Origin: Phaeacidiphilus oryzae TH49
Lineage (GTDB): Bacteria; Actinomycetota; Actinomycetes; Streptomycetales; Streptomycetaceae
Direction of reading: 5' to 3'
Assembly: GCF_000744815.1 (NCBI RefSeq)
Contig: NZ_JQMQ01000005.1
Span: 5,599,801 to 5,663,800, forward strand
Length of the DNA: 64,000 bases
The notes below the pieces were generated by a model. The model had not been told where the DNA came from. It ran no database searches and saw nothing but the letters and a program-made list of their open reading frames with translations. The translations under genes and the position numbers were made by a program. This document shows positions 1 to 64,000 of this stretch, one piece after another. Every line of letters starts with the position of its first letter. Position 1 is the stretch's first letter.

Positions 1-730
1 GGAGGTGCTCCACCGCCGGAACGACGGTGAGGACGTCGGAGGCGGAGAACGAGCGGGTCAGCTCGCAGAGCCCGAAGGGGTCGCTGAGGCGCAGCTGGAG
101 CGGGCCCAGGCGGTAGCGGCCGCGCAGGTCGGAGCGCACCCGGTAGGTCACCTCGCGGTGGCCGCGCGGCTCCACCCGGTCCAGGACGAAGCGCGGGCGC
201 GGGCCGAGGACCTGCGGCATTTGGTCCTCCAGCATCAGCACGCCGGTGGGCGTCCGGGAGACGTTGTCCACCCGGAGGAAGGCGCGGGCCTCCTGCCCGG
301 CCGGGACCCGACGGGGCGTCAGCCGCCGTCCGCCGGCCACCCGGAAGCGGGTGCGGACCAGCAGCACGGCTGCCGCCGGGGGCAGCGCGGCGAGGAGCAC
401 CCCGACCCGCAGCAGGGCCGGCTGGCCGAGCGCGTAGGCGCAGACCACGGCGGTGATGCCGGCCGCGGCGAAGGAGCGCCCGCGGGTGGTGAGGCCGCGC
501 AGGGCCATCCGGAAGGCCCGCCAGGTCAGGGCGGGGTGCTGGGACTCGGTCGCCGGGGTCGCGGCGGTCGCGGTGCCCGCAGTGGCCGCGGGCGCCCCGG
601 GGGCCGCCGGCGCCGGCCGGCCCGCGGGGGCGCGGGAGGCCGTCGCGGCCGCGGGGCCGGCGGCTCCCCGCGCCCTCGGCCGCGGGCCTTTCGGGCCGCG
701 GTCATGGGCGCGGGGCGTGGTCCGGGCCAT
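1..730 (-). CDS. DUF58 domain protein, 3' part outside window
   Basis: The start codon ATG lies at 730, one base after the stop of the MoxR ATPase, and the frame stays open to the window edge (about 243 residues visible). The first ~50 residues are rich in Ala, Pro and Arg. Two hydrophobic stretches follow (around residues 72-87 and 92-110), then a beta-rich segment containing GQEARAFLRVDN and LSDPFGL, the usual start of the DUF58 region. DUF58 proteins are commonly encoded beside MoxR ATPases and have von Willebrand A-like folds. The pair is thought to act on membrane or envelope complexes, but the substrate is unknown. Tight spacing implies co-translation with the upstream ATPase. The exact function cannot be inferred. 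Confidence 0.8.
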   Translation of the reverse strand, partial: MARTTPRAHDRGPKGPRPRARGAAGPAAATASRAPAGRPAPAAPGAPAATAGTATAATPATESQHPALTWRAFRMALRGLTTRGRSFAAAGITAVVCAYALGQPALLRVGVLLAALPPAAAVLLVRTRFRVAGGRRLTPRRVPAGQEARAFLRVDNVSRTPTGVLMLEDQMPQVLGPRPRFVLDRVEPRGHREVTYRVRSDLRGRYRLGPLQLRLSDPFGLCELTRSFSASDVLTVVPAVEHL

Positions 731-731
731 C

Positions 732-1832
732 TCAGAGGTGTCCGCGGGAGGCCGGCGCGGGGGCGCCCGGGACGGGCAGGTGGCGGACCAGGTCGGTGAC
801 GACCTCCTCGGGGCTGCGCCGGGTCAGCTGCGCCTCGGCGGTCGGCAGCAGGCGGTGGGCCAGGACGGGGACGGCCAGCTCCTGGAGGTCGTCGGGGAGG
901 ACGTAGTCGCGGTCGTCGAGGGCGGCGGCGGCGCGGGCCGCGCGCAGCAGGTGGAGGGTGGCCCGGGGGGAGGCGCCGAGCCGCAGCTCGGCGTGGGTGC
1001 GGGTGGCGGCGACCAGGGAGACCGCGTACCGGCGGAGGTCGTCGGCGACGTACACCTGGCGGACCACGCGGATCAGCCGGAGGACGTCCTCGGCCCGGGC
1101 GACCGGCCGGAGGTCGTCCAGCGGGGAGGCCCCGCCGTGGACGTCCAGCATCGCCAACTCGGCCTCGGGGCCCGGGTAGCCGATGGAGATCCGGGCCATG
1201 AAGCGGTCCCGCTGGGCCTCCGGCAGCGGATAGGTGCCCTCCATCTCCACCGGGTTCTGGGTGGCCACCACCATGAAGGGGGAGGGCAGCGGGTAGGTGG
1301 TGCCGTCCACCGTGACCTGGCGCTCCTCCATCGACTCCAGCAGCGCCGACTGGGTCTTGGGCGAGGCGCGGTTGATCTCGTCGCCGAGCACCACCTGGGC
1401 GAAGATCGCGCCCGGCTTGAACTCGAAGTCCCGGCGGTTCTGGTCGAAGACGCTGGTGCCGGTGATGTCCGAGGGCAGCAGGTCGGGGGTGAACTGGATG
1501 CGGCGGACGCTGCAGTCCAGGGAGCGCGCGAGCGCCTTGGCGAGCATCGTCTTGCCGACCCCGGGGACGTCCTCGATCAGCAGGTGGCCCTCGGCCAGCA
1601 GGACGGTGAGGGCCAGCCGCACGGCCTCCGGCTTGCCCTCGAGGACCGTCTCCACGCTGGCCCGGACCCGGTCGACGACGGCGCCCAGCGGCTCGCCGGC
1701 CGTGCCGCTCTGCGACTCGCCGTCCGCGTCCGGGTCCGCGGCGGCCTCCTGGGACTGGGGCTCCCCGCCGGCTCTGCGGCCGCCGCCGGCGGCCCGTCCG
1801 GAGAGACTCGTGCGCTCGTTGTAGGTCGTCAC
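732..1832 (-). CDS. MoxR family AAA+ ATPase
   Basis: The protein has 366 residues from the GTG start at 1832. That start is chosen because GAGGAG sits 6 bases upstream; an ATG at 1886 would add 18 residues without a comparable site. A low-complexity N-terminus of ~50 residues precedes the AAA+ core. The Walker A motif GVGKT is at about residues 91-95, Walker B is seen in LGDEIN, and the sensor-1 type motif is VATQNP. MoxR ATPases act as chaperone-like remodellers, usually with a DUF58/VWA partner, which here is the next gene downstream. The family call is secure; the client complex is unknown. Confidence 0.9.
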   Translation of the reverse strand: MTTYNERTSLSGRAAGGGRRAGGEPQSQEAAADPDADGESQSGTAGEPLGAVVDRVRASVETVLEGKPEAVRLALTVLLAEGHLLIEDVPGVGKTMLAKALARSLDCSVRRIQFTPDLLPSDITGTSVFDQNRRDFEFKPGAIFAQVVLGDEINRASPKTQSALLESMEERQVTVDGTTYPLPSPFMVVATQNPVEMEGTYPLPEAQRDRFMARISIGYPGPEAELAMLDVHGGASPLDDLRPVARAEDVLRLIRVVRQVYVADDLRRYAVSLVAATRTHAELRLGASPRATLHLLRAARAAAALDDRDYVLPDDLQELAVPVLAHRLLPTAEAQLTRRSPEEVVTDLVRHLPVPGAPAPASRGHL

Positions 1833-1970
1833 CCGCTGCTCCTCGGCGATCCCGGTGCGCCGCGGCGACGGCCCACCCGGCCGCACCCGGACTCTCCGGA
1901 TGCGGCTCCGCTGTGAGCATTCTTCCTTGTGGGTGGGACGTAAGTCACCCGTTCGGGTGGGTGCGCCCGC

Positions 1971-2558
1971 TCAGACGACCTCGTTGAGGAGTCCGGTCGA
2001 GACGTCGAAGACGAAGCCCCGGACCTCGTCCCGGTGCGGGATGAAGGGCGAGGTGCGGACCCGGGCCAGCGACTGGCGGACGTCCTGCTCGGCGTCGGTG
2101 AAGGCCTCGACGGCCCACACCGGGCGGATCCCGACCTCGTCCTCCAGCTCCTGGCGGAAGTCCTCGGTGATGCTCTGCATGCCGCAGCCGGTGTGGTGGA
2201 TCAGCACCACGGCCCGGGTGCCCAGGGCGCGCTGACTGATGGTCAGGGAGCGGATGGTGTCGTCGGTGACGACTCCGCCCGCGTTGCGGATGACATGGGC
2301 GTCGCCGAGGCGGAGGCCGAGCGCCGCGTGGGCGTCGATGCGGGCGTCCATACAGGTGACGACGGCGACGTGTTCGACGGGCCGGGCGTCCAGGCCCGCG
2401 GTGTCGAAGTTCGCGGCGTACTCGCGGTTCGCCGCCACGAAGCGGTCGATGACGCTGGGCTGCGCCTGCTCGGTGCCCTGGCCCCCGGTGCTCGCCGCGA
2501 GGCCGGCGAGAGACGGAGTCGGTCGTTGGCTGGAGCCGGAGGATGTGGTCATAGCCAT
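1971..2558 (-). CDS. Beta-class carbonic anhydrase
   Basis: The product (~195 residues) should interconvert CO2 and bicarbonate with zinc. The beta-class ligands are visible: Cys69 with the Asp71-Arg73 dyad (CMDAR), then His122 and Cys125 (HHTGC). The first ~30 residues are Ser/Thr/Gln-rich and probably disordered. ATG codons at 2558 and 2552 are both possible; a GGGGGCGG stretch lies a few bases upstream of 2558. The gene is convergent with nothing and stands alone between the MoxR pair and the division cluster. A similar gene often sits near this cluster in Streptomyces. Confidence 0.87.
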   Translation of the reverse strand: MAMTTSSGSSQRPTPSLAGLAASTGGQGTEQAQPSVIDRFVAANREYAANFDTAGLDARPVEHVAVVTCMDARIDAHAALGLRLGDAHVIRNAGGVVTDDTIRSLTISQRALGTRAVVLIHHTGCGMQSITEDFRQELEDEVGIRPVWAVEAFTDAEQDVRQSLARVRTSPFIPHRDEVRGFVFDVSTGLLNEVV

Positions 2559-3137
2559 GACGTTATCCGCCCCCGGGGGCGCGTACCCGCGCGGAGGGGG
2601 CGCTTGGCGGCCGTTGTGAGCAGCGGCACAGTCCGGTGCGACGGGTCGGCGCGGGCGCGGAGTCGACGCCGGCCGCGCGGGCCGCGCCTGGACAGGACCG
2701 GAGGTGGGCCCCGACACGGCCCGGGGCGTGCTCCGTTCGCGTGGGGCGCGGGAGTCGTCGAACGCGCCTCAAACCCCGTCTGAGCTGTGACGATGTCTCA
2801 AGCGCACCCGTTCGGCGGGTGATTGACCGGGGCAGGCCGTGGAGTAGAGTGACGCCGCACGGTCAGCGAGGCCGAGAAGGGCCTGGTGAGGCCGGTGATG
2901 AGGAACTGACGGCCTGTCAATGCGGCCCCGGCACGCACGGCTTGGCCTCCTCCCGCTCAACCTCCGGCTGACGTCCCTTCCCCGGCGCCAGACGGCGGGC
3001 CTTCCCCGGATGAGCGGGCGGGGACCTGGCAGTACGTACCCTGGTCGCAGCCTACGTACCCTTCCCCAGCTCTCGGACCCGCTGGAGCAGGGACACCCCA
3101 TTACGCACCGAGGGGCCACCGAACCCATGATGAGCCC
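2559..3137 (+). promoter_or_regulatory. Non-coding leader region of the division and cell wall cluster
   Basis: This ~580-base gap holds no convincing gene; no mraZ is present before rsmH. It contains a sigma-70-like promoter (separate entry), which implies a leader of about 280 bases. The leader has a direct repeat TACGTACCCT at 3033-3042 and 3053-3062, exactly 20 bases apart. A conserved structured RNA, the mraW motif, has been described upstream of mraW (rsmH) in some Actinobacteria. I cannot fold or match it here, so that identity is only a possibility. A 73-codon open frame ending at 3141 has poor codon bias and is not accepted as a gene. Confidence 0.45.
2823..2850 (+). promoter_or_regulatory. 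Probable housekeeping promoter of the rsmH operon
   Basis: The -35 box TTGACC (2823-2828) and -10 box TAGAGT (2845-2850) are separated by 16 bases. Both match the vegetative consensus well for this GC-rich background. Transcription would begin near 2857 and run into rsmH at 3138. Confidence 0.6.
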
Positions 3138-4166
3138 ATGACCAGCAGCGGCAGCAGTACCAGCAGTGGCGCCGGCGGCGAAGGCCGCCCGGAGGCCGCG
3201 GAGGGGCCCCGGCACGTCCCGGTGATGCTGCAGCGCTGCCTCGACCTCCTCGGCCCGGCGCTGGCCGAGCCCGGGGCGGTGGTGGTCGACGCGACCCTCG
3301 GCCTGGGCGGGCACAGCGAGGCGCTGCTCTCCACCTTCCCCGCCGCACGGCTGGTCGGCATCGACCGTGATCCGGCCGCGCTGAAGCTGTCCGCCGAGCG
3401 GCTCGCGCCGTTCGGCGACCGGGCGACCCTGGTGCACGCCGTCTACGACGAGATCCCGGAGGTGCTGGCCCGCCTCGGGATCGCCCGGGTGCAGGGCGTG
3501 CTGATGGACCTCGGCGTCTCCTCCATGCAACTGGACGAGGCGGACCGGGGGTTCGCGTACGCCCAGGACGCGCCGCTGGACATGCGGATGGACCAGACGC
3601 GGGGGATCAGCGCGGCCGAGGTGCTCAACACCTACTCGCACGGCGACCTGGCCCGGATCCTGAAGGTGTACGGCGAGGAGCGGTTCGCCGGGAAGATCGC
3701 CAGCGCGGTCCTCAGGGAGCGCGAGAAGGAACCGTTCACCACCAGCGCGCGTCTTGTCGAGCTGGTGCGGAACTCGATTCCGGCGGCGGCCAGGCGCACC
3801 GGGGGGAACCCGGCGAAGCGCACCTTCCAGGCGCTGCGGATCGAGGTCAACGGGGAGCTGGCGGTCCTGGACCGGGCGGTCCCGGGAGCACTGGACGCGC
3901 TGGCGGTGGGGGGCCGGATCGTGGTGATGTCCTATCAGTCCCTCGAGGACCGGCTGGTGAAGCAGTACTTCGCGGTCGGCGCGCGGAACTCCGCGCCGCC
4001 GGACCTGCCGGTGGTCCCGGAGGAGCACATGCCCTGGCTCAAGCTGCTCACCAGGGGTGCCGAGCTGCCCTCCGAGGAGGAGCTGGCGGAGAACCGGCGG
4101 GCGGCGCCGGCGCGGCTGCGCGCGGCCCAGCGGGTCCGTGAGACACAGCGGGTGCGCGAGGCGTAG
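3138..4166 (+). CDS. rsmH: 16S rRNA (cytosine-1402 N4)-methyltransferase
   Basis: RsmH (MraW) methylates N4 of C1402 in the 16S rRNA decoding centre using S-adenosylmethionine. The 342-residue length is normal. The substrate-pocket region begins HVPVMLQR around residue 26, the SAM motif [11 protein letters not shown] follows, and the later family motif [12 protein letters not shown] is present. The first ~20 residues are Ser/Gly/Glu-rich and variable. The ribosome site is weak: GAGGGG lies about 22 bases upstream. This is the first gene of the cluster, and ftsL starts 17 bases after its stop. Confidence 0.95.
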
Positions 4167-4182
4167 GGAGCGGGGGCGGCGG

Positions 4183-4797
4183 GTGACGGACGGCGTGACG
4201 CAGGGGACGGCGGGCCCGGTGCGGCGGACGCGGCAGGGCGCGACCGGGACCCGGGGAGCGACGCGGGGGCGGGCCCCGTTCATGCTGCTGGTGATGGTGC
4301 TGCTGGCCGGCGGCCTGATCGGGCTGCTGATGCTGAACACGGCGCTGAACCAGGGCTCCTTCCAGCTGACCAGGCTGCAGAAGCAGACCAGCCAGTACAC
4401 CGACCAGCAGCAGGGGCTGCAGCAGCAGTTGGACCAGAAGTCCGCGCCGGGGGCGCTGGCCTCGCAGGCGCGCCGGCTGGGGATGGTGCCGGGCGGGGAC
4501 CCGGCCTTCCTCTCCCCGGACGGCTCGGTCGCCGGGGAGGCGGGCCGGGTCAGCGGATCCGGGGTGCCGGCGGCGCGGCTGAGCGGACCGGCGTCCGCGC
4601 CTGCGGCCGGGTCAGGGTCCGCGTCCGCGTCCACCTCCGCTGCGGCGTCCGGGTCCGCCTCGGTGGCGCCCTCCGCCTCGGCCACCGCGCGGCCCGGCGC
4701 CTCGCCCGGCGCCGGCGCCTCCGCCGCGCCGGCGCATCCGATCCGCCAGCCCGCGACCGCCCCGTCCGCGACCCCGCAGGGGAGCCCCGTCCGATGA
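4183..4797 (+). CDS. ftsL: FtsL-like septum formation protein
   Basis: This is a bitopic membrane protein of 204 residues from the GTG at 4183, with GGGAG about 12 bases upstream. It has a basic cytoplasmic tail, one membrane segment (about residues 33-51), then a Gln-rich coiled-coil region (LQKQTSQY onward) typical of FtsL/DivIC-like proteins. FtsL joins FtsQ and DivIC in the divisome and helps activate FtsW-FtsI. The C-terminal third is an Ala/Ser/Pro-rich low-complexity tail and is not conserved. Its stop overlaps an ATG at 4794 (ATGA), the likely original start of ftsI. Identity rests on position and topology. Confidence 0.85.
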   Translation: MTDGVTQGTAGPVRRTRQGATGTRGATRGRAPFMLLVMVLLAGGLIGLLMLNTALNQGSFQLTRLQKQTSQYTDQQQGLQQQLDQKSAPGALASQARRLGMVPGGDPAFLSPDGSVAGEAGRVSGSGVPAARLSGPASAPAAGSGSASASTSAAASGSASVAPSASATARPGASPGAGASAAPAHPIRQPATAPSATPQGSPVR

Positions 4798-5272
4798 CCC
4801 CGCCGAACCGCCCCGGCCCGCCCTGGGACCCCGAGGACTGGGAGCCCCAGGCCTCCCCCCGCGAGGACGCGCCCCGGCCCCGCCGTTCCGGCCCGCGCCG
4901 GACTCCGGCCTCCGATGCCTCGCCGGCCGAGGGCCCTCGCAGGGAGCCGCCCGCCCGCCCGCCCTCGTCCGAGCGCCGCCCGCGCCGGGCGGCGGACGGC
5001 GAGGCCCCGCCGCCGCGCCGCCCGAGTCCCCGCCGGGGCCAGGACCGGCCGCCACGCCCTCGCCCGGCGACGCCGGCGCGCCCCGGCGCCGGAGCCCCGG
5101 CCGCTCCGGGCCCGCCGCCTCCTCCGCCGGCGGCCGCTCGCGCCCGGCCGAGGGCGGCCAGGCCGCCACGCCGCCGCGCCGGCCGGCTGCGAACCGGGGC
5201 TCCGCCTCCGGGGCCGGTGGGTCCGGGCGGTCCGGGCCGGGGCGGCGGAGCGACGGCCGGGGCCCGCGGGCG
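4794..5272 (+). other. ftsI: N-terminal extension of ftsI, out of frame in this sequence
   Basis: The ATG at 4794 overlaps the ftsL stop and opens a Pro/Arg-rich acidic-basic frame with almost perfect G/C third positions up to about 5020. From about 5006 the good codon bias moves to the frame of the downstream ftsI core and continues without a break through 5273. The switch occurs in GGCCCCGCCGCCGCG (about 5003-5020). Adding one base there would join both parts into a protein of ~816 residues. I infer a one-base deletion (sequencing or real). Otherwise translation must begin at 5273. Confidence 0.7.
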
Positions 5273-7243
5273 GTGCCCGGAGCGCGGCAGGAGAAGGCCG
5301 GGGCCGGCACGGTGTACCGGCGGGGGCGCCCGGTCGCGGCCGCGGCCCGGCTCGCTCGGGCCCCGCGCACGGTGGTGCTGGCGGATCCGCGGAAGCGGCT
5401 GCGGGCCGCGCTGATCGTCTTCGGCCTCGTGCTCTCGCTCTTCGTGGGCCGGCTGGCGCAGCTGCAGTTCCTGGACGCCTCGGCGCTCGCCGCGGACGCC
5501 GCGGTCAACCGGTATGTGGAGGTCGCGCTGCCCGCGCAGCGCGGATCGATCACGGACGCCTCGGGCGCGGTGCTGGCCGCCACCGTCGACGCCTACGACG
5601 TCACCGCGGACCCGTACTACTTCTCGGCCGCGCAGGCGCATGTGGACGACGCGCCCCAGCGCGCGGCGGCGCTCCTCGCGCCACTGCTCAAGGTCGACGC
5701 CGCGACCCTCGCCCGGAAGCTGACCTACGACGGCCCCGGCGACCGCTACCAGCTGCTGGCCCGTCAGGTGGACCCGCAGACCTGGAACAAGATCAAGGCC
5801 CTGGTGGTCCAGGAGCAGACGAACGCCGGCACCGGCAGCTGCCTGGTGCAGCAGAACGCCGCCGCGAAGGCCGGCGCCGCGGGCCGGCTGACCGACCCCT
5901 CCTGCGCGAACCTGCTGGCCGGCCTCGTCCCGCAGGACGACCCCAAGCGGGTCTACCCGGAGGGCGGCCTCGCCTCCAACCTCCTCGGCTTCGTGGACTC
6001 CACCGGCAGCGGCGCCGGCGGGCTGGAACTGCAGTTCCAGAAGGAGCTGGCGGGGCAGCCGGGCAAGCTCCACTACGCCCAGTCCAACGGCCGCGAGGTG
6101 CCGACCGCGGGCCAGCAGCGGCAGGCCCCGGTACCCGGCACCGACTACCGGCTGACGATCGACCAGGACATCCAGTGGGCCGCCCAGCAGGCGATCAGCG
6201 GCGAGGTGGCCAAGGCCGGCGCCCAGTCGGGGTACGTGGTGGTACAGGACGTCACGACCGGGAAGGTGCTGGCGATGGCCACCGCACCCGGATTCGACCC
6301 CAACGACCTCACCCACGCCAGCGCCGCCGACCTGGGCAACCCCGCCCTGAGCGACGCCTACGAGCCGGGCAGCGTCAGCAAGCTGATGACGATGGCCGCG
6401 CTGCTGGAGCAGAACGCGGCCACCCCCACCACCCATGTCACCGTCCCGGGCGCGCTGCCCCGGGCCGGCCGCTACTTCCACGACGACGTACCGCACGACA
6501 CCTGGCACCTCACCCTCAACGGGGTGCTCGCCAAGTCCTCGAACATCGGCACCATCCTGGCCTCCGAGCACCTGGGCAGGACCCAGCAGCAGGCGGACGC
6601 GGTGCTCTACAGCTATCTGAAGAAGTTCGGCATCGGCTCGCCGACCGGTCTCGGCTTCCCCGGCGAGACCCCCGGGATCCTCGCCAAGCCGCAGAACTGG
6701 AACGCGGCCCAGCAGTACACCATCCCGTTCGGCCAGGGCCTGAGCGTGAACGCCCTGCAGACCACCTCGGTGTACTCGACCATCGCCAACGGCGGGGTGC
6801 GGATCCAGCCCTCGCTGGTGGAGGGCAGCACCGGGCCGGACGGTCGGTACGTGCCGGCGCCCGCGCCGGCCAGGACCAGGGTGGTCAGCGAGAAGACCGC
6901 GAAGAGCCTGGCCGAGATGCTGGAGTCGGTGGTGTCCAGCGAGGAGGGCACCGGCGCCGCGGCCCAGATCCCCGGCTACCTGGTCGCGGGCAAGACCGGG
7001 ACGGCCAACCGGGTCGATCCGCAGACCGGCCGGTACAAGGGCTACACCTCCTCGTTCATCGGCTTCGCTCCGGCGGACAGGCCGCGGGTGACCGTCTCCT
7101 GCGTCATCCAGAACCCCAAGAACGGACATTTCGGCGGCCAGTTGTGCGGACCGGTCTTCAAGAAGGTGATGGAGTTCGCGCTGCAGAGTTTGGACGTGCC
7201 GCCGACCGGGGCGACCCCGCCGAACCTTCCGGTGGACTGGTGA
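5273..7243 (+). CDS. ftsI: Septal peptidoglycan transpeptidase FtsI (PBP3, class B)
   Basis: FtsI cross-links septal peptidoglycan and works with the glycosyltransferase FtsW. The uninterrupted frame from GTG 5273 gives 656 residues, close to the usual actinomycete size. It has a basic tail, a membrane anchor (about residues 43-62), a dimerisation domain (AQRGSITD onward) and the transpeptidase domain. The catalytic motifs are SVSK (Ser367-Lys370), SSN (422-424) and KTG (574-576). The GTG at 5273 has no clear ribosome site, and coding bias continues upstream of it, so the true start is probably the ATG at 4794 with a frameshift (see preceding entry). ftsL is immediately upstream and murE follows. 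Confidence 0.93.
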   Translation: MPGARQEKAGAGTVYRRGRPVAAAARLARAPRTVVLADPRKRLRAALIVFGLVLSLFVGRLAQLQFLDASALAADAAVNRYVEVALPAQRGSITDASGAVLAATVDAYDVTADPYYFSAAQAHVDDAPQRAAALLAPLLKVDAATLARKLTYDGPGDRYQLLARQVDPQTWNKIKALVVQEQTNAGTGSCLVQQNAAAKAGAAGRLTDPSCANLLAGLVPQDDPKRVYPEGGLASNLLGFVDSTGSGAGGLELQFQKELAGQPGKLHYAQSNGREVPTAGQQRQAPVPGTDYRLTIDQDIQWAAQQAISGEVAKAGAQSGYVVVQDVTTGKVLAMATAPGFDPNDLTHASAADLGNPALSDAYEPGSVSKLMTMAALLEQNAATPTTHVTVPGALPRAGRYFHDDVPHDTWHLTLNGVLAKSSNIGTILASEHLGRTQQQADAVLYSYLKKFGIGSPTGLGFPGETPGILAKPQNWNAAQQYTIPFGQGLSVNALQTTSVYSTIANGGVRIQPSLVEGSTGPDGRYVPAPAPARTRVVSEKTAKSLAEMLESVVSSEEGTGAAAQIPGYLVAGKTGTANRVDPQTGRYKGYTSSFIGFAPADRPRVTVSCVIQNPKNGHFGGQLCGPVFKKVMEFALQSLDVPPTGATPPNLPVDW

Positions 7244-7336
7244 GCGGCGTGCGGGCGGGCGGCCCGGCAGCGGACCCCGGGACGGGCCGGACGGCCCCGG
7301 CGGCGACGGCATCGGGGGCTGACAGCGTGACCTCAC

Positions 7337-7367
7337 TTGGCTCTCACGGGGTGGGTCCGGGTAACCT
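7337..7367 (+). promoter_or_regulatory. Leaderless-type promoter of murE
   Basis: The -10 element TAACCT (7362-7367) ends seven bases before the GTG at 7375. A TTGGCT at 7337-7342 is a loose -35 with a long (19-base) spacer. This geometry fits transcription starting at the start codon. It supports internal transcription of the murE part of the cluster and decides the murE start. Confidence 0.5.
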
Positions 7368-7374
7368 CACCGCC

Positions 7375-9066
7375 GTGCCGAAACGTGATCACGACGATCT
7401 CTCCAAGACCTCCGTACCGCCGCGTCCCGCGTTCGTGCGGGCGACGGCGCTGAGCGAGATCGCGGCGCGGCTCGACCTTCCGGCGCCCGCGGTACCCGCT
7501 GACGGCGAGTCGACCGGCGAGTCGGCCCGCGAGCCGGCCGGGGGGCCCGCGGCGGCCGGGCAGGACGTGCTGGTCTCCGGGATCACCCACGACTCGCGCG
7601 CGGTCCGCCCCGGCGACGTCTACGCCGCCCTGCCCGGAGCCAACGTCCACGGCGCCGACTTCGCCGCGCAGGCCGCGAAGAGCGGCGCGGTGGCCCTGCT
7701 GACCGACGAGGAGGGCGCCCGCCGGGCCCGCGAGGCCGGCGTCCGGCTGCCCGCCCTGGTCCTCCCCGAGCCGCGCCGGGCGCTCGGCGCGATCGCCGCC
7801 GAGGTGTACGGGCGGCCGGCGGACCGGCTGCTCTCCATCGGCATCACCGGCACCAACGGCAAGACCACCACCGCGTATCTGGTCGAGGGCGGCCTTCTCG
7901 GCGCCGGCCGCACCCCCGGGGTGCTCGGCACGGTCGAGATGCGGGTCGGCTCCTCCCGGATCAAGAGCGAGCGCACCACCCCCGAGGCCACCGACCTCCA
8001 CGCGGTCCTCGGCGTGATGGCGGAGAGCGGCGCGGACGCGGTGGCGATGGAGGTGTCCAGCCACGCCCTGGTCTTCGGCCGGGTGGACGGAGTGGTCTAC
8101 GACGTCGCCGTCTTCAACAACCTGACGCCGGAGCACCTGGACTTCCATGCCGACATGGAGGACTACTTCCAGGCCAAGGCCTCGCTCTTCACCCCCGGGC
8201 GCAGCCGCCGAGGGGTCGTCAACCTCGATGACGGGTACGGCCGGAGGCTCGCCGAGGGGGAGTCCAAGGTGCCGGTGGTGACCTTCTCCGCGACCGGCGA
8301 CCCGGCCGCCGACTGGCGCGCCGAGGACGTCCGGCTCGGGCCGCTGGGCTCGGACTTCACCGTCATCGGACCGGACGGCGCGCGCGCCGAGGCGCACGCG
8401 CCGATCGCCGGGCCGTTCAACGTGGCCAACGCGCTGGCCGCGATCGCCGCCCTGGTCGAGGCCGGGCTGCCGCTGGAGCAGGTCGCCGCCGGGGTGGCGG
8501 CCGTGCCCGGGGTGCCCGGACGGCTGGAGCGGGTGACCGTCGAGGGCATGGCCCAGCCCTACCTGGCCGTGGTCGACTACGCGCACAAGCCGGACGCCCT
8601 GGAGGCGGTGCTGCGCTCGCTGCGCGAGGTCACCAAGGGAGAACTGCACGTGGTGATCGGCTGCGGCGGCGACCGCGACCCGCACAAACGCGGGCCGATG
8701 GGCGCCATCGCCGCGCGACTCGCCGACACCGCCGTGCTGACCAGTGACAACCCCCGGTCCGAGGACCCGCTGGCGATCCTCGCCGCGATGCTCGCCGGGG
8801 CTGTCGACGTACCGGAAGAGGAGCGGGGCGCGGTCCTGGTCGAACCCGACCGGGGCCGGGCCGTCGCCGCCGCCGTCGCCCGCGCCCACGCGGGGGACAC
8901 CGTACTGGTGGCCGGAAAGGGCCATGAGCTGGGCCAGTACGTGCGCGGCGAGACCCGCCCCTTCGACGACCGGGCGGTCCTGCGCGAGGCGATCCGCTCA
9001 CACGGGCACCCGCACGCCCACGACCGCCCCCGACACGCCGGATACGGCGTCCGACCTGCCGAATGA
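7375..9066 (+). CDS. murE: UDP-MurNAc-tripeptide synthetase MurE
   Basis: MurE adds the third amino acid to UDP-MurNAc-L-Ala-D-Glu in the cytoplasm; in streptomycetes this is LL-diaminopimelate. The protein has 563 residues from GTG 7375. Motifs are the substrate-binding HDSRAVRPGD, the ATP loop GTNGKTTT (about residues 158-165) and DNPRSEDP near the C-terminus, the motif linked to diaminopimelate specificity. A GTG at 7327 is also in frame but lies inside the promoter-like sequence. The same frame stays open far upstream through ftsI, which is an artefact of high GC. Confidence 0.95.
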   Translation: MPKRDHDDLSKTSVPPRPAFVRATALSEIAARLDLPAPAVPADGESTGESAREPAGGPAAAGQDVLVSGITHDSRAVRPGDVYAALPGANVHGADFAAQAAKSGAVALLTDEEGARRAREAGVRLPALVLPEPRRALGAIAAEVYGRPADRLLSIGITGTNGKTTTAYLVEGGLLGAGRTPGVLGTVEMRVGSSRIKSERTTPEATDLHAVLGVMAESGADAVAMEVSSHALVFGRVDGVVYDVAVFNNLTPEHLDFHADMEDYFQAKASLFTPGRSRRGVVNLDDGYGRRLAEGESKVPVVTFSATGDPAADWRAEDVRLGPLGSDFTVIGPDGARAEAHAPIAGPFNVANALAAIAALVEAGLPLEQVAAGVAAVPGVPGRLERVTVEGMAQPYLAVVDYAHKPDALEAVLRSLREVTKGELHVVIGCGGDRDPHKRGPMGAIAARLADTAVLTSDNPRSEDPLAILAAMLAGAVDVPEEERGAVLVEPDRGRAVAAAVARAHAGDTVLVAGKGHELGQYVRGETRPFDDRAVLREAIRSHGHPHAHDRPRHAGYGVRPAE

Positions 9067-9133
9067 CGGCCCGTCAGCCCCGTGCTGGCCGGCGGACGCC
9101 GCGGCGCGCACCACGCCAAGGAGTAGAGACCAC

Positions 9134-10588
9134 GTGATCCCATTCACCCTCGCCGAGGTCGCGCAGACCGTCGGGGGGACGCTCCACGACGCACCGGATC
9201 CGGAGAACATCACCGTCTCAGGACCGGCGTTCCGGGACTCCCGGCAGGTCGTGCCGGGCGGGCTGTTCGTGGCGATCGTCGGCGAACGCGCCGACGGCCA
9301 CGAGTTCGCGGCGCGGACCGTCGCGGACGGAGCCGCGGCCGTACTGGCCGCCCGACCGGTCGGCGTCCCGGCCGTGGTGGTGGACGACGTCGTGGCGGCG
9401 CTGGGCCGGCTGGCCCGTGCCTCCGTGGCGCGGCTCGCCGCGGGCGAGCCCGGCGGGGCCGGGCTGACCGTGACCGCGCTGACCGGTTCGTCCGGCAAGA
9501 CCAGCACCAAGGACCTGATCGCCCAGCTGCTTCAGCGGCTCGGCCCGACGGTGTTCACCCCGGGCAGCCTCAACAACGAGATCGGCCTTCCGCTGACCGC
9601 CCTGGAGGCGGACAAGGAGACCCGGAACCTGGTGCTGGAGATGGGAGCCCGCGGGAAGGGCCACATCGCCTACCTCACCGGGATCGTGCCGCCCCGGATA
9701 GGCCTCGTGCTCAACATCGGCTCGGCGCACGTCGGGGAGTTCGGCAGCCGGGAGGCGATCGCCGAGGCCAAGGGCGAGATCGTCGAATGCCTGCCCGAGG
9801 ACGGCGTCGCCGTGCTCAACGCGGACGACGCGATGATCCGGCCGATGGCCGAGCGGACCAGGGCCCGGGTGCTCTGGTTCGGCGAGGCCGAGAGCGCCGA
9901 CATCCGGGCCACCGACGTCCGCGCGGACCAGGTCGGCCGCCCCTCCTTCACCCTCACCACCCCCACCGGTTCCGCCCCGGTGACCCTGCGGCTGTACGGT
10001 GAGCACCACGTCTCGAACGCCCTCGCCGCGGCGGCGGTCGCGCATGAGTGCGGCATGCCCGCCGCCGACATCGCCACCGCGCTCGGCGAGGCCGGTGCCC
10101 TCTCCCGCTGGCGGATGGAGGTCTCCGAGCGCCCGGACGGTGTGACGGTCGTCAACGACGCCTACAACGCCAACCCGGAGTCCATGCGGGCCGCGCTTCG
10201 CGCCCTCGCGGCCATCGCCGGCCGCGGGCCGGACCGCCGCCGCAGCTGGGCGGTGCTGGGCGAGATGGCCGAGCTGGGCGAGTCCTCGCTGACCGAGCAC
10301 GACGCGATCGGGCGGCTGGCCGTCCGGCTCGACGTCACCAGGCTGGTGGCGGTCGGCGGCAACGAGGCCGCCTGGCTGGAGCTGGGGGCCAGGAACGAGG
10401 GTTCGTGGGGTGAGGAGTCGGTGCACGTGTCCGACGCCGATGCGGCGATCGCACTGCTGCGGGAGCAGGTCGAGCCGGGCGATGTGGTCCTGGTGAAGGC
10501 ATCCCGTTCGAAGGGACTCGAACGGGTGGCCGAGGCGCTCCTCGCGGACGGCGCCGCCGGCGCCGCGCCGGCCGGGGCCGGGAAGTAG
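9134..10588 (+). CDS. murF: UDP-MurNAc-tripeptide:D-Ala-D-Ala ligase MurF
   Basis: MurF adds D-Ala-D-Ala to complete the UDP-MurNAc-pentapeptide. The protein has 484 residues from GTG 9134, with AAGGAG about 11 bases upstream. The Mur ligase ATP loop appears as [11 protein letters not shown]. The central domain carries [11 protein letters not shown], and the C-terminal domain has [13 protein letters not shown], a family hallmark. It lies 67 bases after murE and ten bases before mraY, so it is part of the operon. Confidence 0.96.
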
Positions 10589-10598
10589 GGGCGGACAG

Positions 10599-11660
10599 AT
10601 GCGGCAGATCCTCTTCGCCGGAATGTTCGGCCTGTTCTTCTCGCTGGTCGGCACCCCGGTGCTGATCCGCTTCCTGGCCCGGCAGGGCTACGGCCAGTAC
10701 ATCCGGGACGACGGCCCCAAGGCGCACCACAGCAAGAAGGGCACGCCCACCATGGGCGGCATCGCCTTCATCCTGGCGACCCTCCTCGCATACGCGCTGA
10801 CCAAGGTGGCGACCGGCAGCAAGCCGACCGCCTCCGGGCTGCTGGTGCTCTTCCTCTTCGCCGGGATGGGCCTGGTCGGCTTCCTGGACGACTACATCAA
10901 GATCGTCAAGCGGCGGTCGCTGGGCCTGCGGGCCAAGGCCAAGATGGCCGGGCAGCTGATCGTGGGCATCGTCTTCGCCGTGGGCGTGCTGCGCTTCCAC
11001 GACATCCACGGCTGGACGCCGGCCTCCACCCGGCTCTCCTTCGTCCAGGACTTCGGCTGGTCGCTGGGGCCTGTGCTGTTCGCCATCTGGGCGATCTTCA
11101 TGATCCTGGCGATGTCCAACGGCGTGAACCTGACGGACGGTCTGGACGGCCTGGCCACCGGCGCGTCCGTGATGGTCTTCGGCGCGTACGTGTTCATCGG
11201 CATCTGGGAGTACGGCCAGAGCTGCGCCAACGTGCTGACCGCCGGCGCGAACTGCTACGAGGTCCGGGATCCGCTCGACCTGGCGGTGGTCGCGGCCGCG
11301 CTGATGGGCGCCTGCTTCGGCTTCCTGTGGTGGAACACCTCGCCGGCGAAGATCTTCATGGGCGACACCGGCTCGCTGGCCCTCGGCGGCGTGCTGGCCG
11401 GCCTGGCGATCTGCTCGCACACCGAGATGCTGCTGGCCATCCTCGGCGGCCTCTTCGTGATCATCACCCTCTCCGTGGTGATCCAGGTCGGCTCGTTCCG
11501 GATGACCGGCAAGCGGGTCTTCAAGATGGCGCCGCTCCAGCACCACTTCGAACTCAAGGGATGGAGCGAGGTACTGATCGTCGTCCGGTTCTGGATCATC
11601 CAGGGCCTGTGCGTGGCGGTCGGCCTCGGCCTCTTCTACGCGGGATGGGTCACCCGATGA
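10599..11660 (+). CDS. mraY: Phospho-MurNAc-pentapeptide translocase MraY
   Basis: MraY transfers phospho-MurNAc-pentapeptide to undecaprenyl phosphate, making lipid I at the inner face of the membrane. The protein has 353 residues with about ten membrane segments. Family motifs are the acidic FLDDYIK loop, [12 protein letters not shown] and [11 protein letters not shown], and the basic HHFELKGW near the end. The ATG at 10599 is ten bases after murF. The stop overlaps the murD start (ATGA), so the two genes are translationally coupled. Confidence 0.97.
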
Positions 11661-13099
11661 ACGAAGCCGCCGCCGACGACACCCCCGACTTCAAGGGCCT
11701 GCCGGTCACCGTCGCCGGCCTCGGGGTCTCCGGGCCTCCGGCCGCCCGGGTGCTCCGCGACCTGGGCGCCGAGGTCACCGTCGTCGACGGCGGCGACGGG
11801 GAGCGGCAGCGCGCCCAGGCCGCCGAGCTGCGCGCGATCGGCGTGCGGGTACGGCTCGGTGACGGCTCGTCACTCCCCGAGGGCACCCGGCTGGTCGTCA
11901 CCTCGCCCGGCTGGCGCCCGGACTCGCCGCTCCTCCTCGCCGCGGCCGAGGCGGGCCTCCCGGTCTGGGGCGACGTCGAGCTGGCCTGGCGGCTGCGCCG
12001 GCCGCTGCCGGAGACCGGCGAGCCGGCCCCCTGGCTGGCCGTCACCGGCACCAACGGCAAGACCACCACCGTGCAGATGCTGGCCGCGATCCTGGCGGCG
12101 GACGGCAGGCGCACGGCCGCCGTCGGCAACGTCGGCGTCTCCGTCCTGGACGCCGTGACGGCCGAACCGCCGTACGAGGTACTGGCGGTGGAGCTCTCCT
12201 CGTACCAGCTGCACTGGGCGCCCTCGCTGCGGCCGTACTCCGGGGCGGTGCTCAACCTCGCCCCGGACCACCTGGACTGGCACGGCTCGATGGAGGCCTA
12301 CGCCGCCGCCAAGGGCCGGATCTACCAGGGCAACCGGGTCGCCTGCGTCTACAACACCGCCGACCCGCTCACCGAGCGGCTGGTGCGCGAGGCGGACGTC
12401 GAGGAGGGCTGCCGGGCCATCGGCTTCACCCTGGAGACCCCGCGGCCCAGCGAACTCGGCGTGGTGGACGGGCTGCTGGTGGACCGCGCCTTCGTGGCGG
12501 ACCGGCAGCGCAGCGCCGCCGAGCTGGCCGCGGTCGAGGACGTCCACCCGCCGGCGCCGCACAACGTCGCCGACGCGCTGGCGGCGGCGGCCCTCGCGCG
12601 CTCCTACGGCGTCGAGCCGGCGGCCGTGCGGGAGGGCCTGCGCGGCTTCCGGCCGGACGCCCACCGGGTGGCCGAGGTCGCGGTGGTGGACGGCGTGCGG
12701 TGGGTCGACGACTCCAAGGCCACCAACACCCATGCGGCGGCGGCCTCGCTGCGCGCGTACGAGCCGGTGGTGTGGATCGCCGGCGGCCTGGCCAAGGGCG
12801 CGGAGTTCGACGAACTGGTGGCGGAGGCCGCCGGGCGGCTGCGCGCCGTCGTGCTGATCGGGGCCGACCGGGACGTGATCCGGGCCTCGCTGGCGCGACA
12901 CGCGACGGAGGTGCCGGTGGTGGAGGTCGCGGACGGGGAGACTGGGGCGACGGCGATGGCGTCCGTCGTGCGTGCGGCGCGGGGGCTCGCTCATGAGGGT
13001 GACACGGTGCTGTTGGCGCCTGCGTGCGCGTCGATGGACATGTTCACCAACTACGGTGAGCGCGGCGATCTCTTCGCCGAAGAGGTCCGTCGACTCTGA
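11657..13099 (+). CDS. murD: UDP-MurNAc-L-alanine:D-glutamate ligase MurD
   Basis: MurD adds D-glutamate to UDP-MurNAc-L-Ala. The protein has 480 residues. An N-terminal Rossmann-like segment ([15 protein letters not shown]) is followed by the ATP loop GTNGKTTT (about residues 131-138) and the late motifs [10 protein letters not shown] and GGLAKG. The ATG overlaps the mraY stop by four bases. A long palindromic repeat follows directly and separates it from ftsW. Confidence 0.96.
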
Positions 13100-13422
13100 C
13101 TCCGAGGGAGGGTGGCTGGTGCCCGGATCCTTTTTCTGCCCCGGCCCCACCCCTTCCCGTTTCCCGGGGCTGCCGCCCCGGACCCCGCAAAGTCGCGCAG
13201 CGACTTCAGGGGCGCGGGGAACTGCGCGGCCAGGCCGCTACGGTCCGCACTCGGCAGCGGAGTTCGGGTTGCAACCCGGTGGCCGTTGCCAGCTGCGGCG
13301 CCGTAGTGAGCTGGGCGCGCAGTTCCCCGCGCCCCTTGTTCGCCCTCCGGGCTCACCGGGGCGCCGGGGGCGGAGCCCCCGGGAGACGGGCAGGGCCGGG
13401 GCAGAAGAGACCAGGGGGCGTC
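13100..13422. other. murD-ftsW intergenic region filled by a palindromic repeat
   Basis: There is no gene here. The ~320 bases consist almost entirely of nested inverted repeats. The core arms are described separately; a GTCGC/GCGAC hairpin (about 13190-13205) and further GGGGC/GCCCC stems flank them. The ftsW ribosome site AGGGGG lies at the very end, about seven bases before GTG 13423. Compact spacing elsewhere in the cluster suggests that the repeat was inserted. Confidence 0.7.
13208..13336. repeat. Dispersed palindrome family, copy 1 (two-armed)
   Basis: Perfect 21-base arms (13208-13228 and 13316-13336, core AGGGGCGCGGGGAACTGCGCG) enclose an 87-base spacer with the small palindrome GGGTTGCAACCC at 13266-13277. 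The same arm and spacer core recur at about 22882, 27640, 37211 and 62345. Confidence 0.85.
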
Positions 13423-14796
13423 GTGGCTAAGCCGCGCGCAGCGCAGGAGCCGAGGACCACCGTCACCGTCTTCAGCGCGCGCACCTTCCGCTCGCCCCGC
13501 GTCGCCCGCGCCCTCCGGCACGGCAAGCGGACCCTGGACCGGCCCCTCACCCCGTACTACCTGATCCTCGGCGCCGCCGCGCTGATCATCGCGCTCGGCC
13601 TGGTGATGGTCTTCTCCGCGTCCCAGATCACCGCCCGCTTCTACGGGCTGCCGTTCGCCTACTACTTCGAGAAGCAGCTGATCGCGGTCCTGATCGGGGC
13701 CGCCCTCGCCTTCGCGGCGATCCGCGTGCCGGCCCGCACCCACCGGCTGCTGGCCTACCCGCTGCTCCTGGTCACGGTGCTCCTGCTGCTCGCCGTGATG
13801 ATCCCCGGCGTCGGCCTCACCGTGAACGGCAACCGCAACTGGATCTACCTGGGCGGCCCGTTCCAGATCCAGCCCTCGGAGTTCGCCAAGCTGGCGCTCG
13901 TCCTGTGGGGCGCGGACCTCCTCACCCGCAAGCGGCAGCTCGGCACCCTCGGCGAGTGGAAGCACCTGCTGATCCCGCTGGTCCCGGTCGCGGGCCTGCT
14001 GCTGATGCTGGTGCTGGCCGGCGGCGACATGGGCACCGCGATGATCATCTGCGCCCTCCTCTTCGGCCTCCTCTGGTTCTCCGGTGCGCCGCTGCGGCTC
14101 TTCGGCACCAGCGCCGCCGTCGCCGCCGTACTGGCAGGCATCGCCATCGCCGCCGTCCCCCACCGGCTCTCCCGGCTGTTCTGCATCGGCGCCACCAAGG
14201 TCGGCGCGGACGGCGCCTGCTACCAGGCGGTCCACGGCGTGTACGCGCTGGCCTCCGGCGGGCTGTTCGGCACCGGGCTCGGCGCCTCGGTCGAGAAGTG
14301 GGGACAACTCCCCGAGCCGCACACCGACTTCATCTTCGCGGTGACCGGCGAGGAGCTCGGCCTGGCCGGCACCCTCTCCGTCCTGGTGCTCTTCGCCGCC
14401 CTCGGCTACGCCGGCATCCGGGTGGCCGCCCGGACCAAGGACGACTTCGTCCGGTACGCCGCCGGCGGGGCCACGACGTGGATAATCTCTCAGGCGATCA
14501 TCAACGTCGGGGCCGTGCTCGGCCTGCTGCCCATCGCCGGCGTCCCGCTGCCGATGTTCTCCTACGGCGGTTCGGCGCTGCTGCCCACCATGTACGCGGT
14601 GGGGATGCTGCTCTGCTTCGCCCGGAACGAACCGGCCGCGCGGGCCGCGCTGACCGCCCGCCGGGACCGGTCGGGCGGGCTGCGGGCCCGCTTCGGCCGC
14701 CCCGGACGGCAGTCCGGCCGCGGGCCCGGCCGGGAGGACGGGCCGCCCAGGCCGCGCGACGGTGGCGGTATGCGTCCCGTCGGTGGCAGCCGATAA
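13423..14796 (+). CDS. ftsW: SEDS septal glycosyltransferase FtsW
   Basis: FtsW polymerises lipid II at the septum together with FtsI. The protein has 457 residues from GTG 13423, with AGGGGG just upstream. A ~40-residue basic cytoplasmic tail precedes about ten membrane segments. SEDS motifs include [23 protein letters not shown], the large loop with [15 protein letters not shown] and the late [16 protein letters not shown]. The C-terminal ~60 residues are basic and low-complexity. Rod-type paralogues share the fold, but the position between murD and murG supports FtsW. Confidence 0.95.
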
Positions 14797-14837
14797 GGTC
14801 GGTCCGGTCAACGCCCAGAGGGAACAGGTGGATTTCG

Positions 14838-15950
14838 GTGCATGTCGTTCTCGCCGGCGGGGGGACCGCCGGTCACATCGAGCCCGCGCTCGCCCTCGCG
14901 GACGCACTCCGCAGGCGCGACCCGACCGTGGGGATCACCGCGCTCGGTACGGAGCGCGGCCTGGAGACGCGCCTGGTCCCGGAGCGCGGGTACGAACTCG
15001 CCCTGATCCCCGCCGTCCCGCTGCCGCGCAAGCCCACGCCGGAGCTGATCACGGTGCCCGGCCGGCTGCGCGGCACGGTCAAGGCGGTCCAGGACGTCCT
15101 GGAGCGGACCAAGGCGGACGCGGTGGTCGGCTTCGGCGGCTATGTGGCCATGCCGGCCTATCTGGCCGCCAAGCGGGCCGGGGTGCCGATCGTGGTCCAT
15201 GAGGCCAACGCCCGCCCGGGCCTGGCCAACAAGATCGGCGCCCGGTACACGGACTTCGTGGCGGTCTCCACCCCGGACAGCAAGCTGCGCGACTCCCGCT
15301 ACGTCGGGATCCCGCTCCGCCGGTCGATCGCCACCCTGGACCGGGCCGCGGCCCGCCCGGAGGCGCGCCACTACTTCGGCCTCGACCAGCGGCTGCCCAC
15401 CCTGCTGGTGACCGGCGGCTCGCAGGGCGCCCGCCGGCTCAACGAGACCATCCAGGCGGTGGCGCCCCGGCTCCAGCAGTACGGGGTGCAGATCCTCCAC
15501 GCGGTCGGCCCGAAGAACGAGCTGCCGATGATCCAGGACGTCCCCGGCATGCCCCCGTACCGCCCGGTGCCGTACCTGGACCGGATGGATCTGGCGTACG
15601 CCGCCGCCGACATGATGCTCTGCCGGGCCGGCGCGATGACCGTCGCCGAGCTCGCTGCGGTGGGCCTGCCGGCCGCCTTCGTACCGCTGCCGATCGGCAA
15701 CGGCGAGCAGCGTCTCAACGCCCAGCCGGTGGTCCGGGCGGGCGGCGGACTCCTCGTCGACGACGCCGAGTTGACGCCGGAGTGGGTGCTGGCGCATGTG
15801 CTGCCGGTGCTCACCGACCAGCAGCGGCTGTGGGACATGAGCCGGGCGGCCGCCGAGTTCGGCCGCCGGGACGCCGACGAGCTGCTGGTGGGGATGGTGT
15901 ACGAGGCGATCGCCCGCAACCAGCAGGGGAGCCGGCGGGTCCGTGGCTGA
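14838..15950 (+). CDS. murG: Lipid II synthase MurG (GT28 N-acetylglucosaminyltransferase)
   Basis: MurG transfers GlcNAc from UDP-GlcNAc to lipid I. The protein has 370 residues from GTG 14838. Motifs are the N-terminal glycine loop [10 protein letters not shown], then [18 protein letters not shown], the second-domain [10 protein letters not shown] and [13 protein letters not shown]. Its stop overlaps a GTG at 15943, the likely original ftsQ start, by eight bases. Confidence 0.96.
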
Positions 15951-16097
15951 CCTCAGGTACGGCGAGCGGCCGGCGGGGGACGCCGGCGGCTCCGCCCTGC
16001 CCGGGGCCGCGGCGGCCCGGGCGGCCCCGGGGGCCCGTCCGAGGACGGCGAGGCCCCCCGCCCGCCCCGGCTGCGGCTCTCCCGGCGGGGCCGGGCC
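15943..16097 (+). other. ftsQ: 5' part of ftsQ, out of frame in this sequence
   Basis: The GTG at 15943 overlaps the end of murG and opens [13 protein letters not shown] with good codon bias until about 16020. The bias then moves to the frame of the ftsQ core, whose preceding residues (SEDGEAPRPPRLRLSRRGRA) form the expected basic tail before the membrane segment. No start codon exists in the core frame between the murG stop and 16098. The join lies in the run GCGGCCCCGGGGGCCCG (about 16021-16037); one extra base would restore a ~287-residue protein. Confidence 0.72.
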
Positions 16098-16805
16098 GTG
16101 GTGGGGGTCCTGGCGCTGGCGGTGCTCGGACTGATCGCCTGGGCGGTCCTCCTCTCGCCGCTGCTGGCCCTGGACTCGGTCGCGGTCTCCGGCACCGGCC
16201 CGGGGCTGACGCGGGCCCAGGTGCTGGCCGCGGCCCGCCCGCCGTACGGCACCCCGCTGCCCCGGGTGGGCACCGACGCCATCCGGCAGCGGGTGGCGAG
16301 GCTGCCCCGGGTGGCCTCGGTGACGGTCTCCCGGGGGTGGCCGACCGGGCTCAGAATCGCGGTGGTGCGGCGTACCGCCGTGGCCGCGCTGGACTCCGGC
16401 CGGGCCGGGAGCGCCGGCCGGTACGCGCTGGTGGACTCCACCGGCGTGCGGTTCGCCACCGAGGACCGGCCGCCGGCCGGAATCCCGGTGCTCCGGATGG
16501 AATTGACCGCCGCGGGCCGGAACGAGCTGGACGTCATCCCGGAGCGGGAACTGGTGGACGGAGCGGTGCGGGTGGCGGGCGATCTGCCGGCCGCGGTGCG
16601 CGGCAAAGCCTCGTCCGTAGAAGTCCGTTCATATGACGATATTGAACTGCGGTTGCCCGGCGGGGTGTTGGTCAAGTGGGGGAGCCCGGCGGCGGGTTCG
16701 CGCAAGGCGCAGGTGCTGACCGCGTTGATGCGCAGTCAGAAGTCCTCCGTTCGGAATACGTTCTACGACGTATCGGCTCCGGACGCGCCGGCCGTCGGAG
16801 GCTGA
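16098..16805 (+). CDS. ftsQ: Cell division protein FtsQ (POTRA domain)
   Basis: FtsQ is a bitopic divisome protein that bridges early and late division proteins. The open frame from GTG 16098 gives 235 residues, but this start falls inside the membrane segment (VVGVLALAVLGLIAWAVLL) and drops the cytoplasmic tail. A POTRA-like domain follows (DSVAVSGTGPGLTRAQVL), then a beta domain ending near VLTALMRS. The true product probably includes the out-of-frame extension from 15943. It is the last gene before the long ftsZ leader. Confidence 0.88.
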   Translation: MVGVLALAVLGLIAWAVLLSPLLALDSVAVSGTGPGLTRAQVLAAARPPYGTPLPRVGTDAIRQRVARLPRVASVTVSRGWPTGLRIAVVRRTAVAALDSGRAGSAGRYALVDSTGVRFATEDRPPAGIPVLRMELTAAGRNELDVIPERELVDGAVRVAGDLPAAVRGKASSVEVRSYDDIELRLPGGVLVKWGSPAAGSRKAQVLTALMRSQKSSVRNTFYDVSAPDAPAVGG

Positions 16806-16878
16806 GCGGACGTCCTCGAATGGACTTTCCCGAGTGTTCGCGACACCTCGGAAAGACCGGGCACGATCTGTTGCCATT

Positions 16879-16908
16879 GTGCCAAGGCAAGGCCAACTCC
16901 CTTGGCAC
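16879..16908. promoter_or_regulatory. Inverted repeat downstream of ftsQ
   Basis: GTGCCAAGG (16879-16887) and CCTTGGCAC (16900-16908) are perfect arms with a 12-base loop. Extension outward gives 11 matches in 12. No T-run follows. It could be a weak terminator for the murG-ftsQ transcript or an operator for ftsZ. Confidence 0.5.
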
Positions 16909-17130
16909 GATTGCCTGGTGAGGCGGCATGTGCCAGTGGACGGGCGGGGTGTTGACGGGACCGGGGTGGCTCCCCGAGTCTTGTCAGTCACCCCGGGTAC
17001 GCATACGGGTCATTGATCACATAGGCTCAAGAAAAAACGGGAGACTCGGCGTGTCCGTTGCTACGGACTCTTGCCGCGACCTACTGTCCTGTACCAACAA
17101 GCGTGCTGGAGCAGGGCACCTGAGTAGGCA

Positions 17131-17151
17131 TAACCCTAAACCTCAGGGTTA
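17131..17151. promoter_or_regulatory. Dyad TAACCCT-N7-AGGGTTA before ftsZ
   Basis: This is a perfect 7-base inverted repeat about 100 bases before the ftsZ start. Its placement between likely promoters and the gene suggests a protein binding site or an mRNA hairpin. The binding factor is unknown. Confidence 0.45.
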
Positions 17152-17251
17152 GGGTCCGGGTCGGGACTCCCGCCCCAGTCGGCAACTGCCGATCCGGCTC
17201 CATCACGGGGGACCGGACGGCATAGAACATCCGAGGCGAGAGGCCTTCGAC

Positions 17252-18516
<1,265 letters not shown>

Positions 18517-18520
<4 letters not shown>

Positions 18521-19263
18521 CCGCGCCCGAAGTGATCGGGGAGCGGGCCGACCTCGCAGGTGCTCACTTCGCCGCCACCAACCGGTGGGGCGGGGTGAGC
18601 ACTTCGCCGTGGGGGGAGCTGAACCTCGGCGGGGCCGTCGGCGACGAGCCGGCCGCGGTACGGGAGAACCGGCGTCGGGCGGCCTCGGCGCTGGGCCTCG
18701 ACCCCGCGGCCGTGGTCTGGATGAACCAGGTGCACGGGCGGGAGGTCGCCGTGGTGACCGAGCGTCAGCCCGAGGGCAGCGCGCCCGAGGTGGACGGAAT
18801 CGTCACCGATCGTCCCGGTCTGGCGCTGGCCGTGCTGACCGCCGACTGCACCCCCGTCCTGCTGGCCGACCCGGACGCGGGCGTCACGGGCGCCGCCCAC
18901 GCCGGGCGCCCGGGGCTGGCCGCGGGGGTCGTCCCGGCCACCGTCGAGGCGATGGTGGCGCTGGGCGCGCGGCCCGGCCGGATCGTGGCCAGGACCGGGC
19001 CGGCGATCTGCGGCCGCTGCTACGAGGTGCCGGCGGAGCTGCGGGCGGCCGTGGCGGAGGCGGTGCCGGCGGCGTGGTCCACCACCTCCTGGGGGACGGC
19101 CGCACTGGACATCCCGGCGGGTGTCCGGGCCCAGCTCACCGCCGCCGGGGTGGCGGACATCCGGCTCTCCCCGGTGTGCACCCTGGAATCCGAGGGGTAT
19201 TTCTCCTATCGGCGGGCCTCCGCGACGGGGCGTCTGGCGTCCTATGTGTGGCTGGCTCCCTGA
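18517..19263 (+). CDS. pgeF: PgeF/YlmD multicopper-laccase-fold protein
   Basis: The product (248 residues) belongs to the YfiH/PgeF family. PgeF removes mis-incorporated L-Ser from peptidoglycan precursors in E. coli, and purine nucleoside activities are reported for relatives. The metal ligands are visible in [13 protein letters not shown] and AAHAGRPGL. The common HAGWRG reads HAGRPG here, which I believe is usual in streptomycetes. It overlaps ftsZ (GTGA), so expression is coupled to ftsZ. In Streptomyces this locus is called ylmD and is dispensable or mildly linked to sporulation. Confidence 0.87.
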
Positions 19264-19335
19264 GGCGGATCCCCACCGGCTCCGGGGCGCCCGCATGGCG
19301 CGGGAATCGCGCGCGCATGCGAAAATCCTTGCACT

Positions 19336-20100
19336 GTGAGTGAGATGACACCCGACAGGGACCCCGCCGCGCGCCTCGCGGAGCTGCGCGGCAGCCTCGC
19401 CGCCGTGCGGCGGCGGATCGACGAGGCCTGCGACACCGCCGGCCGCCCCCGCGACGAGGTCGCGCTCATCGTCGTGACGAAGACCTATCCGGCCTCCGAC
19501 GTCCGCCTCCTCTCCTCGCTCGGGGTGACCGAGGTCGCCGAGAACCGCGACCAGGAGGCCGCAGGCAAGGCCGCGGCGACCGCTGATCTCCCCCTCCGCT
19601 GGCATTTCGTCGGCCAATTGCAGACCAACAAGGTGCGTTCGGTGGCGGGTTACGCCGACCGAGTGCATTCCGTGGACCGCCTCCGGCTCGTCGAGGCCCT
19701 TTCGAACGCGGTGGAGAAGAGCGGGCGCGAACGGCCTCTCGGCTGCCTGGTGCAGGTCGCACTGGAGAAGGAGGGGGCCGTCGAGGGCGACCCCGTGCAC
19801 CATCGCGGCGGAGCCGCTCCGAACGAAGTCGCACAACTCGCCGATGCCCTTGCTGCCGCACCAGGACTGCGACTTGACGGTGTGATGGCTGTCGCACCGC
19901 TCGTCGGCCGGTATGCCGGTAATCCGCGCGCCGCGTTCGAGAGGTTGGCGGAAATCGCAACCGCCGTACGGGAGGCGCATCCGACTGCCACGATGGTTTC
20001 GGCTGGCATGAGCGGTGACCTTGAGGAGGCCGTTCTTGCTGGTGCGACACATGTGCGCGTCGGGAGCGCGGTACTCGGCGTGCGCCCGCCCCTCGGGTAA
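19336..20100 (+). CDS. ylmE: YggS/YlmE pyridoxal phosphate homeostasis protein
   Basis: The protein (254 residues, GTG start) has the alanine racemase-like barrel fold that binds PLP. The PLP lysine is expected in VVTKTYPASDV (about residue 54). Other family motifs are ENRDQEAAGK, WHFVGQLQTNK, MSGDLEEAVLAG and THVRVGSAVLG. It buffers PLP and affects amino acid balance; no enzyme activity is established. The gene lies between pgeF and sepF, as in other Gram-positive division clusters. From about 19590 the codon bias is visibly weaker than in its neighbours. Confidence 0.93.
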   Translation: MSEMTPDRDPAARLAELRGSLAAVRRRIDEACDTAGRPRDEVALIVVTKTYPASDVRLLSSLGVTEVAENRDQEAAGKAAATADLPLRWHFVGQLQTNKVRSVAGYADRVHSVDRLRLVEALSNAVEKSGRERPLGCLVQVALEKEGAVEGDPVHHRGGAAPNEVAQLADALAAAPGLRLDGVMAVAPLVGRYAGNPRAAFERLAEIATAVREAHPTATMVSAGMSGDLEEAVLAGATHVRVGSAVLGVRPPLG

Positions 20101-20156
20101 CGTCACCGGTTAGAAGATCAGACTACTGACAGACCAGTACAAAACAGACAACTTGA

Positions 20157-20177
20157 TGCCCCATCGGATGTGGGGCA
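20157..20177. promoter_or_regulatory. Hairpin TGCCCCA-N7-TGGGGCA between ylmE and sepF
   Basis: Perfect 7-base arms (20157-20163, 20171-20177) lie 57 bases after ylmE and 90 bases before sepF. They could be a weak terminator or an operator. TTGATG (20154-20159) overlaps as a possible -35 but no partner box is convincing. Confidence 0.4.
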
Positions 20178-20266
20178 GCTAACCGTGGATCGTGGGAACC
20201 GCCCCTGCCGGGGCGGGGTCTGTGCCGGTGACGGAGCCGATCCACCACAGAGCGGAGGACAGGAGT

Positions 20267-20881
20267 ATGGCCGGCGCAATGCGCAAGATGGCGGTCTACC
20301 TCGGCCTCGTGGAGGACGATGGTTACGACGGCCAGGGGTACGACCCCGACGACGAGGACTACGGTCCCGAGCCGGAGCCGGTGCGCACCGGACCGACCGA
20401 GGAGATCCCGCAGCAGCAGCCGGCCGCCCAGCCGCGCCCCGCGGCCGCGCCCGCTCCGGTGGCCGCCGCCCCAAGTGCCGCAGTTGCCCCGGTTCGTAGC
20501 GAATCGCCCAGGATGGCTCCCGTGTCATCCATCACACCAGAACGCCGCCACATCGAGAAGAGCGCATCGGTGATCATGCCCAAGGCCAGCTCGGAACGGG
20601 ACGCGTACCGCATCACCACGCTGCACCCACGCACATACAACGAGGCCAGGACCATCGGGGAGCATTTCCGCGAAGGTACACCGGTGATCATGAATCTGAC
20701 GGAGATGGACGACATCGACGCCAAGCGCCTCGTAGACTTCGCGGCTGGACTGGTCTTCGGCTTGCATGGAAGCATCGAGCGGGTGACACAGAAGGTCTTC
20801 CTGCTGTCTCCTGCTAACGTCGATGTCACGGCGGAGGACAAGGCCCGTATCGCCGAGGGTGGGTTCTTCAACCAGAGCTGA
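20267..20881 (+). CDS. sepF: SepF, FtsZ membrane anchor
   Basis: SepF binds the FtsZ tail and tethers the ring to the membrane; Actinobacteria lack FtsA. The protein has 204 residues from ATG 20267, with AGGAG two bases from the codon. An N-terminal amphipathic helix ([18 protein letters not shown]) serves as the membrane anchor. An acidic, then Pro/Ala-rich linker (about 20-85) leads to the C-terminal SepF core ([16 protein letters not shown] onward) with [13 protein letters not shown]. The position next to ftsZ and sepG is canonical. Confidence 0.95.
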
Positions 20882-21061
20882 CCCCGGCGCTGCGGAACGA
20901 TCAACCCGCGTGGTTCGTCAGACATCGAGGACTGCGGAACCGCGAGGGGCCAAAGCCGGACGCGCAGCGTCAAACTGACAGACCGACAGCAAGGCAGCAA
21001 GGCAGCTTATGATTCCGCGGGCGGGTGGAACCCACGGGCGGAGCAGGGAGAGGGGTGAGCG

Positions 21062-21346
21062 ATGAACGTCTTCCTCGAAGTCGTGTACATCGCGCTTGAG
21101 GTCTTCCTGATCCTCCTGCTGTTCCGCCTGGTGGTGGACTGGGTGTTCCAGTTCGCCCGCGGCTGGCGGCCGAAGCGGGGCATGGTGGTCGTGCTTGAAT
21201 CCACCTATACCGTGACGGACCCGCCACTCAAGCTTCTGCGGCGGTTCATTCCGCCGTTGCGTCTCGGGGGCGTGGCGCTCGACCTGTCCTTCTTCGTACT
21301 GATGATCATTGTCTGGATCCTGATCTCCGTCGTAGGCGGGCTGTGA
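21062..21346 (+). CDS. sepG: YggT family membrane protein SepG/YlmG
   Basis: This is a small protein (94 residues) with two membrane segments (about 4-28 and 72-93) and a cytosolic loop containing TDPPLKLLRRFIPPLRLGG, the YggT signature. In Streptomyces venezuelae SepG supports FtsZ ring positioning and spore nucleoid compaction. The ATG at 21062 is preceded by GGAGAGGGG. A TATGAT (21008-21013) about 50 bases upstream is a good -10 box, but its -35 is poor. The direct repeat AAGGCAGC AAGGCAGC precedes it. Confidence 0.9.
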   Translation: MNVFLEVVYIALEVFLILLLFRLVVDWVFQFARGWRPKRGMVVVLESTYTVTDPPLKLLRRFIPPLRLGGVALDLSFFVLMIIVWILISVVGGL

Positions 21347-21418
21347 CCGAATGACCGAAGCGATGCACAGAAACCGAGCAGCCCGCCGTTGTGCCGACGA
21401 TCACGTTGAGGTGAAGAG

Positions 21419-22717
21419 ATGCCGTTGACCCCCGAGGACGTTCGGAACAAGCAGTTCACGACCGTCCGCCTCCGCGAGGGCTATGACGAGGACGAGGTCG
21501 ATGCCTTCCTCGATGAGGTCGAGGCGGAGCTGACCCGGCTTCTGCGGGAGAACGAGGACCTGCGCGCCAAGCTGGCCGCGGCGAGCCGTGCGGCCGCCCA
21601 GAACCAGCAGCGCAAGCCCGAACCGCAGGACCAGCACCAGCGTCCGGGCGGTGCCCCCGTCCCCGCCGCCATATCCGGCCCGCCGGCCCCGGGCCAGCAG
21701 GCCGGGCAGCCGACCCAGGCGATGCCGCAGATGCCGCAGCAGATGGGCCACCCCGGCCCGCCGCAGCTGGCCGGCCCGCCCCAGCTTCCGGGCGCCCCGC
21801 AGCTGCCCGGCCCCGGCGGCCACGGCCCCGGCCCGATGGGCGGCCCCGGCGGTCCCGGCCACCACGGTCCGGGCCCGATGGGCGGCCCCATGGGCGGCCC
21901 TGGTCAGCAGCACCAGCAGCAGCTTCAGCAGCACCAGCAACACCAGCAGCCCCACCTGCCGCAGCAGCAGCAGGGTGGCGGTGACAGCGCCTCCCGCGTG
22001 CTCGCCCTCGCGCAGCAGACCGCGGACCAGGCCATCGCCGAGGCGCGTTCCGAGGCCAACAAGATCGTCGGCGAGGCCCGCAGCCGCGCCGAGGGTCTGG
22101 AGCGGGACGCCCGCGCCAAGGCCGACGCGCTGGAGCGGGACGCGCAGGAGAAGCACCGCGTCGCGATGGGCTCCCTGGAGTCCGCCCGCGCCACGCTGGA
22201 GCGCAAGGTCGAGGACCTGCGCGCCTTCGAGCGCGAGTACCGCACGCGGCTGAAGTCCTACCTGGAGACCCAGCTGCGCCAGCTGGAGAACCAGGCGGAC
22301 GACTCGCTCGCCCCGCCGCGCACCCCGGCCACCGCCTCGCTGCCCCCGGCGGCCTCGTCCATGTCGTCGATGTCTCCGGTCGGAGCGTCCCCGATGGGCG
22401 GCCAGACCTTCGGTGGCAACCAGAGCTTCGGCGGCGGCTCGGCCTCCGGCCCGAACGCGGGCGGCAACGGCGGTCCCAGCTTCGGCGGCTTCTCCGGCGC
22501 GGGCTCCTCCGCGCAGCAGCACGGGGCGGCCGGCGGCAACGGTCGCGGCGGCGTCGGCGCCCAGAACGGCGGCGGCCCGACCGGTGGCGGCCAGCAGCAG
22601 ATGGCTCCCACCATGACCCAGCCGATGGCGGCGGTCCGCCCGCAGCCTCCGCAGCCGATGCAGCAGGCCCCGACGCCGATGCGCGGCTTCCTCATCGACG
22701 AGGAGAACGACAGCTGA
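21419..22717 (+). CDS. divIVA: Polar growth protein DivIVA
   Basis: DivIVA is a coiled-coil protein that marks negatively curved membrane at hyphal tips and directs apical growth and branching; it is essential in Streptomyces. The protein has 432 residues. The conserved N-terminal lipid-binding domain begins MPLTPEDVRNKQF and contains LREGYDEDEVDAFLDEVE. A long linker rich in Pro, Gly, Gln and Met (about 60-190, with repeats such as GPMGGP and HQQQLQQHQQ) leads to a second coiled coil (about 195-290, including EREYRTRLKSYLE). The tail is again Gly/Gln-rich. A strong hairpin follows. Confidence 0.97.
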   Translation: MPLTPEDVRNKQFTTVRLREGYDEDEVDAFLDEVEAELTRLLRENEDLRAKLAAASRAAAQNQQRKPEPQDQHQRPGGAPVPAAISGPPAPGQQAGQPTQAMPQMPQQMGHPGPPQLAGPPQLPGAPQLPGPGGHGPGPMGGPGGPGHHGPGPMGGPMGGPGQQHQQQLQQHQQHQQPHLPQQQQGGGDSASRVLALAQQTADQAIAEARSEANKIVGEARSRAEGLERDARAKADALERDAQEKHRVAMGSLESARATLERKVEDLRAFEREYRTRLKSYLETQLRQLENQADDSLAPPRTPATASLPPAASSMSSMSPVGASPMGGQTFGGNQSFGGGSASGPNAGGNGGPSFGGFSGAGSSAQQHGAAGGNGRGGVGAQNGGGPTGGGQQQMAPTMTQPMAAVRPQPPQPMQQAPTPMRGFLIDEENDS

Positions 22718-22740
22718 GGACGTCGCCCCGACCCCTCACC

Positions 22741-22773
22741 GAAGCGCCCCGGCCTCCCCGGCCGGGGCGCTTC
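22741..22773 (+). terminator. Terminator of divIVA
   Basis: A perfect 14-base stem (GAAGCGCCCCGGCC with GGCCGGGGCGCTTC) has a 5-base loop and lies 24 bases after the divIVA stop. No U-tract follows, which is common in Streptomyces. Confidence 0.8.
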
Positions 22774-22881
22774 GGCGTTCCCGGTACCGCCGCGAGGCAG
22801 CGCCGCAGGCGCGAGTATGAGGCGCGGGGCTGTGACATCAGCGACTCTGCCGCGGGACGTGCCCGGTAGCGCCCCGGGCGC

Positions 22882-23137
22882 GGCGCCGCAGGCGCGAGTA
22901 AGGGGCGCGGGGAACTGCGCGCCCAGGCGGCTACGGCGCTGGACTCGGCAACGGCCACCGGGTTGCAACCCGAACTCCGTACCCGACTGCGGCGCTGCGC
23001 CCGGGGCGGGGCGCCGCAGGCGCGGGTAAGGGGCGCGGGGAACTGCGCGCCCAGGCGGCCGCGGCGCTGCACTCGGCAACGGCCACCGGGTTGCAACCCG
23101 AGCTCCGTACCCGGACTGCGGCGCTGCGCCCGGGGCG
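22882..23137. repeat. Dispersed repeat family, copy 2 (two tandem 128-base units)
   Basis: Units begin at 22882 and 23010 with GGCGCCGCAGGCGCG, followed by the arm core GGGGCGCGGGGAACTGCGC, a CGGCAACGGCCACCGGGTTGC stretch, and GCGGCGCTGCGCCCGGG. The two units differ at only a few bases. They carry the left arm and spacer but no right arm. Confidence 0.85.
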
Positions 23138-23178
23138 GCCAGGCGGGGTCCGGGGCGGCCAGCCCCGGGAAACGGGAA

Positions 23179-23222
23179 GGGGCGGGGCCGGGGCGAGGCG
23201 CAAGATACCCCGGCCCCGCCCC
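23179..23222 (-). terminator. Terminator of ileS
   Basis: A perfect 15-base inverted repeat (GGGGCGGGGCCGGGG at 23179-23193, complement at 23208-23222) has a 14-base loop. It lies 10 bases downstream of the ileS stop on the minus strand. Confidence 0.8.
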
Positions 23223-23232
23223 GCCCCAGTGG

Positions 23233-26200
23233 CTACGCCTTGCGCAGCCAGAAGGACACCGCGAGCCCCTCGTCGGAGAACTCCCGCTCGGCCCAGTCCG
23301 GCCGGCCCTCCGCGCCGGAGAACTCCACCGCCAGCACCTCCTCCGCGATCAGCGCGGAATGTGCCGCCAGCGCCTCGCCGGTCTCCTGCGACGCCGCCCG
23401 GTACCGCAGCACGATCCTGTCCGCGACCTCGAGACCGCTGCCCTTCCGCGCCTCCTGCACCTGCCGGATGAAGTCCCGGGCCAGCCCCGCCAGCCGCAGC
23501 TCCGGCGTGACCGCCAGGTCGAGCGCCACCGTCGCGCCCGCCTCGCTGGCCACGGCCCAGCCCTCCCGCGGGGTCTCCGTGATGAAGACCTCCTCCGGGG
23601 AGAGCGAGACCGTCTCGCCGCCGACCAGGACCTCCGCCGCCCCCGACTCCCGCAGCGCCGCGCTCAGCGCCGCCGCGTCGGCCGCCGCGACCGCCTTGGC
23701 CACGTCCTGCACGCCCTTGCCGAACCGCTTGCCCAGCGCCCGGAAGTTCGCCTTGGCGGTGGTGTCGACCAGCGACCCCCCGACCTCGGCCAGCGACTCC
23801 AGCCGCTCGACGTTCAGCTCCTCGGCGATCTGCGCCCGCAGCTCTTCGCCCAGCGCCTCGTACCCCTGGGCGGAGACCAGCGCCCGGCTGAGCGGCTGCC
23901 GGGTCTTGACCCCGGACTCCGCCCGGGTCGCCCGCCCCAGCTCGACCAGCCGTCGCACCAGCGCCATCTGCTGCGACAGCGAGCGGTCCACCAGCGTCTC
24001 GTCGGCCTCCGGGTACGCGGCCAGGTGCACGGACTCGGCGGCGTTCGGCGCCACCGGCACCACCAGGTCCTGCCAGACCCGCTCGGTGATGAACGGGGTG
24101 AGCGGCGCCATCAGCCGGGTCACCGTCTCGACGGCCTCGTGGAGGGTGGCGAGCGCCGCCGGGTCGCCCTGCCAGAAGCGCCGCCGGGCCCGCCGGACGT
24201 ACCAGTTGGAGAGGTCGTCGACGAAGCCGGAGAGCAGCTTGCCGGTGCGCTGGGTGTCGTAGTTCTCCAGCGCCGCGTCGACCTCCTTGACCAGCTGGTT
24301 GAGCTCGCTGAGCACCCAGCGGTCGAGCACCGGCCGCTCGCTCGGAGCCGGGTCGGAGGCGCTCGGCGCCCAGCCCGCCGTACGGGCGTAGAGCGCCTGG
24401 AAGGCGACGGTGTTCCAGTAGGTCAGCAGGGTCTTGCGGACGACCTCCTGGATCGTCCCGTGCCCGACCCGCCGGGCCGCCCAGGGGGAGCCGCCGGCGG
24501 CCATGAACCACCGCACCGCGTCGGCCCCGTGCCGGTCCATCAGCGGGATCGGCTCCAGGGTGTTGCCCAGGTGCTTGGACATCTTCCGGCCGTCCTCGGC
24601 CAGGATGTGCCCGAGGCAGACCACGTTCTCGTACGAGGAGCGGTCGAAGACCAGGGTCCCGACCGCCATCAGGGTGTAGAACCAGCCGCGGGTCTGGTCG
24701 ATCGCCTCGCAGATGAACTGCGCCGGGTAGCGCCGCTCGAACAGCTCGGTGTTCCGGTACGGGTAGCCGTACTGGGCGAACGGCATCGAGCCCGAGTCGT
24801 ACCAGGCGTCGATCACCTCGGGGACGCGCACGCTGGTCTCGGCGCAGCCGGCCGCCGGGCAGGTGAACGTCACGTCGTCGATGAACGGCCGGTGCGGGTC
24901 CAGGTCGGTCAGGTCGCGGCCGGCCAGCTCGCCCAGCTCGGCCAGCGAGCCGACGCAGGTCAGGTGGCCCTCGCCGCAGCGCCAGATGGGCAGCGGGGTG
25001 CCCCAGTACCGGTTGCGGCTGAGCGCCCAGTCGATGTTGTTGTTCAGCCAGTCGCCGAAGCGGCCGTGCTTGACCGTCTCCGGGAACCAGTTGGTCCGCT
25101 CGTTCTCCCGCAGCAGCTCGTCCTTGACCGCGGTCGTCCGGATGTACCAGGACGGCTGCGCGTAGTAGAGGAGCGCGGTGTGGCAGCGCCAGCAGTGCGG
25201 GTAGCTGTGCTCGTACGGCAGGTGCTTGAAGAGGAGGCCGCGCGCGTCCAGGTCGGCGACCAGGTCCTCGTCCGCCTTCTTGAAGAACTTGCCGCCCACC
25301 AGCGGGAGTTCGGGCTCGAAGGTGCCGTCGGGCAGCACCGGGTTGACCACCGGCAGACCGTAGGACTTGCAGACCCGCATGTCGTCCTCGCCGAAGGCGG
25401 GGGACTGGTGGACCAGGCCGGTGCCGTCCTCGGTGGTGACGTAGCCGTCGTTGACCACGAAGTGGGCGGGGGAGTCGAAGGAGATCAGCTCGAACGGCCG
25501 CTGGTAGGTCCAGCGCTCCATCTCGGCGCCGGTGAAGGACTCGCCGGTGGCGGTCCAGCCCTCGCCGAGCGACTGCGCCAGCAGCGGCTCGGCGACGACC
25601 ACCTTCTCGTTCCCGTCCGTGGCCACCACGTAGCGCACCTCGGGGTGGGCGGCGACGGCGGTGTTGGAGACCAGGGTCCACGGCGTGGTCGTCCAGACCA
25701 GCAGCGCGGCCTGCCCGGCCAGCGGGCCGGAGGTGAGCGGGAACCGCACGTACACCGAGGGGTCGACGATGGTCTCGTAGCCCTGGGCCAGCTCGTGGTC
25801 GGAGAGGCCGGTGCCGCAGCGCGGGCACCACGGGGCCACCCGGAAGTCCTGGACCAGCAGCCCCTTGTCGAAGATCTGCTTGAGCGACCACCACACCGAC
25901 TCGACGTAGGACGGGTTCATCGTCCAGTACGCGTTGTCCAGGTCGGTCCAGTACCCCATCCGGCGGGTCAGCGCCTGGAAGGCGTCCACGTGCCGGGAGA
26001 CGGACTCGCGGCACTTCTCGTTGAACTCGGCGACGCCGTAGGCCTCGATGTCCGGCTTGCCGCTGAAGCCGAGCTCCTTCTCCACCGCCAGCTCGACCGG
26101 CAGGCCGTGGCAGTCCCAGCCGGCCTTCCGGGGGACGTGGTAGCCCTTCATGGTGCGGTAGCGGGGGAAGACGTCCTTGAAGACCCGGGCCTCGATGTGG

Positions 26201-26409
26201 TGGGCGCCGGGCATGCCGTTGGCGGTCGGCGGGCCCTCGTTGAAGATCCACTCCGGACGCCCCTCGGTCTCCTCCAGGGTGCGCTGGAAGATCTTGTTCT
26301 GCTCCCAGAAGGCGAGGATGCCGTGCTCCAGCTCCGGCAGGTCGACCTGCGCCGGAACGGCGCGGTAGCCGGGACCGCTGGGGGTGGGGGTCGGGTCGCT
26401 GGTGGTCAT
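23233..26409 (-). CDS. ileS: Isoleucyl-tRNA synthetase
   Basis: IleS charges tRNA-Ile and edits misactivated valine. The protein has 1058 residues from ATG 26409, with GGAGGAAG about 11 bases upstream. The class I signatures are the HIGH-type motif in NGMPGAHHIEARV (about residue 64) and KMSKHLGN. The editing domain carries WTTTPWTLVSNTAVAAHP. The length and sequence fit the larger, eukaryote-like IleS clade found in many actinobacteria, which often tolerates mupirocin; that property is inference. Expression is probably controlled by the T-box leader upstream. Confidence 0.97.
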   Translation of the reverse strand: MTTSDPTPTPSGPGYRAVPAQVDLPELEHGILAFWEQNKIFQRTLEETEGRPEWIFNEGPPTANGMPGAHHIEARVFKDVFPRYRTMKGYHVPRKAGWDCHGLPVELAVEKELGFSGKPDIEAYGVAEFNEKCRESVSRHVDAFQALTRRMGYWTDLDNAYWTMNPSYVESVWWSLKQIFDKGLLVQDFRVAPWCPRCGTGLSDHELAQGYETIVDPSVYVRFPLTSGPLAGQAALLVWTTTPWTLVSNTAVAAHPEVRYVVATDGNEKVVVAEPLLAQSLGEGWTATGESFTGAEMERWTYQRPFELISFDSPAHFVVNDGYVTTEDGTGLVHQSPAFGEDDMRVCKSYGLPVVNPVLPDGTFEPELPLVGGKFFKKADEDLVADLDARGLLFKHLPYEHSYPHCWRCHTALLYYAQPSWYIRTTAVKDELLRENERTNWFPETVKHGRFGDWLNNNIDWALSRNRYWGTPLPIWRCGEGHLTCVGSLAELGELAGRDLTDLDPHRPFIDDVTFTCPAAGCAETSVRVPEVIDAWYDSGSMPFAQYGYPYRNTELFERRYPAQFICEAIDQTRGWFYTLMAVGTLVFDRSSYENVVCLGHILAEDGRKMSKHLGNTLEPIPLMDRHGADAVRWFMAAGGSPWAARRVGHGTIQEVVRKTLLTYWNTVAFQALYARTAGWAPSASDPAPSERPVLDRWVLSELNQLVKEVDAALENYDTQRTGKLLSGFVDDLSNWYVRRARRRFWQGDPAALATLHEAVETVTRLMAPLTPFITERVWQDLVVPVAPNAAESVHLAAYPEADETLVDRSLSQQMALVRRLVELGRATRAESGVKTRQPLSRALVSAQGYEALGEELRAQIAEELNVERLESLAEVGGSLVDTTAKANFRALGKRFGKGVQDVAKAVAAADAAALSAALRESGAAEVLVGGETVSLSPEEVFITETPREGWAVASEAGATVALDLAVTPELRLAGLARDFIRQVQEARKGSGLEVADRIVLRYRAASQETGEALAAHSALIAEEVLAVEFSGAEGRPDWAEREFSDEGLAVSFWLRKA

Positions 26410-26428
26410 GGGCGCTGATCTTCCTCCG

Positions 26429-26700
26429 GCGGACGAACTCTGCTCCGACGGAGGGACGAGAACACCGCTCCTGCAGCGGCGGGCCCGCGGTACCACCCTC
26501 CTTGACCGCGATACGGGCCGATGCCCGGTCACGGCCCCCTCATTGGGGTTTGCGGTCGGTTCTACTCGCCCCGGGCGGGGCTTTCCTCCGACGGCTCCGG
26601 GGTGATCTTCCCGCCCGCGCACGCCCCCGGGCTCACACCGTCCCCGGGTCGCTCATGGCTGCGTTCGGAGGTACTCCTCCCCATCCACGCCTCGCACGGG
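26429..26700 (-). promoter_or_regulatory. T-box riboswitch of ileS
   Basis: Read on the minus strand, the leader contains the T-box bulge TGGTACCGCG (complement of 26486-26495), able to pair with the acceptor end of an uncharged tRNA with discriminator A. A stem I specifier region reads GAAGATCACC, with the isoleucine codon ATC at 26604-26606 followed by A. Translation-controlling Ile T-boxes are known in Actinobacteria. CCTCC after the T-box (about 26446-26450) could pair with the ribosome site GGAGGA near 26424, which fits sequestration rather than termination. Confidence 0.88.
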
Positions 26701-26701
26701 C

Positions 26702-26707
26702 AGTCTA
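26702..26707 (-). promoter_or_regulatory. -10 element of the ileS leader
   Basis: TAGACT on the minus strand would start transcription near 26695, at the beginning of the T-box leader. The -35 region is not clear. Confidence 0.5.
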
Positions 26708-27047
26708 CAGGTGCGCGGGGCGTGCGCCTGACGCGCCGTCCGATGATCGTGACTCGGGGCGATTATCGGGTCACGATCTGGGCACAAACTCGTCAGGTCG
26801 CAGACGGGGCCTGCCGGATGCCCGCCACGGATGGCTAGGGGGATGTCCGGTATGTCTCGTTGTGATGCGATTTCCAACGAATTATCGTTCCGGCACTGCG
26901 TCGCGCATCGCTGCGCGGCGTTCAGCAGTGTCCGGAGCCAGTGCGAAGTCGTCTAAGGGGTCGTGAAAAGCCATGGCGGACAAGGCAATGAGCGGTTGCG
27001 CGGCAGGCCGTGCGGGGACGCCTTTGGTCGACCCGGGGGAGGGGACC
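26708..27047. other. Divergent region between the ileS T-box and the dksA-like gene
   Basis: No gene is supported. A possible plus-strand promoter is TTGTGA (26860-26865) with TTATCG (26882-26887), spacer 16. The local base composition is less GC-rich than the rest of the window. An ATG at 26973 is in frame with the zinc-finger gene, but its first 25 codons have poor codon bias. Confidence 0.4.
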
Positions 27048-27602
27048 GTGACCCGGCGCAAGACCAGTACCAGCACGAGCAGGCCGACGGCGCGCAGTCG
27101 TACGACACGCGCCGCCACCGGCGCCCGTGCCGGGAGGACGGCCGCGGGAGCGGCCTCCTCCGGCGCCGCCGCCCCGGCCCAGCCGCTCGCCGAGCGGCCG
27201 TCGGATCCGGCGGCGCTCCCGGTCCGTCCCGGGGAGGACCCCTGGACCCAGACCGAGATCGACGAGCTGATCGCCGGGCTCACCGGCGAGGCCGACCGGC
27301 TGCGCGAGGAGATCCGCACGGCGGAGCTGGCGATCAGCGGGCTGATGCGCGACTCCGGCGACGGGGCGGGCGATGACCAGGTGGACGCGGGCACCAAGAA
27401 CATCTCCCGCGAGCACGAGCTGGCGCTCACCAACAACGCGCGGGACATGCTGGCGCAGACGGAGCGGGCGCTCACCCGCCTCAGCACGGTCGCCTTCGGC
27501 GCCTGCGAGTCCTGCGGCGGCCCGATCGGGAAGGCCCGCATGCAGGCGTTCCCCCGGGCGAGCCTCTGCGTGGAGTGCAAGCAGAAGCAGGAGCGCCGCT
27601 GA
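27048..27602 (+). CDS. DksA/TraR family zinc finger protein
   Basis: The product (184 residues) has a basic, Ser/Thr/Ala-rich N-terminus, a helical coiled-coil section (about 70-150) and a C-terminal C4 zinc finger with CESCGG and CVECK. DksA/TraR proteins bind the secondary channel of RNA polymerase, but many actinobacterial members are uncharacterised. The GTG at 27048 is chosen because GGGGGAGGGG lies right before it and coding bias begins there. ATG 26973 would add 25 poorly coding residues. The gene is next to ileS and lspA, as in Streptomyces. Confidence 0.85.
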   Translation: MTRRKTSTSTSRPTARSRTTRAATGARAGRTAAGAASSGAAAPAQPLAERPSDPAALPVRPGEDPWTQTEIDELIAGLTGEADRLREEIRTAELAISGLMRDSGDGAGDDQVDAGTKNISREHELALTNNARDMLAQTERALTRLSTVAFGACESCGGPIGKARMQAFPRASLCVECKQKQERR

Positions 27603-27639
27603 CCACGCCCGCCCCGGCGCAGCGCCGAAGGCGCAAGTA

Positions 27640-27769
27640 AGGGGCGCGGGGAACTGCGCCGCCGACCAGGCAGGCTGCCGCACCCGGCAACGGAGAGTGG
27701 GTTGCAACCCAGTCGCCGTCGCCGGGTGCGGCGCCGTGGCCGGCCGGGCGCGCAGTTCCCCGCGCCCCT
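27640..27769. repeat. Dispersed palindrome family, copy 3 (two-armed)
   Basis: Perfect 20-base arms (27640-27659, 27750-27769; AGGGGCGCGGGGAACTGCGC) enclose a 90-base spacer with the 14-base palindrome TGGGTTGCAACCCA at 27698-27711. It fills most of the gap between the zinc-finger gene and lspA. Confidence 0.85.
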
Positions 27770-27854
27770 GGGTTTTGCGGCTGCGCCGCGACAACCCCGG
27801 GGCGCAGCCCCGCGGCGCCCGCCGCCCGCGCAGCGCACCGCGCTCGCGCTACCC

Positions 27855-28556
27855 TTGCCGCACCACCCGATACGTCTCGCGGAGCGCATCATCAGTACGC
27901 CAGGCACACCGGATTCGGATCAGCAGGCGCCCGAAGACGCCCCGGCACCCCCCGCCGGCGCGTCCCGCGCCATACTGCGGCGCCGCCGGATCGGCATCCT
28001 TCTCGCCGTCGCCGCCTTCGCCTACCTCCTCGACCTCGGCAGCAAGATGCTCGTGGTCGCCAAGCTGGAGGGGCACGACCCGATCCGGGTGATCGGCGAC
28101 CTCCTCGAGTTCCAGGTCATCCGGAACTCCGGAGCGGCGTTCAGCATGGGCCAGGCGATGACCATCGTCTTCACCGCGATCGCCGCCGCCGTGATCGTGG
28201 TGATCTGCCGGCTCGCCCGCAAGCTGTACAGCCTGCCCTGGGCGATCGCCCTCGGCCTGCTGCTCGGCGGCGCCTTCGGCAACCTGACCGACCGGGTCTT
28301 CCGCTGGCCGAGCGTCTTCCGCGGCGAGGTCGTCGACTTCATCTCGGTGAAGCACTTCGCGGTCTTCAACCTGGCCGACTCGGCCATCGTCTGCGGCGGC
28401 ATCCTGGTGGTCCTGCTCTCCTTCCTCGGCACCAACCCGGACGGCTCCACCCACCGCGAGGCCGGCAAGCCGGGCGACCAGCCGGGGCAGTCCGACGGCC
28501 CCTCCGCACAGAGCAAGGACTCCGGCGGGGCGGCCTCCGCCGAAGCCGCGGGCTGA
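27855..28556 (+). CDS. lspA: Lipoprotein signal peptidase (signal peptidase II)
   Basis: LspA cleaves prolipoprotein signal peptides after diacylglyceryl transfer. Four membrane segments are visible. The family motif NSGAAFSM and the two catalytic aspartates, in GEVVDFI and FNLADSAI, are present. The start is uncertain: the frame is open far upstream into the repeat, with no clear ribosome site. TTG 27855 (233 residues) is chosen because coding-like sequence begins there. The TACCCT at 27850-27855 may be a -10 box, so the true start could be slightly downstream. The C-terminal ~45 residues are a Gly/Ser/Ala tail. Confidence 0.9.
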
Positions 28557-28598
28557 CCTCTCCGCCCACCTCCGCGACGGGACGTCCCAGCTCTCCGG

Positions 28599-28604
28599 CA
28601 TACT
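28599..28604 (+). promoter_or_regulatory. Leaderless-type -10 element of rluD
   Basis: CATACT ends seven bases before the GTG at 28612. No ribosome site is present, so a leaderless transcript is likely. Confidence 0.5.
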
Positions 28605-28611
28605 CGACCGG

Positions 28612-29550
28612 GTGAGCACCGTTCCGCAGATCCGGTCCCTACCCGTGCCCGACGGCCTCGAGGGCGAGCGTCTCGACGCCGCCCTCGCCCGCATGTTCGG
28701 CTTCTCCCGCACCAAGGCCGCCGAGCTCGCGGCATCGGGCAAGGTCACCCTGGACGGTGCCCAGGCGGGCAAGTCCGAGCGGGTCACCGCCGGCTCCTGG
28801 CTGGAGGTCGAGATGCCGGCCGAGGCCGCCCCGGTGGAGGTCGTCGCCGAACCGGTCGAGGGAATGCGGATCGTCCACGACGACGACCACCTGGTGGTCG
28901 TCGACAAGCCGGTCGGCGTCGCCGCCCACCCCAGCCCCGGCTGGACCGGGACCACCGTGGTCGGCGGGCTGGCCGCGGCCGGCTACCGGATCGCCACCTC
29001 GGGCGCCGCCGAGCGCCAGGGCGTCGTCCACCGCCTGGACGTCGGCACCTCGGGGCTGATGGTGGTCGCCAAGTCCGAGCTGGCGTACGCGAACCTCAAG
29101 CAGCAGTTCCGGGACCGGGTCCCGGACAAGCGCTACCACACCCTGGTCCAGGGCCACCCGGACCCGCTGAGCGGAACGGTGGACGCGCCGATCGGCCGGC
29201 ACCCCAGCAACGACTGGAAGTGGGCGGTGACCGCGGCCGGCAAGCCCTCCGTCACCCACTACGACCTGATCGAGGCGTACCGCGCGGCCTCGCTGCTCGC
29301 GGTGAAGCTGGAGACCGGCCGCACCCACCAGATCCGGGTGCACATGTCCGCCCTCCGCCACCCGTGCGTCGGCGACCTCACCTACGGCGCCGACCCGACC
29401 CTGGCCAAGCGCCTGGGCCTCTCCCGGCAGTGGCTGCACGCCGTCCACCTCGGCTTCGAGCACCCGGGCGACGGGGCGTGGGTGGAGTTCGACAGCCCCT
29501 ACCCGGACGACCTCCAGCACGCCCTCGACGCCATCGCCTCGGAGAGCTGA
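28612..29550 (+). CDS. rluD: RluA/RluD family 23S rRNA pseudouridine synthase
   Basis: This enzyme isomerises uridines in 23S rRNA (helix 69 for RluD). The protein has 312 residues. An N-terminal S4 domain ([21 protein letters not shown]) precedes the catalytic domain. The family motif [16 protein letters not shown] contains the catalytic Asp, and [12 protein letters not shown] follows later. It lies 55 bases after lspA. The exact uridine targets cannot be told from sequence, so RluD is the nearest family name. Confidence 0.9.
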
Positions 29551-29554
29551 CACC

Positions 29555-30109
29555 GTGCCGAACCCCGCCACATCCGTTACCTCCACCCCCACCACCGCCA
29601 CCCCCACCACCGCCGCGCCGGCCGCGCCCGCCGTGCCCGCCGCCCGCGCGGAGATCCGGATCCGCGAGATCGCGCCCGGGGAGCTGCCGGTGGTGCACGC
29701 CATCCGCCGCGAGGTCTTCATCGTCGAGCAGGGCGTCCCCGAGGAGGACGAGTGGGACGACCTCGACGGCGGGTGCGTCCACCTCCTCGCCGAGGACGCC
29801 GACGGCTCCCCGCTCGGCACCGCCCGGCTGATCCACGGCGACCAGGCGTACAACCTCACCGGACGGGACGACGTCGTCCTCCTCGGCCGGCTCGCCGTGC
29901 GGCTCGGCGCCCGCGGCACCGGGCTCGGCGCCGCCCTGGTCCGCGCGATCGAGCGGGCCGGCGTCGAGCGCGGCGCGCGCGAGCTGGAACTCCACGCCCA
30001 GGTCGACGCGATCGGCTTCTACCAGCGGCTCGGCTACGCCGCCCACGGCCCCGAGTACCTGGACGGTGGTATCCCGCACCGCACCATGACCCGCGTCCTG
30101 ACAAGCTGA
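29555..30109 (+). CDS. GNAT family N-acetyltransferase
   Basis: The protein (184 residues, GTG start four bases after rluD) has a Thr/Ala/Pro-rich first 30 residues and then a GNAT fold. VFIVEQGVPEEDEWDD matches the ElaA/YjdJ-type N-terminal motif. LGRLAVRLGARGTGLGAALV is the acetyl-CoA binding loop, and FYQRLGYAAHG is the late motif. The substrate is unknown. Confidence 0.88.
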   Translation: MPNPATSVTSTPTTATPTTAAPAAPAVPAARAEIRIREIAPGELPVVHAIRREVFIVEQGVPEEDEWDDLDGGCVHLLAEDADGSPLGTARLIHGDQAYNLTGRDDVVLLGRLAVRLGARGTGLGAALVRAIERAGVERGARELELHAQVDAIGFYQRLGYAAHGPEYLDGGIPHRTMTRVLTS

Positions 30110-30171
30110 ACTCTGCCGGGCGCGGCAGGCACAGCAGGTACGACACCACGGAGAGGAACCCTTCCCGATCC

Positions 30172-31758
30172 ATGGCGCAGCTCAGCCTTCTCTTCGCGAT
30201 CCTGGTCGCCGGGGTGTTCACGATGCCCCTCTCCGAACGGATCCGGATCCCGCAGCCGGTGCTGATGACCGTGTTCGGGATGGTGCTGGCGCTGCTCCCG
30301 TTCGTGCCCAACATCTCGGTCGAACCGGACCTGATCCTGCCGCTGGTCCTGCCGCCACTGATCTACGCCGCCGCGCAGCGCTCCTCGGTGCGCTACTTCA
30401 AGGCCAACGCCAAGGTCATCCTGCTGCTCGCGGTCGCCCTCGTGCTGGTCACCACGGGGGTGGTGGCCTGGGTCTTCCACGGCATCCACCCGGCACTGCC
30501 GCTGGGCGCGGCGGTCGCCCTGGGCGCGCTGGTCTCCCCGCCCGACCCGGTCGCCGCGGCGGCGGTGGCCGGGCAGGTCGGGATGCCGCGCCGGCTGCTC
30601 GGCATCCTGGAGACCGAGGGACTCTTCAACGACGTGGTGGCGCTGGTGGTCTACGGCCTCGCCATCGGTGCCGTGGTGACCGGCGAGTTCTCCGCCGGCG
30701 CGGCCGCCCTGGAGCTGGTGCTCTCGGCGGTGGTCGCGCTGGCCGTCGGCATCGGCCTGGGCTGGCTGACCGGCAAGCTGATGGGCTATCTGGACGACTC
30801 CACCCTCCAGGTGGCGATCAGCCTGCTGGTGCCGTTCGCCGCGTACGTCCTCGCCGACGAGTTCCACGGCTCCGGGGTGCTCGCGGTGCTGGTCGCCTCG
30901 CTGGTGATCGGCCAGCGGGTGGAGGCCGACGACGTGGGCTTCCGGCTGAGCGGGGCGGCCTTCTGGGACGTGGTCGAGCTGCTGGTCAACGGCATCGCCT
31001 TCGGGCTGATCGGGCTGGAACTGGCCAGCGTGGTCAGCTCCGGGATCGAGTGGCGTTCGATGCTCGGGGACGCCTCGATCGTGCTGGCCGTGGTGATCGG
31101 CGTGCGGCTGCTCTGGCTGCTGCCGGGCGCCTGGCTGGCCAACTGGCTGGACCGCAGGCGCGGCTCCAAGGAGGACGCGGCCCCGCTGAACTGGCGGGAG
31201 TCGATGGTGCTGTGGTGGTCCGGGATGCGCGGGGTGGCGTCGATCGCGCTGGCCCTCGCCGTTCCGTTCTCCGTCCACGGGGGGAAGGACTTCCCGGGGC
31301 GGGACCGGATCATAGTGATCGCCTTCGCGGTCGTCCTCTTCACCCTGCTGGTGCAGGGGCTGACCCTGCCGCTGGTGGTGCGGGTGCTGGGGCTGACGGC
31401 CGATCAGGACGCGGAGAACGCGGCCGAGCGGAGGCTGTGGCTGCGCGCCACGAAGGCCGCGCTCCGGCGCCTCAAGGAGATCGACGAGGACGAGGAGCTG
31501 CCGGAGGACATGGTCGAGCGGCTGCGCCTGCGGCACGCGGACCGGCTGGCCCGGTTCCGCCCGGACGTCTACGACGAGGAGCAGCGCGCCGAGGCGAAGG
31601 CGCGGGTGCTGCGGATCCGGGAGTTCCGCCGGGTGGAGGACGAGATGCTGGCCGCCTCCCGCGCGGAGATGGTCGACGCCCGCAGCGAACCCGGAGCCGA
31701 CCCCGAGCTGGTCGACCGCGTCCTCCGCAGCCTCGACCTCCGCTCGAACCCCCGCTGA
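30172..31758 (+). CDS. CPA1 family Na+/H+ antiporter
   Basis: This integral membrane exchanger has 528 residues with about 12 membrane segments and a charged cytoplasmic C-terminus (from ~residue 400) rich in Glu/Arg. CPA1 hallmarks are SPPDPVAAAAV and ETEGLFNDVVALV, which contain the ion-binding acidic residues, and GMRGVASIALALAVP. The ATG at 30172 has AGAGGA about 14 bases upstream. It probably handles sodium or pH homeostasis; cation preference is not readable. Confidence 0.92.
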   Translation: MAQLSLLFAILVAGVFTMPLSERIRIPQPVLMTVFGMVLALLPFVPNISVEPDLILPLVLPPLIYAAAQRSSVRYFKANAKVILLLAVALVLVTTGVVAWVFHGIHPALPLGAAVALGALVSPPDPVAAAAVAGQVGMPRRLLGILETEGLFNDVVALVVYGLAIGAVVTGEFSAGAAALELVLSAVVALAVGIGLGWLTGKLMGYLDDSTLQVAISLLVPFAAYVLADEFHGSGVLAVLVASLVIGQRVEADDVGFRLSGAAFWDVVELLVNGIAFGLIGLELASVVSSGIEWRSMLGDASIVLAVVIGVRLLWLLPGAWLANWLDRRRGSKEDAAPLNWRESMVLWWSGMRGVASIALALAVPFSVHGGKDFPGRDRIIVIAFAVVLFTLLVQGLTLPLVVRVLGLTADQDAENAAERRLWLRATKAALRRLKEIDEDEELPEDMVERLRLRHADRLARFRPDVYDEEQRAEAKARVLRIREFRRVEDEMLAASRAEMVDARSEPGADPELVDRVLRSLDLRSNPR

Positions 31759-31822
31759 CGCCGCTCACGCGCCCTTCGGGGGACACTGGACCCTCGCCCA
31801 CCGAGAAAGGCCCCCTCACCCC

Positions 31823-32404
31823 ATGGCCCGCATCCTCCTCCTGCACTCCGTCTTCGGCTTCCGGCCCGCCGTACGCGACGCCGCCGAGCGCCTCCGCGCG
31901 GCCGGCCACGAGGTGCACACCCCCGAGTACCTGGACGGCAAGCTCTTCGAGGACGTCGAGGAGGGGCTCGCCTACGTCGAGGATGTCGGCAAGGAGCAGC
32001 TGATGCGGCGGGTCCTCAGGACCGCGCTGCCGCTGATGGAGGACGGCCGGGGCCCGCTCACCTACGCCGGGTTCTCGCTCGGCGGCTCGCTCGCCCAGAA
32101 CCTCGCCCTCAACGACGAGAACGCCTCCGGCCTGCTGCTCTTCCACGGCACCTCGGACATCCAGGAGGACGCCCACACCGAGATGCCGGTCCAGCTGCAC
32201 GTCGCCGAGCCGGACCCGTTCGAGCCGGAGGACTGGCTGAACGCCTGGTACCTCAACATGCTCAAGGCCGGGGCGGACGTGGAGATCCACCGCTACCGGG
32301 GGGCGGGCCACCTCTTCACCGACCCGTCGCTCCCGGACTACGACGAGGCGGCCGCCGAGCGCGCCTGGCTGATCGCCGACGCCTTCCTCGCCGAACTCGA
32401 CTGA
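31823..32404 (+). CDS. Dienelactone hydrolase-like alpha/beta hydrolase
   Basis: This small alpha/beta hydrolase has 193 residues. The nucleophile elbow GFSLGGS, the acid in HVAEPDPFEP and the catalytic His in YRGAGHLFTD are in the order expected for the DLH family. The substrate is unknown. The array of unrecognised paralogues begins directly after its stop, where the first array fragment is cut. Confidence 0.88.
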   Translation: MARILLLHSVFGFRPAVRDAAERLRAAGHEVHTPEYLDGKLFEDVEEGLAYVEDVGKEQLMRRVLRTALPLMEDGRGPLTYAGFSLGGSLAQNLALNDENASGLLLFHGTSDIQEDAHTEMPVQLHVAEPDPFEPEDWLNAWYLNMLKAGADVEIHRYRGAGHLFTDPSLPDYDEAAAERAWLIADAFLAELD

Positions 32405-32429
32405 GCCTCCTGGGCCTTGGGTCTACCTG

Positions 32430-32840
32430 TTGCGGGACCACGACGCCGACCCGGTGCCGGAAGGGCTGGATCCGGATCCCTATGACCCGGCCTGGGTGTT
32501 CCAGGTGTCGCCCGGGCAGTTGCAGGAGTGGTACTCCAGCCGCCGGACGTTCCGCTGGCGCGGAGAGCTGTTCGATCTCGCCGGGGAGTCCGAGGGGACG
32601 GTCACGGGCTACCACGCCGGCAGGCACCTCGACCGGGTCATCGACCACGTGGAACAGGTCGAGCAGCACTCGTTCATGGGCACCTTCCCCCTCAGCCCCA
32701 CCCGAAGGGATCCCCCTACGATGACCTCCGCGATCCCTACCCCCGACCTCTCGCCGCAGACGATCATGCAGTTGCCCGTCACCCGCGAGGCCGCCGAGCG
32801 GTACGTGGCCAACCAGGCCCTGCCCGGGCTCTTCGAGTGA
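32430..32840 (+). pseudogene. Array unit 1: truncated I-type domain fused to the X' leader
   Basis: An uninterrupted frame (136 codons from TTG; homology begins at about 32418) has two parts. The first (to ~32715) resembles the protein at 33215: compare GQLQEWYSSRRTFRW with SQLDAWYSSRWEFRW, and VPEGLDPD with APEGLESD. It lacks about 40 N-terminal and 25 C-terminal residues. The second (32721-32837) is the 39-residue leader MTSAIPTPDLSP..., nearly identical to the start of the gene at 33679, and stops at LFE. I read this as a degraded copy joined in frame by deletion. The family is not recognised. Confidence 0.65.
32721..32837 (+). repeat. 117-base direct repeat, first copy
   Basis: It encodes a 39-residue leader. 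It differs from 33679-33795 at only five positions by my count (about 96% identical). Sequence identity ends abruptly after CTCTTCGAG in both copies. Confidence 0.9.
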
Positions 32841-32841
32841 T

Positions 32842-33222
32842 CTGAGAACGCCGGCGCAGCTGCGCGAGGGGCTGGCACTGGACGACCACGGCGCCGGCTG
32901 GTCCCCCGTTCCGGAAGGCGCGTCCCACGCCTACCAGCTGCGCTTTCGCGCTCCTGACGACCTCGTGGCCCCCACGACGTTCGGCGCGGTGGATGATCCC
33001 GCACTGGCGGACCGTGTCGCGCACATGGCCGGTCAGGACAAGGGCCGCCCGTGGCAGGACCCGTTCACCGGGACCGGATATACCGGGGGAGGTGTCCCCG
33101 AGTGGGATGCCAGGCCCGTCGAGTTCCAGGGCCGGGCGGAGATCTGGAAGATCACGCCGGACGGCCGGGAGGCCATGGCGGGCTACTTTCACGAGGGGAG
33201 ATGGTGGAGGACCGATGGGTGA
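32842..33222 (+). pseudogene. Array unit 2: X'-type domain without a start
   Basis: A frame with good content runs from about 32842 to the stop at 33222 but has no ATG, GTG or TTG before 32965. It resembles the middle of the protein at 33679: HAYQLRF with LFVLRF, DPFTGTGYTGGGVPEW with PPFLGTGYTKYAPAAVPEY, and AEIWKI with TELWHL. It sits one base out of frame with the leader at 32721 and lacks ~17 residues after LFE, so X' was probably one gene inactivated by deletion. The stop overlaps the next gene by eight bases. Confidence 0.6.
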
Positions 33223-33637
33223 CAGCGGGCAGTACAGGCCAGGGCGGTACGCCGTGTACCGAGGGGTGGCCTACCAGGCGCACGGGAGCACCCACGCCGA
33301 GGAGATCGTGCTGAGCGCGGAGGAGGGGCAGCCTGCCCCCGAAGGCCTGGAGTCCGACGTCCAGGATGACGTGCGCTACTACCTCGTCCGGCCCTCGCAG
33401 CTCGACGCGTGGTACTCCTCCCGCTGGGAGTTCCGCTGGCACGGCGGGGAGTTCGCGAGCGTCGGCGCCCGGGACGGCCGCATCACCGGGCAACTCGTGG
33501 GCGGATCGGTACCGGAGGGGCTCACCCGCAGCGGGCCCACCGACTATGACGGCGCCTTCCCACTGGAAGAGGTCACCGACCTCACCGAGCACCGCACCGA
33601 CCTCCTCGCCAAGTGGAAGGCCCAGCACGGCGGGTGA
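33215..33637 (+). CDS. Unrecognised I-type protein of the cassette array
   Basis: The protein has 140 residues from ATG 33215, with GGAGG about four bases upstream. It is soluble, rich in Trp/Arg/Glu and has no signal or membrane segment. Features include RYAVYRGVAYQAHG, RPSQLDAWYSSRWEFRW and a charged end (LTEHRTDLLAKWKAQHGG). Relatives are the fragment at 32430 and the last third of the protein at 33679. It overlaps the preceding X'-type frame by eight bases. A small soluble protein overlapping a variable domain resembles an immunity gene, but this is inference. It is the only intact member of the array. Confidence 0.65.
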   Translation: MGDSGQYRPGRYAVYRGVAYQAHGSTHAEEIVLSAEEGQPAPEGLESDVQDDVRYYLVRPSQLDAWYSSRWEFRWHGGEFASVGARDGRITGQLVGGSVPEGLTRSGPTDYDGAFPLEEVTDLTEHRTDLLAKWKAQHGG

Positions 33638-33678
33638 CGTCGCTTCACCCGTCCCGAACCGAAGGGACGTCCCTGTCC

Positions 33679-33795
33679 ATGACCTCCGCGATCCCCACCC
33701 CCGGCCTCTCGCCGCGGACGATCATGCAGTTGCCGGTCACCCGCGAGGCCGCCGAGCGGTACGTGGCCAACCAGGCCCTGCCCCGGCTCTTCGAG
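33679..33795 (+). repeat. 117-base direct repeat, second copy
   Basis: Partner of 32721-32837, 958 bases downstream. It is the 5' end of the fused array gene. Confidence 0.9.
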
Positions 33796-34655
33796 CCCAC
33801 CCGGATGTGGGGGCTCTGCTCGCGGATGGTGGACGTCGCCCGCGCGGAGTCCGGCGCCGACGCCCGCGCGCGGCACGGACTCGCCGAGGACGAGGCGGGC
33901 TTCCCGCCCGGCGACGGCCTCTTCGTGCTGCGCTTCCTCGCCTCCTGGCCGGGGCTCTTCCAGGCCTCCTTCGGAGGGCAGACCACCGCCGGCGCCGCCC
34001 GCCTCGACTCCACCCTCGTCCTGCCGCCGCCCTTCCTCGGCACCGGCTACACCAAGTACGCCCCCGCCGCCGTCCCCGAGTACTGGCTGGAGCTCACCGA
34101 GATCCCGATCGGCACCGAGCTGTGGCACCTCGCCGAGGCGTCCGGAGAGGAGCACGCCCAGGGCCTCGCCCGCTACGCCGGCCGGCACTCCGGCTGGCAT
34201 GCCTTCCCCGCCGCCGCCGAGCGCGGGCTCGCCCCGCCGCGAGCGGCCCCGCCGCCCCCGCCGGCGCGATCGCCCGCGGACTGCTCGCCACCCTCGGCGG
34301 CGCCCGGTATCCCGCCGACTTCGGCCCCGAAGCCGGCTCCCTCACCGCCTACCGCGAGGCCCCCGACGGCACGATGACCTCCCGTCAACTCGACGAGGGC
34401 GCCGCCGAGGCGGTCGAGTACCGCCGCCTCCTCGCCACCTGGCGCGACACCCGGTTCGAACTGCTCGCCGTCCATGAGGAGACCGCCACCCTGGCCCACA
34501 TCACCGGCAACGCCGAGCAGGCCGCCGAACTCGGCCTCACCCCGGCCGGCCGCCACGCCTGGCGCATCCAGCTCCCCACCGCCGAGCTCGGCGAGATCGT
34601 CGAGGAGACCCGGCGCCTCCCGGCTCCCCAACCGCACTTCGCCGACCAGGGCTGA
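33679..34655 (+). pseudogene. Array unit 3: fused X-I protein, apparently frameshifted
   Basis: ATG 33679 opens the leader MTSAIPTPGLSP..., then the X domain (FVLRF, FLGTGYTKYAPAAVPEYW, TELWHLAE) up to about residue 183. In CGCCCCGCCGCGAG (about 34230-34243) good codon bias moves one frame, and the rest (GAIARGLLATLGGARYPADF to FADQG) continues to 34655. One added base gives a protein of ~325 residues. Its last part (WRDTRFELL... PTAELGEIVEETRRL) resembles the separate I-type protein at 33215. The unshifted frame would stop at 34377. Function is unknown. Confidence 0.6.
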
Positions 34656-34681
34656 CCTCCGCGGCAGCCGCCCGCACACCC

Positions 34682-35908
34682 TCACGGCGCGCTGCGCTCC
34701 ACCTCGACCTGCGGGTACGGCGAGGACCGGCCGGCCAGCAGCGGTTCCGGCAGGCCGCGGGCCACATGGTCGAGGAACGCGGCCAGGTAGGCGTCGGTGA
34801 TGGTCAGCGCCTCGTCGCCGTCGATCGACCCCAGCCCGACCGCGGACCGGATCGGCGCGGCCAGGTAGTAGGCGCCGTAGTCGCTGAAGTTGAAGTGCGC
34901 GGCCCCGTGGAGCCGGTAGATCCAGACGGGCCCGGTGCAGGCCGCCAGCAGCGCGCGGGCGGCGTCGCGCTCGGACCGCTCGTCGGTGCCGTTCGGCCGG
35001 CAGCTTCCGGTGATGCAGGAGCCCTGGCCGGCCAGCAGCATCATCGGCTTGCCGAGTCCGGAGTGGACGACCGTGCCGAACTGGGTTCCGTCCAGGTCGG
35101 CCGCGCCGGCGCAGCGCGGGTCGTCGTGGCAGGCCTGCAGCGCCGCGGCTCCGCCGAAGGAATGGCCCAGGTACACGGTGGTGGCCGCGTCGACGTGCCC
35201 GGCGAACCGGCCCGCGGCGTCCAGCGCGGCGACGCGGGTGGCGGCGAAGCGGTCGTCGGCCGCCCATACGCCGACCAGCCGGTCGTCCACCGGGCGCATG
35301 GCGGCCGCGTCGGAGCCCTGCGGGTTTCCGGCGGGTGTCGCGGTCACCGGCCGCCCGTTCAGCACGGTCAGGTTCGCGCTGTAGGTGGGGGTGACCCCGG
35401 CGACCAGGTATCCGTGGCTGGCCAGGTTCTCCGCGAGCGTCGTGTACTGCGGCGCGGCCAGGCCCAGGCCGGGTTCGAGCACCACCACGGGGAACCGGCC
35501 GGCGGCGACGGGGGCGTCGGCGACGGCGTGCACCCGGATGCGGTCGAAACCGGTCTCGCCCAGCCCGGGCAGGCCGCCCACGTGCAGCTTCGACCAGGCG
35601 CCCGGGGCGTACGGCGCGGGTGGCGCGGGTGGCGCGCCGGGGGCGGGTGCGGCCGGGTACCAGAGCCACCCGGACAGTTCCCGCGGCAGGCCCGGCCGCG
35701 GGGCGAGCGGGTCGGTGCGCGCGGGGTCGGTCCAGTCCGCGATGGTCCGGCCGACCGGATAGCGCCCGGTCGGGGCGGGCAGGGTGACCCGCTGTCCCCG
35801 CCGGACCGCCACATAGCCGGTGTAACCGCCGAGCGTCACCAGCAGCACGGTCACCAGGACGAGCAGGGTCCTCAGGGTGCGGCGCGGCCACCGGCGGTCA
35901 ATGCGCAT
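34682..35908 (-). CDS. Membrane-anchored lipase-like alpha/beta hydrolase
   Basis: The protein has 408 residues. An N-terminal membrane anchor (about 13-33, after basic MRIDRRWPRR) suggests an extracellular catalytic domain. The nucleophile elbow is GHSFGG, the acid is likely in AADLDGTQF and the His in HGAAHFNFSD. This pattern matches the PAF-acetylhydrolase/plasma lipase-like branch. Its ATG overlaps the end of the membrane protein gene upstream by 11 bases. The operon context with PadR suggests an envelope stress or lipid response; this is inference. Confidence 0.82.
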   Translation of the reverse strand: MRIDRRWPRRTLRTLLVLVTVLLVTLGGYTGYVAVRRGQRVTLPAPTGRYPVGRTIADWTDPARTDPLAPRPGLPRELSGWLWYPAAPAPGAPPAPPAPYAPGAWSKLHVGGLPGLGETGFDRIRVHAVADAPVAAGRFPVVVLEPGLGLAAPQYTTLAENLASHGYLVAGVTPTYSANLTVLNGRPVTATPAGNPQGSDAAAMRPVDDRLVGVWAADDRFAATRVAALDAAGRFAGHVDAATTVYLGHSFGGAAALQACHDDPRCAGAADLDGTQFGTVVHSGLGKPMMLLAGQGSCITGSCRPNGTDERSERDAARALLAACTGPVWIYRLHGAAHFNFSDYGAYYLAAPIRSAVGLGSIDGDEALTITDAYLAAFLDHVARGLPEPLLAGRSSPYPQVEVERSAP

Positions 35909-36788
35909 CGACGTCGCCCCGGGCGCGTGCGAAGGCGGCCCGCAGGCCGCGTGCGGAGGAGGTCGCCGCGACCGCCAGGCTGCCCGCCATGACCATGCCG
36001 TAGGCGGTCAGTGCCGCGGACCCGGGCCGGTGGTCGGCGGAGGTGACGAGGCCGCAGCCGACGCCGGCGGAAACGGCCACCGCCATGAGTGCCGTGGCGA
36101 CCGCGCCGGCCAGGGTCGCGAGGCGCAGCCCCGCTCCGCTCGGCGTGACCTGCCGCAGCGCGCCGGCCGGTCCGGCGGCGCAGACGGCGCCGGCGAGCAG
36201 ACCGAGCCCGACCAGGACCAGAAAACCGGTGCGGCCGACACCGGCCCCGTGGGTGATCAGCCCGAGTACCGCCGCAGCGCCGAGGAAGGCCGATACGGCG
36301 ACCAGCGGGGCGAGCAGCAGCAGGCGGGCACGGCGGCGGCCGGGACGGCATCGCGGGGCGCGCAGTACGGCGGCCACCGGGGGCAGCCAGCCGACCGCGA
36401 TGGCCAGCGCCGATGCGGTCGAGGCCAGCGCGTGGACGTCGTACCACCCGGCGGCCGGGTCGGTGTGCCCGGTGACGTACCAGGCGCCGTCCCGGCTGGT
36501 CTTGGCGAACAGGACTGCTCCGGCCGCCAGCGCGGTCCACGCGCACAGGGTCACCGCGACGGTGGCGCGCATCCGTCCGGTCCGGTCGTGCAGGTGCGTG
36601 CTGGGGCGGGCCCAGGCGCGCACCGCAGCGGCCGCGACGTCGATCATCTGCCGGACCCCGACGCCGCTCTCCTCCAGCAGGGCCGTGAACTCCGTGGCGT
36701 ACCGGTGCCGCCACGCGGGCGGGTACAGCCCGGCCAGTGCGCGCGCCCGCCAGTCGGGCCTGTCCTCGGCGGCGTCCGGGGTCCTCAC
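35898..36788 (-). CDS. PadR-linked polytopic membrane protein
   Basis: The protein has 296 residues from GTG 36788. The cytoplasmic start contains LAGLYPPAWRHRYATEFTAL, a short domain frequently found on membrane proteins encoded after PadR regulators. About seven to eight hydrophobic segments follow. The GTG overlaps the PadR stop (GTGA), so it is co-translated with the regulator. Its role is unknown; a sensor or transporter accessory role is possible. Confidence 0.78.
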   Translation of the reverse strand: MRTPDAAEDRPDWRARALAGLYPPAWRHRYATEFTALLEESGVGVRQMIDVAAAAVRAWARPSTHLHDRTGRMRATVAVTLCAWTALAAGAVLFAKTSRDGAWYVTGHTDPAAGWYDVHALASTASALAIAVGWLPPVAAVLRAPRCRPGRRRARLLLLAPLVAVSAFLGAAAVLGLITHGAGVGRTGFLVLVGLGLLAGAVCAAGPAGALRQVTPSGAGLRLATLAGAVATALMAVAVSAGVGCGLVTSADHRPGSAALTAYGMVMAGSLAVAATSSARGLRAAFARARGDVDAH

Positions 36789-37093
36789 GGCGTGGCCCCC
36801 GCGGCCCGGAGTCTGCGCAGCCCCAGGTCGGCCACCCGCCGCATCTGCCGCGCCTGCTCGGCCAGCGTGCGCTCGCCGAGTGCGGTGATCCGGTAGGGGC
36901 GGCGACGGCCTTGCGCGGGCAGCGCCTCGATCAGCCCGTCGGCCTCCAAGCGGGCCAGCACCCCGTACAGCGTGCCGGCGCCGAGGACGACGCCCACCGC
37001 CTCCGCGATGTCCTGGGTGATCGCGTAACCGTGCCTGGGCTCGTCGGCCAGGCTCGCCAGCACGAGTACGGCCGGATCGGTTTCGGACGCCAT
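36785..37093 (-). CDS. PadR family transcriptional regulator
   Basis: This is a compact winged-helix regulator of 102 residues. The PadR signature is clear in PRHGYAITQDIAEAV, GTLYGVLARLEADGLIE and GRRRPYRITALGERTLAEQ. It has only a short C-terminal helix. A GAGAGGGGAG site precedes the ATG at 37093. It is the first gene of a three-gene minus-strand operon and probably represses it. The 5' region has TATATC as a possible -10 (near 37126) and short dyads, but no operator can be fixed. Confidence 0.9.
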   Translation of the reverse strand: MASETDPAVLVLASLADEPRHGYAITQDIAEAVGVVLGAGTLYGVLARLEADGLIEALPAQGRRRPYRITALGERTLAEQARQMRRVADLGLRRLRAAGATP

Positions 37094-37191
37094 GACTCCC
37101 CTCTCGGTCGGCCCTCGCGGGAGGATATAGCGCACCACGATGTATCGCCAGACGTAGTACTGAGCGACGTGATGTCGCGGCCCCGGGTGTC

Positions 37192-37359
37192 GCGGCGCAG
37201 CCGCAAACCCAGGGGTGCGGGGAACTGCGCGCCCAACCGACCACATCGCCGCACCCGGCCACGGCGCCTGGGTTGCAACCGGGACTCCGTACCCGGCCGC
37301 GGCACCGTAAGTGGCTGGCCGCGCAGTTCCCCGCGCCCCTGGGTTTGCGGCTGCGCCGC
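37192..37359. repeat. Dispersed palindrome family, copy 4 (40-base arms)
   Basis: Arms 37192-37231 and 37320-37359 match at 39 of 40 positions and enclose 88 bases that include GGGTTGCAACC. The outer parts (GGCGCAGCCGCAAACCCAGG) extend the shared 20-base core. The structure could form a long hairpin or cruciform between divergent promoters. Confidence 0.88.
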
Positions 37360-37404
37360 GCCACCCCAGGGGCCCGCGGCAACATCGCGCCGTGCGCCCG
37401 GGGC

Positions 37405-37460
37405 TTGCTAGGTGGAGCAGTGTTCCGTATCGTCTATGTTGAACGTTGTTCCGTTTAGCT
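37405..37460 (+). promoter_or_regulatory. Promoter and operator-like repeats of the aldo/keto reductase
   Basis: TTGCTA (37405-37410) and TATCGT (37428-37433) have a 17-base spacer. TGTTCCGT occurs at 37421 and again near 37448, and GAACGTTGTTC makes a small dyad between them. A local repressor site is plausible. Confidence 0.5.
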
Positions 37461-37483
37461 TGTCGCCAGTTGCGAGGAAACCC

Positions 37484-47302: not shown

Positions 47303-48307
47303 GTGACGACCAGCACCACCCCCGCGGGCCAGCACGCGGGGTCCGTCGGACGTGCCGCCATCGCCGTCCGCGGACTGACCAGGCGTTACCGGGTGCGCAA
47401 GGCGGACCCGGTACTGGCCAACGACAGGATCGACCTGGACGTCGCCCGCGGTGAGATCTTCGGCCTCCTCGGGCCGAACGGCGCCGGCAAGTCCACCCTC
47501 GTCCGCCAGCTCACCGGCCTGCTGCGGCCGGACGAGGGGCGGATCGACGTGCTGGGCCACGACATCGTCCGGCACCCCGAGCGGGCCCCCCGCCTCCTCG
47601 CCTACCTCGGCCAGGACTCCACCGCCCTGGACGAGCTGACGGTGGCGCTGGCCGCCGAGACCAGCGGCCGGCTGCGCGGCCTGCCGCTGCGGGAGGCCCG
47701 CGCGGCCCGCGACGAGGTCCTCGCCGAGCTGGGCCTGGAGCCCCTCGCCGACCGGCCGCTGGCCAAGCTGTCCGGCGGCCAGCGGCGGCTGGCCTGCTTC
47801 GCGGCGGCGCTGGTCGGGGAGCGACCGCTGCTGGTCCTGGACGAGCCGACCACGGGGATGGACCCGGTGGCCCGGCGGGCCGTCTGGTCCGCGGTGGACC
47901 GCCGGCGCGCCGAGCGCGGCACGACCGTCCTCCTGGTCACCCACAACGTCATCGAGGCCGAGACCGTGCTGGACCGGGTCGCCGTCATCGACGAGGGCCG
48001 GGTGATCGCCTGCGACACGCCCGGCGGGCTCAAGTCGATGGTGGACGGAGCCGTACGCCTCGACCTGGTCTGGCGCGAGGCCGCGCCGACCGACCTGCCG
48101 CTGATCGCCGCCCTCGCCGAGCGCGCGGGCGCGGCCGGGCGGCGCTGGACGCTGCGCGCCGAGCCGGAGGAGGCACGCGAACTGGTCGCGGAGATCACCT
48201 CCGGGCCGGCCTTCACCGCGCTCGACGACTTCTCCCTCTCGACCCCCAGCCTGGAGGACGTCTACCTGGTCCTCGGCGGACGCCACGAAGGGTGGGCCAA
48301 GCAGTGA
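47303..48307 (+). CDS. ABC transporter ATP-binding protein
   Basis: The protein has 334 residues. Walker A is GPNGAGKST (about residues 56-64), the signature is LSGGQ, Walker B is LLVLDEP, and the H-loop is VTHN. The C-terminal ~90 residues carry SLEDVYLVLGG, as in DrrA-type exporters. The permease gene overlaps its stop by four bases (GTGA). The substrate is unknown; drug or lipid export is typical for this type. Confidence 0.93.
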   Translation: MTTSTTPAGQHAGSVGRAAIAVRGLTRRYRVRKADPVLANDRIDLDVARGEIFGLLGPNGAGKSTLVRQLTGLLRPDEGRIDVLGHDIVRHPERAPRLLAYLGQDSTALDELTVALAAETSGRLRGLPLREARAARDEVLAELGLEPLADRPLAKLSGGQRRLACFAAALVGERPLLVLDEPTTGMDPVARRAVWSAVDRRRAERGTTVLLVTHNVIEAETVLDRVAVIDEGRVIACDTPGGLKSMVDGAVRLDLVWREAAPTDLPLIAALAERAGAAGRRWTLRAEPEEARELVAEITSGPAFTALDDFSLSTPSLEDVYLVLGGRHEGWAKQ

Positions 48308-49131
48308 CCCTGGCCGATACCAGCCGTCCGGCGGCGGTCGCCGGGGCTGTTCCCGCCGACGCCACCGCGGCCGAACTCGCCCCCGCGGCCCGGTTCCTCC
48401 CCTCCCTCGCGGCGGTCTACCGCTCCCAGCTGTCCCGGGCCAGGGTGGCCCGGATGCCGCTGATGTTCGTGGCCGCGTTCCAGTCCATCGGCATCATGAT
48501 CATGATGCGCGGAGTGGTCTCCGCCGGGAACTCCGAGGCCTCGCGGGACGTCGTCGCCGGATCCGCCGTCCTGGTCCTCGCCTTCGTCGCCCTCAACCTC
48601 CTCGCGCAGTACTTCGGCAAGCTGCGGGCCGGGGGAGGGCTGGACTTCTACGCGACGCTGCCGGTGCCGCCGGCCGCGGTGGTGCTGGGCGCCGCGGGCG
48701 CGTACGCGTCGTTCACCGTGCCCGGCACGATCGCCACCGCGGCGGTCGGCTGCGGGCTGTACGGGCTGGCCTGGAGCCATCTGTGGATCCTGCTGGCGGT
48801 CATCCCGCTGGCCGGGGCGGCGCTGTCGGGTCTCGGCGCGATCTTCGGCCTGCTGGCGCCCAAGCCCGAACTGGCGACGCTGCTCGGGCAGTTGGGGATG
48901 TCCGCGGCGCTTCTGCTGGGCGTACTGCCGGCCAGCCACTTCCCGCCGGTGATCGCCTGGGCCCGCGACCTCCTCCCCTCCACCTACGGCGTGGAGGCCT
49001 TCGCCCGCACCTTCACCAGCCACCCCGACTGGCCCGCCGTCCTCCTCGACCTGGCCGTCTGCGCGGCGGTCGGCGCGGTCACCCTGACCCTCTCCACCCT
49101 GGCCTACCGCCGAGCGGCGCGGGAGCGCTAG
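48304..49131 (+). CDS. ABC-2 type transporter permease
   Basis: The protein has 275 residues with about six membrane segments after a ~45-residue cytosolic start. It contains SQLSRARVARMPLMF and the ABC-2 type LPASHFPPVIAWARDLLPSTYGVEAF. It is the partner of the ATPase at 47303. GTG 48304 is chosen for the four-base overlap with the ATPase stop; GTG 48292 is also in frame. Confidence 0.88.
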   Translation: MTLADTSRPAAVAGAVPADATAAELAPAARFLPSLAAVYRSQLSRARVARMPLMFVAAFQSIGIMIMMRGVVSAGNSEASRDVVAGSAVLVLAFVALNLLAQYFGKLRAGGGLDFYATLPVPPAAVVLGAAGAYASFTVPGTIATAAVGCGLYGLAWSHLWILLAVIPLAGAALSGLGAIFGLLAPKPELATLLGQLGMSAALLLGVLPASHFPPVIAWARDLLPSTYGVEAFARTFTSHPDWPAVLLDLAVCAAVGAVTLTLSTLAYRRAARER

Positions 49132-49245
49132 AGCACGGCGCGCCGGCCCCGGAGACAGCGTCGTGTTCCCGCGGCTCCCCAAGGCCCCGCGGGCGCCGCC
49201 GGGGCGGAAAACCCGGCGCACAGCGGCGCATGCAAGGATGGCCCG

Positions 49246-50007
49246 GTGAGCAGCGCACCGGACCCCCGCCCCGCGAACGCCGAAGAAGAGTCGCAGCCCC
49301 AGGCGCCCACGCCGCCCGCGCAGGAACCCCCCGCCGCGACCGCGAGCCCCCGCCGCCGCGACCTCCGGGCGCTCCTCCCGGACCTCCGCCTCGCCGCCGC
49401 GATCGTCCTCGGCTGCGCCCTGCTCGGCCTCGCCCTCGGCGCCGTCTGGTGCGCCATCGCCCCCCGGGTGGCCCTCTACGCCGACACCTCCGCCGTCTAT
49501 CTGAAGTTCCCGGAGGGCGAGGAGTCGGCCGCCACCGACGGCTGGTTCGCCGTCCTCGGCGCCATCGCCGGCCTGCTGACCGGCGCCCTCGCCTACTGGC
49601 TGACCCGCCGGCGGGACGGCGGCGCCGCGGTGCCGGTGGCCCTGGTGATCGGCGGCCTGGTCGGCGGGATCGTGGCCTGGCGGCTCGGCGTGGCGCTCGG
49701 CCCCGAGCAGAACATCGTGGCGCACGCCAAGTCGGTCCCGGTCGGCCACGTCTTCGACGCGCCGCTCGCGCTCAACGCCAAGGCGGCGCTGCTCACCTGG
49801 CCCTTCGTGGCCTGCCTCGCGGTCCTGCTGGCGACCCTCGCCTTCACCCCGCGCGAGCCGGACGCCGCACCGCAGCCCGACTGGACGGCCGCGCAGCAGT
49901 CCCAGGCCCAGCCCCGGCCCCAGGCGCCCGAGCAGGCCGAGCAGGCCCAGCAGGCCCAGGAGCCCCAGCAGACCCAGGAGCCCGAGCAGCCCCGCCGACC
50001 CGAGTGA
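49246..50007 (+). CDS. DUF2567-type membrane protein
   Basis: The protein has 253 residues. An acidic, Pro/Gln-rich start (about 1-40) precedes four hydrophobic segments (about 50-70, 105-120, 127-145, 185-203) and a Gln/Pro/Glu-rich tail. The arrangement and the AGLLTGALAYWLTRRR segment fit the actinobacterial DUF2567 family of unknown function. AAGGAT (49234-49239) six bases before GTG 49246 suggests a leaderless start. Confidence 0.72.
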   Translation: MSSAPDPRPANAEEESQPQAPTPPAQEPPAATASPRRRDLRALLPDLRLAAAIVLGCALLGLALGAVWCAIAPRVALYADTSAVYLKFPEGEESAATDGWFAVLGAIAGLLTGALAYWLTRRRDGGAAVPVALVIGGLVGGIVAWRLGVALGPEQNIVAHAKSVPVGHVFDAPLALNAKAALLTWPFVACLAVLLATLAFTPREPDAAPQPDWTAAQQSQAQPRPQAPEQAEQAQQAQEPQQTQEPEQPRRPE

Positions 50008-50685
50008 TCAGCTTTCGAACGCGCTGAGCCCGCACCGGTGGGCGAAGACCACCAGCTGCGCCCGGTCGTGCGCGCCGACCTTCAGCATCGCCCGGTTCGC
50101 ATGCGTCTTGACCGTCGCCGGGCTCAGCACCAGCCGCGTTGCGATCTCGTCGTTCGACAAGCCGGTCGCGACCAGTGCGGTGATCTCCCGCTCCCGCTCG
50201 GTGAGCGACTCCAGGCCCCGCCGCGCCGCCTCGTCCATCGGCCGCGGCGCCTCCGGCGCGGCCAGGAAGCGGCTGATCAGCGTGCGGGTGGCGACCGGCG
50301 AGAGCAGCGCGTCGCCCCGGCTGACCGTGCGGACCGCGGCCAGCAGCTCCTCCGCGTCGGCGGTCTTCCCGAGGAAGCCGCTCGCCCCCGCCCGCAGCGC
50401 CTCGAAGACGTACTCGTCGATCTCGAAGGTGGTCAGGATGAGGACCCGCACCCCGGCCAGGTCCTCGTCCCCGGTGATCAGGCGGGTCGCGGCCAGCCCG
50501 TCCAGGACCGGCATCCGGATGTCCATCAGCACCAGGTCGGCCCGCGCGGACCTGGCCAGCCGGACCGCCTCCCGCCCGTCGCCGGCCTCGCCCACCACCT
50601 CCAGATCGGGCGCGGCCTGGATCAGGGCCTTGAAACCGGTGCGCACCAGCGGCTGGTCGTCGGCGATCACCACGCGGATGGTCAT
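50008..50685 (-). CDS. NarL/LuxR-type response regulator
   Basis: The protein has 225 residues. The receiver domain carries the acidic pair in VVIADDQP, the phospho-acceptor Asp in LVLMDIRMP (about residue 54) and the switch Lys in GFLGKTAD. The C-terminal LuxR-type helix-turn-helix is LTEREREITALVATGLSNDEIA..., with HANRAM in place of the more common HVNRAM. The ATG overlaps the kinase stop (ATGA). It is the cognate regulator of the kinase at 50682 and likely controls the divergent ABC operon. Confidence 0.94.
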   Translation of the reverse strand: MTIRVVIADDQPLVRTGFKALIQAAPDLEVVGEAGDGREAVRLARSARADLVLMDIRMPVLDGLAATRLITGDEDLAGVRVLILTTFEIDEYVFEALRAGASGFLGKTADAEELLAAVRTVSRGDALLSPVATRTLISRFLAAPEAPRPMDEAARRGLESLTEREREITALVATGLSNDEIATRLVLSPATVKTHANRAMLKVGAHDRAQLVVFAHRCGLSAFES

Positions 50686-51959
50686 GGCAGGCGCTCCGGG
50701 GCGAGGGGGAGACGAAGGGGCTGGCAGGGCAGGTCGGCGGTGACCCGGAAGGTGCCGTCGGGGCGGGGGCCGGCGTCGAAGGCGCCGCCGATGGCGAGGA
50801 CCCGCTCCCGCATCCCCACGATCCCGTGCCCCCCGCCGGCCTCCTCGCGGCCCTCCCGGACGGCACCCGCCACGCCGTCCCCGAGGTCCTCGACGGTGAT
50901 CCGCAGCCGCTGCCCCGCATACCCGAGGGAGAGCCGGGCCCGCCGCTGCCGGGAGTGCTTGCGGACGTTGGTCAGCGACTCCTGGACCACCCGGTACGCC
51001 GTGAGGTCGGCGGCCGGCGCCAGCGCCGCCGGCTCCCCGTCCACCCGCTGCTCCACCTTGAGGCCGGACGCGCGCAGCGAGGCCAGCAGGTCCGGCAGGC
51101 CGTCCAGGCCGGAGGCCGGGGTCGCGGTCGGCGCGACCGGGTCGCCCGGCTGCCTCAGCAGCCCGACGGTGTCCCGGAGTTCGCCCATCGCCCTGCGGGT
51201 GGCGGACTTGACGTGGGCCAGCGCCTCCTCGGCCGCCGCCAGGTGGCCGGCACCCACCGCCCGTCCGGCACCTTCCACCGCCTGTCCGGCACTGTCCACC
51301 GCCTGTCCGGCGACGTTTGCCTGCACGCTGATCAGGGCCAGCTGGTGGCCCACGCAGTCGTGGAGGTCGCGGGCGATCCGCAGGCGCTCCTCGGCCACCC
51401 GGCGCCGGGCGTCCTCCTCGCGCTCCGACTCGGCCCGCTCGGCCCGCCGCTCGACCTCGGCGAGGTAGGCGCGGCGGTTGCGGGAGGAGTCGCCGGCGGC
51501 GATCGCCAGCCCGCCGAGTGCGATGAACGCCAGGTTCTCCGGCCCGAGCATGGCCGGGCGGTGGACCGCGTGCGCCAGCGCGAGCAGCAGCACCGCGCCC
51601 CCGCCCACCAGCAGCCCGCGCCGCCGCTCGACCTGGTCGGCGACGGTGTAGAGGGCGATCAGCGGGGCCAGCAGGACCAGCACCCCGCGACTGCCGCCGA
51701 CCGCGGCCAGGAAGAGCTCCGCGGCCGCCCCGCTGGCCACCAGCACCGGCAGCGGCCACCGCCGCCGTACGGCCAGTGCGCCGCAGCCGAGCAGCGCCGC
51801 GGCGATCGCCGCGGAGCCGCCGCCGGCCTTCGGCAGCGTGTGCCCGTGCCCGCCGAAGGCGGTGATCGCCGTGGCGGCCAGGACCGCGGCGGCGATCGCC
51901 GCGTCCGCCAGATGCGCGTGCCGGCGCACGGCTCCGCGGAGGTGGGCGATCGGGTTCAT
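50682..51959 (-). CDS. Sensor histidine kinase (HisKA_3 type)
   Basis: The membrane sensor kinase has 425 residues. About five hydrophobic segments occupy the first ~150 residues. The dimerisation/phosphoacceptor motif is ARDLHDCVGHQLALI, with the His near residue 198. The ATPase domain has VVQESLTNVRKHS (N box) and GGGHGIVGMRERV (G box). Three 7-residue repeats (AGQAVDS type) are inserted just after the phosphoacceptor helix. TATCGT six bases before the ATG at 51959 suggests a leaderless transcript. Confidence 0.94.
   Translation of the reverse strand: MNPIAHLRGAVRRHAHLADAAIAAAVLAATAITAFGGHGHTLPKAGGGSAAIAAALLGCGALAVRRRWPLPVLVASGAAAELFLAAVGGSRGVLVLLAPLIALYTVADQVERRRGLLVGGGAVLLLALAHAVHRPAMLGPENLAFIALGGLAIAAGDSSRNRRAYLAEVERRAERAESEREEDARRRVAEERLRIARDLHDCVGHQLALISVQANVAGQAVDSAGQAVEGAGRAVGAGHLAAAEEALAHVKSATRRAMGELRDTVGLLRQPGDPVAPTATPASGLDGLPDLLASLRASGLKVEQRVDGEPAALAPAADLTAYRVVQESLTNVRKHSRQRRARLSLGYAGQRLRITVEDLGDGVAGAVREGREEAGGGHGIVGMRERVLAIGGAFDAGPRPDGTFRVTADLPCQPLRLPLAPERLP
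51256..51318. repeat. Three tandem 21-base repeats inside the kinase gene
   Basis: Units 51256-51276, 51277-51297 and 51298-51318 share ACCGCCTGTCCGGC and keep the reading frame, encoding AGxAVxx heptads (about residues 214-234). The copy number could vary between strains. Confidence 0.8.
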
Positions 51960-52017
51960 GGATTCACGATAAGCGGGCCCCGGGCGCCCGCCGTCCGCCT
52001 TGGGCAGCAGCCTCGAC

Positions 52018-52069
52018 TACCGCGTTCGCGGTATGCCGCCGCCGTCCCACCGCCCCCGCGGTACGCGGG
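52018..52069. promoter_or_regulatory. Two palindromes before the ABC operon at 52158
   Basis: TACCGCG-TT-CGCGGTA (52018-52033) and CCCGCG-GTA-CGCGGG (52055-52069) lie between the divergent kinase and transporter genes. Such dyads suit a LuxR-type dimer, so they are candidate sites for the neighbouring response regulator. Confidence 0.5.
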
Positions 52070-52157
52070 ATTGCCGTGGCCGGGCGACGACACCGGGCGG
52101 GCCCGGCGGCGAGGGTGGCAGCGCACTCAGCGACACCGCTCTTCAGGAGGGGAGCCC

Positions 52158-52979
52158 ATGACCGCCACGACCGCGAGCGGCGGCATCACCGTGGACGGAC
52201 TCACCAAGCGCTACGGCGCGGTGACCGCCGTCGACCGGTTGTCCTTCCGGGCCGAGCCCGGACTGGTGACCGGATTCCTCGGCCCGAACGGGGCCGGCAA
52301 GACCACCACCCTGCGGATGCTCCTCGGCCTGGTCCGCCCGACCGCCGGCAGCGCCCTGATCGGCTCCCGCCGGTACGCCGAACTCCCGGAGTCCAGGCGG
52401 GAGGTGGGGGCGGTACTCGAGGCGACCGGCTTCCACCCGGGCCGCCGCGGCCGGGACCATCTGCGGATCCTGGCCCGGGCCGGGGGCGTCCCGCCGGCCC
52501 GGGTGGACGAGGTGCTGGAGCGGGTCGGCCTCTCGGACGCCGGCGACCGCCGGGTCGGCGGCTACTCGCTCGGCATGCGCCAGCGCCTCGGCCTGGCCTC
52601 GGCGCTGCTCGGCGACCCGGCGGTGCTGGTGCTGGACGAGCCGGCCAACGGGCTGGACCCGGCCGGCATGGCCGAGCTGCGCGAACTGCTGCGCGGGCTG
52701 GCGGCCGAGGGCCGCACGGTGCTGATGTCCAGCCATGTGCTCAGCGAGGTGGCGCAGACAGTGGACCGGGTGGTCATCGTCGCCGGCGGTACGCTGCGCC
52801 ACCAGGGCCCGCTGGCCGAACTCACCGCGGGCGGGGGCGAGTCCCTGGAGGCCGCCTTCCTCCGCCTGACCGGTGGCCCCGGCCGGGCCGGCGACCCCGC
52901 CGACCTCGCCGACCCCGCGGACCCCGCCGCGAGCGCCCGTACCCCCCGACCCGCCGACTCCGAGGACCTGCTCCGATGA
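52158..52979 (+). CDS. ABC transporter ATP-binding protein
   Basis: The protein has 273 residues. Walker A is GPNGAGKTTT (about residue 43), the signature region is YSLGMRQRLG, a common variant in this subfamily, and Walker B is VLVLDEPANGLDP, with MSSHVLSE as the H-loop. The C-terminal tail is Asp/Pro/Ala-rich. AGGAGGGG precedes ATG 52158. It is divergent from the kinase-regulator pair and overlaps the permease (ATGA). The subfamily is linked to bacitracin- or lantibiotic-type resistance; the substrate is unproven. Confidence 0.93.
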   Translation: MTATTASGGITVDGLTKRYGAVTAVDRLSFRAEPGLVTGFLGPNGAGKTTTLRMLLGLVRPTAGSALIGSRRYAELPESRREVGAVLEATGFHPGRRGRDHLRILARAGGVPPARVDEVLERVGLSDAGDRRVGGYSLGMRQRLGLASALLGDPAVLVLDEPANGLDPAGMAELRELLRGLAAEGRTVLMSSHVLSEVAQTVDRVVIVAGGTLRHQGPLAELTAGGGESLEAAFLRLTGGPGRAGDPADLADPADPAASARTPRPADSEDLLR

Positions 52980-53719
52980 ACGTACTGATCCGCATCGAGC
53001 TGCTGAAGCTGCGCACCGTGCGCAGCCCCTGGCTGCTGGTCTCCGCCGCCCCGCTGCTGGTGGTCGCCGGGATCAGCGGGCTGGTGATGTCGGACAAGAA
53101 GCCGCTCGGCCCGGCCGAGCAGAGCGGCGCCCTGGCCCATGTCGGTCTGGCCGCGCTCTTCATGCTGCTCTTCGGCATCCTGGCGGTGGCCGGCGAGTAC
53201 CGGCACCGGACGATCACCGACACCTGTCTGAGCACCCCCGCCCGCGGCCGGGTGGTCACCGCCAAGATCGCCCTGTGCGCGGTGCTCGGAGCCCTCTCGG
53301 GGGTGCTCTCCGGCCTGGTCGGGGTGGCCGTGGCGGCCGCCTGGTGGGCCGACAAGGGGGCCTCCTTCGCCTGGGGCGACTCCGGGATGTGGACCACCGT
53401 GGGCGGCGGGATCGCCGAGAACGCGGCCTTCGCCGCCATCGGGGTGGGCGTCGGCGCGCTGATCCGCAGCCTGGTCGGGGCGATCGCCGTCGCCCTCGCC
53501 TGGATCGCACTGGTCGAGGGCATCGTCGGGCAGCTCGTCGGCGGCCTCGCCCGCTGGCTGCCGTTCAACGCGGGCCGGGCGCTCGGCGCCGGTGCCAAGG
53601 CGCTGGCGGCCGGCACCCAGCTGCTTCCGCGTTGGGGCGGCGGGGTGGTGCTCGCCGGGTACACGCTGTTGTTCGCGGCGGCAGCGATCGCCGTCTCCGT
53701 CCGGCGCGACGTCAGCTGA
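52976..53719 (+). CDS. ABC-2 type permease
   Basis: The protein has 247 residues with about six membrane segments. Between the first two are GEYRHRTITDTCLSTPARGRVVTAK, the motif typical of permeases paired with bacitracin-type ATPases (YRxxTIT...P.R). It is translationally coupled to the ATPase at 52158. Confidence 0.9.
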   Translation: MNVLIRIELLKLRTVRSPWLLVSAAPLLVVAGISGLVMSDKKPLGPAEQSGALAHVGLAALFMLLFGILAVAGEYRHRTITDTCLSTPARGRVVTAKIALCAVLGALSGVLSGLVGVAVAAAWWADKGASFAWGDSGMWTTVGGGIAENAAFAAIGVGVGALIRSLVGAIAVALAWIALVEGIVGQLVGGLARWLPFNAGRALGAGAKALAAGTQLLPRWGGGVVLAGYTLLFAAAAIAVSVRRDVS

Positions 53720-53752
53720 CACCGGCCCGGAAGCCGAGAGAGGAAGCCCGAG

Positions 53753-54418
53753 ATGGACCAGACGGACCAGACGGACCACCAGGAGTCGCAGCCCATGGGC
53801 CACCCGCCCGGGCAGCGGCCCGACGACCTCTACGCCGCCGCCCCGCCGCCCTGGGACATCGGCCGCCCGCAGCCGGCCTTCCTGGCGCTTGCCGAGGGCG
53901 GCGCCCTGCGCGGCCGGGTGCTGGACGCCGGCTGCGGCACCGGGGAGCACGCCCTGATGGCGGCCGCCCTCGGCCACCCGGCGACCGGATTCGACCTGGC
54001 CGGCAACGCCCTGGAGACCGCCCGCCGCAAGGCCGGGGAACGCGGCCTGGACGCCCGCTTCCTCCGCCAGGACGCCCTGCGCCTCGCCGAGAAGGGCGAG
54101 TTGGCCGGGTCGGGGGAGTACTTCGACACCGTCCTCGACTGCGGCCTGCTGCACACCTTCTCCGCCGCCGACCGCGCGGTCTACCTGTCCGGTCTGCGCA
54201 CCCTGATGCCCGCCGGGGCCCGCTGCCTGATCCTCGCCTTCAGCGACCGCCAGCCCGGTGATTTCGGCCGCCCGCACAAGTTCGCCCGCGCCGAGCTGGA
54301 GGAGGCCTTCTCCGCGGAGGCGGGCTGGCGCCTGGACTCCCTGGAGCCGTCCACCATCGACGTCACCATCGACCCGGGCGCCGTCAGCGCCTGGCTCGTC
54401 CAGGCCACCCGGCTGTGA
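53753..54418 (+). CDS. SAM-dependent methyltransferase
   Basis: The protein has 221 residues. An acidic Gln-rich start (MDQTDQTDHQESQ, from the short DNA repeat GACGGACCA) precedes a class I methyltransferase fold. The SAM loop is VLDAGCGTGEHALMA (about residues 53-67), motif II is FDLAGNALE, and FDTVLDCGLLHTF is motif IV. The substrate is not known. It lies 33 bases after the permease and could be co-transcribed. Confidence 0.9.
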   Translation: MDQTDQTDHQESQPMGHPPGQRPDDLYAAAPPPWDIGRPQPAFLALAEGGALRGRVLDAGCGTGEHALMAAALGHPATGFDLAGNALETARRKAGERGLDARFLRQDALRLAEKGELAGSGEYFDTVLDCGLLHTFSAADRAVYLSGLRTLMPAGARCLILAFSDRQPGDFGRPHKFARAELEEAFSAEAGWRLDSLEPSTIDVTIDPGAVSAWLVQATRL

Positions 54419-54455
54419 TCCCGGAACGAGAGCCCACTGCTGAGAGGAACCCCTC

Positions 54456-54878
54456 ATGCCGAGCGCCCAGGCCCGGGTGGCGACCACCAGGGCCGACCGC
54501 TATCTGCGCCAACTCTGCGAGCACGCGGGCCGGATGGGCCACCCGAGCGGCCACCTCGGCGCGCTGCTCGGCCACGCCTCCGGCGAGGCCCATCGCACGC
54601 CGGGCCGGCTTCGCGGCGCCGCCATGCCGAAGGTCCTGCGGGCCGAGTCCCCGGCCGCCGGGGCGGACGACACGCCCGAGGGCCTGATCGAGTTCGACTC
54701 CGGCCGCTGCCGGCTGCGCGCCGAGCCCGATCTCCTGCTGCTCACCGTGGACGCCGGGGACGCCTCGCAGCTGGCCCGGATCACCGACGCGCTGGCCGCC
54801 CGTCTGGAGCGGATCGGCCGCCGTGCCGGCCTGGCCGTCACCTGGCGATCGGTGCCGTCGTCGCCGACGTCAGCTTGA
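54456..54878 (+). CDS. DUF2218 domain protein
   Basis: The protein has 140 residues. The start (ARVATTRADRYLRQLCEHAGRM) and end (IEFDSGRCRLRAEPDLLLLTV... [17 protein letters not shown]) fit DUF2218, a small family of unknown function usually near 95-100 residues. About 40 extra residues (around 28-75) interrupt it. The last 41 bases overlap the convergent ybaK gene. Confidence 0.78.
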   Translation: MPSAQARVATTRADRYLRQLCEHAGRMGHPSGHLGALLGHASGEAHRTPGRLRGAAMPKVLRAESPAAGADDTPEGLIEFDSGRCRLRAEPDLLLLTVDAGDASQLARITDALAARLERIGRRAGLAVTWRSVPSSPTSA

Positions 54879-55338
54879 CCAGGTCGGTGGGGGCGAGTTC
54901 GACGTCGAGGCCGCGGCGGCCGCCGGAGACGAAGACGGTCTCCGCTGCCAGCGCGGACGCGTCCACCACGGTCCGCAGCGGGCGCCGCTGGCCCAGCGGT
55001 GAGATCCCGCCGCGGACGTAGCCGCTGCTGCGCTCCGCGGCGGCCGGGTCGGCCATCGCCGCCCGCTTGCCGCCGACCGCGGCGGCCAGCGCCTTCAGGT
55101 CCAGCGAGCCGCTGACCGGGACCACCCCGACCACCAGCTCCCCGTCGACCTCCGCGACCAGGGTCTTGAACACCCGCTCTGCGGCCACCCCGAGCGCCCG
55201 CGCGGCCTCCTCGCCGTAGGAGGGGGCGGCCGGATCTTGCTCGTACGGGTGGACCTGGAACTCCACCCCGGCCGCGGCCAGCGCGACGGTCGCCGGGGTG
55301 CCCTGGCCGCCGCCTCTGTTCTTCGTCTTCTTCGCCAT
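54838..55338 (-). CDS. ybaK: YbaK/EbsC family aminoacyl-tRNA deacylase
   Basis: The protein has 166 residues. YbaK hydrolyses mischarged Cys-tRNA(Pro). Family marks are FKTLVAEVDGELVVGVVPV, with the catalytic Lys in the first motif, DLKALAAAVGGKRAAMAD and YVRGGISPLGQ. It lies 84 bases downstream of the LON-domain gene in the same frame. Its 3' end overlaps the convergent DUF2218 gene by 41 bases. Confidence 0.92.
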   Translation of the reverse strand: MAKKTKNRGGGQGTPATVALAAAGVEFQVHPYEQDPAAPSYGEEAARALGVAAERVFKTLVAEVDGELVVGVVPVSGSLDLKALAAAVGGKRAAMADPAAAERSSGYVRGGISPLGQRRPLRTVVDASALAAETVFVSGGRRGLDVELAPTDLVKLTSATTAPIAR

Positions 55339-55379
55339 CGCCTCTGTCGTTCGTCCTTCGTCGGGCCGGCGGCCCGCCC

Positions 55380-55442
55380 GTCGGTTCGGGCTGATCGCCC
55401 GTGGGTTCGGGCCGGTCGCCCGTCAGTTCGGGCTGAATGCCC
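55380..55442. repeat. Three tandem 21-base repeats at the end of the LON-domain gene
   Basis: Units 55380-55400, 55401-55421 and 55422-55442 share TTCGGGC-N5-GCCC with scattered differences. The LON-domain stop codon lies in the third unit; the other two are untranslated downstream sequence. Confidence 0.8.
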
Positions 55443-56190
55443 GCCTGGTGAGGTCGACCGCGGGCAGCGAGGGCAGCCAGCCCAGTACCGCCGTCTCCCT
55501 GCGGAGCAGCTCCAGCTCCTGCGACAGCCGCTCGGCGCTCCCCGCCGCCGCCAGCAGCCGCTGCTTCACCGGCACCTCCAGCACCGAGGCCGCCGCCACC
55601 AGATAGGAGAGGACGGTCGGGTCGTCCGGCAGCTCCTGGGACTCGGCGAGGCTCGCCTCCCGCGCCCCGGCCAGCCGCTTCTGGTACTCCCGGAAGGCCC
55701 GCAGCACCGCGCCGACCAGCGCCTGCGGCACACCGGAGCCGTCCGCCGGCTCCTCCCAGGGCTTGCCCTCCTCCCGGACCTCCGGATCCTCCGGGATCGG
55801 CTCCGTCTCGGCCACCAGGTAGTCGCCGGTGGTGTCGATCGACAGCACCCGGAACCGGGTGGTCCCGCTGGCCAGCAGCTCGTAGCCGCCGTCCGGCTGC
55901 GGGCGGACGGTCGCCACCTCGGCCACGCAGCCGACGGTGTGGAAGGCCTGCGCCGGATCCTGCCCGAAGCCGGCCATCGGTCCGGAGGAGGAGCCGTCGG
56001 GTACGCCGGGGCCGGTGGGGGCGACCTCGCGCCCGTCCCTGATCGCCACCACGCCGAACCTGTGGGGCTCGGGTCCGGCCTCCAGGTCGGCGACCAGACG
56101 CCGATAGCGCTCCTCGAAGACGTGCAGCGGGAGCAGCAGGCCCGGGAAGAGCACCGAGCCGAGGGGGAAGAGCGGCAGCCGTTCGGTCAC
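55423..56190 (-). CDS. LON substrate-binding domain protein
   Basis: The stand-alone LON N-terminal domain protein has 255 residues from GTG 56190. The start [26 protein letters not shown] is diagnostic. No AAA+ or protease part is present, so it cannot degrade proteins alone. Its role is unknown; an adaptor role is possible. It ends RRAFSPN inside a tandem repeat, and sequence beyond the stop stays open in the same frame into ybaK. Confidence 0.88.
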
Positions 56191-56385
56191 GGCCGCAAGC
56201 GTACGGCGCCCGGTCCCCGCTGGTCCCGCAGGTTGCGCAGAGGGGTCCGCCGGACGGAACACGACTGCCCGTACCGGGGGACGCTCGCGGCAGCTCCCCG
56301 GTACGGGCTCGCGCACCACCCTGGCAGCGCCCGACACGGAGGGCCAGCGGCGGGCGACCGAACGTGTCCGCCTGGTGGGCGGGCG

Positions 56386-56414
56386 TCAAACGGCGCCCGC
56401 GCCTTCTCTACACT
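56386..56414 (+). promoter_or_regulatory. Promoter of the histidine operon, leaderless type
   Basis: TCAAAC (56386-56391) and TACACT (56409-56414) are separated by 17 bases. The -10 box ends six bases before GTG 56421, so the operon transcript probably begins at the start codon. No leader peptide with histidine codons is present. Confidence 0.55.
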
Positions 56415-56420
56415 GGCAGG

Positions 56421-57728
56421 GTGATCTCCCGAATCGACCTGCGCGGCTCCACCGACGACCCGCGCGCCCTGCTGCCCCGTGCCGAGCTCGACGTCGAGGC
56501 CGCCCTGGAGAAGGTGCGCCCGATCTGCGAGGACGTGCACCATCGCGGGGTCGAGGCGCTGATCGAGATCACCGAGCGCTTCGACGGTGTGAGACTCACC
56601 ACGACCCGGGTCCCGGTCGAGGAGCTGCACAAGGCCCTGGCCGAGCTGGACCCGAAGGTCCGGGCGGCGCTGGAGGTCTCCATCGAGCGCGCCCGCAAGG
56701 TCCACCGCGAGCAGCGCCGCACCGACCACACCACCCAGGTGGTGCCGGGCGGCACGGTGACCGAGCGCTGGGTCCCGGTCGAGCGGGTCGGCCTCTACGT
56801 CCCCGGCGGGCGCGCGGTCTACCCGTCCTCCGTGGTGATGAACGTGGTCCCGGCCCAGGAGGCCGGCGTCGAGTCCCTCGCCGTCACCTCGCCCCCGCAG
56901 CCGGACTTCGACGGTCTGCCGCACCCGACGATCCTCGCCGCCTGCGCCCTCCTGGGCGTGGACGAGGTGTACGCGGTCGGCGGGGCCCAGGCGGTGGCCA
57001 TGTTCGCCTACGGCACCGAGGAGTGCCGTCCGGTCAACCTGGTCACCGGACCCGGCAACATCTGGGTGGCCGCGGCCAAGCGGCTGCTCAAGGGGCGGAT
57101 CGGGATCGACGCCGAGGCCGGCCCGACCGAGATCGCCATCCTGGCGGACTCCACCGCCGACCCCCGCCATGTCGCGGCGGACATGATCAGCCAGGCCGAG
57201 CACGACCCGCTGGCCGCCGCCGTCCTGGTCACCGACTCCCTCGCACTCGCCGACGCGGTGGAGAAGGAGCTGGAGCCGCAGGTCCGGGCGACCAAGCACA
57301 GCGAGCGGATCGCCACCGCGCTGGACGGCCGGCAGTCCGGCATCGTCCTGGTCGACGACATCGACCAGGGCCTGAAGGTGGTGGACGCCTACGCCGCCGA
57401 GCACCTGGAGATCCAGACCGCCGACGCCCACGCGGTCGCCGCCCGGGTGCGGAACGCCGGCGCGATCTTCATCGGCGCCTGGGCCCCGGTCTCGCTGGGC
57501 GACTACGCGGCCGGCTCCAACCACGTGCTGCCGACCGGCGGTTGCGCCTGCCACTCCTCCGGCCTGTCCGTGCAGTCCTTCCTCCGCGGGATCCACGTGG
57601 TGGACTACTCCCGCGAGGCGCTGGCCGAGGTGGCCGGGCATGTCGTCAACCTGGCCAACGCCGAGGACCTCCCCGGGCACGGGGACGCCATCCGCGCCCG
57701 CTTCGAATGGGAGGTTCCCGGACAGTGA
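56421..57728 (+). CDS. hisD: Histidinol dehydrogenase
   Basis: HisD performs the last two oxidations from L-histidinol to L-histidine. The protein has 435 residues. Family motifs are [29 protein letters not shown], the metal and substrate segment [11 protein letters not shown] and the late [21 protein letters not shown]. It starts the operon. Its stop overlaps the hisC GTG by four bases. Confidence 0.97.
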
Positions 57729-58852
57729 CCGACAGGACCACGACGATCGACGACCTGCCGATCCGGGACGAGCTGCGCGGCAAGTCCCCTTACGGCGCCC
57801 CGCAGTTGGACGTCCCCGTCCGGCTGAACACCAACGAGAACCCGTACCCGCTGCCCGAGCCGCTGGTGGCGCGGATCGCCGAGCGGGTCGCCGAGGCGGC
57901 CCGCGAGCTCAACCGCTACCCGGACCGGGACGCCGTCGAGCTGCGCACCGCGCTGGCCGCGTACCTGACCCGGACCACGGACTTCCCGGTCCGGCTGGAG
58001 AACGTCTGGGCGGCCAACGGCTCCAACGAGGTCATCCAGCAGCTGCTGCAGACCTTCGGCGGTCCTGGCCGCTCGGCCATGGGCTACGCCCCCACCTACC
58101 AGATGCACGACCTCATCTCGCGCGGCACCGGCACCCGCTGGCTGCCGGGGCCGCGCCGGGACGACTTCACCATCGACCTGGACGAGGCCCGCCGCTCGAT
58201 CGAGACCGAGCGGCCCGACGTCCTCTTCCTCTGCTCGCCGAACAACCCCACCGGGACGGCCCTCGACCCGGAGACCGTCCTCGCGCTGCACGACGCCGCT
58301 CAGGCGGTCAAGCCGACCATGGTGATCGTCGACGAGGCCTACGGGGAGTTCTCCCACCACCGCTCGCTGGTGCCGCTGATCGAGGGCCGGCCGCATCTGG
58401 TGGTCACCCGCACCATGTCCAAGGCCTTCGGCGCGGCCGGCCTGCGCCTCGGCTATCTGGCCGCCGACCCGGCGGTGGTGGACGCGGTGCAGCTGGTCCG
58501 GCTGCCGTACCACCTCTCCTCGGTGAACCAGGCGACCGCGCTGGCCGCCCTGGAGTTCACCGACACCCTGCTCGGCTACGTCGAGCAGCTGAAGGGCGAG
58601 CGCGACCGGGTGGTCGCGGAGCTGCGCTCGCTCGGCCTTGCCGTCACCGAGTCGGACGCCAACTTCGTCCAGTTCGGCGTCTTCGCCGACGCGCAGGCCG
58701 CCTGGCAGGCGCTGCTGGACCGCGGGGTGCTGGTCCGCAACCTCGGTGTGGCCGGCAGGCTGCGGGTCAGCACCGGGACCCCCGAGGAGAACGACGCCTT
58801 CCTGGACGCCCTCCGCAGCGTCCTCAAGGAGCCCGAAGGAGCAGTGAGTTGA
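57725..58852 (+). CDS. hisC: Histidinol-phosphate aminotransferase
   Basis: HisC is a PLP-dependent fold I aminotransferase that makes histidinol phosphate. The protein has 375 residues. Motifs include [31 protein letters not shown] and the PLP lysine in [15 protein letters not shown]. It overlaps hisD upstream and hisB (TTGA) downstream. Confidence 0.96.
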
Positions 58853-59457
58853 CCCGCACCATGCTTAACCGAGTGGGCAAGGTGGAGCGCACCACCAAGG
58901 AGACCTCGGTCTCGGTCGAGATCGACCTCGACGGCACCGGCCAGGTCAACGTCCACACCGGCGTCGGCTTCTACGACCACATGCTCGACCAGCTCGGCCG
59001 GCACGGGCTCTTCGACCTCACCGTGAAGACCGACGGCGACCTCCACATCGACACCCACCACACCATCGAGGACACCGCCCTCGCCCTCGGCGCCGCCTTC
59101 CGGCAGGCGCTCGGCGACAAGAAGGGCATCTACCGCTTCGGCGACTGCACCGTCCCGCTGGACGAGTCGCTCGCCCAGGTCACCGTCGACCTCTCCGGCC
59201 GGCCGTACCTGGTGCACACCGAGCCGGAGAACATGGCCCCGATGATCGGGACCTACGACACCACGATGACCCGGCACATCCTGGAGTCCTTCGTGGCGCA
59301 GGCGCAGATCGCCCTCCACGTCCACGTCCCGTACGGGCGCAACGCCCACCACATCGTCGAGTGCCAGTTCAAGGCGCTCGCCCGGGCGCTGCGGTACGCG
59401 TCGGAACGCGACCCGCGCGCCGAAGGCCTCATCCCCTCCACCAAGGGCGCCCTGTGA
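58849..59457 (+). CDS. hisB: Imidazoleglycerol-phosphate dehydratase
   Basis: HisB removes water from imidazole glycerol phosphate. The protein has ~200 residues. Metal-binding motifs are [28 protein letters not shown] and [18 protein letters not shown]. It is monofunctional, with no phosphatase domain. TTG 58849 overlaps the hisC stop and has AAGGAG six bases upstream; the ATG at 58861 is a close alternative and gives a start more like other streptomycete HisB proteins. Confidence 0.95.
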
Positions 59458-59612
59458 AACTGTCCACCGCCACCATCGCGCTGATCTTCGTCGGACTCTT
59501 CCTCGCCGGCGGGGTCTTCTCCTTCATCAAGCAGAAGCAGTCCAAGGGCCTGATCGCCCTGCTGGCCATCGGCTCAGGCCTCTGCCTGATCTCCGGCATC
59601 CTGCGGCTCTGA
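59454..59612 (+). CDS. Small membrane protein of the histidine operon
   Basis: The protein has 52 residues from GTG 59454, overlapping the hisB stop by four bases. Two hydrophobic segments (about 4-24 and 33-49) flank a charged turn (KQKQSKG). The function is unknown. Perfect translational coupling and good codon bias support a real gene. Confidence 0.75.
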
Positions 59613-59642
59613 CCGCAGCGACCCTCTGAAAGGCCGTCAACC

Positions 59643-60275
59643 ATGGCTAAGCGCGTGGTCGTCCTCGACTACGGCTCGGGCAACGTGCGCTCCGCGCAGC
59701 GGGCGCTGGAGCGCGTCGGCGCGGAGGCCGAGGTGACCTCCGACTTCCAGGCCGGGCTGGACGCCGACGGGCTGCTGGTCCCCGGCGTGGGCGCGTTCGC
59801 CGCCTGCATGGCCGGACTGCGGTCGGTCAAGGGCGACCGGCTGATCGGCCGCCGGCTGGCCGGCGGCCGCCCGGTCCTCGGCATCTGCGTCGGGATGCAG
59901 ATCCTCTTCGCCCGCGGCGTCGAGCACGGGGTGGAGTCCGAGGGCTGCGACGAGTGGCCCGGCACGGTCGAGCACCTGGAGGCGCCGGTCGTCCCGCACA
60001 TGGGCTGGAACACCGTCCAGGCCCCGGAGGAGAGCAGGCTCTTCGCCGGCCTGGACGCCGACACCCGCTTCTACTTCGTCCACTCCTACGGGGTGCGGAA
60101 GTGGGAGCTGGAGCCGGCCGCCCACCTCAGGCCGCCGCTGGTGAGCTGGACCGAGCACGGCACCCCGTTCGTCTCCGCGGTCGAGAACGGGCCGCTCTCC
60201 GCGACCCAGTTCCACCCGGAGAAGTCCGGCGACGCCGGAGCGGAGCTGCTCCGCAACTGGCTGAACACCTTCTGA
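59643..60275 (+). CDS. hisH: Imidazole glycerol phosphate synthase, glutaminase subunit
   Basis: HisH supplies ammonia from glutamine to HisF. The protein has 210 residues. It is a class I amidotransferase: the nucleophile Cys is in [10 protein letters not shown], and the His-Glu pair is in QFHPEKSG. The start [18 protein letters not shown] is typical. GAAAGG lies about 12 bases before ATG 59643. Confidence 0.96.
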
Positions 60276-60276
60276 G

Positions 60277-60336
60277 GCCCCGTCCACCGACGCCCCGTCC
60301 ACCGACGTCCCGTCCACCGACGCCCCGTCGAACCAC
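60277..60336. repeat. Four 15-base tandem repeats between hisH and priA
   Basis: Units of GCCCCGTCCACCGAC start at 60277, 60292, 60307 (one change) and 60322 (degenerate). They lie in the short untranslated gap and end about 17 bases before the priA ATG. Confidence 0.8.
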
Positions 60337-60352
60337 CGGAGAACCCACCCCC

Positions 60353-61075
60353 ATGAGCAAGCTGATCCTGCTGCCCGCCGTCGACGTCCGGGACGGCCAG
60401 GCCGTCCGCCTGGTCAAGGGCGCCTCCGGCTCGGAGACCTCGTACGGCGACCCGCTGGCCGCCGCGCTGGACTGGCAGTCGCAGGGCGCCGAGTGGGTCC
60501 ATCTGGTCGACCTGGACGCGGCCTTCGGCACCGGCAGCAACTACGAGCTGCTCAAGGAGGTCACCGGCCGTCTCGACGTCAGGGTCGAGCTCTCCGGCGG
60601 CATCCGCGACGACGAGTCGCTGAACCGCGCGCTGGCCACCGGCTGCGCCCGGGTCAACCTCGGCACCGCCGCCCTTGAGGCCCCGGAGTGGGTGGCCAAG
60701 GCCATCGCCGAGCACGGCGACCGGATCGCGGTCGGCCTCGACGTGGTCGGCACCACCCTCCGCGGGCGCGGCTGGACCAGCGAGGGCGGCGACCTCTTCG
60801 AGGCCCTGGCGCGGCTGGACCGCGAGGGCTGCGCCCGCTACGTCGTCACCGACGTGGACAAGGACGGCATGCTCTCCGGCCCCAACCTCGACCTCTACCG
60901 GCGGGTGTGCTCGGCCACCGACCGCCCGGTGGTGGCCTCCGGCGGCGTCTCCTCCCTGGACGACCTGCGTGCGCTGCACGGCCTGGTCCCGGAGGGTGTG
61001 GAGGGCTCCATCGTGGGCAAGGCCTTGTACGCGCAGGCGTTCACCCTCACCGAGGCACTGGAGGCGGTCTCATGA
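60353..61075 (+). CDS. priA: PriA: bifunctional HisA/TrpF isomerase
   Basis: This (beta-alpha)8-barrel has 240 residues. Actinobacterial PriA isomerises both the histidine intermediate ProFAR and the tryptophan intermediate PRA, replacing TrpF. Visible are [21 protein letters not shown] (first catalytic Asp region), [24 protein letters not shown] (second catalytic Asp) and [13 protein letters not shown] dual role is inferred from the taxon, not from a proven residue signature. ATG 60353 has GGAG about 15 bases upstream. Confidence 0.93.
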
Positions 61076-61503
61076 CGGATGCCCGACCGGGAGTCGAAGG
61101 ACCGCGGGGACGGCGGGTGGCCGGCTTCTCCCCCTGGGAGGACGAGTTCGGCTACTCCCGGGCCGTCGTGGCCGGGCCCTTCGCCCTGGTCTCCGGCTGC
61201 ACCGCGTGGGACGACGGGCGGGTGCAGCACGAGGGCGACCCGTACGAGCAGACCCGCTCCGCCTTCGGGGTGGCCTTCCAGGCCCTGGCCAAGCTGGGCC
61301 TGGAGCCCCGGCATGTGGTCCGCACCCGGATGTTCATCACCCACGCCCGCGACGCCGACGACGTCGGGCGGGCGCACAAGGAACTCTTCGACGGCGTCCG
61401 GCCGGCCGCCACCATGGTCGTCGTCAACGGACTGATCGACTCCCGGATGGTGGTCGAGGTGGAGGTCGACGCCTACCACCCCGGCCTGACCCCCGGTCAG
61501 TGA
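61072..61503 (+). CDS. RidA (YjgF) family protein
   Basis: The protein has 143 residues. It has a chorismate mutase-like RidA fold, with [37 protein letters not shown] and [13 protein letters not shown]. RidA proteins deaminate reactive enamine/imine intermediates, and the canonical enzyme has an Arg in the RxxxxV region; here R near FITHAR is plausible. The ATG overlaps the priA stop. Placement in a his operon is typical for streptomycetes. Confidence 0.88.
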
Positions 61504-61542
61504 CATCAGGTGACAACTGGTGACAACAGGAGCACAACGCAG

Positions 61543-62313
61543 ATGAGCCTCGCCGTACGCGTCATCCCGTGCCTGGACGTCGACGCCGGGCGCGTCGTCA
61601 AGGGCGTCAACTTCCAGAACCTGCGGGACGCCGGCGACCCGGTCGAGATGGCCAAGGTGTACGACGCCGAGGGCGCCGACGAGCTGGTCTTCCTGGACAT
61701 CACCGCCTCTTCCGGCGACCGGGAGACCACCTACGACGTGGTCCGGCGCACCGCCGAGCAGGTCTTCATCCCGCTCACCGTCGGCGGGGGAGTGCGCTCC
61801 GTGGACGACGTGGACAAGCTGCTGCGGGCCGGCGCGGACAAGGTCGGCGTGAACACCGCGGCGATCGCCCGGCCCGAGCTGGTCCGGGAGATCGCCGAGC
61901 GGTTCGGCAACCAGGTGCTGGTCCTCTCGGTCGACGCCCGCCGGGCCCCCGAGGGGACGGAGACCCCGTCCGGCTACGAGGTCACCACCCACGGCGGTCG
62001 CCGCGGTACCGGCCTGGACGCCGTCGAATGGGCGGTCAGGGCCGCCGAGCTGGGCGCCGGCGAGATCCTCCTCAACTCGATGGACGCGGACGGCACCAAG
62101 GACGGCTACGACATCGAGATGATCCGCGCGGTGCGCGAGCGGGTGCACATCCCGGTGATCGCCTCCGGCGGCGCCGGCCGGCTGGCCGACTTCCCGCCGG
62201 CCATCGAGGCCGGTGCGGACGCGGTGCTGGCCGCCAGCGTCTTCCACTTCGGCGACCTCCGCGTCGGCGCGGTCAAGAAGGAACTCGCCGACGCCGGCTA
62301 CCCCGTCCGCTGA
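61543..62313 (+). CDS. hisF: Imidazole glycerol phosphate synthase, cyclase subunit
   Basis: HisF is a (beta-alpha)8 barrel of 256 residues that closes the imidazole ring using ammonia from HisH. Motifs are [19 protein letters not shown] (first catalytic Asp), [30 protein letters not shown] (second catalytic Asp) and [13 protein letters not shown] lies ten bases before ATG 61543. The 40-base gap before it carries three imperfect GTGACAAC-type repeats. It ends the operon; a palindrome-family copy follows. Confidence 0.97.
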
Positions 62314-62331
62314 AGCGGCGCCCCGAGCGCA

Positions 62332-62430
62332 GCGCCGCAGGCGCAAGTAAGGGGCGCGGGGAACTGCGCGCCCAGGCGTCTACGGCGCCGCGCTCGGCAA
62401 CGGAGACCGGGTTGCAACTCGGACTCCGAT
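62332..62430. repeat. Dispersed repeat family, copy 5 (left arm and spacer only)
   Basis: The copy begins GCGCCGCAGGCGCAAGTAAGGG, then carries the GGGGCGCGGGGAACTGCGC core and CGGCAACGGAGACCGGGTTG. No right arm is present. It fills the gap between convergent hisF and the response regulator gene. Confidence 0.82.
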
Positions 62431-62463
62431 GCCCTGATTCGCCCTTCGGGCGGCAAGCTCCGG

Positions 62464-63114
62464 CTACGCCGAGCCGTTCAGATAGGCCAGCACCGCCAGC
62501 ACCCGCCGGTTGGTGTCGTCCGACGCGCCGATCCCCAGCTTGCCGAAGATGCTCGCGGAGTGCTTGCCCACCGCGCTCTCGCTGACGAACAGCCGCCCCG
62601 CGATCGCCGCGTTCGAGCAGCCCTCCGCCATCAGCCCCAGCACCTCCCGCTCGCGCGGGGTGAGCGTCGCCAGCGGGTCGTCCCGGCGCCGTCCGCCCAG
62701 CAGCTTGGCGACGACCTCCGGATCCATCGCCGTCCCGCCCTCGGCCACCCGCCGCACCGCCGCCACGAACTCCTCGACGCCGACCACCCGGTCCTTGAGG
62801 AGATAGCCGATCCCGCCCGCGCCGTCCGCCAGCAGCTCGCGCGCGTACAACTGCTCCACGTGCTGGGAGAGCACCAGCACCGGCAGCCCCGGCCGCGCCC
62901 GCCGCGCCTCCAGGGCCGCCTGCAGGCCCTCGTCGGTGAAGGTGGGCGGCAGCCGGACGTCCACCACGGCCACGTCCAGCTCCTCCTCGGCCAGCGCCCG
63001 CCGCAGCTCGGGCCCGCTGGTCACCGCGGCGGCGACGGTGAAGCCGTGCGCGGTCAGGAGGTTGACGAGCCCTTCCCGGAGGAGGAAGAGGTCCTCGGCG
63101 ATGACAACACGCAA
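62464..63114 (-). CDS. NarL/LuxR-type response regulator
   Basis: The protein has 216 residues. Receiver: acidic pair in VVIAEDLF, phospho-acceptor Asp in VAVVDVRLPP and Lys in GYLLKDRV. The C-terminal LuxR helix-turn-helix is LTPREREVLGLMAEGCSNAAIAGRL. The TTG at 63114 is the only start with correct receiver N-terminus. It lies inside the 3' end of the neighbouring kinase gene once that gene's frame is corrected. Confidence 0.92.
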   Translation of the reverse strand: MRVVIAEDLFLLREGLVNLLTAHGFTVAAAVTSGPELRRALAEEELDVAVVDVRLPPTFTDEGLQAALEARRARPGLPVLVLSQHVEQLYARELLADGAGGIGYLLKDRVVGVEEFVAAVRRVAEGGTAMDPEVVAKLLGGRRRDDPLATLTPREREVLGLMAEGCSNAAIAGRLFVSESAVGKHSASIFGKLGIGASDDTNRRVLAVLAYLNGSA

Positions 63115-64000
63115 GGCAGCTCCATCGACACCAGGGTCGGCCCGCCGGCCGGGCTCTCGACCGTGAGACTACCGTCGAAGGCCGCGAGCCGGCGGCGCAC
63201 ACCGCGCAGCCCGCTGCCCCCGCCCCCCGCACGGGGCCGTCGACCTCCTGGGCGCCGCCGAGGCCGTCGTCCCAGACCGTGCAGCGCAGCCGCCCGGCGG
63301 AGTGCCGCAGCTCGATCCGGGCCCGGGTGGCCTCGCCGTGCCGGGCGGCGTTGGTCAGCAGCTCGGCGACGGCGAAGTACAGCGCGGCCTCGATCGGGCC
63401 CTCCGGGCGGCCGGAGAGGCCGTCCGCGTCGACCTCGGCCTCCAGCGGCGCGTCCAGGGCCAGCGCCCGCAGGGCGTCCACCAGGCCGCGCTCGGCGAGC
63501 ACCGGAGGATGGATGCCGCGCACCAGGTCCCGCAGCTCGGTGAGGGCCCGGGTGGAGCTCTCCCGGGCCTGCCGCACCAGCTCGCGGGCCCGTTCCGGAT
63601 CGGTGTCGAGCAGCGCCTCGACGGTGCCCAGGGCCAGGCCCATCGCCACCAGCCGGGCCTGCGCGCCGTCGTGGAGGTCGCGCTCGATCCGGCGCAGCTC
63701 CGCCTCCCGGCTGTCCAGGGCCGCGGTCCGGGTCTCGGTGAGCTCCTCCACCCGCTCGGCCAGCCGGCGCCGCTCCACCTCGGCGGCCACCGACGGGGCC
63801 GGGGCCAGCAGCCGGGGCAGCCAGCGCCGTGCGTGCAGCCGGGACGCCGGCCCGCAGAGCAGCAGCGAGGCGCAGTAGACCAGCAGCCCGGCGGGCACCG
63901 CCGCGTACGCGGGCTGCAGGGGTCCGGGGACGGAGGGGTCCGACCCGCCGAAGAGCACGGCGAGGCCCGGCGCGAACAGGCCGAAGAGCCCGTACCAGGC
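63054..64000 (-). CDS. Sensor histidine kinase, 5' end outside window, frameshifted
   Basis: Hydrophobic segments precede a linker helix and the HisKA_3 motif RRIERDLHDGAQARLVAM. The ATPase N box is FAVAELLTNAARHG, and DDGLGG follows. After GGAQEVDGPV the reading frame breaks in CGGGGGGCGGGGGC (complement of about 63216-63229). One added G restores the expected G box RGGGGSGLRGVRRRLAAFDG and the end TLVSMELPC, with a stop at 63054. Without correction the frame runs on to 62273 in nonsense sequence. It pairs with the regulator at 62464. Confidence 0.82.
   Translation of the reverse strand, partial: LVRALRPVRAGPRRALRRVGPLRPRTPAARVRGGARRAAGLLRLAAALRAGVPAARTALAAPAAGPGPVGGRRGGAAPAGRAGGGAHRDPDRGPGQPGGGAAPDRARPPRRRAGPAGGDGPGPGHRRGAARHRSGTGPRAGAAGPGELHPGPHRAAGPGARHPSSGARRARPGGRPAGAGPGRAAGGRGRRGRPLRPPGGPDRGRAVLRRRRAADQRRPARRGHPGPDRAAALRRAAALHGLGRRPRRRPGGRRPRAGGGGSGLRGVRRRLAAFDGSLTVESPAGGPTLVSMELPCVLSSPRTSSSSGKGSSTS

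What the first reader, a model, noticed from the sequence alone, without database searches (positions are those of the whole stretch)
32405..34655. A decaying tandem array of an unrecognised two-domain cassette
Three related units lie in a row: an I-type fragment fused to a leader, a split pair (X' without start, then intact I overlapping by eight bases) and one gene in which X and I are fused. By-eye matches link the X parts (LRF, GTGYT, VPE, E-I/L-W) and the I parts (WYSSR-x-FRW; R-F/W-E). A variable domain followed by an overlapping small soluble partner, repeated with a shared leader, resembles polymorphic toxin and immunity arrays. No toxin family was recognised.
Basis: partly seen in the sequence, partly recalled or inferred. 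Interest (0 to 1): 0.75.

Follow-up and report, generated by a model that had tools for sequence, protein, structure and literature searches.

The report
Broken toxin locus, immunity gene intact
This stretch of a soil actinomycete genome is the wreck of a locus that once encoded what looks like a secreted antibacterial toxin of an unnamed family; the one gene left intact appears to be the immunity gene that protects against that toxin.

Summary
The array is real and more decayed than described. In six Streptacidiphilus genomes the same modules form an intact series: WXG100-like gene, toxin, I, XI. The window's X' is the rear half of that toxin's C-terminal region; the start, the front of the domain and the WXG partner are missing. 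The I gene at 33215 is intact and keeps the 8-base overlap seen in five of the six relatives. The 'fused' X-I gene is real in relatives, but frameshifted here. The upstream copy is a fragment of a different I allele joined to the first 39 codons of an XI gene. The 'shared leader' is the first strand-helix of the X domain. In other actinobacteria the same C-terminal domain sits behind T7SS-signal, WXG100, SseB and Pro/Glu-rich N-termini; an I-type domain follows or is fused in 17 of 19 loci, the hallmark of polymorphic toxin/immunity systems. No library family matched X or I credibly. Fold comparison hints weakly at the ADP-ribosyltransferase/NAD-glycohydrolase superfamily; membership in the TNT family was tested and not met. 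Best reading: a dead toxin locus whose intact gene may serve as orphan immunity. Most novel part: the third gene, a toxin-like domain fused to an immunity-like domain, of unknown role.

The parts
32421..32695 (+). Fragment of an I-type gene (I1); lacks about 30 codons at the start and about 25 at the end; begins right behind the stop of the hydrolase gene (31823-32404)
   Evidence: tblastn: 57% to the I of L008 over residues 8-98 of the fragment; alignment A2; shuffles
32696..32837 (+). 5' end of an XI gene (XI1): upstream region (32696-32717, 77% to 33653-33674) plus codons 1-39 (32721-32837, 96% to 33679-33795); then a stop codon
   Evidence: the repeat finder D1, D16; ungapped comparison
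32842..33222 (+). X': rear 126 residues of the toxin C-terminal region; no start; front of the domain, N-terminal part and WXG partner missing
   Evidence: 73.6% identity to the S. pinicola L005 toxin over 121 residues, E 1.9e-43; A1, A4, A6; toxin front and WXG partner not found in the window
33215..33637 (+). I2: intact 140-aa immunity-type gene, overlapping X' by 8 bases; GGAGG at 33206-33210
   Evidence: ORF; 50% to the I of L005; sequence
33679..34240 (+). XI2, X-like half (about 185 residues), in frame from ATG 33679
   Evidence: 70-77% identity to six Streptacidiphilus XI proteins
34270..34655 (+). XI2, I-like half, in another frame than the X-like half (frameshift somewhere between about 34235 and 34275, judged from alignment A3)
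   Evidence: 56-62% identity to relatives by tblastn; GC3 0.92 in this frame

Best explanation
The stretch is the remnant of a type VII (WXG100-type) polymorphic toxin/immunity locus of a family without a name in the libraries searched. In intact relatives the order is: WXG100-like partner gene; toxin whose C-terminal domain is X; overlapping gene I; gene XI, an X-like domain fused to an I-like domain. Inferred function: the WXG partner and N-terminal part route the toxin out through the T7SS, X poisons a competitor, and I binds X and blocks it in the producer. My best guess for X is an NAD-consuming or ADP-ribosylating enzyme using the invariant Arg and the conserved Glu/Gln. In the window, deletions joined the end of a hydrolase gene to the middle of one I allele, that I to the start of an XI gene, and XI codon 39 to the middle of a second toxin's domain. 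The second XI carries a frameshift. Only I2 is intact, so its likely present role is orphan immunity against relatives that still carry the toxin. Shown: anatomy, homology, gene order, missing parts. Inferred: the deletion events, toxicity, neutralisation, export, enzymatic activity, present use of I2.
For: Toxin, I and XI homologues in window order in six Streptacidiphilus loci, each with the WXG100-like gene upstream (62-100% to that of L005); PF25547 above cut-off in L004 (5.8e-14) and L005 (1e-12). The same C-terminal domain behind PF21725 T7SS_signal (L059, 3.3e-34), PF25547 in the same chain (L062, 6.3e-9), PF07179 SseB (L060, L061) and Pro/Glu-rich N-termini (L030, L032). An I-type domain directly downstream or fused in 17 of 19 loci. 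8-base toxin/I overlap in the window and in 5 of 6 relatives, 11 in L005. Own genome has T7SS EccB over cut-off and two more PF25547 genes near other toxin-like and SUKH genes. I diverges fastest: window vs six relatives I 39-53%, toxin domain 57-71%, XI X-half 70-77%, XI I-half 54-65% identity. A search of the own genome reported no match to the front of the toxin domain (14 of 52 candidates scored). In G043 the toxin is a 94-aa stub while a double-I ORF is open. Fold hint: of the 50 rows shown by VIA-align, 11 align at least 90 residues and 10 of these are ART/NADase-type entries.
Against: No toxicity or neutralisation data. All fold matches are weak: Foldseek best E 0.11, every VIA-align Z 3.3 or lower, with unrelated short matches as high; model pLDDT 63.5, the GTGYT...PEW loop under 50. 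No promoter- or terminator-like site was found, so expression of I2 is unproven. I2's dN/dS against relatives (0.42-0.66) is not lower than among intact I genes (0.33-0.60), and synonymous sites are near saturation, so present selection is not shown. X' itself shows low dN/dS (0.22-0.39), so its loss must be recent or the measure is blind to it. The XI frameshift could be a sequencing error.
Confidence: 0.85

Rival explanations
1. The X-I cassette is a stored recombination donor, not a dead end: headless toxin/immunity cassettes can be swapped onto a full toxin elsewhere.
For: Headless toxin-immunity cassettes are described as typical of polymorphic systems (PMC3482391, passages); X' keeps its end and the coupled I.
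Against: X' starts inside the domain (residue 107 of the 232-residue L005 stretch, while the predicted first strand is at 63-68), so a swap would give an incomplete domain unless the host gene already carries this family; no such host gene was reported in the own genome (which scored 14 of 52 candidates).
Confidence: 0.07
2. X and I are a housekeeping or metabolic pair unrelated to conflict.
For: No known toxin family matched.
Against: Patchy distribution (9 of 197 class-level genomes; 2 of 199 in the genus of G048), different secretion-type N-termini and fastest divergence in I.
Confidence: 0.03
3. X belongs to the TNT (PF14021) NAD-glycohydrolase family, as the WXG100_2 partner (recalled as typical of CpnT-like toxins) might suggest.
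For: Similar type of delivery part; invariant Arg and a Gly-rich loop before Glu/Gln.
Against: No Pfam TNT match at E<=1; profile-profile probability under 1% against six TNT sequences of the window's order (a shallow TNT profile).
Confidence: 0.05
4. The locus is still functional as a whole: XI2 is made by frameshifting and X' is translated from the internal GTG at 32965.
For: Frames stay open; GC3 0.84-0.98; X' dN/dS against relatives is still low.
Against: The eight relatives' XI are in one frame; the front of the toxin domain and the delivery part are missing.
Confidence: 0.05

Closest known systems
Polymorphic toxin systems, T7SS/WXG class (Zhang et al. 2012, PMC3482391; passages read)
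   Same: Variable N-terminal delivery parts on one C-terminal domain, overlapping downstream immunity-type gene, headless cassettes, strings of immunity genes
   Different: X and I match no Pfam, NCBIfam, PHROGs or PADLOC family credibly; a third gene fuses an X-like with an I-like domain; the window copy has lost its delivery part
esaG/tipC tandem immunity arrays of Firmicutes (Garrett et al. 2022, PMC9484751; abstract and discussion read)
   Same: Non-identical immunity paralogues, recombination through conserved blocks, gain and loss of copies; toxin-gene fragments reported in the tsaI cluster
   Different: There many immunity genes are kept; here pieces of toxin, I and XI are mixed and only one I is intact. 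Recombination was not tested here
Orphan immunity to Rhs NADases in Serratia (PMC10539506; passages read) and Tne5 ART-fold NADase (PMC13285283; passages and one section read)
   Same: Possible ART-like toxin fold, immunity just downstream, orphan immunity as proposed present role
   Different: Those are Rhs toxins of type VI secretion systems; sequence relation to them was not tested directly; the fold of X is only weakly supported

Membership tests
Polymorphic toxin system | Same C-terminal domain combined with different N-terminal trafficking parts | tested here: met
   PF21725, PF25547, PF07179 and Pro/Glu-rich N-termini; met in relatives, lost in the window
Polymorphic toxin system | Immunity-type gene directly downstream | tested here: met
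   17 of 19 loci by I profile; the other two (L059, L062) have an XI-type gene, L062 also a doubtful I
Polymorphic toxin system | Dedicated secretion system in the genome | tested here: met
   TIGR03919 EccB over cut-off in the own genome; PF05108 and PF06013 there. Other T7SS parts were not searched
Polymorphic toxin system | Domain is toxic and I neutralises it | not testable with these tools
   needs the bench
TNT (PF14021) | Pfam profile or profile-profile match | tested here: not met
ADP-ribosyltransferase/NAD-glycohydrolase superfamily | ART-like fold | tested here: inconclusive
   weak matches, none significant
ADP-ribosyltransferase/NAD-glycohydrolase superfamily | Catalytic Arg and Glu in place | tested here: inconclusive
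   Arg in 15 of 15 and Glu/Gln in 15 of 15 toxins aligned; structural equivalence with ART catalytic residues not shown

The most novel reading that the evidence does not exclude
X/I is a new toxin/immunity family with an ART-like, NAD-targeting toxin, and XI is a new kind of third component: a toxin-mimic carrying its own immunity-like domain, with an X half more conserved than the toxin's own domain, that acts as a decoy or spare immunity. In line with a mimic, the Glu/Gln kept in all 15 toxins aligned is Val in 3 of 12 XI proteins (G240, G311, G215).
Probability: 0.3. Interest if true: 0.65.

Novelty: new member of a known kind. Interest (0 to 1): 0.5.

Why it matters
If right, it adds a toxin domain and an immunity domain, both without a library name, to the actinobacterial T7SS arsenal, with intact versions ready to test. 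The window freezes a stage at which a toxin locus has lost its weapon and kept its shield, a route by which orphan immunity may arise. The X-I fusion gene is a concrete open question: why keep a toxin-like domain tied to an inhibitor-like one?

Tried and rejected
Family scans of Pfam, NCBIfam, PHROGs and PADLOC gave nothing credible for X, I or XI. Dropped as chance: HTH_34 and UPF0020 for X' (E 0.16 and 0.23), rubisco_III for the XI end (0.16), two unknown PHROGs for I2 (0.16 and 0.33), FtsZ inhibitor for a double-I (0.1), YjbR and Tad6, each in 1 of 22 I members (0.019 and 0.024). PDB sequence searches with A1, A2, A3 and A8 gave no credible match, best E 0.36. The XI model was too poor to interpret (pLDDT 44, pTM 0.36); no fold is claimed for I. 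The Foldseek and VIA-align lists also hold many glutamate-receptor and other rows with short alignments and equal Z, so the ART reading rests on aligned length only; chain identity within the TreX/TriX entries was not checked, and the kinship of 2o0q to this superfamily is recalled.

TNT membership was tested with relatives' TNT domains and rejected (6 of 30 fetched TNT loci gave a usable sequence). Rfam found nothing at gathering scores. The promoter/terminator scan found nothing. An empty site could not be shown: the hydrolase is next to the antiporter in 10 of 25 relatives' loci (1.5 kb flanks), none of the 25 holds X, I or XI pieces there, and what follows the hydrolase differs among the 8 looked at. 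A recent in-place duplication of the I genes was rejected, though the XI starts are 96% alike; recent exchange of the XI start is possible but untested. L010 was left out of counts: its contig has the length of L007's. The G043 stub (Gly at the Glu/Gln position), the window X' and the L034 fusion (both Glu) were left out of the 15 toxins in the motif count. Paper searches for a prior description showed none in their listings; apart from the four papers named above I saw listings only.

Full report
What is in the sequence. The 2.25 kb behind a hydrolase gene (31823-32404) holds pieces of three gene types. An I-type fragment (32421-32695) runs in frame into a copy of the start of an XI gene (upstream region plus codons 1-39, 32696-32837). 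The 117-nt part is 96% identical to 33679-33795, and similarity stops at codon 39. From 32842 a different frame carries X', the rear part of a toxin domain, with no start codon in register before an internal GTG. I2 (33215-33637) is an intact 140-aa ORF overlapping X' by 8 bases. XI2 starts at 33679, but its two halves lie in different frames (977 nt to 34655).

Intact relatives. Each holds homologues of X', I and XI in the order of the window, an intact toxin gene and a WXG100-like gene upstream (6 of 6). That gene matches PF25547 WXG100_2 above cut-off in the two copies scanned, L004 and L005. The toxin has 333-364 residues in five loci and 493 in L008. X' matches its rear part at 57-71% identity. 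The toxin stop overlaps the I start by 8 bases in five of six and by 11 in L005, the same 8 as in the window.

The X-I fusion is real. Profiles of the toxin and of XI align (probability 96.5%, E 8e-10), as do I and the second half of XI (90.7%, E 1.2e-6), whereas toxin and I do not (0.4%). Pairwise within the window the I to XI link is not significant. The alignment places the so-called leader on the opening strand-helix of the toxin domain, so it is not a signal or shared leader.

Wider family. I was found in 9 of 119 order-level genomes and 6 of 197 class-level genomes, the toxin domain in 9 of 197; these include the own genome. In the genus of G048 (unnamed; I take it to be Streptomyces) it was 2 of 199. 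All are lower bounds, since part of the candidates was scored. Gene neighbourhoods show the X domain behind a PF21725 T7SS signal domain (L059), PF25547 in the same chain (L062), SseB domains (L060, L061) and Pro/Glu-rich N-termini (L030, L032), or nearly alone (L063, L065).

Immunity neighbours. I counted 19 loci where the end of an X domain and what follows are held: the window, L004-L009, L030, L031, L032, L034, L036, L037, L059-L063 and L065. In 17 an I-type domain follows directly or is fused (L034). In L063 and L065 this rests on an extended I profile scored against a seven-sequence set (E 5e-9 and 5e-8). L059 has an XI-type protein instead; L062 has a doubtful I (E 0.001 in that small set) and an XI. 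Double-I proteins follow the toxin in three genomes of that same genus (G043, G048, G094). G043 keeps an open double-I behind a toxin cut to a 94-residue open stub, a second case of lost weapon and kept shield.

Own genome. The window genome has a T7SS EccB gene and two further PF25547 genes. One is followed by an RHS-repeat protein with a sub-threshold YwqJ-deaminase end and a sub-threshold SUKH-3 neighbour; the other lies opposite an XOO_2897-type deaminase with two SUKH-4 genes. So a delivery chassis seems to exist there with other warheads. No match to the front of the X toxin domain was reported in that genome (14 of 52 candidates scored), and none is in the window.

How the wreck formed (inferred). 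I1 groups with the I of S. fuscans (92/88 support, not a starred branch), and a clade of I1 with I2 is rejected (p-AU 0.0047). The two I genes are thus different alleles, not a fresh duplication. At least three junctions are needed: hydrolase end to I1, I1 to XI1 upstream region, and XI1 codon 39 to the toxin domain. The hydrolase is next to the antiporter in 10 of 25 relatives' loci, while what follows varies in the 8 looked at. Garrett et al. 2022 (PMC9484751, abstract and discussion read) describe recombination among tandem T7SS immunity genes and toxin-gene fragments in one such cluster. Zhang et al. 2012 (PMC3482391, passages) interpret strings of immunity genes as remnants of cassette replacement.

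What the toxin might do. The AlphaFold model of the L005 region is middling (pLDDT 63.5, pTM 0.66). Foldseek finds nothing significant; its first and fourth rows are pertussis toxin and heat-labile enterotoxin entries (E 0.11 and 0.30). In the VIA-align table (50 rows shown, 87 of 989 chains at Z 2 or more), 10 of the 11 rows with at least 90 aligned residues are ART- or NADase-type entries: SPN NAD-glycohydrolase, two TreX/TriX, Tne2, two cholera, three pertussis, and 2o0q, whose kinship I recall and did not test. The eleventh has rmsd 16. All Z values are 3.3 or lower, no higher than short unrelated matches. In 15 toxins aligned, the Arg of IARG, the Arg of YxLR and a Gly are invariant, and Glu/Gln in P-E/Q-aromatic is kept in all; the G043 stub, left out, has Gly. 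I take an ART/NADase-like enzyme as most likely, at roughly 0.55, with the fold unproven. TNT membership was tested and not met.

XI. Its X-like half is more conserved than the toxin's own domain (window vs relatives 70-77% against 57-71%). The Glu/Gln is Val in 3 of 12 XI proteins (G240, G311, G215), Glu or Gln in the other nine. This suits a mimic or decoy, but nine of twelve keep it, so an active enzyme with a built-in inhibitor is not excluded.

Verdict. A decayed T7SS-type polymorphic toxin/immunity locus with one intact immunity-type gene: ordinary in kind, apparently new in family. The libraries searched hold no credible match for X, I or XI, and the paper searches showed no description in their listings.

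Noticed in passing
window 13245-13336, 22869-23113, 27608-27775, 37179-37346, 62318-62434: An interspersed, partly self-complementary repeat of about 90-136 nt occurs at six places in the window, on both strands (68-94% alike to the reference copies); looks like a small palindromic intergenic element.
   Followed up: no
L130:992-8001 (G000:C5:2806491-2813500): WXG100_2 gene followed by an RHS-repeat protein with a sub-threshold YwqJ-deaminase end, a sub-threshold SUKH-3 gene, and a second gene with a nearly identical N-terminus that looks RHS-like by eye.
   Followed up: partly
L131:1159-4838 (G000:C5:3319658-3323337): WXG100_2 gene opposite an XOO_2897-type deaminase gene followed by two tandem SUKH-4 immunity genes.
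   Followed up: partly
G000:C4:876292-876561: Partial TNT (PF14021) match, profile positions 25-88 of 88, over cut-off; possibly a truncated toxin.
   Followed up: no
L034:5395-6693: A single 432-aa ORF in G027 joins an incomplete X domain to an I domain and a further unknown part.
   Followed up: partly
L031:806-1949: In G043 the toxin is reduced to a 94-aa open stub in front of an open double-I ORF, with transposition-type genes some 2 kb upstream by eye.
   Followed up: partly
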